DNA from: Dioscorea cayenensis subsp. rotundata
Taxonomy: Eukaryota > Streptophyta > Magnoliopsida > Dioscoreales > Dioscoreaceae
Assembly (NCBI RefSeq): GCF_009730915.1
Contig: NC_052487.1
Location: 1,984,001-2,048,000, forward strand
DNA length: 64,000 nucleotides
Direction: 5' to 3'
Shown here: one piece after another, positions 1 through 64,000 of the stretch
How the letters are laid out: the number at the start of each line of letters is the position of its first letter
Numbering within the stretch: position 1 is the stretch's first letter
Position numbers and translations under genes: made by a program
The notes under the pieces: generated by a model
The model's database searches: none
The model's input: the letters and a program-made list of their open reading frames with translations, nothing else
Told to the model about the DNA's origin: nothing

Positions 1-957
1 TACCTCAAGCAAGACTATCAATGGTTTATACATGGGATGATCAATGGCCTGTGAGAGACCGATAGCTTCTTGGATTGATAGGATACTTACACATGTTTGC
101 TTTTGAGTGGTCCTTACAAGTAATGCAGTTTATTGACTTTGCTTTGTGATCTGGAATTCCAAATCTTAGTTATATTAAACGATGCAGCTACTTTTATTTT
201 AATACAACTTGATATATGATTTTGGTGTTAGCCCCATGGATTGGGTCTAATTTTTTATTTAAAATCAAATTCTTATTCAATTTTTATTCAAGCATCAATA
301 TTTTCTTTATCATATATTCTTCTTCTGCATCAAAATATCTCAATTTATTATAACAATGTAAAAGATTGATTTTTTTTAAAAAAAAAATAAATTTGTAAAT
401 CTTGGACGTTTGCATAACGCCCATGGAAAAACATAAATTTGCATGTATATATATATATATATACTCGTTGTGAATACCAAAAAAAAAATTAGTATAAAAG
501 ATTCGTGGATACATAATTTGTATCATTTACTTCTAAGATCTTTAAACTTATCACTTTTTTTTCTTTAACTATCTCTTATTAAATCCTTGTGGTTGTAGTA
601 TCTTAATGAAATATTAAGAAAAAGCCAGATGAGAACTTGCCCGAGACACTTTGCCTTGGTGTTAACTAAACTATTATCTTGCGCATGAGGGAGTTAGCCC
701 TACACAAACAAAGCATCCCCTTAGCAAACTTACACCAAGACTGAACTATAAGATATCAATCCATGATGGTGCAACATTGGAGCTAATGCAGAATTGAGTT
801 TTTTTTTAAATAAAAAGTTAATAAGTGAAGAGTTTATTTGAAAGAATTGATTAGTGTTGGTTGTATTGTTTGTGGCTCAGATGAAAGCTCATTCAAATAA
901 ACCTTCAAGAAATTATTCTATAAAGAAAGCAAAAAGCAAGCAAAATATATCCCAAAA
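1..957. other. Intergenic stretch, no gene seen
   Basis: AT-rich sequence with poly-A/T runs and a short (AT)n run near 440-462. No reading frame with recognisable protein features was found on either strand. The right part, roughly 780-957, probably includes the 3' untranslated region of the minus-strand receptor kinase that ends at 958. The first 200 bases could be the 3' tail of a gene outside the window, but nothing proves it. Confidence 0.5.
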
Positions 958-3135
958 TCATAGTCCCTTGAAAGAAGTTTCATCTTCATCTTGATCAGAA
1001 GATGAAACAAAAGGTCTTGGGGGTATCTCCAAGCTCTCCAAACTCCCAATAAGCATCTGCACAACTCTTGTCATTGTAGGCCTATCATTTGGACTCCATT
1101 GTATGCACCACAATGCCACAATCACAAGCTTCCTCACAATCTCTTCTTCATCGTTCATCATCTCTATTGCTACTCGAAAACTATGACCGCCAATCAGCTG
1201 CTCGTAAACCCATTCAGGGAGATAAATTGCACTCTGATTATCAACCAACGGGTCGATATTCTTCCTTCCACCAACCATTTCAAGTAGCAGCATTCCGAAG
1301 CTGTAAACATCTGATTTGTAAGACACTGTTCCAAAGTTCCTGGAGTAGATTTCCGGCGCAATGTAGCCCATGGTGCCCCTTATTGCAGTCATAGTTACAA
1401 TGCTCTGGTCTCTTGAACATAACTTTGCGAGACCAAAATCAGAAATCTTCGGATTGAAATCATAATCCAGCAAAATGTTGTGAGGCTTGATGTCGAAATG
1501 GAGAATGCGCTGATCACATCCTTGGTGCAAATACTCAACCCCCCGCGCTATCCCAATTGCAATACCAAGCAATTTATCCATTCCAAACAGACGATTTCCA
1601 TTGGCGTCTCGCGAGAATATGTACTTCTCTAAAGACTCATTCGGCATGAACTCATAAACAAGAGCACGCCTTGTCCCTTCAGAGCAAAAGCCAAGGAGAT
1701 GCACTATATTGATATGGTGAATCCTTCCAATGGTGCCAACTTCATTTATAAAATCATCTCCCTCACTTTTAGTTTCCTCAAGCATCTTCACTGCCACAGG
1801 AATTCCATTCGGTAGCTCTCCTTTGTAGACACTTCCAAAACCTCCTTCCCCCAATTTATACTTGAACCGTTTCGTGATCTTCTTAATACCAGCATAAGTG
1901 TATCGAGCCGGCTTTGTTGTCTTGTATGAGGCCAGAAACATCTCAACTTTCATTCTCAATTCTCTTCGCCTCTTTGCTTTTCTAGAAATGAAGAAGAATG
2001 TAAACCCCAATATCATAACAATAACAAGCACACCAGCAGCTAATCCTGCAAGAAAACAACCACTAAGTAATTACTATCTATTCATTTTCATTCTAGCATT
2101 TAAGCATGATCTCTTACTCAATTCTTAACAAATTTGCACATCAAAAGACAATGCTAAATTTTATCTCATATATCCAAGAATTCAGATATAAAAAAACAGA
2201 ACAAAAAGCTATCATTTTTTTTTTTCTCTAAGTTGTTAAAAGGCACATACCTGCTATGAGCTTAACAAGCGAACCTGCAAAACAGAGAAAGAGGAATCAC
2301 TGTTCATTGCAAGCATTCAAACAAACACCTTGAGTGCATTCAATTCACCTACAAAACAAAGCAAAAGCTTACTGTGAGTGTTGCCGGAGCTGAAGCAGAA
2401 AGTGCTGTTGCTTGCGTGGTCAAGCCCGCAATGATTTCCATTCCTCTCGCAGAGGCTGCAACGAGAGCTCATCTCCGAGTAGGACCATTGAAGCCTGGTC
2501 TTGGAGCTAGCAAAGTAAGCATCCACAAAGCTTTGGAAGGGAAGAAATGAATAGGAATTATTAAGGCCATATCCAATCTCTCCACCAGTGGCAATCACCA
2601 CGCAATCGGAGGGCAGGAGGTCCAAGGAGACCCATTCGCCAACAACGTACACAAATCGATCACTCCCATTGAAGCAATCGCCCGGGCGAGCGATCGAGTC
2701 CTTTTGTGCATCAAATTTGAATTCTTTGGAGCAGTTGATGAGACTGATGCCGATTCCATCAACAGAGAAGAACTCATTCGAAAGATTAGTGGATCTTAGG
2801 TCTCGCAATGGGCATGGAGGCCAGAAACCAATGGTATCGATGGTGATGAGCTGATAAGAGTAATCAATGGCTGTGACCTTGAAGGAAAGAGAAGGGCGGA
2901 GGGTGAGATGGGCTTGATCGGCAGAGCAGGAGATAAGGAGACCTTCAAGACCGCAGATTGCCGGGCTGGTGTTGAGCCGGAGAGGGAACCGCACCTCGAG
3001 GTCGCCGCACTTCGCCGAACGCGGGCAGTGACTGAAAAACCACTCCTCCGCCTCGTTAGAGCCGGCGGTGGCGCCGGTGATGGCGAGTAGGAGGAGGAGA
3101 AGAGGAAGGCAAGCAGTGAAGGATGGGAATGGCAT
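958..3135 (-). CDS. LRK10-like receptor-like kinase (copy 1), non-RD
   Basis: Transmembrane receptor kinase of the LRK10L type, expected at the plasma membrane and likely a Ser/Thr kinase. My model has three exons: 2373-3135, a 24-nt mini-exon 2251-2274, and 958-2045, joined in phase and giving 624 residues. The chosen start (3135) opens a strong signal peptide (MPFPSFTACLPLLLLLLAI); an in-frame ATG 57 nt upstream also exists. The ectodomain shows the cysteine-rich GUB_WAK_bind pattern (CPRSAKCGDLEVRFPLRL, GFWPPCPL, NCSKEF). The mini-exon and next exon encode one membrane span. The kinase domain has a GEGGFG loop (about 328-333), VAVK lysine, HFDIKPHN in place of HRD (about 445-452), DFG (465-467) and an APE motif. 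HFD makes it a non-RD kinase, a class often linked to immune receptors. It is a close paralogue of the gene at 13262-16219. Ligand unknown. Confidence 0.93.
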
Positions 3136-3432
3136 GGATGAATGGCTAGGGTTTGGGATGAACGGATGAAGAGCTTGGAACTCCATTCGCAATTTTGCAT
3201 GGCGAGAAAGTCAAAAGTCAAGAGTCAATGGCGGGACTTAATAGAGCACAAGGACTTCTCTGTTTCTCAAAACCATGGAGAGACGTGGAGGAATAATACA
3301 ATACAATACAATACTTTTTTTTAAAAAAATTATAAATAGTTAAATCATGTATAAATAATTTATGATATGTTTTATAGACTTTAATCCCAAAAATAAGTCA
3401 CCTGAAAATGAAAAGAAATTATTCTTTCTAGT

Positions 3433-3441
3433 ATTTTAGAC
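3433..3441. repeat. Left target-site duplication of the 384-bp MITE
   Basis: ATTTTAGAC, repeated exactly at 3826-3834 on the far side of the element. Confidence 0.8.
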
Positions 3442-3825
3442 TGGTGTAAATTTTTTAGTAAGTCACTAAACTTTGACTCATTTTCACTTTGATCACTGAA
3501 CTTCAATTTGTATCAATTTGATCACTTAATTTTAATTTCATTTCACTTGGTAGTAAATGAAGATATTTTAACCTCCAAATGAATGATGCGGCTCTTTTTC
3601 AATGATGTGGACACTTCTAATAGACTTAATAATGTGTCAATGGGAGGACTAACTTAGATTTTTAAACAGTCATGTAATCAATTGGGGTTTGAAATCCTTG
3701 ATTTATTACCGGTTGAAATAAAATTACAGTTGAATGATCAAATTGATACAAATTGAAGTTCGATTATTAAAGTGAAAATGAGTTAAAGTTTAGTGTCCTA
3801 CTAAAAAATTTACCCATTTTAGACT
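3442..3825. mobile_element. Mutator-type MITE with long terminal inverted repeats
   Basis: A 384-bp element without coding capacity. Its ends are inverted copies over roughly 80 bp: the left end reads TGGTGTAAATTTTTTAG and the right end is the complement of GGGTAAATTTTTTAG; further inside, a run beginning GATCACTGAACTTCAATTTG is mirrored by one ending AAATTGAAGTTCGATTATTA. It is bounded by a perfect 9-bp direct repeat, ATTTTAGAC, at 3433-3441 and 3826-3834. A 9-bp target duplication is the Mutator superfamily mark. It lies about 300 bp upstream of the copy 1 receptor kinase start. Confidence 0.8.
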
Positions 3826-3834
3826 TTTTAGTAT
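3826..3834. repeat. Right target-site duplication of the 384-bp MITE
   Basis: ATTTTAGAC, identical to 3433-3441. Confidence 0.8.
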
Positions 3835-4359
3835 CATGAGTGCCGCACCACATAAGGTACGGTACCTCTCATGGAAACCCGGTGGATGAATGAACATTAT
3901 ATGAACAATATCGATATAGTATTTTTACAATATTTATTGTAGCATAAAAGATTTAACCTTGAACCGTTCACCCACTATTTATTATGACTTTCACTAGGCT
4001 ATTTAATGGTTGTCTTTGTTTTAACTAATTCATATGGATTATAAAAATCAATTGAAGTTAGTTGGTAATATAAAATTTATGAAAAATTGTATTTAATTTT
4101 CAAATTTTTTTATTTAAAATATAATTTAAAAAGTGTAGAAGCACATTGAAAATAAATGGTAAATTTTAAAAAATAATAATAAATACTTTACAAATTTTAT
4201 TAATAAATAAATACTTTTTAAAATAAAACAAGTAAAAAAGCAAAAAATATTATTTATTGTTCTTTTAGGGTAATACAAAAGGAAAAGATAAACTGAGTTA
4301 CTCAACCAAACCATGGAGAATATAGTTCGAGATAGCTGATGAAAAATTCTATATTTTTG

Positions 4360-4810
4360 GTTTTTGGTTTGCTTCAAATAATTTGATATAGGCTTGTGTT
4401 ATCAGACGATGATCTTCGCTAGCCCAAATGATCTTTTTTTTATTTGTTTTATTGTTTTGTTTGTCTTTTTTTAATAAAGTTGTGGTTTGTTCATATTTAT
4501 TAAAAAATAAAAATAATAACTTGATATAAGATGCCACGCACTATGCTTCGGAAACTATTAAGAGATATTCACATTAATTCTTACACCTAATTTTGTTAAT
4601 AAAACCAATTTGTTTTATTTAATAAATTATTTTAACTATTAATTTAGTTAGAGTATCATAAAAATATCAATAAAAACATGCCGGCATTACATCCACAAAA
4701 TGTGCTTGGTTGGTTATCAATCCACCGAGCCAAGTTGGAGCCAACACCAACAATCAAGTGAAGCCTCATTTTTTGTTTTTTGTTTTTTTGTTTTTTATCC
4801 ATCACTGTTT
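4360..4810 (+). repeat. Duplicated block, copy A (left part)
   Basis: This segment is similar to 10385-10730. Shared landmarks run in the same order: GCTTCAAATAA, GATATAAGATGCCAC, CACATTAATTCTT, AATAAATTATTTTA, TCATAAAAAT, a GGTTATCAATCCAC-like run and CATCAATCAA. Copy A continues beyond the hAT-like insertion at about 7380-8900, including the peptide gene at 8392. Intervening sequence 3835-4360 is AT-rich without any gene. Confidence 0.65.
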
Positions 4811-5228
4811 CTCTCAATAAGCTAACCCCTGGCATTGGTCCTTATACAATGTCTCCAGAGAGTTGAATAGTCAAGTCTTAGTAATTATCATTAGGGGTGG
4901 ACATGGACGGGCCTGAATCGAATCTGGGCTTGGCAGACTCAAAAATGCAATCATATATTCAGGCTAACCTAAGCTGGGTAATGTGTGGGCCAAATTATTT
5001 TGGTCCAAACCTGATCCATTTAATTTTCATTAGGCGGAGGCATAGCCTAGCTCAACTCAAAAAATAAATAAGTTTTTTATAAAATAATGGAAATGACTAA
5101 ATAAAACCACTATTATAACCCCTCAAATTTTGTTAAACAATTAAATAAGAAAGACAAAATTAGATAAAAAAGAATGCACACCCTACATATACATATATTA
5201 AAAAACAAAAGCATAGAAAGTTACTTCG

Positions 5229-5345
5229 TATTTTTGAAAAAGTGGATAAATCACTGCAATATATTAAAAGGAAAGTAAAGATACAAGTAGAGCGAGAGCT
5301 CCTACAAAACACCACGAGGGTCGCCTAATACGAAGGGTCGCCTCC
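5229..5345 (+). mobile_element. LINE 3' tail fragment, plus orientation
   Basis: About 78 bp here (from TTTTTGAAAAAGTGGATAAA to GAGCGAGAGCTCCTACAAAA) is an inverted copy of 5395-5473, the 3' end of the minus-strand LINE. This copy continues further, through CACCACGAGGGTCGCC and GAAGGGTCGCCTCCTG, which looks like the fuller 3' untranslated end of the same LINE family. It is therefore a second, opposite LINE tail rather than part of the first copy. Confidence 0.55.
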
Positions 5346-5394
5346 TGATAAAATTAGATAAAAAAGAATGCACACCCTACAGATCATTTTTTTT

Positions 5395-7101
5395 GTAGAA
5401 GCTCTCGCTCTACTTGTATCTTTACTTTCCTTTTAATATATTGCAGTGATTTATCCACTTTTTCAAAAAATAAATAAATGAGTGCATGCGTAGACAGACA
5501 ATTGGTCCCAAGGGTCTCCGCACTCTGCCGAATCAAAGCAATATGGTCCTCCATCACCTCCTTCGCACCCTCAGTAGCTGAAGAAAACCAGGACATCAAC
5601 ATATGGTCAATTTTCATAATGAGTGCATGCGTAGACAAACAATTGGCATTAAAGATGCAATCATTTCTAGTGAGCCAAATATTCCACACAATTGCTTTTG
5701 CTACTAAAATCCCAACATCCCTATTGTTCGCACACAACGAAGTTCTCCAATTCCCCCAAATCTCCTGCAGGGACTCAGGAGAATCCGGAAGACGCAGGAG
5801 GCTCACAAAGTACGTCCATACTTGCCGAGCCACCGAACATCGAAAGAATAGATGATCCGTCGTCTCGATCGCCAGGTTGCACATAACACATGTAGCCGTA
5901 GGCAGCTGATTACAGCTCCTAATGGCAAGAACCTCCAAAGTAAGGATCCTATTCTTCCAAGCTAACCAGTTGAACAAGTTAACCTTCTTCGGGCACGGCT
6001 TTTTCCAGAAGAAACTTGCAATGGGGCAACGCATACCACCATCAATTATAAAATTGTAAAATGATTTCACCGTGAAAGATCCATTCCCGGTCAACCTCCA
6101 ACATTTTTTATCTCCTACCCCGCCGGCATAATCCCTGACTCTTTCCCAATAGTTACGACTATCTCCCTCCGTAGAGAAAGGAACATGCATTAAGAGACAG
6201 TGCAACTCGTGCACCGAACCATTGGGCTCATCTGTCGAACGAAATTCCTCCGGCCAGATGTACATAGGTGCGCGGCCGTTAAACCATCTATCCTTCCAGA
6301 AGAGTGTCTCCGATCCTGATACGACATCATGCAGCACACATCCCCGAAACGCCGGCAGGCAGCCCATAACTCCTTTCCAGAAGAAGGAAAGCCTACCTGG
6401 CTGCCTGGGGAACATATTCCAACGGCTCACCCCATAATTAAACTGGATGATATCAGCACCACACCATGCAGAATCCGTCATGAACTTCCACCACCACTTG
6501 CCCAAGAGCGCAAGATTAAAACTCGACAGCTCAAGAATACCCCAACCACCCTGATCCCTAGGTCGACATATATTGTTCCACCACCAACCTCCATCTCGGA
6601 TGTTCCAAGTCCGGACCAGACCAAAGGAAATCTCTTCTGATCCGATCAATCTCCTTGATAACCCAACAAGGCAAATGAAACAGCGACATCCAAAAAGTAG
6701 GAATCGCAGATAAGACCGTTAATCATAGTTAGTCGCCCCCCTAAGGATAGATGTCTTGCTTTCCAAGTGGATAACCTTCTCCGTATTTTTGAGATAAGAA
6801 TCTCCCAGTCCTGTTTCCTTGGTCTCCTACCAGAGATAGGGATCCCCAAATAAGTAACTGGAAGCAAACCCCTCGCACAACATAGCGTCTCCGCCGCCTC
6901 CCTGTTCGGTAACCCATCCATCGAAACCGAATAGAGACAAGTTTTAGAAAAATTAGCCGTTAAACCAGAAAGACCTTCGAAGATATATAAGATCAGCTTG
7001 ACAATTCGCAAGTCTTCTAGCCCCCCTGTAGTCAAAACTAACAGGTCATCCGCATAATGAAGATTGCATTTACTACCCCAATCCTTCGTATTTTCAAACA
7101 T
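5395..7101 (-). mobile_element. 5'-truncated LINE (non-LTR retrotransposon), degenerate
   Basis: The minus strand encodes the C-terminal half of a plant LINE ORF2. At 6646-7101 the reverse-transcriptase palm begins with the catalytic YADD box (NLHYADDLLVLTTG), followed by PVTYLGIPISGRR and LSTWKARHLSLGGRLTMING. A frameshift near 6650 moves the reading into 5384-6649, which carries FWKDRWFNG, the zinc-binding zf-RVT region (CPKKVNLFNWLAWKNRI, CVMC, TDHLFFRCSVARQVW) and a typical tail. Everything 5' of YADD (endonuclease, early RT) is missing; the break coincides with an (AT)n tract. The tail ends in a short A-run near 5388-5395. Not able to move by itself. Confidence 0.85.
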
Positions 7102-7110
7102 ATATTTTTT

Positions 7111-7112
<2 letters not shown>

Positions 7113-7166
<54 letters not shown>
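7113..7166. repeat. (AT)n microsatellite
   Basis: Uninterrupted AT dinucleotide run of about 54 bp at the broken 5' end of the LINE. Confidence 0.95.
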
Positions 7167-7170
<4 letters not shown>

Positions 7171-7968
7171 ATAAATATATTATTTATTTATTTGGGTCGG
7201 GCCAGATCTTTATGGGCTATAATTCATCTAACCCCAGCCTAGTCCGAAATTCAATCCAGCCTACATATTTGAGCCCAATCTAATTCTTTGGACCAATTTT
7301 TTAAGAGCTTATTTTATATTTTTTGGGCTGAGCTCCGGTCAGTCCATGGGTCACCAGGCCTATATTCACCTCTAATCATCATTAGAACTATGCACACTTT
7401 CCCCACTAATTTTTAAGTATTCTTGTACCGCTTTTCCCTACTTTTGATTGGTCATATGCAATTTGAACCACAATTATCTTATTTGTTTTTGTTTGCCCAG
7501 TTAATTATGTATTTGTTTCACATAGGTGGATCAACGTAGAGACCCCACTTTTTTAAAAAAAATTATATTATATAAGTGAAACCCATCTTGATAAAAATTA
7601 TAAAAATGTAGACCGCATAAACCTTAGACAAAATAAAAATCTTTTAATTGACTCTATCAACCTCATCAAGTAAAATTATAAAAAAAAATTTATTTGATAA
7701 TGACAGCAATAATACAATTACACATTAATTTGAAAAAAAAATCATCCAAAATAGTTTTAAAAATTTTATTTTATTATTTTAGATCGTATAGTCAAATATT
7801 TATATGGATATCGCTCTATACACATCATATTGTACAAAATTTCTGAAAAAATTATATAATCAAATATTATATGGATCTCGCTCTAAACACATATCACATT
7901 GTACAAAATTTCTGAATCTATCATTGTTGTTTCAATTTTTTTTTTAATAAATTCGGTAATTTATCTAC

Positions 7969-7972
<4 letters not shown>

Positions 7973-8022
<50 letters not shown>
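7973..8022. repeat. (TA)n microsatellite
   Basis: TA dinucleotide run of about 50 bp. The surrounding 7375-8340 has no gene; it resumes duplicated block copy A and leads into the promoter of the peptide gene at 8392. Confidence 0.95.
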
Positions 8023-8024
<2 letters not shown>

Positions 8025-8391
8025 GGACGAAAACACTAGATTATATTGTATATGTGGTTCCCAATGGATAGTTGAAGCAAAACTCAGTCAACAAAGATGG
8101 GCAGCGTTGGTTGTTGTAGAATGGAAACCAAAGCCAACCCTCAATTAATTTTATACGTAAGCGATGACTTATTGGTCATATCAAGGACTAAATAATTCCA
8201 CTTTAAAGGACTTCAGTGACAAAATCCAAAAAATAAATAGAAAATAAATAGAAAACAAAAATGAAAACAGAAATAGAATTCTTTCAGTCAAAAACAGCAT
8301 GCCACCATCAATGCTATGAATACCATAAATACTCAGTTTGCTGAAAATGGAAAGCACTGAGAGAGATAACAAGACAGAGAGAATGAAGAAA

Positions 8392-8680
8392 ATGAAGTTC
8401 TCTTCGTTCATTGGCTCATTCTTCATAACACTTGTCATAATTTCCTCTTTATTCATTCAATTTCAAGTAGTTCATGGATCAGGTAAAAGAGATATTCTTC
8501 TAATTCTTGTATTTTTTTTTTTTTGGAAACAAATATTGATGTTTTTAAATTATAGAGATTATAGATGGCAGAGGGAGAAGACTTGGGATCAGAAGGCCTT
8601 GGTTCAATAAGCCACCTTCCCCAGTTGGAGGACAACATAAGTCACCAATCATAAGGCCTCCTCCAGCAGGTTGTTGTTGA
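8392..8680 (+). CDS. Small secreted peptide precursor, copy 1
   Basis: Two exons, 8392-8482 and 8556-8680, split by a 73-nt GT-AG intron, giving a 71-residue precursor. The start MKFSSFIGSFF was chosen because the paralogue at 11289 starts at the matching codon; in-frame ATGs at 8347 and 8383 are alternatives. Residues 1-29 form a hydrophobic signal peptide ending VVHG. The mature part begins EIIDGRGRRLGIRRPWFNK and continues with PPSPVGGQHKSP and a cysteine-ending tail (PPPAGCC). The short basic, proline- and glycine-rich tail resembles post-translationally processed plant signalling peptides (CEP/PIP-like, which share an SP-x-G-x-G-H/N style core), but it does not match one of those families cleanly. 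The role is inferred: an extracellular signal or defence peptide. TATA-like sequence (CTATGAATACCATAAATAC) lies about 60-80 bp upstream. Confidence 0.7.
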
Positions 8681-9800
8681 TTCTAATTTCTAAATGGTGT
8701 GCTATTGTTTCAAAAGATTAAGTATTGGTTTGGTGTGGAGAAATTTATTAATGTCTTTTTTTTTTGTTACTCAATGTTGTAATTAAGTGCTTTTTGTAAT
8801 TGAAGGGAAGAGATGTAATGTTTAATTTGATGGTATTTTGTTATTGGAATGAAGTTTCGTCATTTCGGTTTTCTTTTTTAAGAAAACTGGATAAAACATT
8901 TATATATTAAAAATAAAACTTTTATATGTACCAAAATGGGAAAATATAGTACAGAAAGAACGTGACAAAGGTTCAAGGACAAAGAATTATTTATCTATAC
9001 ACACTCTATCACCATTTTATCAAAATAAGATGTTGAAAATCTTCAATTGTATCTTTGGTTTCACAGATGGCAAAATACCTCTAAATCTGACTCGATTTTA
9101 CCCGAGTTTAATAATGGAAATCCACTTTAATTGGGTATATGTATATGTATAGATACATATAGAGACTGATAGAAATGAAGTTAGAGAAGTCTGTTTCAAT
9201 CATTAAAAGGAAGTTTTGATTAGTTTCATCTTTTGACGAATAGGTTAGTGTTGATGAGTGAGGTGGGGATGAAGCTCAAAACACTGGTTATTTCTCAGTG
9301 TCTGATGAAATGCAGCCATAACACTTGAAGAAGTCAAGTGTTTGATGAAATGCAGCCATAGAAGAAGTCAAGTGTTTGATGAAATGCAGCCATAACACTT
9401 GAAGAAATCAAGTGTTTGATGAAATGCCTTTCAATAGACACACAAAGGTAAAAACGAAAAAGTGGAGATTTCAGTGATGAGACTTTTTAAAGATTTTCAC
9501 ACAGCCAATCAACATCCAGTTCTCATTACCTTTTTATACTCAAAAAAACAACAGACAAAACAAGTCAAACTTCTCCAATTGGTTACACCACAGTGACCAC
9601 ACACATGATCAACTATATATATATTTGAGAAAGTCGACAAGCAGCAAAACCTCAGGGATGTGCATATATGGAGAGCAAGGCTTAACGCCAATTCACGTGC
9701 CCTCACATAACGCAAGATATAATTAACTATTGGTCATGTTCACTGATACACTCATGCCTAGTGGCTGGGCACAAAACAAAAAGAGATTGCACAGTAATTA
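8681..9800. other. Intergenic, no gene seen
   Basis: Begins with the probable 3' untranslated region of the peptide gene; a stretch near 8815-8870 (TTGTTATTGGAATGAAGT) recurs at 12910-12927 downstream of the second peptide gene. It contains the tandem repeat described at 9303-9427. A minus-strand frame at 9509-9715 has no family features. Confidence 0.5.
9303..9427. repeat. Tandem repeat of about 40 bp, hairpin-containing
   Basis: Units start at 9303, 9343, 9377 and 9417, each opening with TGATGAAATGC. Full units are 40 bp; the second is 34 bp because it lacks one arm of the hairpin. Full units contain ACACTTGA and TCAAGTGT separated by 5 bases (9321-9341 and 9395-9415). Confidence 0.85.
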
Positions 9801-9917
9801 ATGCTCTCTCTCACAACCATGTTGATCACCATGCTCCTCATTGCCGTCAGTAACTACCACCGGCAAGCCGTCGCATCCACAACTTTAATCAACATCAACA
9901 ATAAATACCCCATTTAA
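9801..9917 (+). pseudogene. Short signal-peptide ORF, possible thaumatin-like 5' remnant
   Basis: A 38-residue frame starting MLSLTTMLITMLLIAV, a plausible signal peptide, then ASTTLININNKYPI before a stop. Thaumatin-like (PR5) proteins begin their mature part with a similar TTFxIxNNCPYTVW pattern, so this may be the severed 5' end of such a gene, but the diagnostic cysteine is a tyrosine here and nothing downstream continues the fold. It could also be a chance ORF. Confidence 0.25.
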
Positions 9918-10384
9918 GTGATGCCATCTTCATTTTGAAATGCATGCACACAATATATATATATATATATATACTTGATTTTTTAATTAATTTTTTTTAA
10001 TGATTTATGATTGTTTTAAGATTTTAAGTAACATATATACAAAGTCATTTGAAATTTTTTTAAAAAAAAAGCTAATAAGTTGTATCATATAATAGTATCA
10101 TTATACATATATGTGAATAGTCAACATAAAAGTTATTGTTTAGTTTTATACCGTCAGTATTCTTTTAATTAACTATTCATTGTTTTGAGTATAAGCGATA
10201 AGCTCAAGTTAAATGCTAAATCAAACTAGGGTCAAACCCAATTTAATTAACTTTGAGTTAACTATAAAATGGATTAATATATACTATGTACTGTCCTATG
10301 TGATGCAAAAGTAGATGTATTCAGTTACCCCAACAAAATCATGTATAAAATAATTTTAGTTGAGCTCAGAAACAGTTGACTAGA
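9918..10384. other. Intergenic, no gene seen
   Basis: AT-rich with a short (AT)n run at 9954-9973. No coding or RNA signal recognised. Confidence 0.5.
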
Positions 10385-10730
10385 TTTTAGTTGCTTCAAA
10401 TAACTTAATATAAAATGCCACTATATATACTTCCTGTTAAAACATAATCACATTAATTCTTCCACTTAACATTGTTAATATTGTAACAATTTGTTTATTC
10501 AATAAATTATTTTAGCCTTTAATTGATCAGTTAAAATGTCATAAAAATGCCATACATATATATGCACATTACATAACCAACCACATCAATACACAATGTG
10601 TGTAGTTGGTTGTCCATCCACTAACTTGATGTGTATAGTTCGGTATCTATCCACTTGAAGAAGATTGGAGGAGTTCACACCATCAATCAAATACATCTTG
10701 ATTTTCTGTATCCATCCACCATTGTTTTTA
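10385..10730 (+). repeat. Duplicated block, copy B (left part)
   Basis: Counterpart of 4360-4810 (see shared landmarks there). It continues through 10940-11280 into the second peptide gene, as copy A does at 7380-8390. At the point where copy A holds the hAT-like element, copy B holds about 150 bp (10730-10890) of a different GAGTTGAGCCAAGCCGAG-type repeat, also common near 62,200-62,630. Confidence 0.65.
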
Positions 10731-11288
10731 GGACTGCAAACGAACCGAGTTGAGCCAAGCCGAGCTTAGTCATATTCAAATTTGGTTTATGATTATTTTA
10801 ACCCAATTCGAACCTATTTTATTCAAATCTGAGTTTAGCTCAAGCTTACTTCAACCGAGCCCGAGCTCAACTCAGGCCTCCTTCGAGGCTGTTGCAAATG
10901 ACGCTACCTTCCATATTTAAAGTAGCTAGCATTATGTTATCTTCAACTCAATGTTCATCACGTTGAACACGATTCAGACCAAGCAATTGTCACCAGGGCC
11001 ACACACATTTCCCCCCACTAGTAGTTATGTTTTGCTTTACAACTGTTCCTCATTTCTGGTGGGTCAAAAACAAATGTGTATCCCAGCTATCAATTTTTAT
11101 TTTTTTTTGGTCTCATTAGTCATGTATCAGTTTAGTTTTTTTTTTTTTAATAAATTAAAAATGAAAACAGAAATAGAAAACGTGTCTATATTTCAATCCA
11201 AAACAAGGAGCCTACAGAAAGGCTATAAATACTCTATTTGCTGAAAACGGACACACACACACAAAGAGAGAGAGAGAGAGTGAAGAAA

Positions 11289-11615
11289 ATGAAGCTATCT
11301 TCAGTCATTGTTGGCTTCTTCTTCATAACACTTGTCACCATTTTCTCTTTATTCATCCAATTTCAAGTAGCTCATGGAGGTAACAAAGTGATATATATAC
11401 TTTTAAAATTTTTGCCTTTTTTTTTGGTATCAAATATTTTACTTTAAAACAAAATTTGATGTTTTACTGTTGTGATTATAGGGATTATAGATGGGAATGG
11501 AGGGAGAAGACTAGGAGATAGGACTTCGTTTACGCCAGAATCTCCGGTTCGAGGCGTGGGTAACCAGCCTTGTATTGATTGTAATGATGAACCTTTGGAT
11601 AAAAGGAAGGTCTAA
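11289..11615 (+). CDS. Small secreted peptide precursor, copy 2
   Basis: Two exons, 11289-11379 and 11482-11615, with a 102-nt intron at exactly the same phase and codon as copy 1 (both first exons are 91 nt). The product is 74 residues: signal peptide MKLSSVIVGFFFITLVTIF ending VAHG, then GIIDGNGGRRLGDR, then TSFTPESPVRGVGNQP and a cysteine-containing tail (CIDCNDEPLDKRKV). Compared with copy 1 the signal peptide and the IIDGxG-RRLG segment are conserved, while the tail has diverged. The SPVRGVGN stretch recalls the SPGxGH core of CEP-type peptides, but the family assignment is uncertain. A (GA)n run lies immediately upstream of the ATG. Function inferred only. Confidence 0.7.
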
Positions 11616-11834
11616 ATTAATTTGAATTAAAATAGGATAATAATTTGAGAACAGGGTATCTGCTTTAAATTTGGTAAAAATAGTAGATTTAAATCTTATA
11701 GAATTTGAGAGTTTATGGCTCTAAACAAAACTGTGCTAGTTGCATTAGTGTGATGTGTGTCTATTGTTGGGGTGCTGTGTTGTGTTCATCAATCTATCAA
11801 AAGTGTGAGAAGTTTGTTTAACGCAAATATTTGG

Positions 11835-11921
11835 TGGTGGTTTGGTTATATAAATATATCGTAATGATACATCATTAAGTGGTTTGGTTATATAAATATA
11901 TCGTAATGATATATCATTACT
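11835..11921. repeat. Tandem duplication carrying an 18-bp perfect palindrome
   Basis: Two copies of about 42 bp, each starting GTGGTTTGGTTATATAAATA. The second ends in the perfect palindrome GTAATGATATATCATTAC (11903-11920); the first has one change that breaks perfect symmetry. Likely the end of an AT-rich insertion that occupies part of 11840-12860. Confidence 0.75.
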
Positions 11922-13261
11922 TAGGTAATGAGGTTACCATTGTAATAAAGTTGGGAATGTTATATGTCTAAAATTGTTGTAATAATTTATGATAATCATA
12001 TTTAATTGAAAAGTCGTATTACTGATAAACTTTCTTTACTATGTTTTGTTGACTATAGTAATCAACTTGTTAATGTTCTAAATTTTTTAAAATATTCATT
12101 TAACTAAAATAGTAAAAAAATTTAAATTTAAAATTAAATAAAATTATAAATAACAATAATTAAATTATAATAAAAAAATTAATTTTTGGTACATATCTAA
12201 AATTTTAAGTAAATTTAAAGTTAAAACAAAATAAAAAAATCACATGAAAAATAATTAATGATAATACAAAATATTAATTTTTTATGATATTCATAAAATA
12301 CTCCTGTATTTATTTAAAATTTGAAAAAAAATAAAAAAAAAAGATTAAATTGAAAGGATGAGGCCAAATTTGAAAGAAAAAAATTATAACATATTACCCC
12401 CAATCTTGTAATATTGATGGACACATATTTTAATGGTCATTATCAACTTATTTAGTTATATTTTCTTGTTAGTAATTTTACATTACCGGTAACATTACCA
12501 TATGTTCAGATTAACACCTGATTCCTGATAATGTTCACATAATTATCAGAATATATTTATGTGTGATTAACGAAGTTATATGTTTTTTTAGAGTATTATT
12601 GTTTTAAAAAAAATTTGTATTTATTTGTGTTGGGTCAAGTGGTCAACTCTCGTTTGGGGAGATCCTGAGAAAATGTGGGTCCTGCTCACTGAATTCAAAA
12701 TAACATAAAATATGGTTAATGTAGAAATGAGAGAGAGTAAAGCTATCATATAATGGGTGAAAACTAAGAATAAGAGATGATTGGATAGTGATACGAAGCC
12801 GGATTTCACTCAAATTTTGGATAGAGAAACTTATTACTGTCTTATTATAATTAGTGTTTTTCTAATTGAGAAAAAAGAGTTTTAAGGTTTAATTTAATGG
12901 CAATTTGTTATTGGAATGAAGTCACATTGTTTGGTTTTTTGTTAAGCAACTTTAATCTTTTTGTTTCCTCTTCTTTATTTTGGTTTCATTTTCAAATAAT
13001 TTCCTAACAATTTCTGACTCTTAATACCAATTTATACTACAAGCATAACTAGACTATATATATATTGATGGTCAAATATGCTGAAACTGGTGAACTTTTA
13101 TTTAAGAGACCATAACTCAGTCTCTAAAACATTTATGTGATTGTACAAGTAGCATCCAACCCATTCTAACATTTAGGAACATATTCAACAAGCAAACTAC
13201 ATATGGATAGATACATATAGGCCATTTTAATTATATGATGATTTGAAGAATAATGTTGGAA
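11922..13261. other. Intergenic, no gene seen
   Basis: Very AT-rich. About 12860-12930 resembles 8800-8870 (3' flank of the copy 1 peptide gene), so roughly 1 kb appears inserted in copy B between 11840 and 12860. A minus-strand frame at 12621-12809 shows no family features. 13000-13261 probably contains the 3' untranslated region of the receptor kinase. Confidence 0.45.
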
Positions 13262-16219
13262 TTATTCTTCACTCAAAGGTGGAAGGGAAGATGAAACAAA
13301 AGGTCTAGGGGGTAACTCCAAGCTCTCCAAACTCCCAATGAGCATTTGAACAACTCTTGTCATTGTAGGCCTATCAGTAGGACTCCATTGTATGCACCAC
13401 AGAGCAACAATCACAAGCTTCCTCACAGTTTCTTCTTCATTGTTCATCATATCTATCGCTACACGAAAATTTTGCTCGCCGATCAACTGCTCGTAAACCC
13501 ATTCAGGGAAATAAATCTCATCAGTTTTCTCTACCGAAGGATCGATGTTTTTCCTGCCACCTACCATTTCCAAAACCAGCATTCCAAAACTATAAACATC
13601 TGATTTGTAAGACACTGCTCCAAAGTTCCTTGAGTAGATTTCAGGTGCAATGTAGCCCCTTGTGCCTCTTACTGCAGTCATTGTCACAATGCTTTGATCT
13701 CTTGAGCATAGTTTTGCAAGACCAAAATCAGAAATTTTTGGATTGAATTCATAGTCGAGTAAAATATTATGAGGCTTGATGTCGAAATGGAGAATTCGCT
13801 GATCACATCCTTGGTGCAAATACTCAACACCACGCGCTATCCCGGTTGCAATTTCAAGCAGTTTTTCCATTCTAAATGGACGGTTTCCATCTGCATCTCT
13901 TGAGAATATGTACTTCTCTAAAGACTCATTAGGCATGAATTCGTAAACAAGTGCGCGTCTGCTTCCTTCGGCGCAAAAGCCAAGCAGACGCACCACATTG
14001 ACATGATGAATTCTTCCAATGGTGGAGACCTCATTAATAAAGTCACCTCCCTCACCTGTAGGTCTGATCTCAAGCATCTTCACTGCGACAGGAATTCCAT
14101 TTGGTAGCTCTCCTTTGTAGACACTTCCGAAACCACCTTGGCCTAATTTGTTCTTAAACCGTTTCGTGATCTTCTTGATTCCAGCATAATTGAACCGAGT
14201 TGGCTTTGTAGTCTTGTATGAGGCAAGGAACATCTCAACTTTAATTCGAAGTTGTCTGTCCCGGTCGGCTTTTCTGGAGATGTAGAGGAATGTAGACGCC
14301 ACAACCATAAAAAAGAAGATGATACAAGAGGCGAGGCCTGACAGAAGAGTAGCAGTAATTACTAATTAGAACAAAGTCTTCCTGGTTCTCATGCTATGAT
14401 ATTTGGAATAAAGAAAATGCAGATGATTTTTAAACTAGTATAGATCAAGATTATAGCGCAAATTTAAGTCGTTTGTTAAGAATCGTGTGAAAAAATAAGC
14501 GAGCAATGACTAACCTGCAATGAGTTTGACCCAAGTGTCTGCAAAAGATACAAAGAATTATTAGTGCATTCCAATCATAGCCTTTCTGCTGGATAACAAG
14601 TCCATGAAACAAAAATTCCAAACAGAGCAAGTTCATGGCCAATGTCCCATGCTGAAACACACCACTTTTTTACAAGAGTGATTATAAAACAGGGAATGCT
14701 TAACTTACAGTGTGTTAAGAATGCACCTTCTCTTCTATTTTCATTGAAGAGCATGTTTATTGAATAAGAGTTCAAGTCAATTTCAACAGAAAAACTCAAA
14801 GATAAAAGAAACATAATATCAAACATGCAGAATTAATATATACCTCAAGGATGCACCTCCTTATGGAATATCTTCATGAAAGAAGAGCACATGGTAAATA
14901 TAATTTTAATACAAAAACTCAAAAAAAGGTTGAATCAACACTTCTATACTTCATTAATAACAAACATCTAGCGCTAGCTGAACATCAATCAATATTCAAT
15001 ATCTGCCAATGTTTCGAAATACTCCATAGTAAACAAGCAAAACTCATTGATTGTTTCAAAGCTTGCATTTTTCCTGCATCCTAAAAGAACTTTTTTTTTT
15101 TTTTGTGTGTGTGTGTGTGTGTAAGTTCTCTAACACAATACATAAGTAAACAGATAAAATTAGCGATGTTCTTGTTCTATAGTTCTCATTGAGTCATTCT
15201 AACAAACACCTATCATGCACTTGGAATTAATATGGGAAGCTCATCATTCATCCTACATCTAAAAGAGTGTTTTCTTGAGTTAAATTATCTAATCTAAAGC
15301 ACGAATGAAAACCACACCACAATCAGATATCCTGCTGCTAAATTTCTCATTGAAGCATTCTAACAAACACCTCTCATGCACAAAAAATCACAGGATGCTC
15401 ACCAAGGTGCTTGTGGCCGTCGACATTGATGCAACACGCATCTCTTTTAAGATCAAGCCCGCACTGCTTGTCTTGCTGTTCACACTTCGAGCAAATTCTT
15501 GACTTCTTGCAATCACTGCTTCCGCCTGGTTCTTCTTCGAAACACCCGTACCCATTGTACCATACCATGCTGACCTCTGAGCTATGAAAGAAAGAATCAA
15601 CAACGCTGTTGAATGAATCCCGTCGACTATTTATGTCAGGGTCTCCAATCTCACCATCAGTGGAGATCACCATACAATCCAGAGGAAGCTTGTCCATGGA
15701 CTCCGATTGATCCACGACATACACAAACTCATCACCTCTGCTGGCGAGGCAACTGATAGGGCCGGAGATCCGATCCTCTTCAGCATTCGGCGTGAATTCT
15801 TTGGAGCAACTGATGAAACTAACCTCAGTAGAGCCAAAAAGAGAGAAATACTCATCTGAGAGCTTGATCGCGCTCATGTTCTTCATCGGGCATGGCGGCC
15901 AAAACCCATGCACATCGATGCTGATGCTTTGGGATTTATAATCAATGGAGTTGACCTTGAAAGGACCATGATCATGGCGGAGAGTGAGGAAGGCCTCATC
16001 GGAGGCGCAGGAGAGGACGAAGCCTTTCAACCCGCAGTGCGAGTCACTTGAGTTTAGCCTGAACGGGAACCGGATATCCACGTTGCCGCACTTCGTCGTT
16101 GGGCATTGCTTGGAGAAATCCTCAGAAACCTCGCCGCCTCCGTGGCCGGTGCCACCTCCATCGCCAGCGGCGGTGGCCAAGAAGAAGAGGAGGATGAGAG
16201 TGAGAGAGAGATAGCTCAT
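13262..16219 (-). CDS. LRK10-like receptor-like kinase (copy 2), non-RD
   Basis: Second LRK10L-type receptor kinase. Exons 15403-16219, a 24-nt mini-exon 14515-14538, and 13262-14337 join in phase to 638 residues. Signal peptide MSYLSLTLILLFFLATAAG. The ectodomain has the GUB_WAK_bind cysteine pattern (CPTTKCGNVDIRFPFRL, GFWPPCPM, SCSKEF) and, unlike copy 1, a fuller WAK-associated C-terminal cysteine cluster (CFEEE, CKKSRICSKCEQQDKQCGLD). The mini-exon encodes DTWVKLIAG at the start of the membrane span, as in copy 1. Kinase: GQGGFG (346-351), VAVK, HFDIKPHN (464-471, non-RD), DFG, APE. Most of the kinase exon matches copy 1 nearly residue for residue; the ectodomains are more diverged. Intron 1 is 864 nt against 98 nt in copy 1. 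Plasma membrane localisation and immune or developmental signalling are inferred from the family. Confidence 0.94.
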
Positions 16220-17379
16220 GGCTTAGAATCAGAAGCAATGGATACAAGTAGAAGAGGAGATCGCCAAACTCCATTAATATAGATCGAGGTCTTCAAGAGC
16301 TTGGTGGAAGTCTAGAGTCAACGTTAAAGTCAATGTACCATCACAATCTTCTCCAAAGTCTTTGTGGAAAAAAAAAAAAACCCACGTAGAAGCCTTGCAT
16401 GGTTCCACGCGCAAGTACGTTGAATAATTCCAAGTAATATATGAAGTATTTTTTCATTTATGTCCTTGTATAGTTGTAAAATTACATAAGGGTTTCTTTT
16501 TTTCTGTTTCATTATAAGGTAAAGAGTTTTGAAATAAGGGACAATAATGTTGTTTTTTTTTTAATATTTATAATATATTCTTTAAAAATAAAATAAGTGT
16601 TTGATAATTGTTTTTATAAAGAAAACTTTAAGATGTTTGTTGATGTGGATACTTCTATATGTACTGTTTAGAAAAAAGAAATACATACTATATATGGGTT
16701 TGATTATGGGAGAGCTGGTGTGATGGTTTGAGTTTCCTACAAAAATTGTTGTGTTTGGTGTTCTAAATCTTTTAGAAAATCCATGTTTTCTCACCAGAGT
16801 TATTCTATCAAATCCGTAGTTACTGTATCACGGAGACCAAATTATTATAAAAAAAGTATATCTTAATGCCTAGATTTCATTGGTATTGGTTGTTTGTGAT
16901 TTTGAGGTTTTTGGGTCCAAAACCATACCAATAGTGTTAAGGTGTTTGAGTAAATTTATGCATTCTACGCATGCATCTTTTCATTTTTAGTATTTTATTT
17001 ATAGTTGCATTCTTATAATTAAAACGTGGTGAAGCTTCTTCCAAGGGAAAGGAGATCTCTAAGACGTGAGGTTGGCCAAAGCCTAGGCAACTTATTTTGT
17101 GAGTGGTTGAAGTATTAGTGTATAGTCTTGATATGAGTAGTATAATATTTTCTTATATAATTTACAGTTTATTTTCATATCAAATTATATTTTATCACCG
17201 GTAATGATTTTACTAGAAAGAATTGAACATCTTGGGCATGTGAAAAACATTTACGCATTTTATTTGAGCTTGGCATTTCTATTTTCATATGTGTTTATGA
17301 TGGGATTATACTAGAGTGCATATGTAGTTGTACTCCAAATGTGGTATGACAGTTTTATTGAAATACTTATTCATGTGAT
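16220..17379. other. Intergenic, includes receptor-kinase promoter
   Basis: The first few hundred bases are the promoter and leader of the receptor kinase starting at 16219. The rest is AT-rich; minus-strand frames at 16330-16512 and 16582-16794 lack any family features. Confidence 0.45.
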
Positions 17380-18560
17380 CGGTATTGATGGTGACTACGG
17401 GCCATAGACCACCCTGGATTTCGGTCTGACACTGCAGTGGGGGTCCCAATGGCCCGGCCTAATAGGAGACGACATGGTTGACCATATGATCCATATTGAA
17501 AACAGGGGTCACCACACGGGGATCTCAGTAGCCAACGCCAAAAAATTCATTATTTTGATTCTTTTTTCTTAAATTTCTTGGATTTTGAAAACCACTTTGG
17601 CGGTCCTATATCTGGTCGAGGCCACGATTAGGTCGGGAATGATTTGAGGCCTGTGTATCTTGATTTTTGTGAAAATGTGGTGAAAATTGCTATGTGTATA
17701 CTTCTCTTAAAACTTACTATTTCAAAAACATTGCATTTGGATTCTTTATACTAATATTGTTAAAGATCGATCTTGATAGTTGTGGTATTTTTGAGACATT
17801 ATGTTTACTTATCTATTTATTTCATTACTCAATTTGAGATGTCGGTGTTGGTTGTCCTGGGCAGTGTCTGGACTAAGTCTTTGCCCTACTCTGTGTCTTG
17901 GTGTATTTCTTTTGTTCTTTTTTGTTTTGGCATGTAGGACCTATGGATCCACTAGTTTATGCACTTGTATTTGTGGTTGTATTTTATACTTCTTGTTTTC
18001 CTATGTCCCGGTGCATGTATGGGAACACGGATTTATGTGTGTGGTTGAGTTTATATTTCTAATTATGTGTTGCTTGATTTTAATGTGAGTTGTTTATTAG
18101 GTTTTGTTGAGCCTTGCAACAACTCAAGTGGGGAGTGGTGTTTGTTTGACCCTCCTCTAGTTGTTGCGGCGGTTGCCACGTGCTCAGGTAGGGTCGGGGT
18201 TTGATAGATATCATAAGGGCTTTCTGATAAGAACTAATGTCACTTATGAAAACTCAAGCGCATTTGCCAATCAAGTGATATAGTATGCTAAATAGCAGGG
18301 TATCGATCCTCGAGGAGAATTGAGAATACCAAAATGCATAAATCAATTATAAAAAGAAATACCAAAATGCATGACCTATTAGAATGGAGCAATGAAGTGA
18401 TGAATCAACATCAATTCTTATAGAAGAAAATATATCGTGATCAACCTATAAGTCTAGCTAGAATAGTAGGGGAAAAAATCATGATAAACTTGAATGAAAT
18501 CATTCATTTTGTTTGAGAAATAAAAGGGGTCAAGGTAGCATTCATGACCTAATAGAATTA
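17380..18560. mobile_element. Probable LTR-retrotransposon remnant
   Basis: GC-richer than its surroundings and of retrotransposon character (for example GGTCGAGGCCACGATTAGG and AGCAGGGTATCGATCCTCGA, phrases of a kind common in plant LTR and untranslated leader sequence), but no gag or pol frame was found. The hydrophobic frame at 17801-18088 has no family features. Boundaries are not defined; assigned from sequence character only. Confidence 0.35.
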
Positions 18561-18889
18561 TAGAATTATAAAATTAGCGAAAGAAGTACTTGTGCACTTA
18601 ACACAAGATACTTACAAAAACCTAGAATAAAAAGAAAATACAAAAAAAGTTGAGGATTAAAATAAAATTTTAAGCATAGAAAGAAAAGAGAAAAGACAAA
18701 CACATAAAACAAACAACAAATGTTTACATGGACCAAATACTATTCTATTGTTCACAATCCTTGTTGTAAGTCTCCTATGGAAAAATAGTAGTTTCACTCT
18801 CTAGGGATGTTTTGCAGGGAGATTTTCTTAGGATGTGAGTCCACTTACATTGATCAGTGTTTGAATAGATATATTTTATTGTTATTATT

Positions 18890-20530
18890 TATAGCACTTT
18901 GCATGTAATTAATTGTTGAATATATGATTGAATTGGTGCTTAATTTACTTCTATTTTGTATTTAGGCTAGAATGAAGACATATTTATCAAGAGGAACATG
19001 TTTGAGGTGATTTAAGCAAATTTTGGAAGAAGAATAGAGTTTTTAGAGTGACTTACTAGCGAGCTTACGGGTGCTATATATTACGGCGGTTTACTATAGT
19101 AGTGAACTGTTCACGAATGTAGCAAAGTATTGTTTATAGGCACCGTTATGGGCATAAGCCCCAACCCGATAACCTTATGGGCATTGTTACGGCTGTAAGG
19201 GTTATTGTAGCAGTGTATTGTTCATGTTAATGTAGCAAATCATTATTTACTGGCACTGTTATAGGTACAGTTGCGGCCGTAAGCCCTAACCCGAGAATCT
19301 TATGGCACTATTACTGTCACTGTTATAGCCATAAGCCTCAGGCCACAAGGACCTCTTACAGCCGTAAGAACCCCCGATTCCTAAGTTATAAAATCCAGAA
19401 ATTAGGGCTTTTGAGGGATCTTCTTCTCTACTCTTTGGCAGCTTTTAGGCGGCGATTTTGGGGGTTTCATTGCATTTCCTGTCCGAGAGGGGAGAAAGCA
19501 AGAAGGAGACAAAGGTTCAAAACTTCAAGGGAGTCGTTCGTGGAGAGATCTCGACGATGATTTTTAGGGAGTCTTCGAAGAACTTCATCCATCCAAAGAG
19601 ATTGCGAGCTTTGAGGGAGTTTTGTTGTTCTATTTATGTATTTTATTTCATTTGGGTTGGATTGTTGTTCTCCAATGATGGAGAACTAATTTTCATGGTG
19701 TTTGGGCATAATTGACTATAGGGTTTAATCTTTTGACATTGGTTGTTGGATTTATATGATTTACTTGTTTTCCTTATTGCAATCCATTCTAATTGAATCT
19801 AATTGCGTGTTTGAATGCTTGATTGTTAAAGTGGCGAAAGCCTTAGCTATCATACTCGATGTGCTTCGTAATGAGTAGAAATACCCACCTAGCATAGACA
19901 TATCGTGATTAGAGAGAATTGTGAGTAAGCTTGGGTATAGGGTACTTTAGAGACTCCGTCTCCCTTAATTCTCCCAAGTGAGTTAATTATTATCTGCATG
20001 TTCTTTGCAATCATGTGGAGTAGATTTTAGGAGAAATCACATATCTACTCTGTATTCGGATTAGAGGTAATCTCTCTTCACAAGAGAGATTATCTAGTCA
20101 ACAGATCATCATTAGCTCATGGTGAGCTTTTATAGAGTGTTAATGCGAATGTGTGGATGTCTGTATCAGCTCTACACCGATTCAGTTACTTTTCACCCTC
20201 GAAAAGGGGGTTTAGTATAATTCTGAAAACCTCTCGATTCAAATAGAATTGCATACATAGACAACATTTATCCTATACTTCATAACCCTAGATGGATACT
20301 ATACTCGAACATCGTTTCTTCCCCTGATTTCTCTCCTGTTTTATTTCCATATTTCTTGCTTTTATTCTCTTTTGTTCACACACAACACTTGATTAGTTAG
20401 GCTAATTTTCATAATTAAGGTAATATTACCAGTACTCTCATTTTTCCCTGTAGACCGACGTAATGCTTTACGCACATTATTATTACATGATCGGCACGTA
20501 CACTTGCATCCCTATCATACATGTAATTAA
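18890..20530. mobile_element. Probable solo LTR or LTR/leader remnant
   Basis: A 1.6-kb segment with the feel of a large Ty3-type LTR plus leader: a degenerate tandem duplication at 19090-19310 rich in ATGTAGCAAA and CGTAAGCCCTAACCCG, a purine-rich stretch (GAGAGGGGAGAAAGCAAGAA near 19483), and a terminal part with GATCGGCACGTACACTTGCA before the following AT-rich DNA. No gag-pol reading frame is present. The end points are estimates. Confidence 0.35.
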
Positions 20531-21459
20531 AACTTTTACATCAAACCAAACAGTCATTTACATGTAAAACCACCTAATACATAGTTACATTACTGCCACT
20601 TATAGCTACTTACAGGTAACCAAACAACCCCTAAATAGAAAATGACATAGTGTAAACAACCTCTTCTATAGACATCTTATAAACCTTATATATCCAAATG
20701 AATTATATTCCTCAAGTATATATCCTTGACAACAATAAACCATTGAAATTAAAGATTGTTATTAATCCAATTCATTTATTAATTAATTAATTCATTCATT
20801 CATTCATTGACATCCAGAATATACTACTCTTGCTTCATTGCAAACTGCGACAGTGAACTATCATTTCTTTATATGATACTACTTTTAATATGACAAGACA
20901 TTAGCCATGCACCCATGCTGCAATTTTACAACATCACAGTCATAAATATCTACTACATTCCAGAGATTTCAGCCACACCTTTAATAAAACACTAACAAAT
21001 ATAAATGAAAATCAAGATAAGTTGATGCAAGAATGGCATCATTATCAACATACTGTTTTTAAATTCTATATTTATTTAAGTACATACAGAAAGAATAAGC
21101 GTCAAGGTAGCATGTTATCATCAACCACAAAAGTTATAAAGAAATCAAGAGAGCACTTGCTCGAGCAATTTAACAATAGAAAAATACTCACTGAAAGCTA
21201 GAATCAACAAAGAAGGCGGTTAAAATGATACAAATAATGTAACCAATTTTTTTTATCCTATGTTTAGTCATCAAGGATTCACAAAAATGAAGTAAACAAG
21301 GAGAGTTTGATGACCCTAAAAAAAAAAAAAAAGAACTACACCATACTACGACTCTTGCTGGTCAAGTTCACATTGATGTTGATAAAATCCATCAAACAGG
21401 CTCCCACCTTTTGCCACTCTCTGAGCAAAACTTTGACAGTTTAGTGAATGGTATAATTC
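20531..21459. other. Intergenic, no gene seen
   Basis: AT-rich. A short ATTC/ATTA simple repeat lies near 20775-20808. No coding or RNA signal recognised. Confidence 0.5.
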
Positions 21460-24235
21460 CACTACAAGAAATTGCTGAATTAGAAACAGAAATTTAGCAA
21501 CCGAATTATTCTGTCACTAAATAGCAACAAATCAACAACGGATTACTTATCCATTTCAATTTTAGAAACGAACTTTACATCCATTTCAAAGTTTGAAACG
21601 TAAATTTTGTCCGTTGCTAATTCGTTACTAATTTACAAACTGATTACAAATCCATTTGTACATTAGTAACGGATTACAAATTTGTTTCTAATATTTGGCA
21701 ACGGAATATAATTTTGTTGGTAAATTAGAAACGGAAAGAAATTCCGTTGCTAAATTTGTATTTTTATTAAAAATTATTTTTTTCTTCAAGATGATTTAGG
21801 TAAAATGATAATAAATAACTTTTATGTATATGTATATGTATAATATGTGTTTAAAAAATATATCATGGAGATACTTATTTATAGAATTAGTATTTAATGA
21901 ATATTAATATTAGACCAATATTTTCAAAATTTGATTATATTTTTTTAGAAAAAAAATATTACTTGGAATCAATTAACCAGACCCAATTGGAAACTAGTTG
22001 AGCGGCATATCATTGAAGTACACAAAGGCATAACAATTTTGGACAGAAAAGCACATAAAGAAATAGCCAAGACTACCGGAAAACCCACACAACTATCAAG
22101 CAGTACTCCCAGCAAGACAACTGCTTATAAAACAAGCCTTAGGTTCAAATTAGCGTCTCTGTCGTCGCCTTCTCTGATTCCTCAGATCAACTGCCGCACC
22201 ATATTGAAGAACCGCATGAGCGTCATCATAGGTTGTTGCCATCTCTCCTGTTACCCCGTACATTCTACGTAGTTGAGACATGTACTGTGGTTCTATGTGG
22301 TATTGTTTCATATATATATATCTCGCAACTAAGATGCAATAATCGTGCTGAAGTCTCTTGGTCTCATGGTGACCACCAGGTGCGTCTGTGGCACTAATAT
22401 GTGAGTCTGAACTTGCTCTTAGTTGACCGATTCCATGTTGAGTTGGTCCGTTAGTGTCAGACTTGACATTTCTTGAGGCAACCCCGGAATTTCTCTTTGC
22501 TCGCCCGCAGCAGCAATAGCAGCGGTTTGAGCTTCTTCTTCTTCCCTCAATTGTTCCTCCATGAGATAACTCTCCACTCTCAGCCTATCATACCTCAGAG
22601 GAGGTGATCCTTGTTGGCGTCTGGGTGGCATGTTAGCTAACTATCCATGTAAGTCGATCCCAATTGAAAAATCTCCAATCTTGCCTCTATTTAAAGGCAA
22701 GTTCTAGCAATGTAGGTCATGAAGTCTATAGCGCAATTTCGTGAGTAGGCAGTCCAAACTTTATTATGATGCGTCACACCACCACAGTCCTAAACACTCC
22801 TCGTCCAGGCACACATTCCAAGTGTTAGTGTAATCACATATCGAACAGGCTAAACGATAAGTTTACATGTCACACCTGTTCAAATTTATAACATTCATTG
22901 CTATTCACATATATTTTATTTTTTAAAATTATTCTATCTTAAAAAGTTAATATATTTATCAAATTTTATATTTGACTTTTTTTTAAATTGTTTTTCGTAT
23001 TTATATATTTAATTGATGAGAAATAATTATTATTACCATTTATAAGAAAGTTATTATTGTAAATTTATAAGAAAGTTAATTTTATTGAGAAACAATTATT
23101 ATTAGCATTAATTTATTTAAGTTATTATTTTATATTATAAATATCATAGCTTTTTTTAAAAATTATAATACATATTTATATATATGTAAGCCATTTAAAA
23201 TCAAAATAATAATTGTTTGTAAATTACAAACGGATTTGTAATCTGTTTGTACATTAGTAACGGATTACAAATCCGTTTCTAATATTAGCAACGGAACATA
23301 ATTCTATTGGTAAATTAGAAACGGAAAGACATTCCGTTGCTAAATTTATTTATTTTATTAATTTAAGAAATCATCAATTTTCTTAATTTTACTCATGAAA
23401 TATTAATTTTCAATTATTAATTAAAATTTTAAAATGTAAAATTTTTATAGATATATTAACTCTTATTAGATATAATTTTTATAGATTATTATCTTCTTTT
23501 ACAAGTATATCTTTTTAGGATAATAATTATTTGAGAGTTTTTTAAATGACATAGATATATAAAATAGACGAATAATTTTCTTAAAAGAATTAATATATAT
23601 ATAATTAAAATAAATACAATAAAAACTTACAATATAGAAATTTTCTAAATATACTAATTATTTCTAGGTAAAATGAATTTTAAAAATAAAAAATATATAA
23701 TTGAAAAATAAAATTGCAAACGGCAAATATCCAATAGATGAAGGATTCGTTTGTAAAATTATCAATGGATGAAGGATTCGTTTGTAAATTTTTTTTTGGG
23801 AATAAATTATGTTACTTATATAAATCATAGAATATTAATTTGTAATTATTAACAATAAATTAAGAAAGTTAATTTTATTGTGAAACAATTAATTTGAAAT
23901 ATTAATTGAGAAAAAATTATAATTATCATTTATGAAAAAGTTATTATTATAAATTCATAAGAAAGTTAATTTTAGTGAGAAACAATTATTATTATCATTT
24001 ATTTATTTATGTTATTATTTTATCTATCTTGATTTTATAAATATTATAGCTTTTTAAAACATTATTATACATATTTATAAATGTAAGTCATTTAAAAAAG
24101 TTCCAAATAATTTAAATATAAAAATATATATTTATAAAATCATAACATATACCAATACATATAATAGTATTTTTTTTTTATAATTTTCATGATTTATAAT
24201 TAATATTGCATGATTTATAAATTCATAATTACAAA
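21460..24235. mobile_element. CACTA-type (En/Spm) element, incomplete
   Basis: CACTACAAGAAA at 21460-21471 is the usual plant CACTA terminus, and it is followed by dense subterminal repeats of the GTAACGGATTACAAAT / GCAACGGAA / GAAACGGAAAGA type, as in many plant CACTA elements. A block of about 110 bp at 21650-21762 recurs at 23235-23345 in the same orientation, and another of about 125 bp at 23083-23205 recurs at 23974-24098. No matching right terminus (TTTCTTGTAGTG) was found in the following sequence, so the element is truncated or rearranged; the right limit given is an estimate. A small ORF lies within. Confidence 0.6.
22145..22631 (-). pseudogene. Unidentified ORF inside the CACTA-type element
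   Basis: Starts MPPRRQQGSPPLRYDRLRVE, with a Glu-rich helix-like run (EEQLREEEEAQTAAIAAAGE), and stops after 70 residues at 22419. The next frame continues for about 90 residues with plausible protein composition (ISATDAPGGHHETKRLQHDY, later MSQLRRMYGVTGEMATTYDD) and a basic Arg-rich end near 22145. This suggests one gene of about 160 codons broken by a frameshift or joined by an unseen splice. The family is not recognised. It may be a captured host gene piece or an element-encoded accessory frame. Confidence 0.35.
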
Positions 24236-24239
24236 AATT

Positions 24240-24485
24240 TACTTTGAATCCCTAAACAGTCCCTGTACTTTTTCAAATTTACTCTTTTAATCCCTTTACT
24301 TTGAACTATGACACTTTGGTCTCTCTATAATTTTAATTTATCCATGTCAGTCCTTAAACCCTAAACCATCAAAAAGACTAGGGGACTGACATGACTCATT
24401 CAAATATAAGGACTAAAATGTTACAATTTAAAGTGAGGGATTAAAAGGGTGAGTTTGAAAAAGTAAAGAGTCTATTTAAACAATT
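24240..24485. mobile_element. Inverted-repeat (foldback/MITE-like) element
   Basis: Two arms of about 100 bp are inverted copies: TACTTTTTCAAATTTACTC and CTTTTAATCCCT on the left face AGGGATTAAAAGGGTGAGTT and TGAAAAAGTAAAG on the right; CATGTCAGTCC faces GGACTGACATG around a short loop near 24355-24375. No clear target duplication could be assigned. Confidence 0.6.
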
Positions 24486-24518
24486 ATACCTTTAGTGAAT
24501 AACCAAAATGGGTGAAAG

Positions 24519-24911
24519 TCACATATTGACACCTCCCCACTTTGTACCTTTGTACTTAGATCCATGTGGATCTCTAGATATCTTTTTGACCTCGCACATC
24601 TTCAATGGGGCTTCAAGAGAATCCAAAGCCATGTCCCCATTAATTGGTTCAACATGCACAAACAAATATGTGCTTGTCGTATAGGATGTTGTACAAACGG
24701 TAAAGATTGTCATTTAAATCTTGTAAGTAGTGTTACCATAGTAAAGGATATCAAAGGAGTGAAAGGGATACAGCCCCAACAAAATCAACTCAGTTGTATC
24801 AAGAACTTGTTTCTTTATGTTTAGATTGTAGAGGCTTCTATGGAAGTTGCAATAAAATTCCCCCTTAACGCTCAAAAAGTTATGAGGTGGGTTATCAAAG
24901 ACGAATGCCAC
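24519..24911 (-). other. Unassigned ORF-like stretch
   Basis: Minus-strand frames at 24519-24713 and 24714-24911 abut and show non-repetitive composition (VHVEPINGDMALDSLEAPL, MCEVKKISRDPHGSKYKG), but no family is recognised and no start or splice set could be fixed. Possibly an exon-like remnant; possibly chance. Confidence 0.2.
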
Positions 24912-25069
24912 TGTAAATCTTTTGCCGGACAGATATAATAGATGCTACCAAAGTCCGAATTAACGCAATCTCGCGTCTTGTAATAAAGTACTATTAAATC
25001 TTGTTCATGTTTCTTCGGTTGTTATGATACATAGACTCTTCCCCCGTGTCTAGCCGACAGGGGTGGCAG

Positions 25070-25860
25070 AGTTAACATCCTTTGAGAGACTGCCCTCCCT
25101 AAAAGTGACAGTCCAACACAGTCCAGAGTTAACATCATTTGGCCTCGCAAAGAATTGAACCCGCGACCTACTCTTTGTCTCGCTCTTAAGGTGAGCGCCT
25201 GTCACCAAAGTGATTTTTTTTTTGTGAGAGACTGCCCTCCTTAAGACTGACAGCACAGTCCATGTATTATACAATATCCGCGGCATTCGTCCTCACAAAA
25301 GATTGAACCCGTGACCTACTCTTTGTCTCGCTCTTAATGCGAGCACCTCTCACTAAGTGATATTTTTTTTTTGTGAGTGACTGTCCTCCCTAAGAGTGAT
25401 AGTTTAGCACAATCCAAGTATTGTACAGTATCCACGGCATTCACTTTTGCAAGGGAGCCCGTGACCTACTATCTGTATCTTAAGAGCAAGACAAAGAGTA
25501 GGTCGCGGGTTCGATCTCTTGAGATTACGTTTTTTGTGAGAGACTGCCCTCAGCGACAGTCCAACACAGCCCAGGTATAATACAGTATCTGCAGCATTTG
25601 CCCTCACAAGGGATTGAACCCGTGACCTATTCTTTGTCTCGCTCTTAAGGTGAGTGCCTCTCACCAAAGTGATTTTTTTTTTGTGAGAGACTGTCCTCCT
25701 TAAGACTGACAGTTCAGCACAGTCCACGTATTGTATAATATTCATGGTATTCACCCTCACATGGGATTGAACTGGCAACCTACTCTTTAGTTCTTTCTTA
25801 AGATGGATACTGTACAATACCAGGACTATGCTAAATTATCGTTCTTAGGAAGAGCAGTCT
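25070..25860 (-). repeat. Head-to-tail array of SINE-like units (about 150 bp each)
   Basis: Five similar units on the minus strand, each running from TCACTTTGGTGACAGGCGC-like sequence through GAGCGAGACAAAGAGTAGG and a tRNA-like B-box (GCGGGTTCAATTC) to GGGCAGTCTCTCAC, followed by an A-run (T-runs on the plus strand near 25214-25223, 25363-25372, 25531-25536 and 25673-25682). Unit starts are spaced by about 149, 164 and 146 bp. The third unit contains an inverted piece (25489-25530) with the B-box on the plus strand. The A-box match is weak, so the tRNA origin is an interpretation. Confidence 0.6.
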
Positions 25861-25941
25861 CTCACACATGTCTTCATCCAAAAATGGGTCGAATAGCCTA
25901 ATGCTAAATGAATCATCACTATCCAGAGTTTCATCCAAATA

Positions 25942-26340
25942 TCACCCCATGAAAAGAAATCCATGACTGGAAACCAAGAAAAAATCATTCTTGACCAAGT
26001 TGTCCAAAGATCTAGTTACTTTATTATCAACAATGCTAAAAAAGCCCCTCGATTTGATTGTATCTGATATTTCGTTGAATTCCATGACGGTGACCCGAGG
26101 GACTCTAGGGTTGATGGCTTCACACCGCTTTGTGCATATCATGAGCATCTGGAAAGAATCCTCTGCGCACAACTTCTTGTCCACCACCCTCAATGTCTTT
26201 AGGGTGCCCAATCCATTTGATCTCTTGCCATAGTAACTCAAATTTTGTTTCTGGGAGTGATCGAGATGAGTTTCCTCTCCGTCAATCACCTGCCTTATTT
26301 TAATATATATATATATAAGATAACTTGATCTGAAATACAC
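25942..26340 (-). CDS. Unidentified ORF or exon, possible gene fragment
   Basis: An open frame of about 130 codons ending in TGA at 25942. A potential splice acceptor (ATAAGGCAG) precedes GTGATTGACGGAGAGG near 26293, so the true coding part may be about 117 codons beginning VIDGEETHLDHSQKQNLSYY. It has ordinary protein composition, without low complexity, and its C-terminal part (TVMEFNEISDTIKSRGFFSI) suggests a helix-rich, winged-helix-like pattern. Only a faint resemblance to Cdc6/Orc1-type C-terminal winged helices was noticed, too weak to name it. No upstream exon could be identified among the surrounding repeats. It may be a relic of a transposed gene. Confidence 0.35.
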   Translation of the reverse strand: MYFRSSYLIYIYIKIRQVIDGEETHLDHSQKQNLSYYGKRSNGLGTLKTLRVVDKKLCAEDSFQMLMICTKRCEAINPRVPRVTVMEFNEISDTIKSRGFFSIVDNKVTRSLDNLVKNDFFLVSSHGFLFMG

Positions 26341-27737
26341 GTGTGAACTCCAAGAGCCATTTTTTAAAAGAGGATATAACTTTTTTTCCTTGTATTACTT
26401 TGAAGCTTTCTAAACATTAATATGACATTTACTACACATGTCCCACACAGTTTTTTTTTTTTCATAAATCACTGAACTTTGGTCAAATATCATTTTGATC
26501 ATTGAATTTTGATTTGTTTAGAAATACTCACTAAAGTTACTAATAATTTAAAAGGCATGTCACCTGATGGATTAGCATCTTCTTTAGCTAACATGGAGTC
26601 CGAAAAAAGCCTACTCACCCCGTATACCTTTACATGGTTTTAAATATATGCATATATATGTATATATATTCTTTTTTTTATCCAAACTCTCATGTATAAG
26701 TATATGCGTTCTGTAACCCTATATATATATATAGCATTTTTGTTAAGAGTTATATAATAATATATTTTTTTTCTTTCTTTTAGCCCAAGACTTGGATTGT
26801 GCATTAGGTTATACATCTACACTCATAACCAGTGATTTACTACCACTATTATTTTTGATAAATTTTGAATTATATATGGCTAAGTGTGGTTGGGCTACCA
26901 ACCCTTTAATATTAATAAACACTTTGATATTCAAAACATATTAAACATTAAAAATGTATAGTGGAAACACATAAATATTTATATATAGACACGTAAGACA
27001 TGCACGTGCTTAGCACATGCATTTACTTTTTATCTTCAAGTAACTGAACAAAATAGTCATGAAAATAAATTATGATGTTGATTTTAACACATGCAACAAG
27101 AAAAATGGGAATGTGCACTATTATAAGATACAAGTGTTGCTTTAAAATATGCCCATAATTTGGAAAAGCAATGGTTGATATTTATGTTTATGTTGAAATT
27201 TAATAATAAAAATAAAGAAAGAAAGAGATAAACTCTAAACATAAACTAACCATTCTTAACAATTACTGTCCTTAAAATACCACTAGTAAAGATAAAGAAG
27301 ATGAGTAAGATCTAATGGATAGGGATTGAACACACAGGCTCCACTAATCTTGGAGAGTAGTAGTGGAGATGGGAATATGGATAAAGTCCTTAATTTGAGA
27401 GCCTAAGAATTTGTACTCTGTGCCACACTGTTTCTCCTCCTTTTCTTTGCTTCTCATTGAGCATTTGATTCATTTTATCTCCCTGCTTGGCCTTCCATTC
27501 CATGCAAGCTTTTGGCCAACTTGCATGGTCACCCATATCATTAATAATAGTACCATCTCTATAGATATAAAGCCATGCTTCTTGTCCACATGTTTTGATT
27601 CTTTTGCCTGATTCCCTTTAAAAAAAAATAATTATGATAACTAATTGATGTCATAAACATCAAATCATTTATTGCCATAATTAGCATATTTTTTTCAGCT
27701 TCCCATGAGATAGATGCTTTATCAACTCCAAACTTTC
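26341..27737. other. Intergenic / upstream region of the miRNA gene
   Basis: About 26450-26560 resembles one arm of the 384-bp MITE at 3442 (TCACTGAACTTTGGTC, TTTTGATCATTGAATTTTGA), so a MITE relic is likely. The rest is AT-rich. 27300-27737 is presumably promoter of the miRNA gene. No protein-coding gene seen. Confidence 0.45.
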
Positions 27738-27746
27738 TATATATAG
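27736..27746 (+). promoter_or_regulatory. TATA box of the MIR156/157 gene (putative)
   Basis: TCTATATATAG followed by GC-richer sequence, about 140 bp upstream of the mature miRNA. A canonical TATA element at this distance suits an RNA polymerase II pri-miRNA start near 27,770. Confidence 0.55.
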
Positions 27747-27874
27747 GAGGCTTTGGAGGACTCCCTTACCAACTCATAGTTTCAACTTTCAAGTTCTTTA
27801 TGTTTTTCTTTGTGTTTTTTTAGTTTCACTAATTGTTTTCTTTGTGTTTAATTTTTATTATATTTTGCATGAAT

Positions 27875-27982
27875 GAAGGCTAGTGTTGACAGAAGATAGA
27901 GAGCACTGAGGATGAAATGAAATGGTGCCTCTACATCTCATTCCTTTGTGCTCTCTATGCTTCTGTCATCACCTTCTACATC
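27875..27982 (+). ncRNA. MIR156: miR156/157-family microRNA precursor hairpin
   Basis: The 5' arm contains, at 27886-27906, the 21-nt sequence that begins TTGACAGAAGATAG and ends AGAGCAC; as I recall the family, it agrees with miR157 at every base. The 3' arm at 27950-27970 begins GCTCTCTATGCTTCTGTCAT and pairs with it apart from one or two mismatches, the usual star-strand geometry. The arms are joined by about 43 nt. miR156/157 directs cleavage and repression of SPL transcription-factor mRNAs and so keeps plants in the juvenile phase. Flanking bases extend the stem on both sides. A TATA box lies about 140 bp upstream. Confidence 0.95.
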
Positions 27983-28364
27983 ATATATAGTAATTAAGGT
28001 TAGTTGCATCCATTAATATATTATACCAGTTATAACAAACAGAGGAAGTAAATGGAAAATGCATTGATTTCTTGAGTTTTTTTCAATAGACATATTTCAT
28101 ATATATATATATTCTCCGTTACTGGTAAAATTCTAAGCCTTGTGTTCTATCTGTTAACATTGACAGACAATCACAATTCACAATCTACACATTCAAAAAA
28201 GGACTAGTAGTTTCTTTAGACTAACAGGTGAGCTTCTTTCAACAACCACCAGTTTAGTATTATTTTAACAACCAGTCATCCTTCACCTTGAAACACTCTT
28301 AATATAACAGCTTGTTAACTTCATCTCCAAACTACAAAGAACATAAGTCTACTCAATCTTAACG

Positions 28365-28661
28365 ATGATGGGCCACCATAAACAACCACCACCTCCAGGC
28401 GGTCCTCCAGGGACTCCACCCCCACCCGGTCCCGTTGCTCCACCGCCTCCATCACCAGCTCCCCCGCCACCCGGTCATGGTCCCTATGCTCCACCACCAC
28501 CAGCACCAGGTCCACCACCACCACCACCAGGTCCTCCGCCACCTGGTCCTAGTCCCTATGCTGCACCACCACCACCGGGTGCGTTTGCACCTCCTCCACC
28601 ACCAGGTGCATTTGCACCGCCACCACCGGGTGCATTTGCACCTCCTCCACCACGTTGTTAG
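28365..28661 (+). CDS. Small proline-rich protein
   Basis: Single-exon frame of 98 codons starting MMGHHKQPPPPGGPPGTPPP and ending PPPPRC. More than half the residues are proline, with repeats of PPPPGAFAPPPP (four near-copies at the C end) and PYAPPPP motifs plus a C-terminal cysteine. There is no signal peptide, so it is not an obvious cell-wall extensin; the HHKQPPPPGG start recalls the N-terminus of small cytoplasmic or membrane-anchored Pro/Gly-rich plant proteins, but no hydrophobic tail is present. The coding strand was chosen because it has an ATG in context (AACGATGATGG), and a probable 3' untranslated region follows with an AATACAAATAATG signal near 28790. It starts about 390 bp after the miRNA hairpin and might share that transcript. 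Function unknown. Confidence 0.55.
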   Translation: MMGHHKQPPPPGGPPGTPPPPGPVAPPPPSPAPPPPGHGPYAPPPPAPGPPPPPPGPPPPGPSPYAAPPPPGAFAPPPPPGAFAPPPPGAFAPPPPRC

Positions 28662-29059
28662 TCACCCAGATGCTAGTATGTGTTGTGTTTCTCATGGTTG
28701 TATGGAGTATATAGCTAGTGTGTAAGTCGTGCCTTGGTTGTGTTCTACTTAAATTTGGATGCTGCATGTACTGTGTGGATGCTTGAATACAAATAATGTA
28801 TTGATAAAATAAGTTTTTATGAACTATCTATTAATTGTTTTAATACGAACTAAATAAAGCAAACAATGAGAACAATTGGTGATGAAAATGATCTGGCATT
28901 GATAACTCTTTACATTTCAGTATTAGACAAAAGATAACTGAAGTCCAGGACAAACATAGTTCCTCATATTGAGCATCTGACAGATCCTCAGTACAATTAA
29001 CTCCGCAGTATTTTACAGGGGTATTTTGCTAACAACATGGTTGAAACTTTCTCATTGAA

Positions 29060-33253
<4,194 letters not shown>

Positions 33254-33880
33254 CAATATAATTTTCTCCCAAAATCTCTCAAAAACAAAATTTCTTTTTT
33301 GTTCTCCCAATCAATGTAAAGATATATATTTTTCTTAATCTCGGCTTATAGAGAAAAAAAATTAAAGCTTTTCATGGTACAAAAATCACTAGAAAAACAT
33401 CAAATACAGGGAGAAGAAAAAAATGGGGGAAATAATCACTAGAGCACTGTCAAAAATCAAAAGAATAATAAAATTCCATTAGTGGCGCTTCTTTTTTTCT
33501 TTCTTTTTTTGTTTCTTTTTTTTTCTTTTTCTTTACAGGGGATCAAACCCAAACCCTAGAAACAATAACTTTCCACAAATCACCAACAGAGAAAGGATTA
33601 CAACCCTAAATATCCATCTAACCCCAAAATCATAACTTTGGATCACCAATCGGAGAGGAAAAACAGCAACTTTCAAAGCACCGGAAGCGATTCACGACCC
33701 CGAGGCCTTCAGTCCCGCATCTCCGCTTGCCTTCTTCGATTCGAAGAGCTCTCCCAATCCAAGATCCTTCTCGTGCTCACCGATTCGAAGGGATGATGAA
33801 ACCCTAGCGTCTCGATCGCTGGCAACCGCCGGGAAAACGATCTCCACCGCCAATCTCTGCTCTATTCTAACCTATCGCGA
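33254..33880 (-). promoter_or_regulatory. PAPS leader and promoter region
   Basis: Upstream of the PAPS start. A GC-richer stretch at 33690-33880 looks like the first transcribed part: it carries a CTAGGGTTT-type motif near 33800 and a four-codon upstream ORF, ATG CGG GAC TGA, at 33709-33720. Low-complexity T-rich DNA (33480-33535) lies between it and the coding start and may be leader intron. Confidence 0.35.
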
Positions 33881-34022
33881 GGCCCTTCTGGGAATATATT
33901 TGGCTTCGAACGGGATATTTTGGGAATTCTTTTACAGATAAACCCCTAAAAAAGTACATAATTATGAATTATTTTTTTATGAAATCATATTTTCATTTTC
34001 ACCCCTATATAAAAACTAATGA

Positions 34023-34031
34023 TAAATTATA
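34023..34031. repeat. Left 9-bp target duplication of the MULE
   Basis: TAAATTATA, identical to 40093-40101. Confidence 0.85.
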
Positions 34032-34708
34032 GTGGAAATTGTCAAAAAAAACCCTACAACTTTGCCAAATTGTCAAACAAACCCCCATAGTTTCGGAATA
34101 CCCAAAAACCCCTTCCTTTTCAACTCCATGATTTTGAAACCCCCAAAGACGTAACGGCATTAAACTGAGTGTATTTAAAAATTTTATGGACTGAAAAATG
34201 CCCTCTGACGGGAAGTCGTAGCTGCACCCATTTCGGCGTGTGAGAGGAAGTGGGTGGGTTTTTTTCTTAGGCATTACAAACTGCTTGTCTTATCTCAACT
34301 CGCGACTCCAGCTCAACTCGCGTCTCCAGCTCTTCTCTTCCCACCCCAGACTCTTCCCTTTCCACCGTGTCTCGAAGAAGAAGTCCCTGCAAGTATTCGA
34401 GCATTTCGTCACTTTGCGTCTAAGGTATTCATTATGGTTTTTTGTTAACTATTCATTACTGAAGAGACATTTTTTTCGGTTTTTTGGTTTGTGATTTTTG
34501 TTTTTGTTGGAAGACATCAAGCTTTCGTGGGGATTAATCAGTGGGGTTTTTGTTAGTCCGCAGGGAGATGTCTCGGCTAGGGTTTTTTTGTTTTTGTTTT
34601 ACATTTTCGCTGCAGTATACGATCGAAAATGGTTTTTCCGATTGTTGTGCTTTTGTGTAATGTTTATAATCTACGCTTTACCCTTTCAGCTGATATGGTT
34701 GCGATTGT

Positions 34709-37300
34709 AAAAAAATGAGGTCTCCGCTTTAAAACAATGAGCTTTTACCGCTTTAAGTTAGTTCGTCTCCGCTTTAATTATTTGTATCTCGCTTTAATAG
34801 TATACGCCATCGCTTAAAAAAATGATATCGATGTTTAAGAACCGAGTGTTTACCGCTTAACAAATTACATTTCCGCTTAACAATGTGTCTGCTATTGTCG
34901 CAGGCTTGTGATTACGGGCGGTCAATCTAGTTAACGGGCGATGCTACTTGACACCCTAGAGTGGAGACCGTGGGTCGAATTGAAAGTTCACATGATCCCT
35001 CGACATCGGGAGATCATCCGAAGGGACACCGCTCACGAGATTTCATCGAGTTGGAAGTCAGTATACCAAGAGCGGGCCCTTCTCGACTCTCTCTGCGTAG
35101 ATACGATAACCGCACTAATAAATTCGAGGATCGGGAAAGCATGTCGACTTTCGAGCCCTCGAAGATGTGGCAATCGTTCTCGCTCGCGTTGCGATGGGGA
35201 GGCGATCGTGTTTCGAAGAAGAAAACACGGTCGACTTTCAAGAGAGGTATTTATAGAAGACGTACGAGAGCAGCAGAGACTCCATCGGAGCACTCTTCAA
35301 AGAACTCGTTGGACGAGAGGGAGAAGAGGAGAATTTTGCCAAACCATCGATGGTGTCATCTCCCCGGTACAATCCTCTTCCCAAATACCTCCCGCTCGGT
35401 TCCCTAATCGGATCGCTGATTATGTCGATGATCTACCGGAATGGGGCGCTACGCACGTGGCGCAAACGACGCACAAGTGGCTTATGGAGGACATACCACG
35501 AGCCGCTACCCGAGTGCAATCTAGATGCGCGGGGAAGAAGACCAACACCGGGTATGTTAAGGGTCTGCAGTGAGCGCTTAACATCCGGTTTTACTGAGTG
35601 ACCGGAACCGGAAAGAAAGTCCGCTTTCTGCGAAGATCCCAAGGATCGCTGCTACGGTGAAAAATACTTTACCGAAGCAAGCGACGATAGAGACGAGTTT
35701 GTCATCTCTCGAAGGAAAAGAGGTAATAATTCAAAAAAATATTTTTGTTTAACTCGTAGACGTTAACGCTTTAACCATATCATTTACCGCTTTAACTTTA
35801 TTCATCTATCGCTTTAACATTATAACTTACCGCTTTAACTTTGTTCAACTACCGCTTTAAACTTTTTAGTTTAATGTTTAATTTGTTTGTTTCATCGCTT
35901 TAACACAATAGGTTATAACGCTTTAAATATACGAAAGTTACATGTGTAAATATAGTTTTAATTGTTTAAACTAAATAATTTCGCTAAGATTGTTTGCTTT
36001 TTCACATGCTAGTTTCTCGAGATGGTTCCGCGAATCGTCGATGAAGAAGTATTTGTTCGGGCCAACCGTCGGTCGGATGCTATTGCTCCGGAACCGCTTG
36101 CTCAAAGGCAAGATGAGAGGGCAACCTCTTCCTGCGCTACTGGGACGCCGCTCTCCCGCTTCGAGCCAAAACGCATTCGTCGAGGCCGAGAAGCCCCTAC
36201 CCCACCCCGCCCGACCGTGGCTTCCCCGACCGTGTCAGCCCTCGAACGTGGCGGCCTCACGCCCAGACTAGGGCGAGGATGTCATCGCAACTCTCATGCA
36301 GCTTGCCGATTTTGATGACCGAGTTCCCTCGACTGTCGCTCGGGTGGAGGCATTGGAAGGCCGGTCACAGTCACAATCGACTGCGCCTTCCCTTCAAACA
36401 AATGAAGCACCCGGGACGGATACGCCGTCGGAGTTCGACGACGAGGACATCATCGGGGTGGCCCTTCAAAGACGGCCTCATTCGAAGAAGCTTGCAAAAA
36501 AGAGGAAAACAATAATGCCTCCGTCTCCACCCGTGCCGACTGACGATGAAATAATAGCAGCACCATCGGCAGCAGCACCATCGGCGGCTGATGTTGTTAA
36601 CGTTGATGACATGCCCATCACGGTGGAGGAGATTGAAGATGGCGCTGAGTTTGCCGTGGTGGAAAAGATCGTCGACTCTGTTGTTGACGACATCATGCAT
36701 ACGGTGGAACCGGCGCTGACAGATGCGGCATCAAAGATGGACACAATACATGAAGAAGAACAACCGGACAACGCTGTGTCTCCCATCGATGCTCGCCGCT
36801 GGAACTCACGGTTGAGAAGGTCGCTGAGTCTATCCTCAACGAGCGGAATTCACGGTGGAACCAACGGTCGACCGCTGCCGCATCGAGGCGCATACAATCC
36901 CACAAGAACAAGAAGCATGTAAGGAAGTGTCTCCCGCTGATGCTCGTCGTCGTGCCCCCATTAAAGGAAGCCAATAAAAAAGTAGAAGAACTTCGGAAAG
37001 TCTTCATTCCGAAGAAAAAAAATACGTTGGCCAATCGCGCCTCAATAAGTACGAGCAGGAGTTGATAAGGATCTTCCTCAACCGCCTCTATGGACAAGTA
37101 AGTTTGAAGTTTTTTTATGATATTGTTTAAAACTGCTTTTTAGTTACTGCTTTAAGTAGGAGCGTTAACGCTTTAAAAATTTACTGGATAACATTTAACT
37201 TATAAGTGATACCCTTTTAAATATTACCGCTACCGCTTTAAACATTCAATATAGAATTTAAAGTTTATACTTTAACGCTTTAATTTTTATACTTACAACA
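34709..37300 (+). repeat. Arrays of CGCTTTAA motifs in the MULE introns
   Basis: Three clusters of an (A/C)CGCTTTAA(A/C) motif: 34724-34800 (4 exact copies plus CGCTTAA variants to 34890), 35764-35930 (7 copies) and 37170-37290 (3 copies plus TGCTTTAAG). Exact copies are typically 20-35 bp apart and lie in the inter-exon segments, not in coding parts. Looser TGCTTTAA copies recur at 38560-38620. The coordinates span all three clusters; the coding blocks between them are annotated separately. Confidence 0.8.
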
Positions 37301-38094
37301 TTGTTTACATGTCTTTGTTCCGCTCAACCACAGAGACCGTCGTGTGGAAGAAACGACTCGTCAGACCACACGGGCCAATCTATTCGACCTGCTCGAGGGG
37401 AAGGAGATGGTCACAGACGATGTGATGGACGCATTCGTATGTATCTTGCAAAAGACGATGAGCGTAGTGCCATATCGTTATAAGAGGCGCGCTCCATCAC
37501 ACGCGCCATCGGCCTTGTTCATGTCAAAGCGAGGCGACGACGCACATGAATCCACGATGGCTATGATTGGAGATGCCGCGCGAACTTGCATGAAGTGGAC
37601 ATCGTCATCCTCCCGATAATTATGAGTGGGCACTTCCATGTCAGTCGTCCTCGACAATGAAAAAAACAAGAATACGTGCATTATTCTTCATGCCAAAGCG
37701 AAGAATACGATAAAAACGCGCTAGAAATGGTAAGTGCTTTAATAATTTGTGTTTGTGTAATAGTGTTCGGTAAATAATCGACATTCTAATATGAACTTGT
37801 ATATCTCGACAGTGAACCTATTCGACCTCCCAGATCGACATGGAGTTAGGGCGAGTCGGCGATCGCAAAGTACCCGCTTGTTCACGACAATCGAAGCCCC
37901 ACGACGTAAAAAAAGGAAGTGTCGATCGCAGCTGTCTATGTCATGCGGTTTATCAAGCGCTACTCACGGTGAGAAGCTACGGGTACATGCAGACCGACGT
38001 CCCTTATCTGCGATTAAGGTATGTTTCCCGCATACTTAGGGAGGGGAGGGCGCTGCATCACGACCCGGAGGGAGTCTTGCAAGCGGGTTCTTAG
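34941..38094 (+). pseudogene. Ulp1-type (C48) cysteine protease gene of a MULE, decayed
   Basis: Split by introns with visible sites (for example donor at 37098 and acceptor before 37334; donor at 37730 and acceptor before 37813). The 5' part, 34941-35730, reads in alternating frames into a region typical of plant Ulp1-fusion proteins (HKWLMEDIPRAATRVQSRC, GKKTNTGYVKG, then ALNIWFYELTGT), possibly DUF1985-like. 36012-37097 encodes an acidic, low-complexity linker (VALQRRPHSKKLAKKRKT, VEEIEDGAEFAVVEKIVDS). The protease part lies in 37334-37729 (VDIVILPIIMSGHFHV with the catalytic His, then an LDNE Asp after a frameshift) and 37813-38094 (VYVMRFIK, TDVPYLRLRYVSR). At least four frameshifts are needed to read it through, and the expected catalytic Cys codon is CGC (Arg) at 37927-37929. 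Ulp1 proteases remove SUMO from proteins; this copy should be inactive. Confidence 0.72.
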
Positions 38095-38699
38095 TCATTC
38101 TTTTTTTATATTTGTATACACGATTCTTTCTTTAATAATCCAGATTCATTGTTTAACATACACTTTCGGTGTTTAAGTATATAGTTCATTGTGTAAATAT
38201 CAATGTAATTGTTTAAACTCCGCTTTTCATCTGTAAAAACGAACCCGAGGGGAGTGTACGTAAGCGGGGTCATAGTCATCAGTATAGGTGTAATAGTTTC
38301 AAATGTAAACCAGCTTTTAAATTGATTCATTTTTCGAAGAACATGACAAATTTTTGTCAATGTAAATGTACATGTATCTAAATTCAATTAAATTCATTCT
38401 GCTTTCGCTTTTGAGGTTCCGTTCTTGTTGGATGATATTGTAGTCAGCGAGGTACATTATCGGGTAGGGTTCTGTTTCATTTTCATTTTCATTATCGGCT
38501 AATATCAACATTCATTTTTAATCAGTATAATGATAACTTTTGCCCTTTAACTTTCGCTTTTCTCTGCTTTAAGTTTAGGTTTCTCTGCTTTAAATTTAAT
38601 ATTTTCTGCTTTAAAAATATCCTTATTATTTAATAATATCAATGTAATTACAACAAAAATATACTTAATATTTTCTGTTTAAAATATCCTTATTACAAT

Positions 38700-39149
38700 A
38701 ATAATAAGAAGTATATACACAATGCCTAGTCGGCAACAGATTCATTCCACGATCTGCGATTGTGACCAAACGCGTGCAATGGCTACAACGCAACTTGCGG
38801 ACCTCGGACGCCACGACTCGATCCTCTTTCGCCTAGGACACCCGAGTTGCCTTCTCGTCACAAAGGTCGCAAACGTAGTTCGTGATTTTTCATCCATCGA
38901 CTGTCATTGTCCGGTATGGGGAATATAGCTTCCTTATACGCCATTTTTTTGAAGTCGAAGCTTCGCTCCACGATCACCCGTGTTTCTCGCTCTTCAGAAT
39001 TTGAAGTCAAAATTCCTTTTGATCGCAAAAATTCGTAAGTGCGTCTCGAAATGTTCAACGCCTTCAAAACATTGTCCAATATCCAACGACAACACTTCGA
39101 CTTGATCGGATGAGGAAGGAAGGCACGCCACACCCTCGGGGCTCGCCAT
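38700..39149 (-). pseudogene. mudrA N-terminal remnant (MuDR DNA-binding domain)
   Basis: From an ATG at 39149 the minus strand reads MASPEGVACLPSSSDQ, then LDIGQCFEGVEHFETHLRIF and AIKRNFDFKF before a stop. Skipping that stop and a frameshift, KSEKHRVIVERS and then KKWRIRKLYSP follow. The pattern G-x-F-x-x-x-x-x-F, a helix, AI-K-FDxKF, xKSEKxRV, WRI is the plant MuDR transposase DNA-binding domain (PF03108). Nothing like the MULE DDE catalytic domain follows. The remnant runs in the direction opposite to the Ulp1-like gene, so the two were separate genes of the element. Non-functional. Confidence 0.6.
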
Positions 39150-40092
39150 GATGTGGAACGAAGCGTTGCAGATTCGAATTCCCCGCCAACACTTTTAGTT
39201 TAAACGAACACGATCAATATTTAAACAGAGACACAAAAATATTTAAACGATAAACATAAATCTTAAACGTTAAAACAAAAAAAGTTAAATAATAAGTTAA
39301 TAAGTTAATCGGAGACAATAGTGTTTAAATGGAAACTTGATAAATGTAAACAGATGACGAGGGATAATAAACAATAATTAACTTCTACAACTATATAAAC
39401 ATAAAGCGAGAAGAAACTTACAACGAGAAGAACTCGCTTTTCGATGAGGATACGATGCCACATCATCCGTCCCCAACAACAAGATCAACAATGAACATTT
39501 GAAGATGGAGTGCACGTGACACATGCTACTGGAAGTCAACCTCGCTTTTATATGAGACATACCATTTTATGTCCATCGAGTGTGATAAACTTCACCCTCG
39601 ACACGGGAAATATCGAGACCCCATCGCTCACATATTTCACCTAACATCGATTCCCCAAGAAGTCGTGCAGTGAACATTAGCACTCATCCCTCCCCGTAGT
39701 ATCTAAGCAATAGCACAAAAACTCTCCATAATTTAATCTGAAGAGCTAAAAATTGATACACCAAATGAGAAGAAAGAAAAAGAAGAAGAAGAACAAGAAC
39801 AAGAACAAGAAGAACAAGATATGAGCCTTCTAAACTTTGTTTTGAGAAAAAGCAAGCAGGAGGCAAAAAATTGAAAAAAACTATGCATAAAGAAAGTTAT
39901 GATTGGGCGCCTATTTTTTTCCCACCTTTGCAAGGGCAAAAAGGAATTTCATATCGTGGACCCACTTCAACTTACCGTGCGGGGGTTAAAAAGGAATGTA
40001 AAATATAACGGAGGGCTGTCCGGGGTGTGCAAAAGTTGGAGGGGGTTTTTGGGAAGTTTTGAAAATTACGAGGGGTGAACAGTAATTTTCCC
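39150..40092. other. Right non-coding part of the MULE
   Basis: Contains many TTTAAAC/GTTAA motifs (39195-39350), an A/G-rich run at 39770-39815 (AAGAAGAAGAACAAGAAC) and the right terminal region. Minus-strand frames at 39378-39560 and 39684-39866 are low in complexity or have no family features. Confidence 0.5.
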
Positions 40093-40101
40093 TAAATTAT
40101 A
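40093..40101. repeat. Right 9-bp target duplication of the MULE
   Basis: TAAATTATA, identical to 34023-34031. Confidence 0.85.
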
Positions 40102-40640
40102 TATTATGATAAAACAATTTTTTTTAAAATAAATTAAAATTTGTATTTAAAATTTGTATTTTTTTAACCTAAAATCGATGTATAAACTCTTCTTTATTAT
40201 TAGAAATTTCAATCTTATCAATTAAATCAATATATCAAATTATCATTTTGATATAAGTATGAGCAATGACAAAATCTTTACTTCTTATACTTCTAGAATT
40301 GACCGAATTTTTTTTTTAAAAAAAGAGCAAATTTATTTATTTATTTTCTTTTTAATAAAATAAAAAATATTTTTATTCTCGATATTATTTGGTGCACAAG
40401 GCCTACTACAGAAGTTAAGTGTCAGCAATTTAACCAAAAAACCTAACAAGAGTTTCAAATTGCAAGAAGTTGAAGGACAAAATAAAAGCAATCTTAGAGG
40501 GGTATATAAGAAAATTTCCACCGGATGCGGATCTTAGAAGGATCCGCTAACTCTCTCGGATTCAACAATTCGGATCTTATAAGGATCCAATAAGAACCTC
40601 GTCTTCTCAGAAGCTCGAGATCGAGAGAGAGAGAGAAGCC
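40102..40640 (+). promoter_or_regulatory. EMC6 upstream region
   Basis: The first 400 bp are AT-rich. 40520-40600 carries several CGGATCTTA / AGGATCC motifs, and a (GA)n run at 40620-40636 abuts the start codon. A strong plant initiation context (AAGCCATGG) follows. Confidence 0.45.
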
Positions 40641-42776
40641 ATGGCGGTGCGCGATGATCCGAGATCTTCAGAGAAGAAGCAGAGCGATGATCTTCAGACC
40701 TTCAACGCCGAGAACCTCCAGAGCAACATGAGGTCAATCTACTACAGGTCCATCTCGCCATTGTTTGGTTTCTTTCGATGTAATTGATGCTTGGTTTCTT
40801 TGATCTGTGAATTTTGATGGTTTTTCTATTGTTTTTCTTTGTAGCCGGACCTTTTTATCCATTGTTGGTGGTGTGGTTTCTGGGATCTTCGGGTTTACAG
40901 GTCTGATGGGTTTTGTGTTCTACTTTGTGGTAATGGCCCTAGCGTCTCTAGGGTTTGCGGCCAAGGCGAAGTTCTCTCCTTGTGCGTACTTTGATTCTTG
41001 GAGCAGGATTGTTGCTGATGGGTTTCTGGGTGGACTCTTGGTATGTAGATCATCTTGTTTTTAGCAAATCATTAATTGATGAATATTATAATGAATTGTA
41101 ATTTTGTTGGCTGAGAACTCATTGTTTAGATTGGGGAAAAAATTCTTTTTTTTTTTTTAATGAAAAGAATATTGAATTGTAGTTGTTTTACTTAAGAATC
41201 TACTGCTTTAGGATTTGTTTGGATAGGGAGCAAATAGATGTGAGATTGAAGAAAGGAAGTGTATGGATGAATGAAGAAAATAAGATGGATTAGTATGTGG
41301 AACAATTAGAAAAATTTCTTGGTTAAGAATCTTGTTTTTAGGATGTGTTTAGGTTTAGGGAAAACAGAGGAGCAAGTGGAGAAGAAAGTGAAAGTTGTCT
41401 TCTTTGTGTTTTGATTGAATGAAGTAAAGAAGAGGGATAAGCATATGGATTACTATTTTCTGATCAAAAGAATATTGAACAGTAATTGCATTGGTTGAGA
41501 ATTCCATGCTTTTGGATGTGTTTGGATTGGGGGCAAATAGGAAATTTAAAGAAAGGAAAGTGAAAACTTGTTTAGGTTGGGAGGAGTGGAGGAGAAAGAA
41601 GATAATGGAAGTAGAAAGTTGAATTTTTTATGCTAGGTTAAATGAGGAAAATAAGAGGAATAAATGAATGAAAGAACAACTTTTGAATTGTAACTATATT
41701 GGTTAAGAGTCTCCTGCTTTAGGATGTGGTTGCATTGGTGGCAAATAGAGGACAAATTAAAGAAAGTAAGTTGTTTCCTTCTCATTGGTTGATTGGGAAG
41801 GAAAAGTATGATCAAATTCTTTTGTTCTCTATATCTCTCCATGATGAAACATAACTTAGTGGAAGTTAGTTCTATGCAAAACAATTATAAGTTTACACTA
41901 GAGGAAAAAAAAAGTTGTGCTCATTTTTTGTCTTATGCAAAGGATATTGTTACTTGCTTGCTAAATATAGTTCATGTATGTTTGCAAAACGAAATTGTTA
42001 AGCATTCTTTAAATTTTAATGGTTGTATGAAAAGCATGAAATTATTTGTTTAGAATCTTTTGATATTGTTGGGAATTTTTATTTTTTTTTTGAAGAACCT
42101 CTCCAAATAGAGAAGCTATTTATTAATTGGGATGCTTCTTAATTAGTTTAAACTGAAGAAAAAAAAAACCAGCTGAGCCAATTCAATTTGGTTCTGTGAC
42201 TTCTGTTAGTTCAATTTAGATCAGTACAGTTTAGAAGAATTTTAGCACCTGTTGCTTAGAATAGAAAAGTTTGATTCGTAGATGCTAGATTCTTATGCAT
42301 ATCTTGTTGAATTGTTGAAAGGATAAATTGTTTAGTGCCTGCAATATTTTTGTCTCAGAAATATTATGAATTAGGGCATTGGTAATATTGGTACATATCA
42401 AAGGAATTCCGTAACTTCTCTGACATTGAAGTTTACTGTTTCCCACTTGAATATTTGATCTTCAATTTGCTTTTTGTCTCAGAAACATTATGAATTACGG
42501 CATTAATAGTATTGGTATATAATGGTTATGACAGGAACTCAGTAGCTCCTTTGACATTGAATTTTTCTTGTTTCTCACTTAAATATTTGATCTTCAATTG
42601 CCAATATCGATCTTACTTGGTTTTTGTCATTGATTTAGATATTTTTTGCGATTTATGCTCAGAATTTCGAACCTATCCTTGCTCTAACTTAAATTTTCTT
42701 TTTGATCATTTTTTCTTTTGGGCAGTCCTTTGTGCTGTTCTGGACATTTGCTTATGATTTGGTGCATATATTCTAA
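40641..42776 (+). CDS. EMC6: ER membrane protein complex subunit 6
   Basis: Subunit of the EMC insertase, which helps insert tail-anchored and multi-pass proteins into the ER membrane. Three exons (40641-40747, 40845-41040, 42726-42776) with GT-AG introns of 97 and 1,685 nt join in phase to 117 residues, the usual EMC6 length. The N-terminal cytosolic part contains DLQTFNAENLQSNMRSIYYS, the most conserved segment of the family. Then come hydrophobic segments: FLSIVGGVVSGIFGFTG, GFVFYFVVMALASLGF, and the C-terminal SFVLFWTFAYDLVHIF formed by the last exon. The very short last exon (17 codons with stop) was placed by matching the family ending DLVHIF. The large second intron shows degenerate repeated phrases (TTTGGATTGGG, GGTTAAGAATC) but no other gene. 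Confidence 0.97.
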
Positions 42777-44429
42777 GCAAGCTTCTCAGAGGGTGTTAAA
42801 ACATTGGAGTAGCTTAATGAAGCACAAAATCCACAGAGACACACAATTGAAATTCCTGCAATGACGTTATTATTATATTCATTTTGGTTTCTAATTTATA
42901 ATTTTACCAAATTTGTCTAGAAATAATAGATATTAACTGGGCTATTGTTCTACTTAAACCTTGATCGCAGGAAAATTTTGTTTGATTTTTTTTGACAATT
43001 TATACCATACATGCAATTTTTTTAAGCTAGGCAAGACAATCAGCATAAATTATTATTAAATAAATGTTTGTATAAATTTCGTTTCTAAAACACAAATTAG
43101 AACAGACATTATCTTGAAAGTTAATAGAGAATCTTTTGCCATGGTCTCATATTAACCACAACACTTTCAAGGTCAAATAAAACACAATAGTACCCAAAAT
43201 ACTGGGCAGAGGACTAATTTATGAGTCACAAGACCTAACAATGAGAGAGAATAATACATTGGCACTAAGAAAAACACCACCACCTTCTTAAATAGCTATT
43301 TAATTGGGGAATAAGGAGGCAGGCTTAAAAAAGTTTTTTCAAATATTTTCATTTCATTTTAACTGACTAAAATTTGATTTAATTAATATTAATAATAAAA
43401 AAAATCTTTTAAAATAAATTATTAAATATATTTATTTAAAAAATATTTGTTTATTAAATTGTCTTATACTAATATGTTTGATTGGGAAAATAGTCCTTAT
43501 CCCAAGATTCTCAACCAAACATAGCTGATGAAAGATAATTGGACATGCTGCACTAGCACTACTGTGGCTCAAAACAGAAAACTTCTGTAGAAGAAACTGA
43601 TTTAACATAATATATTCAAAAAAAACATAACGCTATTTGTATAAAACTAAACTTTCCAAATAAATAATAACCATTATTTTTTTAATAAGACAGAATCTCA
43701 AAGTTATAGGTGTAATTTGTATGGATGGTATTACACTGGCACAAATCCAAGACCTTATAGTGACTATATATTAACATGAAACCTATACTGCTATGCCACT
43801 AACTTTAGCATTTTTTATTTTTTTTTTTGGGCACTAACTTTAGCATTGACGCATGAAAGACCCAATGTGAGAGATAATTCCACAACACCAGGCTAAAAAA
43901 AACACATGAATACCATGGCATGAACACAATTATACAAAACCCTGTCAAGGAAATTATTCCACATGATACTCAAACAACCTTCTGAATCCCTACCAAAACT
44001 GTGAAAGAGTTTTAGGACTTGCATCTGATAAATACTGGTAGATTTACAAATAACAACCAACGTACAGGTCAATAGTATAGTAAAAGTAGAACATCACACA
44101 ACATTGTTTACAGTTCAACAAACTCAAACAACAAACCCTGCCACAAGACCAATTCTTCCAAAAAAACAGTCCTTAGTAAAAAAGAGGAGCACATTAGTCT
44201 CATGAGCTACAACAAATTTTAGATCAAAACCACTCAGTACATGTCCATAATTCGATACATAAGTCGATTTTATCTCATTCAGTGTGTATATAAAAGATAA
44301 AACCAATAACATCATTAAGTAAACATCAAGAGCAATAAAAGGTAATATGATCATATCTTCTTGATAGAGGGAAATAACTAATTGCATTGCATATGCAAAC
44401 AGGTACCTTGTTTGGATGTTATTGTTGAA
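42777..44429. other. Intergenic between EMC6 and ABCF4 (convergent)
   Basis: Holds the 3' untranslated regions of both genes. The middle part is AT-rich without gene features. The minus-strand frame at 44124-44387 is probably ABCF4 3' untranslated or flanking sequence. Confidence 0.5.
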
Positions 44430-46613
44430 TCAATCATCCACCTCTGCCTTGATAATGTCCAGAAGTTCATCCTTGTATTCTTCAAAGCTCCCTGGGAACT
44501 TCCTCACAGTACCCGCATCCACTTCCCATATCTCGCTATTCTCTTCATATTCACATACACGTGAAATCAACCGAGAGTCATGACTAACCAAGACAACACC
44601 GCCGGTGAATTCATCAAGTGCATCAGCCAATGCATCAATGCTCTGCATATCCAAGTGATTCGTAGGCTCATCTAGAAGTAGAATATGAGGGTTGGACATC
44701 GATATAGAAGTGAAAACAACACGAGCTTTCTGCCCTCCGGAAAGCTTGACAATTGGTGTGAGGTGATTATGGCTAGGGAGCCCAAACTTGCCAAGCTTTG
44801 CTCGCACTGCTTCTTGCTTGCTCATCCCAACCTGATTCGGATGAAGACGGAGAAGGTACTCAACAGGGGTCTCATCCATTGTCAAAAGATCGACGAAATG
44901 CTGGGAGTATCTCCCAATTCGAAGTTTCTGGCTCCGTCGCACCTCACCCTCAATCGGAGAAAGATCACCGGCAATAAGGTTGAGCAATGTGGACTTCCCA
45001 GCACCATTAGGCCCTACAATGGCTACCCTAGTTCCCATATCAATGCCGAGATTGAGATCAGATAACTTGAAATCCTCCCTGCCAGGATAGCTGAAGCTTG
45101 CATCAATGAGCTGAAGGAGAGGTGGAGTGAGCTCAGTAGGTTCCGGGAAGTGAAACTCCACACTATAATCCCTCCATTTCTTCGGTGCCTCAGGTCGTTG
45201 ATCATCATCATCGTCGGCGGCCTTCCCTTTCCCCTTGCCCTTCCCCTTGGCCGCTTCCTTAGCAGCCGTGAACTTGGCACGATCCTTGACTTTATCCTGC
45301 TGAGCTTTGCTACCAGTTCTCCTCGCTGCCTTCAACTGCTTATCATAAACCTCAAACTTCTTATTCATCTCTGTGCGCTTCTGTTCATATCCCCTCTCGA
45401 AATCGTCGAAGTTTCCTCTGTAGACATGGAGCTTGAGGTCATGAAGATGAATGATCTCCTCGCACACAGTGTTCAGGAAGTCACGATCGTGTGAAACGAC
45501 GATGAGGGTTTTCTTCCATCTTGTGAGGTACTGCTCCAGCCAAAGCACGGCGCGGAGATCAAGGTGGTTGGTGGGCTCGTCGAGGAGGAGAAGCGTTGGC
45601 TGGATGAACAGCGCCCGCGCCAGCGAGATCCTCATCCGCCATCCACCACTAAAGGACTTCGTCGGGCGGCCTTGCATCTCCTTTGTAAACCCTAATCCAG
45701 CGAGGATCTTTGACGCCCGTGCCTCCGCAGCGTCGGAGCCCATCAGTTGCAGCTTCTCATAGATTTCCTTGAGCTTCTCCCCATCATCATCATCGGCGCC
45801 ATCATCGTCCCCCTCTGGCTTGTTGGATAGCTCCTCGGCTTCTTTACGGAGATGGACGAGCTCCTCATCGGCGGAGACAACGGCGGTGAGCGCGGAGCGA
45901 TCATCACCGATGATCTCTTGCTCAACGAGAAGCACGTCGATGTTGCGCGGCACCGGGATCTTGCGCCACGCGAGGAGTTTCAGGAGCGTGGACTTCCCCA
46001 TCCCGTTGGGACCGACGAGACCGTACCGGCGGCCATGCGAGATCTTCACCGACGTGTTCTTGAGAAGCTCCTTCCCGCGGGCCGACACGGAGAAGTTCTC
46101 CACGACGATGTCCTTCACGTTATCATCAGCGGCCGTGGCCGAATCATCTTCAGACGAGACGCGGGTACCAAGGACGACGGTGAACGCGTCACGATCATCA
46201 CGGAGAGCCTCCTGCCGAGCGACCTCGCGGGCATGGGCCGCCATCACCTCCTTCTTCTCGAGTTTCTTCACGTCCTTACCAGAGACCACCGCGGCAGCGT
46301 TGGAGAGATCGGACGAAGCTCCGCCGCGGGATTTTGGAGGAGGCGGCGCCGGAAGTCCATCATCGGCATCGGAATCGGAATCGGAAGGGGGGAGATCGAT
46401 GCCATCGGTGTAGGTGGAAACAGGCTTTGGCTTGGATTTCTTCGGCGCGGCGGCGGCGGCGGTGGAAGAAGAGGGTTTGGGACGATCCATGCTGGCGAGC
46501 ATGGCGGAGACGGACATCTTCTCCTTTTTAGCGCCGGAGGTGGCACTTCCGGCGGCCGTCTTCGACCCTTTCGCGGCGGCGCGATCTTCAGAGGCGGTGG
46601 TTTTTCTGCCCAT
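44430..46613 (-). CDS. ABCF4: ABC transporter F family member 4 (GCN20/ABCF type)
   Basis: Soluble twin-ATPase of the ABC-F family; family members act on ribosomes and translation control rather than in transport. Intronless, 727 residues, close to the size of plant ABCF4 proteins. The N-terminal about 165 residues are charged and low-complexity with SVSAMLASMDRPKP and YTDGIDLPPSDSD, as in plant ABCF4. Domain 1: Walker A GPNGMGKST (201-209), signature SGGWRMRISLARALF (from 322), Walker B LLLLDEPTNHLD (341-352), switch His in VVSHDRDFL. A basic linker (KAARRTGSKAQQDKVKDRAK, then GKGKGKGKAADDDDD) follows. Domain 2: Walker A GPNGAGKST (534-542), signature LSGGQKARV (624-632), Walker B HILLLDEPTNHLD. 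There are no membrane segments. Convergent with EMC6. Start codon at the first in-frame ATG. Confidence 0.97.
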   Translation of the reverse strand: MGRKTTASEDRAAAKGSKTAAGSATSGAKKEKMSVSAMLASMDRPKPSSSTAAAAAPKKSKPKPVSTYTDGIDLPPSDSDSDADDGLPAPPPPKSRGGASSDLSNAAAVVSGKDVKKLEKKEVMAAHAREVARQEALRDDRDAFTVVLGTRVSSEDDSATAADDNVKDIVVENFSVSARGKELLKNTSVKISHGRRYGLVGPNGMGKSTLLKLLAWRKIPVPRNIDVLLVEQEIIGDDRSALTAVVSADEELVHLRKEAEELSNKPEGDDDGADDDDGEKLKEIYEKLQLMGSDAAEARASKILAGLGFTKEMQGRPTKSFSGGWRMRISLARALFIQPTLLLLDEPTNHLDLRAVLWLEQYLTRWKKTLIVVSHDRDFLNTVCEEIIHLHDLKLHVYRGNFDDFERGYEQKRTEMNKKFEVYDKQLKAARRTGSKAQQDKVKDRAKFTAAKEAAKGKGKGKGKAADDDDDQRPEAPKKWRDYSVEFHFPEPTELTPPLLQLIDASFSYPGREDFKLSDLNLGIDMGTRVAIVGPNGAGKSTLLNLIAGDLSPIEGEVRRSQKLRIGRYSQHFVDLLTMDETPVEYLLRLHPNQVGMSKQEAVRAKLGKFGLPSHNHLTPIVKLSGGQKARVVFTSISMSNPHILLLDEPTNHLDMQSIDALADALDEFTGGVVLVSHDSRLISRVCEYEENSEIWEVDAGTVRKFPGSFEEYKDELLDIIKAEVDD

Positions 46614-47894
46614 CGTTAGAAAGAAAGATTCACAAGGAAACGATGAGAAAGAAAAAGAACTCGATATATAAAGAAAGATCGAAACCCCAACCTTTCATTA
46701 ATCGGATTCGGATCCTTTCTTACCTACACTTGGATTTCGGATCCTATTCGGATTCAGATTGAATATGATGCATCCGATTAGATTTAAAGTTATAATTGAT
46801 CCAAAAATATACCAAATTTTTTTTTTTTATCCCCACTAGGGAAAATTTTAGTCTACTCATTTATTTGTTATGCTATTTTAGTCTCTGAAGTACAAAAAAA
46901 ATTTTATTTGAAAACAGCGACAAGCCCTTACATCTATGAGGTGAGTGTGTGAGCTACATCACTCGTGAGTCCAATCATTTGAACCAAGTGATTTTGGTGC
47001 ACAAAAATATTTTTTTAGTCTGTTTTATATTTATTTATTTTTAATATAACAAAATTGACTAGCAAAGATTGACACTAAGACACCAAGAAGATTTATACAG
47101 CAATGATTTCTATTCCATAGAATATATATATATACAGAAGAATTTTTTATATATTGGTAATAACTCAATGAAACAACAGTAAATTTCTCACAATAACTGA
47201 ATGTAAACCAAGGATTCTATCTTCTCAGATTGTGTATTATTTATCACTAACTTCATTATGCATTTGTGATACAAAACTCTGCAATCATCTTTATATTCCT
47301 ATACTGCATGCACAAATCTCTATATTCCTTTGCAATACTTAAAACCAACGTGAATTTATTTATTTATTTATTTATTTTATTGTAATTTTCAACAGGGTTT
47401 TGTAGCTTCAGGGATTTCTTTTTCTCTTCAGATTTAGTACATTGATTTGCATGAAGTTGTCTTATTAGTTTCAGTTTCAATTCCAGGAATTGTGCTTGTT
47501 TTGTTTTTAATGTTTCAAGGCCATGAGTTTAAAACTAATCAAGACTGGCACTACAAGTCTACAACACCACCAAAAACACAAAAAGTTTAGTTCTTTTCAA
47601 ATAACAATATATTTCTGAACAATATACAACAAAATCTAAACAATATTTTCCAAAATTTACTTTGATTCTTTGAACAAAGCATGCCATGTTTTAAAAATAA
47701 TTTATGAAGGACTAATTAGAAAATAAAATATTTTTAAGGGGCAAAAACGCAAGTTACCACCTCTTCCTGTATAAATTCAGGAGAACGCAGCACATAGAAT
47801 TGAATTCCCGTGTTGCTCTTCTTCTCCCAAAACCTTCCCTTTTGATCTTTGCTAGGGTTTCCAAAAAGAGATTTTGAGGACATAGATCTCATCT
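46614..47894. other. Intergenic, promoters of ABCF4 and the B3 gene
   Basis: Immediately upstream of ABCF4 are repeats of CGGATTCGGATCC type (46700-46765). The rest is AT-rich with a short (TATT)n run near 47357-47374. No gene seen. Confidence 0.45.
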
Positions 47895-50523
47895 ATGGAC
47901 GCGAGCATTCCCTCCTTCTTCAAAATTTACCTCCCCAACCTCGCAGCCAATCGCCTGGTATCTTGTTCTCCTGCCTCACTGAATTCTTGACTTCTGATTT
48001 GCCTTTCTATTTGTTTCTCCTTTTTATTGATTTAATTGTTCTTGTTGTGTTGTATTTTTATCAGAACTATTTCTTGTTGGAATGATTTTGATGAATGAAA
48101 TGATTACTGTGTTGTTTCAATACTGAAAACCCAGATCAAGATGAAGTTTTTATTGAATTGACGTGCAATTTCAATGGAGAAACATTTTTTGTTATTCGTA
48201 CTAGAATTTGTTGTTCTTTAAATAATAAAGAAACATTAATTTCATGATTAAAACTAGTATAAATTAAGTTACAAGTGTTGGTGATCCAGTTGATTCCGCC
48301 AAAATTTGTTCGACATCTGCGGCATGAAACGAAAGGGATGGTGCATTTAAAGGGGCCAACAGGGAAGACATGGAATGTTGAATTGGTTGAGGATGGCAAA
48401 GAGATGGCATTTGAAAAGGGATGGAAGGAGTTTGTTGCTGATCATTCTATTGTTTTGGGTGATTTCTTGCTCTTCGGATACGAAGGGAGCTCGTGTTTCA
48501 CCGTGCTTGTGTATGAAAAGACTGCTTGCCAGAGACAATTTGTTTCTTCTCCTCAGGTTGATGATATCTCTGTTGTCATTGAGAATGAAAATACAAGGAA
48601 TAGAAGGATAGATGATGATCATGGTGGTGATAGAACCAAGTTGAATCAGATCAAAGCTTCTTCAAATGACAAGCAAGAGAGTGAAGGTTAGTTTGATTTA
48701 ATTATATTTCATTCTGAAGTATATGATGTTATAAGAAACTGACAGACAAATTCTACTGACCACCATCACATTAAAAGGATGGTAATTCTTTCCCTTGCCA
48801 AGTGAGAGGTTGAGGGATCAACTCTTCTCACAACATTGGTTGAGGTGAGTTGCTTGTCCACTTAATATATATATATATATATATATAAGAATTTCTATTG
48901 GAAATTTGATTAAATTAGATTTGATGTTGCAGTTTTTTACTGGCTGTTTGGTTGAATTATGCTTGATTTTAAAGTATATAATGCTATAAGAAACTGAAAC
49001 AAATTTTACCAGCAGTTCAAGTAAATTATATTTGACTTTGGAAATGCTATAAGTAACTCATAGACGAATTTTACTGGCTGTTCGATTAAATTTTACTTGT
49101 TTTTGAAGTACATAATGCTATAATAGACTGACAGTGAATTTTACAAGCAGTTTGATTAAATTGTATTTGATTTTGAAGTATGTGGTGTTATTAGAGATTG
49201 ATCGAGGTATTTTTCGGGCGAAAACAGCTAGTAAAACCCCAATGCTTCCTAGTAAAACCCCAGCGCTTCCTTTGAGGTTCAGTGCGAGAGAGAGGAAGAA
49301 GAGTGTAACATGTCTATGTTGTAATTCTTATACTGATGAACTGGTTTCTGAAACCACATCCAAGCATCCCGGAGTTTCTTCAAATGATCAACCTAAGATA
49401 CCCGGTAAATTCTCCCATTTGAAGTATATTTGATTTTGGAGTATGTGATGTTATTGACACTAAACTGTTGTTTTAGATTCGGCAATACCTGACAAGTTGA
49501 TCAATGAAATAAAAGAAGAAAACAAAACCCCTGAACCTCCTACAAAACGGACAAAATCTCGAAGTGGTGCTAGACACAAGCTGCAACAATCCCAATCACT
49601 GAATTATAACATTAATGGTATTTCACATTCCAAACTCAATCAGATTAAGGCTATTGTTGTTGTTAGTTGTTGATCTAATGTTATGCTTCTTGCAGATATG
49701 CACATTCCAAAATGTGGGTATGTAGAATCGCACAGGCGACCTGTTACAAAAGAAGAAATCGCCCGCCCTGTTCGGATGGCAAAGTCATTCAAGTCGAAAT
49801 ATCCTTTTGTAACAATTGTTATGCAGAAGGCCTACGTATACAGAGGTTTCATGTTGGTAAATTCTCATTCCAATACTTGGAATACTATTACATCCTAAGT
49901 TCTTATGGAAGTTCCTGGTACATAGAAAAGCTACACATAAGAGGGAATTTGTTTATCAAATTTCTATATTTACCTTCCAAAGTATAAACATCATGTGTCA
50001 ATAATAACTTATCGAAGATCAAATTCAGTCATGAAAATGTTCAGAATTCTTTTTGCTAATTTGGGTCCATATGTTATATAGTTTGATTTAGGATGCATAA
50101 CAATGAACTTACCTGTTAACGCATGCTTGGATTCTAACATTCAGAACTGTTAATTTTTGTTGAATGCCATGGTTTTGCTTTCCTACTCTGTCTTGGTTGT
50201 TTAATTATCCAAAATTTAGTTTGCTGAGAAATTATATACATATATATATGCTTGGTATGCAGCACATCCCAAATGCTTTTGCGAGGAAGCATCTTGTGAA
50301 GGTGCCAATGGAAATTACCCTTTGGGATCCAAACGGAATACGATGGGAAGTTCTGTGTAAATGCCATAGCAAACGTACAAGTTTCACCGCTGGTTGGTAC
50401 AGGTTTTCTCTTGTAAACAACCTTGAAAGGAATGACGTCTGCATCTTCGAGCTAATTAAGAGCAACGAGATGCGGGTGCATATTTTCAGGGTAGTTGAAG
50501 AAATAACACCATTGATCAAATGA
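47895..50523 (+). CDS. REM-type B3 domain protein, two B3 domains (copy 1)
   Basis: Plant-specific DNA-binding protein, presumed nuclear transcription regulator. Six exons in my model: 47895-47957, 48290-48686, 49195-49404, 49477-49617, 49696-49856 and 50263-50523; 410 residues. The N-terminal B3 domain starts MDASIPSFFKIYLPNLAANR, continues LIPPKFVRHL, TWNVELVEDG, KGWKEFVADHSI, GDFLLFGYEG, and ends LVYEKTACQ. A linker follows with basic and Ser/Thr-rich parts (PPTKRTKSRSGARHK). The C-terminal B3 domain has PFVTIVMQKAYVYRGFMLHI, KVPMEITLWDPNGIRWEV, AGWYRFSLVNNLERNDVCIF and MRVHIFRV. The acceptor of exon 3 is uncertain by a few bases (an alternative AG lies 10 nt further on). It is convergent with, and related to, the gene at 51512-55602. 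Targets unknown. Confidence 0.85.
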
Positions 50524-51511
50524 AAGAAATGACATAAAGATAGCTGATCTCAAGAAAATAAGTACGCATCCAATTTTTAATTTGAATTAGTCTTGAATAT
50601 TTTTTTTAGTTGTCTGATTTTTTCTTCTCAATGTAAATGTGCAGGATTGGCTCTGAATTGTATCCGGAGAGGACGAAAAGCTAGATTACTGAGGCGATCT
50701 GTAATTTAAATACTCTCTTCAGTAGATTATTATCTAGTTCATGATTGTCGAACTCTGATTACCATTCCCTTTCATTTGATCATAAACAATTTGTAATATT
50801 AAAGTTTGATCTAATAAAAAAGAGCTAATTGAAATGTTGTATGCTTCATGAATCATGTATTTTTGAAACTACAGTTATCGAAACCGAAATGCAGTGATGG
50901 GGACAGGAATCGTTGATTGTGAGTTTTTCTAAGTTTTTGGTTTGCATTGGCAGATAAATGGAATGATCATGAAGCAATCACTTTATTGGTTTATGATTGA
51001 ATGCAGAAATCATATAATTGTTATCGATATGAAATGCAATAGTTTCAATGATGAGATTTAACCATTATTAACTTTGTTTTACTTTCATCTATGTACTAAA
51101 TGTGATTTTATATTTCAATGAAATGTGAGATATAGAGTTAACTGACTAAAAAAAACACAAACACATGAAATGCAACAGATTCAAATGAGATCTATTTTTA
51201 ATGAAATGTTACAGTCAACAATAGGAAATTTTGTTTATGAGAAGCACAGGAATGCTGTAAATAAATGTTTGCATCTCAAATTCAAAGTAAATCATTTGAT
51301 TTTAACTGATCACAGCATAGAAACATGAAATTCAACCTGAAATTAGTTACTGATGACAACAACAAGAATTGCAACAACCATGAATCACATAATTGTTACT
51401 AATTAAAACACTGACAAACAAAATGCATCCGGCTTAATGAGCTCAAAGACGAACAAGTAAAAGAGAATTTCTTTCAGTATATGGAGGCGAACAAGAAGAG
51501 ATGGCATCTCA
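50524..51511. other. Intergenic between the two convergent B3 genes
   Basis: 3' untranslated regions of both genes and AT-rich DNA. No separate gene seen; the minus-strand frame at 51403-51621 overlaps the terminal exon of the second B3 gene in another frame. Confidence 0.5.
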
Positions 51512-54500
51512 TCAGGGAGACCGAGGGTTGAACCTAACCAGTGGTGTGATTTCATCCAGCACCCTGAAGATGCGCACACGCATTTCATCTGGTTTGATGA
51601 GCTCAAAGACGCAAACATCACCAGTTTCCAGATTGTTATCGTATGAGAACCGGCTCCACCCGCTCCTTATTCCAGCTCGGCGTCGATAGAAAAGGTATGC
51701 CACTGTCCATGACCTCCCATTTGGACCCCAAAGAGTCATTTTTGTGTTGACCTTTGGGAGATACTCCTTCGCAAAACTAAACGGAAGGTTCTGCAATCAA
51801 AGAATTCAGAAAAAGTCACTCAAGAAAATTGGAAGTCATGACAGAGCTATTGTCTAACATTAAGAAAACCAAATTTTCAATTAATACAGTAATGAAAATT
51901 CTAGAGTAAGTGCCCGAAGAACATGGCTCCCTCTCTAGTTTGCTTGTTTAACTTGGTATGAATTTCAAACTCCACAATGATTATTATATGGTTGAAGAAC
52001 AAAGCAAGCAAATTGAGCATACAAACTTACTAAAGCTGTCGACTTTGTTGTGCTAAAGCAACATGTGGAAACAAAGGATGAATACTGTACATGCACAAAA
52101 AAGTTTACAGCAGTAATGCAATTTAAGATATTGACTTAAGTGTATGGTTCATGCAAATTAAAGCAATTTCATATACTGAAAAAAGCACAAAGTTCTTGTA
52201 TATTAGAGCAGAAGAAATTGTTATTTTAACAATTAAACCATATTAGACATTGCTTGTTATCACCTTGCTAAATTGATTCGCATTTTCTTATATATAAAGG
52301 GATTTGAATGAGTTTCTATAAGAGCAGATTTGCATACAATCAGTACACAATGAATTCAGTATCTATGAAGGAAAGTGTCACTGATATGTCAAACATGAAG
52401 TACCACATGCTTGGATGTAAATCATTGTATTTATGCTGAGAATTTATTCTTGAAGAGATTTTTTTGTTTATTCTTTTGGAAATCCAGGTTCATAACAAGA
52501 AAAACCACTAACAATCAGGGATATTAAACTTCAAATGCACAAAAAGAAAATATATTCTTCATAAGTGAGAGTGAGAAAAGAGAACAAGTAGTTATGTTAA
52601 AAACAGTGGCTATTAAATTTTGAATAAGATAAAACAGAAGTTGTATCCTTTCATAAGAGAGAGTGAGAAAAGAGTACTTTTATAAAGGATTGTGTTTATC
52701 CATCAAACCAAGCCCATCAACACTTAGCATATTTGCAAAATTTTTGGGACCAAGCCATGAAAAGAACCGAAACAATTGCATTTGAGCCACCCACTTTCTA
52801 AACTTAACAAGTTTCCATGTAAGTATACATGATATGAGTAGAGTAAATTAAGTGATCATAGAGCAAAAATATTCAATAACACAATGTAGAGCGCATACAA
52901 GAAAGTATCGGGAAAAGAAAGGAATAGTATAGGTATTAACACAAGAAGGTACAAATCGCTTGGTCAAGGGTTAATGAGGCATTACCAACTGGAAATGGTG
53001 ATAGACATAAGAGTCTCGCATAATGACCACAGTAAAAGGATTCAGAGGCTGATATGCCTCTGCCTTTTCAAGAACTCTAGTCAATTCCTGCTTTGTGACA
53101 GGCCGCCTTTGAGATTTTAAAGGCGCTGTATAACTTTCTCCGGTTGCAGCTGCATGATACATTACAAAGATGGCTGAGTTTAAATTTAAAAGATATCTAC
53201 ATCATATGTATCACTCAACCAAAAAGTTAAAATATCAAGTTCAAGAAAGCCAATCAAGATTTTACTAAGAAATTCATGAAACTCACCATTTTCATGCTGA
53301 GCAACAGGTTCAGTACACCGAACATTCTCCGGCTGTTTCTTGGCCTTTCTTTTCTTCCCAGTAATCTTTTTGGGTACTTTTGCTGGTGGCTTATACTCAC
53401 CATCGCTCTTTTCAGTATTGCTTGTTATATTAGGATTATACGAGCTATCATTCTCTTGCGCCTTCTTCTTCCGTGCTCTTTTCCTGACAACCTTTACTTT
53501 TACATTCTTTGATGGACCATCAACAATCTTATCTTGTAAATTCTCCGATGAAATGGAATCAACTTGTACTTGTGCATTCTCTGATGGAATGTCAGCAACC
53601 TTATCTTGTAAATTATCCGACGAACTGTAATCAACATGTGCATTCTCTGACAGAACATCAGCAACCTTATCTTGTAAACTCTCTGATGAAATGTAATCAA
53701 CCTTTACTTGTACATCCTCCAGAGGATTTACTTGTGCATTCTCTGGTGGACTGTCGTTGGTATCGACCATAATGTGAGGAGTTTTCGAGAGTTCAATGTT
53801 CAATTTCTTGATCATTCTTCCTCTTTTCTGAAGAATATTAGGCAGAGAGCACTCACTATCATCTGTGACAAAAGTTTTTCTCACTCGATAACCTTTTTCA
53901 GCTACAAAACATCATCCAAATGAAAAAATTAAGCACGAAAGAAAAAAATAACGATGATCAACATACCAGAAATTCTTTGATACTTGAACTTAGAAAAGTC
54001 ATAATCAAAGATAAATTGAATAATGTTTCAAGAAACTAGAAAAGATAAATCATTTCCAAACCATGGTTTAACTTGAACCAGAACAATCAATTGATCACTA
54101 CCTAAGTTTTCCTTTGGTGATACTCGCTTTGTCCTGGCATTCCTCGGCTTGGCAGTAAAAGCTTCTTCCTTCAAGCAAGCAGTTTGATCAAATATTTGCA
54201 CATATAAATTCAAATCCTCGTATCGAAAAACCATGAAATCCCCAATCATTATGGAGTGATCATCGACAAACTCCTCCCAACCTCTCACAATTGACATTTT
54301 ATCACCTCTCATTCTCAACTCGGCATTCCACTTGTTAGAGCTCGGACCGATCAATTGTAATTGTTGAGGCAATTCACCTCTTATGTTTTGAGTGAACTTC
54401 GGAGGAATGTCCTGCAGTGCATTTATAGACATACCGAACATGAAAACCGATGAATGAAATTCTTGCTACTTATAGATATAAACGAGTGAGTCAACTTAAA

Positions 54501-55602
54501 AATTGGTTATATGAATACAATGCAAGTTCATAAGATCATTGAATGCCGAATAATAAATCAAGGCCACACAGAGCTCTTGTTACAAAGTTTTACACAAAAA
54601 AACACAGTAAAAGCATGGCATATGCATGACTTGAGCAAAAATACAAGTTCTTTAACCAGTAAAGAGAAAGCACGACATGAAGATTCAATTAAGAAAGCTA
54701 TACATGATTTTGATTTCAGATAAATTGGAATTCATGTCAAAAGATTAAAATCACAAAACTACAACACTGGACATCATTAACCCATGAACAGAACAGTTGA
54801 TTATTACAGGCAGAGAAAAGAAAGCAAGACTATTAAATTCAGTTTTGCAAGGAATGCATAACTTGAATTTCAGAGAACTTGGAACTTATAAAAAGATCAA
54901 AAATCAATTGAACAAAAAAATGCAAAACACTTTAATCAATGAACAGAAGATAACTTGAAACTTAATATCAAAAGACCAAAACCACTGGAATAAAAACATC
55001 AAAACCTTGCAACCGTGAATAGAGCAGTAGGTTATATTTAAACAAAAAAAAAACAGTCAAAATTCATAGAACAACAAGACTATGCATCAATTTCATCTCA
55101 GATAACTTGAAACTCATATCAAAAGACCAAAACCACTAAAACAAAAACACTGAAATCTTAAAACCATGAACAGAGCAGTTGGTTTTAAAAGAACAAACAC
55201 AATGAAAACTCATAGAACAGGAAGCATGACAACTAAATCCACCATTTTTGAAGCATACACAAGCAAAGAGCTTCATATAACTTGAAATTCAGATCAGAAA
55301 CAAAAACCAAAGAAAAAAAAATCCCATGAACAGAACACTTGGTCACAACAAACACTCACACAAACCTTGAACAAACAAACAAACATAACATCAAAGATTC
55401 AACTTTGACAACTCCTCATGACTTGATTTCAAACTTCAAACAATTCAAAACTCATACCAAAAAAATCAGAATGAACTGAAGAAAGAACACAACCCACAAA
55501 ATGAAGTGAAGGGGAATCAGAACAGAAACATTATACCAAGTGTTTGGCACTGAAATTGGGAAGGAAAACCTTGAAGAAACATGGAATTCTTCTCTCAGCC
55601 AT
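51512..55602 (-). CDS. REM-type B3 domain protein, two B3 domains (copy 2)
   Basis: Five exons: 55537-55602, 54102-54411, 53287-53901, 52986-53149 and 51512-51790, in phase, 477 residues. N-terminal B3: MAERRIPCFFKVFLPNFSAK, DIPPKFTQNIRGELP, GWEEFVDDHSIMIGDFMVFR, LYVQIFDQTAC. The linker exon encodes degenerate tandem repeats of about 24 residues (ESLQDKVADVLSENAHVDYS, DNLQDKVADIPSENAQVQVD, ENLQDKIVDGPSKNVKVKV) and two strong basic clusters (RKRARKKK and KKITGKKRKAKK) likely to act as nuclear signals. C-terminal B3: PFTVVIMRDSYVYHHFQL, NLPFSFAKEYLPKV, TLWGPNGRSWTVAY, SGWSRFSYDNNLETGDVCVF, MRVRIFRVLDEIT. Introns are long (up to 1.2 kb). It is an inverted paralogue of the neighbouring B3 gene, longer because of the repeat-bearing linker. 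Nuclear DNA-binding role inferred from the family. Confidence 0.87.
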
Positions 55603-56819
55603 TGCAAACCTTGAGAGATAACCTTCAAGGTGTGCACCACCATCAATAAGAACAACCTCCCTGTGTTGCTGATCCTCCTCTGTTTGTATAAAGAGGTGGT
55701 GAAATGCCGAATAGAAGCCAAAAATGGAAAACTCTAATCCTGATTAGCTGTAAGAGACCGTACATCATCATTCCTCTTCAACCGAATAGAACCACGCCAC
55801 GTGTACATCCGACATAGGAACCATAGGTGAGCCCCACCTAATCTAAAGTTGGTCAATTTAATAATGAGTTTGCTGTCAAGAATTAAACAGGGTGGGTATG
55901 TAGACAGCCACTTAATTTTTGCCACGTAATCTAGAAACGTTGTATGTGTGAATGGTTCTAGTTTATACCGGTTTTCGTTTCCACCCATTGTTTTCAAATT
56001 TTTTTTTGAAAAATAATAAATAATAAAATTTTATTTCAACTAACCTTTATGCATTTGTTTTTTTCTTCATAGTTTATTGCATTTAATTGCAACAAACCGC
56101 CTCGCCATGTTCATCCTCTTTTTTTTTTTTTTCGGTTATACTATTTAAATTTTAACTATTTTACAAAATACTATTTTAAAAAATATATCCAAATTATTAA
56201 ATTTATTTTAATAATAATTTAATATATTTTATATACTAATTTATTAGTAAATATTTGAAATATATGAATCTTGTTCCAAATAATCTCTTTAATTTTATTT
56301 GGCCTTATGTCCATTAATATTTCACTTCTATTTCAGTATTTTTTTTTTTTATATTTGGGCCGATTACATGGTTTTATCTCATCATTGATTCTGTTTGTTT
56401 GTGTTTTTTCTTGCATTGTGTTATCTTCTCCGTGTTTTAAATGTGACTATAGATAAGTAACGTCTTTTTTATAATAAAATAAATAAATCACATTTATTTT
56501 TTATACTTATTTTTATTTTAACATTTTTATTTTAAAAAATTACTATTTTTTATTTTAACATTTTTTATTTTTTTTATTTTTGCAAACATTTATATATTTA
56601 TCTCTATATTTTCATTTGCATGCATACTTATTAAAAATTTTCATTGTATTCACAAAAAATAGAATGTAAAAATTGATAATCCCTGCATATTATATTTTAT
56701 GGCGAAATTTATATGTCGTTTTCTAGATACTTTTAGATCGTACTTTTTATTTAAATATTTAAGTTTGCTTCAACCAAAAATTTTTGGGAATTTTACTAAT
56801 GATTGCACTAACATGGTGT
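55603..56819. other. Intergenic, no gene seen
   Basis: The first 150 bp belong to the B3 gene leader/promoter. Then AT-rich DNA; a minus-strand frame at 55734-55997 has no family features and lies in sequence with CCACGTGTACAT and GTGAGCCCCACC phrases, often seen in repeats. Confidence 0.45.
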
Positions 56820-57495
56820 GATTCATTTATTGAAAACAACAATTCATCCGCAGATATGCATTATTCCTAAAGTTTGGGTGGCTATTGCCAATAGCCTTGC
56901 CCTTTATGGAGTTAATTCTCATGTTCTTACTTTATTCCATCAGGGCAAGGATCTTCCTCATTGGCTTATGAAACAGTTTATTCGATCTGAAGTTAGTTTG
57001 TAGTTTTGTTTTTTGGCTTATGAAGCAGTTTGTCTGATCTGAAGTTAGTTTGTAGCTTTTTGTCTTATGAAGTAGTTTATCCGATCTGGAGTTGGAGTTA
57101 GTTTGTAGCTTTGTTTTTTTGGCTTATGAAGCAGTTTATCCGATCTGGAGTTAGTTTGTAGCTTTGTTTTTTTTGGCTTATGAAACAGTTTATCCGATCT
57201 GGAGTTGGAGTTAGTTTGTTGCTTTGTTTTTTTTTGTCTTATGAAGTAGTTTATCCGATCTAGAGTTAGTTTGTAGCTTTTGTTTTTTTTTGGCTTATGA
57301 AGCAGTTTATCCGATCTGGAGTTAGTTTGTAGCTTTTTTTTTTTTCTGTTTTGTTTCTCTTGTTTTTGTTTGTGTTTTCTTTTGTTTTTGTTTTGTTGTC
57401 TCTTTAGCTTTGGTCTGTACCTTAAACTTTCTTATATTTCTTTCTTTTATATCAATAAAATAGCTCCATGAGCTCCTTTCCCTAAAAAAAAAAAC
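56820..57495 (+). mobile_element. LINE 3' end with tandem repeat and poly-A tail
   Basis: A short frame (VWVAIANSLALYGVNSHVLT, LFHQGKDLPHWLMKQFIRSE) ending at 57003 resembles the very end of a plant LINE ORF2. It is followed by a tandem array, T-rich 3' untranslated sequence, ATATCAATAAAATAGCTCC and an A-run at about 57485-57495, the usual LINE tail. The 5' limit is estimated. Confidence 0.5.
56961..57340 (+). repeat. Tandem repeat of about 52-60 bp, seven copies
   Basis: Each copy contains TTGG/TCTTATGAAGCAGTTT, then ATCCGATCTGGAGTTAG, then TTTGTAGCTTT and a T-run of variable length. Some copies carry an extra GGAGTT. The first copy is the coding end of the LINE frame (LMKQFIRSEVSL stop); six more follow outside the frame. 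Confidence 0.85.
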
Positions 57496-58409
57496 AATAA
57501 ATCTTCATTTTATTATTATTATTATTATTTTGGTAAAAAGAAAGAAACCCATGTGCAGTTAGGGGTATGTGCACAAAGCAAATTGAAAGTCCGCTCATGA
57601 ACCTTCAATTAGCCGAGGGATTCGGGTTGTAAGCACATACCCATTAGCGGAGACTCTTGACACCACTACATTTATCGTGTTTTGAATCTGAACAATGAGA
57701 ACTCATAAACCAAGACTTGCATAGCAAAACAACCAGACAATAGAACTTTTGGCATAATAACTCTTCATCATCACCTAAATATGAGAGGTGGTGGTTATTT
57801 TCAAATAAATACAACCATTGAGTTGGGAGTTCCATTGAGTTGGGAGTGTTTGATCCTAATTCTAATCCAAATATGATTTTATTTCAATATGATGTGAATA
57901 AAAGAAAGAGATAAATAATCGTTTTTAATAAAAAAAATGAAAAAAAAAATGATAAATCCCTCAAGGAAAAAAAAGATAATCTCCCAATTTTAAATTCGGA
58001 TAAATGTCCTTATCAAAGTTGGTTAAAAAAAGGATTTGTTTTTTTTTTAAAATATATAAATCCAGGAGTAAAAAAAATCGGATTTATTAAAATAAAAAAA
58101 TAGTAAGTAAATAAATTTAAAAAAATGAGGAGAAAAAAATAATAAAAAAATAATGATTCGGATAAAAAATTAAAATTCCGGATGCTCAAAAAATTAAAAA
58201 ATATATTCAAGAAGAGATGATAAAAAAAATCAAATATATATGAAATCCACAAAACTCATGAAAAAAAAGATAATGATAATATGATAAAAAAATTCAAAAT
58301 TCAAAAAAATATATATTTATAATAAAATATAATAAAAAAATCACGGATTTCGACCGAGTGACGATCGAAAAAAATCAAGATAGATAAAAAAAGGAGGAAA
58401 AAAACAAAG
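57496..58409. other. Intergenic, no gene seen
   Basis: A short inverted match TTAGGGGTATGTGC (57559) / GCACATACCCATTAG (57633) may mark a small foldback. 57880-58370 is almost pure A/T with A-runs. No gene. Confidence 0.45.
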
Positions 58410-58560
58410 ACGAGTCAACCATTGGATAGCCCAATGGTATGACATCAAAGTGTAAGGGGGAGGTCATGGGTTCAAATCTCTCCCCCAACACTACTGTTCA
58501 TACACTGTTTATCCGGGATTTTTATACTATTCTCATACTGTACATCCGGGTTCGAAAAGC
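58410..58560 (+). mobile_element. tRNA-derived SINE-like copy
   Basis: An A-box-like TAGCCCAATGG (58427-58437) and a B-box GGTTCAAATCT (58469-58479) lie 31 bp apart, the spacing of an RNA polymerase III promoter. The fold needed for a real tRNA is absent and the sequence continues into a non-tRNA body (ACTGTTCATACACTGTTTATCC). A SINE head is the best reading. Confidence 0.45.
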
Positions 58561-61500
58561 TCAACGAGATCGGAGAAAAATTCATTGGGATGATAAGAGA
58601 CGGCATTGACAACTCGGAAGAAAAAAATCTTATGTATTATTTAATAGAAAAGCTATATGAGAATGCTTATATATGTGAAAGCCCATGATGATTTTAAGGA
58701 AAAAACGCATGCACGTACTTCATGCATGATAATTTTATCATATTAAAATATATGCATGGTTTTTGTGTATGGTGATTTCATTATAAAGAGATCTACACGC
58801 TTACTTTAGTGGCCATTAACTCATCATGTAGGAAAATATACATGTATGACTGCACATGTACATCTTTCTGTTTGCATGCCTATGTTCCACTATCCCTATT
58901 TTATCAAGTAGAAGCTATTCCCTGTTTTGATCCCACGTATTCGAACCTTTGTAAGTGTTTTTCCGAGTGGTACAATATCATCATTAGAGCTTGCTTGAGA
59001 TAAAAAAAAATTAAGATCAAGACCATTAATTGATCTTATCAAAGAAAATATTTAGTGATATCAAGCCTTCATTGTTGTGCACTCTCTTCTTCTCTCGGCA
59101 AAGACATATATTATTTGTTGTTTTTAGTGAAAAAAAAGTGCCATTGTCATTTTGATTGTAAGTAATTTTCCAACTTTTCCATTCAGGGTTGTCTGCAATT
59201 AATGTAGAGCCAAAAAAAAAAAATGTACAGAAGGTTTGAGTTTATTTGTAATAGAAGCGAGGGAAGCATAAAATCCTAAATTTTGAGGATTTAGTAGCAA
59301 AATCCTTAGGGAAATATAAAAATGGAAAAGTTTGGGGTCGATTTGTGAAATTTGGCATAAAATAAAAAAAAGTTGAAATTATGGGTTTATTTGCAAAATA
59401 TCGTAATTTGGTAAAAAAAAAAGTTAGAGGGTCCAGGTGCATAAATCCTTAGATTCTTAGGAATTCAAAGGGGTAATGTGCAAAAATGACATGAGAGGGA
59501 TTAAAATGCAAAAAAAAAAGAGATTTTAGTGGAAGTCGAGGGTATTATTGTAAATTTGCAGGCCCACCTCTATAAACTCATGCTTAGTCCAATGTAGTAG
59601 TAAAGAGCTCTCTTCGAGAATTTCCTCATTACCTCTTGAAACTCTCTTGAGTCTTTTGTTGAAGTCCGATGTAGTGGTAGATGGCACTTTTCGAGAGTTT
59701 TCTCATTATTTCTTGAAACTCTATTGAGTGGAAAATATCTTGAAGACCATCAACTCTTGAGATCCTCTTGATGAAGTGAAAAATATTTGAGTGAGTGAAA
59801 AGAAAAACTTCTTAAGTAAAAAAAAAAATCTTTTAAGATCCACACGAACAAATAGGAGTCTTTCTTGAGCAAGAAAAAATTATTGAATAATACTCACATC
59901 TCATATTTCAAGGAAAAAGGAAAAAGGAAAAGGAAAAAGAAAAAGGAACTCTCTCAAATTGACTAAAAAAAAGCTAGTGAAGAAAAAGTTCCTAAGTGAT
60001 GTCTAAAAAAAAGCTTTGAGTAAAGGAAAAATATATTTCAAAGTGAATCAACAAAAAATAAAAAAAAACGTTTCCTTGATAATGATAAAGAAAGAGGTTT
60101 CACAAGTGCCAGGCACCGAGCCTTCAAAAAGAAAAGAAAAGAAAGAAAAAAATTAAGTTTATGATTCACAAACAAATGGGGATCACCACCCAAAAATTCA
60201 CAAAATATTCTTTAGAAAAAACAAACAAGTCAAAGCAATCAAGTTAGTGACTGAATCATATGAATGTTCGAGACTCTTGAAAAGTTCAAATATCAAAAGT
60301 CAAAGATTAAAGAGCTTCATGAGTCCAAGACTGAAAGCTTCACAAGCGTGAAATGCTGGAGTTTTCAAAAGCCTAAATCAAATGAAATCAAGTTTGTGAT
60401 TTACAGATATAGAGAAGTCACAACTTGAAATCCAGTTGATATTCAAGAGATTAGCGAAAATTTAGGATAAAACAAAGTCAAAATAGACTCAAATTATGTA
60501 AAGCTAGAGAGAGATTAGGCAAGTAGAATTATGAGAGTTAGAGTTTTTTTTTTTTTTAAAAAAAAAAAAATCTTTGTATTCTCAATCAAATTTATGTAAT
60601 TGATTAAATTAATTTCTCTCATGTTTATTGCTTGTCATCCACACTTTGTTCTTAATCAGAGGTTCCCATGCATTAATTTGGGGTAATTAACATTAGAGGC
60701 TTGCCTTTTCTGGAAGTTATGAACTCACAATCTCTTGAAGTCTAAAAAAAATTAAGATTTGATTTGTGATCCATATATTTTTTAACTGATCTATCCTAAT
60801 TAAAAGCCGCCTAAAAAAAAGGAGCCCACAGGGAGAAATTCAAGTTTTTTTTTCATAAACTCAAAAGAAAAATAAAATGACACTCTTCTATCACAAAAAT
60901 GGTTACCCAACAATTTCGCAAGTAATGTGACTTGTTCTAAATCTTCAATCTCATTCGAACATTTGACTTTACTTAACATAACTAGAAACATAACAATCGA
61001 TAAAAAGATTTATTCACATGTTAGCGAGGTAGACTTCCAATATGAACTAACTTTAATGAGATAAGCTTCACAATAATTTACCAAAACTTCAACTTTGTTG
61101 GCATAGAATGATTCACTAAGCATGTGTTGATAACCTTGCTTCTTATATTCATGTTTTGAAAATTGATGAAACATTTGTGTAATTTACGCATTATCGATAT
61201 GGTCGAGTTTTATTCATATCGTTTATGACATATATATATATATATATTGATAAATATGTAAAAATCTAGCATATGAGTTGTTGCTAGTTTATTGTGGCCC
61301 ATATATATTGCTGGATATGGGCCAGCCAGCCCAAGCCCACATGCCAAACACCCAAACCTAGCATATGTGAGCAATATAGGAAAAAGTTTAGTTCATCATT
61401 GGATATTTCTATTTACATTATCAAGTGTTTTGAGAAAGATTAGGCCTTGTTTTTCATCCCATGTACATTTCCTACCAGCTAGTTGTTTATTTTTGTCATG

Positions 61501-62209
61501 TCTCTCAATAGTAATAGCTTCTGGTCTGTCTCTCAATAGTAATAACTTCTAAAATAAAATCATTTGCACTTGCATAAAAGGAAGATCAATTCAGAATTAG
61601 GATAGTATTTAACATGTCTAATCCTAGTCTAAATTGTTCTAACTCAATTTTCTTATTATAATTAATCGTTATGCTGATTTATTATATGCTAATAGTAATT
61701 TATTTTTAACACTTATAATGATATATCAAAATTAATTATTAAAATAAGATTAGATAATCATGAAATATAAACATACTATAGAATTGTTGTTGTTTATTTA
61801 AACTCTTTCCTTTTACATAAAAAGAAAAATAAATATTTATTACTCTGTTCCACGAATAATCATTGTAATTATTTAAAATATTTAATACTTCTCTTACAAA
61901 TTTATTTTTCAATAATGATATATGTATTAATTTATCACACCAACCCACTTTTATATTATTTTCATAATTAAACAATTTCAATTATTTGATAAACATTTTT
62001 ACATAATAATGCACGTGAATTACACGTGGCCAATGCTATATATATATATATAAACATGGAGCCAAGCTGGTTGGTGAGCTCGCCCTGTTGGGTTGTTGTT
62101 GACCCAAAACATCTTCACTCGTTTCAGATGTTCCTGCGGAACAACAACTAACATACCCCAAAGGAGCACTTAGACCAAAACCTTCTTTTGTCTACATTGG
62201 ATATAAATG
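58561..62209. other. Intergenic, no gene seen
   Basis: Long gene-free stretch: A/G-rich DNA at 59800-60200, a T-run facing an A-run at 60546-60570, an (AT)n run near 61231-61248 and a 27-bp duplication near 61498-61552 (CTCTCAATAGTAATA). Small frames here (58809-59003, 61292-61552) show no family features. Confidence 0.45.
59584..59740. repeat. Tandem duplication of about 78 bp
   Basis: AGTCCAATGTAGTAGTAAAG at 59586 and AGTCCGATGTAGTGGTAGAT at about 59665 open two diverged copies that both continue CTTGAAACTCT-ATTGAGT. Confidence 0.6.
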
Positions 62210-62630
62210 AGCCAAGCCACTCGTGAGCTATTGGAAATCAACTCGGTCAATGTTCGAATTCGATTCGATTTTTCACGAGTCGAACCGTACTTGAGCTATT
62301 CCTTTATGTTGACGAGCCGAGCTCGAGCCCAAAAATACTCAGCTCGTGAGGCTCGCGAGCCTAAACGAGATTTATATATATAATATTAAATTATTTATAT
62401 ATAAATTACAAAAATACATAATTATATAAATTATATTAAATTATAAAAATACTTATGTATACCAGCCAATAGAACTTAAACAAGCCAAGCTTGTACTACT
62501 TGAGCTTTTTTAACGAGCTGAACTCGAGCATAAAAAAAATAGATCAAATGAGCTTGAGCCGAGCTCCAGCCTTCGAATACTATATTTGAGCCGAGCTCGA
62601 GCTCGTGATACTCGGCTCAGCTGGTTTAAA
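62210..62630. repeat. Dispersed GAGCCGAGCTCGAGC-type repeat
   Basis: Two GC-richer ends (CACGAGTCGAACCGTACTTG, GACGAGCCGAGCTCGAG on the left; GAGCTTGAGCCGAGCTC and GAGCCGAGCTCGAGCTCGTG on the right) enclose an AT-rich centre (62370-62460). It contains self-complementary GAGCCGAGCTCG runs. Related sequence lies at 10730-10880. Typical of a short dispersed non-coding plant element; class not certain. Confidence 0.5.
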
Positions 62631-62896
62631 TTAAGGATAACTACTAAAGAGTTCCGCAGTGCATCTGAACAGACGTTGCCACCAACCATGCGAAAAGTGA
62701 AGCCCTGGTCCGTCCGATTTAAATCTAACGGTTGTGAGAAAGTTAGGGGCTTTTCAGTCATTTCATTGACGTGTCATTAGATATTGATCGCTTTGGTTGT
62801 GACGACAGCGAGCGGAGATGCCAAGAAAGGGATGGTCTTTTTACCTTTTTACCCTTCTGTTTTGTTTAAATTTCGGCAAACGCGAAGGAGAATAGA

Positions 62897-62897
<1 letters not shown>

Positions 62898-62926
<29 letters not shown>
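62898..62926 (+). repeat. (GA)n run in the aldolase leader
   Basis: GA dinucleotides run right up to the start codon at 62927, so they are almost certainly in the 5' untranslated region. Confidence 0.9.
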
Positions 62927-62931
<5 letters not shown>

Positions 62932-63088
62932 GTCTATGAAGCTAAGTGCACCGCCGGCGACCAGCCAGTGGATCGGCGGTGGCCGGAGTACCTTTGAGCG
63001 GAGGGTGTCGCTGCTTCCGATGGTCCGGCGTGGGGCTGTGGCGCCGATCCGTGCAGGGGCATACACCGATGAACTCGTCCAGACTGCG
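62927..63088 (+). CDS. FBA: Chloroplast fructose-bisphosphate aldolase, first exon (partial)
   Basis: Class I aldolase of the Calvin cycle and plastid glycolysis, joining and splitting fructose-1,6-bisphosphate. Only exon 1 is in the window: 54 codons, ending in a GT donor (GCG|GTAAGT). The first about 42 residues (MASMKLSAPPATSQWIGGGR and FERRVSLLPMVRRG) form a Ser/Arg-rich plastid transit peptide. RAGAYTDELVQTA then matches the start of the mature plastid aldolase, which normally continues AK-x-IASPGRGI in the next exon. The remaining 912 bases of the window are T-rich intron 1. Identity rests on a 13-residue match plus the transit peptide, so another plastid protein is not excluded. Confidence 0.68.
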
Positions 63089-64000
63089 GTAAGTGTGGAG
63101 ATCTTAATTTCTGGCTTTTGTTTCCTGGTTTTATCTCTAGTTTTTGGATCGGGGTTTGATTTGTTCCATTTTGGGTTCTTTTCATTGATTTTTTTTTTCT
63201 TTGGTTGCATCAAAGATGAGAGCTTTTTGTGAATTCGATGATGGTTTGACCTGTTTGTCACTTTTTTTTTGTTAGTCGCTTTCTTATTCCATGTTTCAGT
63301 TTGTGATTTTTTTTTTCTTTTTTGTTTCCATTTTTCTTTTTTAATCTTGTTATTGTTTGATTGCAGAGTCAGTTTGCATGTTGTGTTCTCAGATGATTTT
63401 TTGTTAAATTTTGTTTGTTAGAATTCTTTGTTTGGGTTGTTTGTATGTTAGACAAGCAATTTAGAGATTAGATATTTTAGATCTATAATGAATTTTATAC
63501 AAACCATACCAAAAGGATCATTGTAGATTTATTTATAAATTATTGTTATATGCCTAAAAATAATGGTTAAAAACAATGGTTGACCTTATATGAAATTCTG
63601 GTTTCTAATGATGAGGCATTCTTATGAATATTTGCCAGAACTGATGTATTTTGTTTCATGTGAGATGCAAAGGAAATGGATTTGATTCACTAATTTCTTT
63701 AATTCTATCTATAAGATTTTCTTCTTGTTTGTGTTTGATGTTATACAGATGATTTTCAATTGAATGTTTGATAAAGTTTTGGTTTTTCCATATATTATTA
63801 TAAGACATTGTATCATCTCAAGTTACCATGGCTGGCAATCTGTGCTCCTTTCATGTTAGACCTAGGGTCCTCTGCTGCTTAGTTGATTGTGTATATTGTT
63901 AAGTTTAGGCGTATATAATTTAGGTTCTTAAAATAATAGGGAAGACTATTTGTGAAAATTGGGAAGCTTATATTTGGTTAATGTTGATAAATGGGAAACC
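63089..64000 (+). other. Intron 1 of the aldolase gene (incomplete)
   Basis: T-rich intron sequence following the donor at 63089. No exon with aldolase-like coding was found before the window ends. Confidence 0.6.

Follow-up and report, generated by a model that had tools for sequence, protein, structure and literature searches.

A non-autonomous Mutator-like element with a plant-mobile-domain and Ulp1 gene between PAPS and EMC6 in Dioscorea cayenensis subsp. rotundata

A 6061-bp Mutator-like element (MULE) lies between PAPS and EMC6 in a 64,000-nucleotide stretch of contig NC_052487.1 (hereafter the window, to which all positions refer). Its present form is very probably the joint outcome of the insertion of a non-autonomous, high-copy MULE, one deletion within mudrA, presumed mobility in trans, and probable assembly errors at CHG sites.

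Results

Recurrent ends delimit the insertion

The element and its borders comprise:

34023–34031, unstranded: left target-site duplication TAAATTATA, single copy in unoccupied paralogous sites
34032–40092, unstranded: element, 6061 bp, both end points common to 17 of 20 fetched copies
34032–34043, plus: left terminus, GTGGAAATTG[CT]C in copies (17 of 17 with both ends)
40081–40092, minus: right terminus, reading inward GG[GA]AAAATTACT (17 of 17 with both ends)
40093–40101, unstranded: right target-site duplication TAAATTATA

In agreement with the preliminary description, a PAP_RNA-bind domain on the minus strand (29572–30567) and EMC6 on the plus strand (40846–41040) are found on either side, and an exact TAAATTATA flanks the element at 34023–34031 and again at 40093–40101. 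This pair by itself is weak evidence, since a common 9-mer occurred in 733 of 5000 randomly drawn pairs of 150-bp windows separated by about 6 kb. The terminal inverted repeats are poor: the pairing proposed earlier holds for 7 of the 9 outermost bases (GTGGAAATT / GGGAAAATT), but its score is matched by 3 to 93 of 1000 shuffles, varying with length and scoring. These figures also describe the element with respect to the non-TIR ends of KAONASHI elements; TIRs are absent from some MULEs, according to the available part of PMC6446971. An outer inverted-repeat pair was dropped, its score being reached by 647 of 1000 shuffles. Taken alone, a 9-mer repeat with weak inverted repeats would be compatible with a domesticated gene or a chance repeat instead of a transposon copy, a reading to which we attach next to no probability and which is refuted by the recurrence of the ends, by the duplications around further copies and by the unoccupied sites.

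The left-end genome search (1340 first-look candidates) yielded 40 scored places, namely the window and 39 others at 91–94%; 14 of the 40 alignments start at query 8–10, the element edge, 24 extend into the AT-rich duplication and 2 start inside. The right-end search (1946 first-look candidates), again with 40 scored, returned 39 others at 93–95%. Both end points were identical in 17 of 20 fetched copies, which had been picked by left-end similarity, so that left-end agreement is flattered. The 9-bp duplication is exact in 12 of the 17 copies with both ends, matches at 8 of 9 positions in L018 and L020, and at 7, 4 and 3 of 9 in L011, L019 and L023, respectively; left and right 9-mers taken from different copies agree at 8 or more positions in 22 of 272 control pairs. 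MULE target-site duplications measure 8–11 bp (PMC6446971, available part), a range that includes the 9 bp found here and in these 12 copies. Two duplicated PAPS–EMC6 regions on the same chromosome are without the element and have one TAAATTATA each, which supplies the predicted empty site from paralogous duplicates, not from another species.

The borders of a Mutator-like insertion are thus settled by the recurrence of shared ends across the genome and not by the 9-mer alone. With common end points, a perfect duplication and unoccupied sites, the boundaries are intact, as had been suggested. The best explanation of the insertion target is the upstream region common to PAPS and EMC6.

One internal deletion removed the catalytic part of mudrA

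The mudrA gene on the minus strand consists of the following parts:

39468–39707, minus: first exon, PB1-like, placed by tblastn (PB1 in sister L042 0.0011, below cut-off)
38997–39146, minus: DNA-binding part (DBD_Tnp_Mut, profile 4–44 of 67)
38945–38977, minus: deletion junction, about 3.2–3.3 kb with MULE and SWIM domains gone
38729–38959, minus: C-terminal tail, CCHC zinc knuckle recognised by eye (under the Pfam cut-off)

The expected mudrA remnant was recovered, DBD_Tnp_Mut scoring 1e-6 in an unaltered frame of copy L010 and 2e-12 in a vote over the copies (joined pieces). It had been taken for a privately decayed trace; instead, it carries a defined internal deletion, which fuses the DNA-binding part directly to the zinc-knuckle tail and whose junction is present in 13 of 17 aligned copies. 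No match to the MULE (DDE) domain PF10551 was found in the window and copy-vote pieces scanned, and the corresponding region is deleted relative to the full-length sister L042. The MULE (DDE) and SWIM domains were lost in a single internal deletion that most sampled copies have in common. Because the DDE domain is missing, we file the element as a non-autonomous MULE derivative, an assignment that rests on the ends, the duplication and the remaining mudrA parts.

Relatives with a full mudrA, which the preliminary description had suggested seeking, do exist: L042 has all domains (DBD 6.3e-23, MULE 1.4e-7, SWIM 3.8e-10), and L043 has the same domain order by tblastn only. Their right ends were not located, so that the ends they have in common with the element are shown on the left only. 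Nine loci cut at MULE-domain matches (9 of 150 scored) gave no match to the mudrA pieces of the element family. Since the copies' own product is without a catalytic domain, they would move by transposase supplied in trans from full-length relatives of the L042/L043 type. The family, which has discarded its own catalytic domain, yields more than 1000 first-look candidates.

The short mudrA product, a DNA-binding part with a zinc-knuckle tail, might alternatively have been kept as a putative repressor that sits at the ends and blocks the full-length transposase. A single open frame runs across the junction in L010, and the prevalence of the junction among aligned copies would suit such a role; however, an in-frame junction is expected by chance in 1/3 of cases, and a subtype (L012, L019 and L023, with L025 similar) is without the DNA-binding part, and we regard retention as a repressor as unlikely. 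Near copy L025 lies a transposase of a different type (FAR1-like by eye).

The plus-strand gene joins a plant mobile domain to Ulp1

The gene opposite mudrA is a plant-mobile-domain (PMD) plus Ulp1 (C48) gene, with the parts:

34962–35594, plus: plant-mobile-domain/DUF1985-like part, placed by tblastn, frames broken in the window copy
36013–37065, plus: middle part, without known domain, open frames
37338–38055, plus: Ulp1 (Peptidase C48)-like part, by copy vote and sister L042

An unaltered frame of L018 matches PMD at 8.4e-15 (55.2 bits, cut-off 34.9) and DUF1985 at 5.3e-8 (33.4 bits, under the cut-off of 35.1). Longer frames of the middle part in L010 and L018 matched no family above cut-off. 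The Ulp1-like gene claimed on this strand was borne out by C48 in joined pieces of the copy vote (1.4e-4, 22.3 bits, cut-off 20.7) and of L042 (1.6e-10, 41.6 bits), and solely there; the window's own joined pieces gave DBD_Tnp_Mut and no C48 match. Pfam found nothing convincing on nine short frames of the window, and the element read through whole (three plus frames, one of three minus) gave weak DBD_Tnp_Mut alone. A PDB sequence search with the window's Ulp1 piece found nothing, and a scan of viral contigs confirmed no Ulp1 relatives. The Ulp1 catalytic Cys codon is CGC in the window and most aligned copies.

Small indels concentrate at CAG and CTG

Frames are broken in all 18 sequences, and the window differs from the majority of copies at 4.5% of sites. 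Together with the CGC codon and a homoplasy on the tree that is similar for indels and substitutions, with no clear separation, this would fit an old Mutator element in which the Ulp1 and transposase genes decayed once it had inserted. Against such real decay, which we hold to be improbable, stand the position and rate of the indels. CAG and CTG, a plant CHG methylation context, rank first and second among the 64 trinucleotides near small indels (14 of 18 sequences), and 29% and 26% of them, respectively, are retained, compared with 59–84% across nine control triplets (17 of 18 sequences). The window retains 16% of the sisters' CAG/CTG versus 47–55% for four control pairs. Indels stay above zero as substitution approaches zero, the pairwise 1-bp indel rate extrapolating to 1.33% (136 pairs), and in the outer 100 bp they are almost absent (0.001 and 0.005 per bp versus 0.015–0.030 inside; 11 of 18 sequences). 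The window's right outer 100 bp equal the majority, the left outer 100 bp carry two substitutions and one 1-bp insertion, and the target duplication is perfect.

We infer with good support that most frameshifts, and part of the apparent 4.5% divergence, come from errors of the assembly at methylated CHG sites; long-read errors at such sites inside a repeat would escape short-read polishing. The age of the window copy is therefore probably less than its appearance suggests, and the decay of coding parts described earlier is largely unsupported.

Other measurements were less distinctive or spoke against this reading. Pairwise substitution in the right outer 100 bp still averages 5.2%, with a median of 3.1% (all 18 sequences). 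The fraction of changed CAG and CTG with a length change was 0.58 and 0.53 versus 0.39–0.57 for controls, no excess over several of them, and CTG was low (0.62) also in an intact, ABCF-like host gene, with CG near 1.0. From copy to copy, the correlation of kept CAG/CTG with unbroken frames was weak (pooled rho -0.31, p 0.04, n 43), and of the single parts Ulp1 only reached significance; neither this test nor homoplasy clearly backed long-read error. Majority and threshold votes over the copies gave frames of at most 303 and 240 aa, no gain over the 337 aa of a single copy.

Arrays of YGTTTAA words between the coding blocks

Short-motif tandem arrays fall in parts of the element that are non-coding as judged from the frames:

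34725–34874, plus: YGTTTAA-type array, 8 places
35746–35963, plus: YGTTTAA-type array, 10 places
37124–37276, plus: YGTTTAA-type array, 5 places
38150–38210, plus: YGTTTAA-type array, 3 places
38565–38676, plus: YGTTTAA-type array, 4 places
39206–39269, minus: YGTTTAA-type array, 4 places, in the presumed mudrA intron

The words occupy the stretches between coding blocks and read mostly in the direction of transcription; L018 has 27 on the plus and 5 on the minus strand, and all 15 of its gaps of 30 nt or less measure 20–22 nt. A contrast between CGCTTTAA in the window and TGTTTAA in the sisters was dropped, as L018 and L020 have CGTTTAA at the same places. The position of arrays spaced by about 20 nt between coding blocks raises a VANC/KIU-like reading, in which the PMD/DUF1985–Ulp1 protein and its own YGTTTAA targets may form a sequence-specific anti-silencing system outside Arabidopsis. 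On the evidence of motif layout we consider this conceivable though doubtful.

Discussion

ULP-bearing MULEs are an already known kind, and the following comparisons draw on the available portions of the sources. In the KAONASHI (KI) MULEs of Arabidopsis, which are high-copy, Ulp1 runs reverse to mudrA (PMC2528002, PMC6117577). The Kaonashi label given earlier fits by layout, C48 being present on the plus strand and mudrA on the minus; unlike KI/KIU, the element's mudrA is without MULE and SWIM, and its plus gene includes a PMD. ULP-bearing MULEs are also known in melon, rice and grapevine, where Mutavine-3, -4, -17 and -18 are marked with a ULP region (PMC2528002). These likewise combine mudrA and Ulp1 within one element, with 9-nt duplications where found (PMC2528002), whereas the copies sampled here lack the catalytic core and the full-length sisters come nearer to that arrangement. 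VANDAL elements with VANC pair a DUF1985-type protein with arrays of the motif YAGTATTAY in non-coding parts (PMC5735166); our element has a DUF1985-like part that scored under cut-off in L018, and it too has non-coding arrays, but its motif is of the YGTTTAA type and Ulp1 is present. Finally, the MULE-Monocots, MDR, MUDRAVI2 and MUDR groups have PMD antisense (Table 1, PMC6446971), opposite a transposase with SWIM or CCHC (PMC6446971), an arrangement also seen in the sisters.

The element is a clean MULE case, its boundaries proven and its unoccupied site identified, from a family that lost DDE and SWIM in one deletion and retained its Ulp1 gene. Methylated repeats in this assembly appear misread at CAG/CTG, which makes broken transposon frames and divergence-based ages in it doubtful. 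Were the anti-silencing reading true, the element would be a parasite specialised in relieving its own silencing, and perhaps that of its full-length sisters, and the Ulp1 domain would be a working part of the candidate system. The role of this domain in plant transposons is termed unknown in the available part of a 2026 review (PMC13317346); if the arrays are targets of the PMD–Ulp1 protein, that role would become testable.

Boundaries and insertion site of the element

The Mutator-like element (MULE; 34032–40092) is bounded by these features:

34023–34031 and 40093–40101, both flanks of the element: target-site duplication TAAATTATA
Left side of the element, opposite EMC6, minus strand: PAPS
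40641, 540 bp right of the duplication: presumed EMC6 start codon, assigned by eye (EMC6 exon domain score 9.4e-14)

The identical flanking 9-mers of the preliminary description are thus present, but the repeat alone is weak evidence because the DNA is AT-rich and random pairs often share one (733 of 5000 random window pairs had a 9-mer in common by chance). When the genome was searched with each end in turn, 40 places were scored for the left end, out of 1340 first-look candidates, and 40 for the right, out of 1946; such candidates are not equivalent to confirmed copies. The 20 best left-end matches, excluding the window itself, were fetched, and in 17 of them both ends coincide with those of the window element, a recurrence that upholds the boundaries first proposed. 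L017, which breaks after 430 bp of the element with its right end beyond the fetched stretch, and L022 and L025, whose right alignments end 13 and 21 bp short, were left out of the copy set. The 9-bp duplication is exact in 12/17 copies, 11 of these 12 being A/T-only; agreement is 8/9 in two copies, and 7/9, 4/9 and 3/9 in L011, L019 and L023. One further-deleted copy of 2.4 kb (L027) carries a perfect 9-bp duplication.

The left terminus is GTGGAAATTG[CT]C and the right terminus, read inward, GG[GA]AAAATTACT in all 17 copies. Inverted pairing between the element's two ends is poor, as already remarked of its terminal repeats; since the asymmetrical termini occur throughout the copy set, this characterises the family and does not reflect damage to the window copy.

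A query joining both flanks with one copy of the duplication matched two places on the same contig, at 1.66 and 1.69 Mb, with 81% identity and unbroken over the insertion point. Both contain a single TAAATTATA within the same flanking words as the window, and a search of L045, the stretch at one of them, found no element sequence. The anticipated unoccupied site therefore exists, but in paralogous duplicates of the PAPS–EMC6 upstream region and not in an orthologue from another species. These duplicated regions (1.658 Mb, L046; 1.686 Mb, L045 and L047) lie in opposite orientation, are identical to each other in 608 of 617 aligned columns and are 81% like the window's flanks.

We conclude that the window element is a non-autonomous MULE whose insertion is confirmed, and that it belongs to a known kind, the ULP-bearing MULEs. 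No published account of the family was found in literature searches mostly not aimed at it, and Dioscorea combined with MULE terms returned no yam paper.

Elsewhere in the window, two receptor-kinase-like frames, named by eye and each adjoined by another long frame, occupy 958–2070 and 13262–14365 (minus) together with 2317–3210 and 15374–16222 (minus); the two receptor-kinase-like frames are 84% identical over 1028 bp. A 444-aa frame at 5384–6718 (minus) resembles, by eye, the C-terminal part of a LINE reverse transcriptase.

Coding content and full-length relatives

The minus-strand mudrA remnant noted earlier comprises a PB1-like first exon, a partial DBD_Tnp_Mut domain and a zinc-knuckle tail. 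In copy L010, one frame of 127 aa connects the DNA-binding part with the sequence beyond the junction at which mudrA is internally deleted. This junction is present in 13 of 17 aligned copies, all that span the stretch; the stretch is absent from L014, and L012, L019 and L023 form a subtype with a larger deletion. Members of this subtype, L025 included, are without the DNA-binding part, and their tail piece is just 81–83% like the window's. At ~38691–38705, most fetched copies are longer than the window by roughly 220 bp, between short repeats.

Related copies with full mudrA were sought using the 72-aa mudrA tail (150 places scored of 2197 candidates), and two sisters, L042 and L043, were fetched. 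L042 has the family's left end and plus gene, and its mudrA contains DBD_Tnp_Mut (6.3e-23), MULE (1.4e-7, 32.3 bits; cut-off 27.6) and SWIM (3.8e-10) domains, with PB1 below cut-off (0.0011); L043 has the same domain order by tblastn alone. Relative to L042 and L043, 3.22 and 3.33 kb are missing from the middle of the window's mudrA. With 72–80% identity in the main blocks, both count as relatives rather than as the direct parent. A search for their right ends found neither, and nine other MULE-domain loci gave no match to the family's mudrA. A genome-wide MULE-domain (PF10551) search yielded 3312 first-look candidates; all 150 scored exceeded the cut-off, many in long open frames.

The Ulp1-like plus gene was likewise borne out. 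An unaltered 304-aa frame in copy L018 matches the plant mobile domain (PMD; 8.4e-15, 55.2 bits; cut-off 34.9) and, below cut-off, DUF1985 (5.3e-8, 33.4 bits; cut-off 35.1), with the Ulp1 domain (Peptidase C48) downstream. Pfam found no C48 match in the joined window pieces; a residue vote over the copies scored 1.4e-4 (22.3 bits; cut-off 20.7) and the joined exons of L042 1.6e-10. The catalytic Cys codon, assigned by eye, is CGC in the window and TGC in L020 and L023; this position is also Cys in the L042 and L043 frames.

Decay or sequencing error in the broken frames

Frames are broken in all 18 sequences (the window and 17 copies; longest plus frames 117 to 337 aa), in keeping with the decay described earlier, yet indel clustering and clean ends also fit read error. 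Extrapolated to zero substitution, the rate of 1-bp indels between pairs of sequences is still 1.33% (136 pairs, 17 sequences). Indel proximity is highest for CAG (4.81) and CTG (4.39), ranks 1 and 2 of 64 trinucleotides (mean 2.11; 14/18 sequences). At sites where at least two copies have the triplet (17/18 sequences), CAG and CTG are kept in 29% and 26%, CCG, CGG and TCG in 45–52%, and the controls GTC, GAC, CAT, ATG, TGA, CAC, GTG, AAC and TTG in 59–84%. CTG is most often replaced by TCG, CCG or CG, and CG is over-represented in the element (ratio 1.30) but under-represented in the flanks (0.56, 0.67). The sisters' CAG/CTG are kept in 16% (window), 14% (L020) and 40% (L018), against 47–62% for controls. 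Within the outer 100 bp, loads per bp are 0.001 (left) and 0.005 (right) for indels and 0.007 and 0.017 for substitutions, compared with 0.015–0.030 and 0.032–0.062 in inner bins (11/18 sequences).

Such a pattern is expected if long reads misread methylated CHG sites, which would create indels and lost CAG/CTG inside the element, while short reads anchored in unique flanks would correct only about the first read length, leaving the outer 100 bp clean. Modified bases are reported to make nanopore basecalling harder and to lower plant data quality (PMC7501810; PMC9749173), and the Dioscorea assembly was presumably made from such long reads with short-read correction. Several results run against this reading. 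Changed CAG and CTG sites involve length change (0.58, 0.53) no more often than some controls (0.39–0.57); an intact ABCF-like gene gave CTG 0.62 and CG 1.0; indels and substitutions could not be told apart by homoplasy; and when kept CAG/CTG were correlated with frame switches in three regions, only Ulp1 gave a significant result. Moreover, across all 18 sequences the mean difference is 5.2% in the outer 100 bp on the right (median 3.1%), a value that counts against error, and 1.2% on the left. At its right edge, the window copy is identical over 100 bp to the majority sequence of the other 17; the outer 100 bp at its left edge contain two substitutions and one inserted base. Given these opposing results, we conclude, without a date, that the window copy is probably younger than its apparent divergence implies.

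Short-motif arrays and a possible anatomical likeness to anti-silencing systems

Between the element's coding blocks the word [CT]GTTTAA is repeated. L018 has 27 plus and 5 minus occurrences (mean 2.05, maximum 8 in 200 shuffles), and all 15 of its neighbouring word gaps of at most 30 nt are 20–22 nt. Plus/minus counts are 26/6 in L020, 29/10 in L042, 19/8 in L043 and 10/5 in the window, where only the plain word is counted. Between copies, [CT]GCTTTAA and [CT]GCTTAA stand in for it; including them, the window element has 33/5, versus 13/18 in the remaining 57.9 kb. One run of array words is on the opposite strand:

39206–39269, minus strand: run of array words in the presumed mudrA intron

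Arabidopsis VANDAL VANC proteins are described as having DUF1985; they bind tandem arrays of short motifs, specific to each family, in non-coding DNA and remove methylation (PMC5735166; PMC10398659). A VANC gene that has a transduplicated Ulp1 domain is called a KIU in one review (PMC13317346). Like VANDAL elements, the present one has short-motif arrays in presumed non-coding parts, along with a gene whose DUF1985 score falls below cut-off, a likeness of anatomy only. The arrays and the PMD/DUF1985-like–Ulp1 gene may resemble the VANC/KIU system anatomically, a mechanistic lead worth testing.
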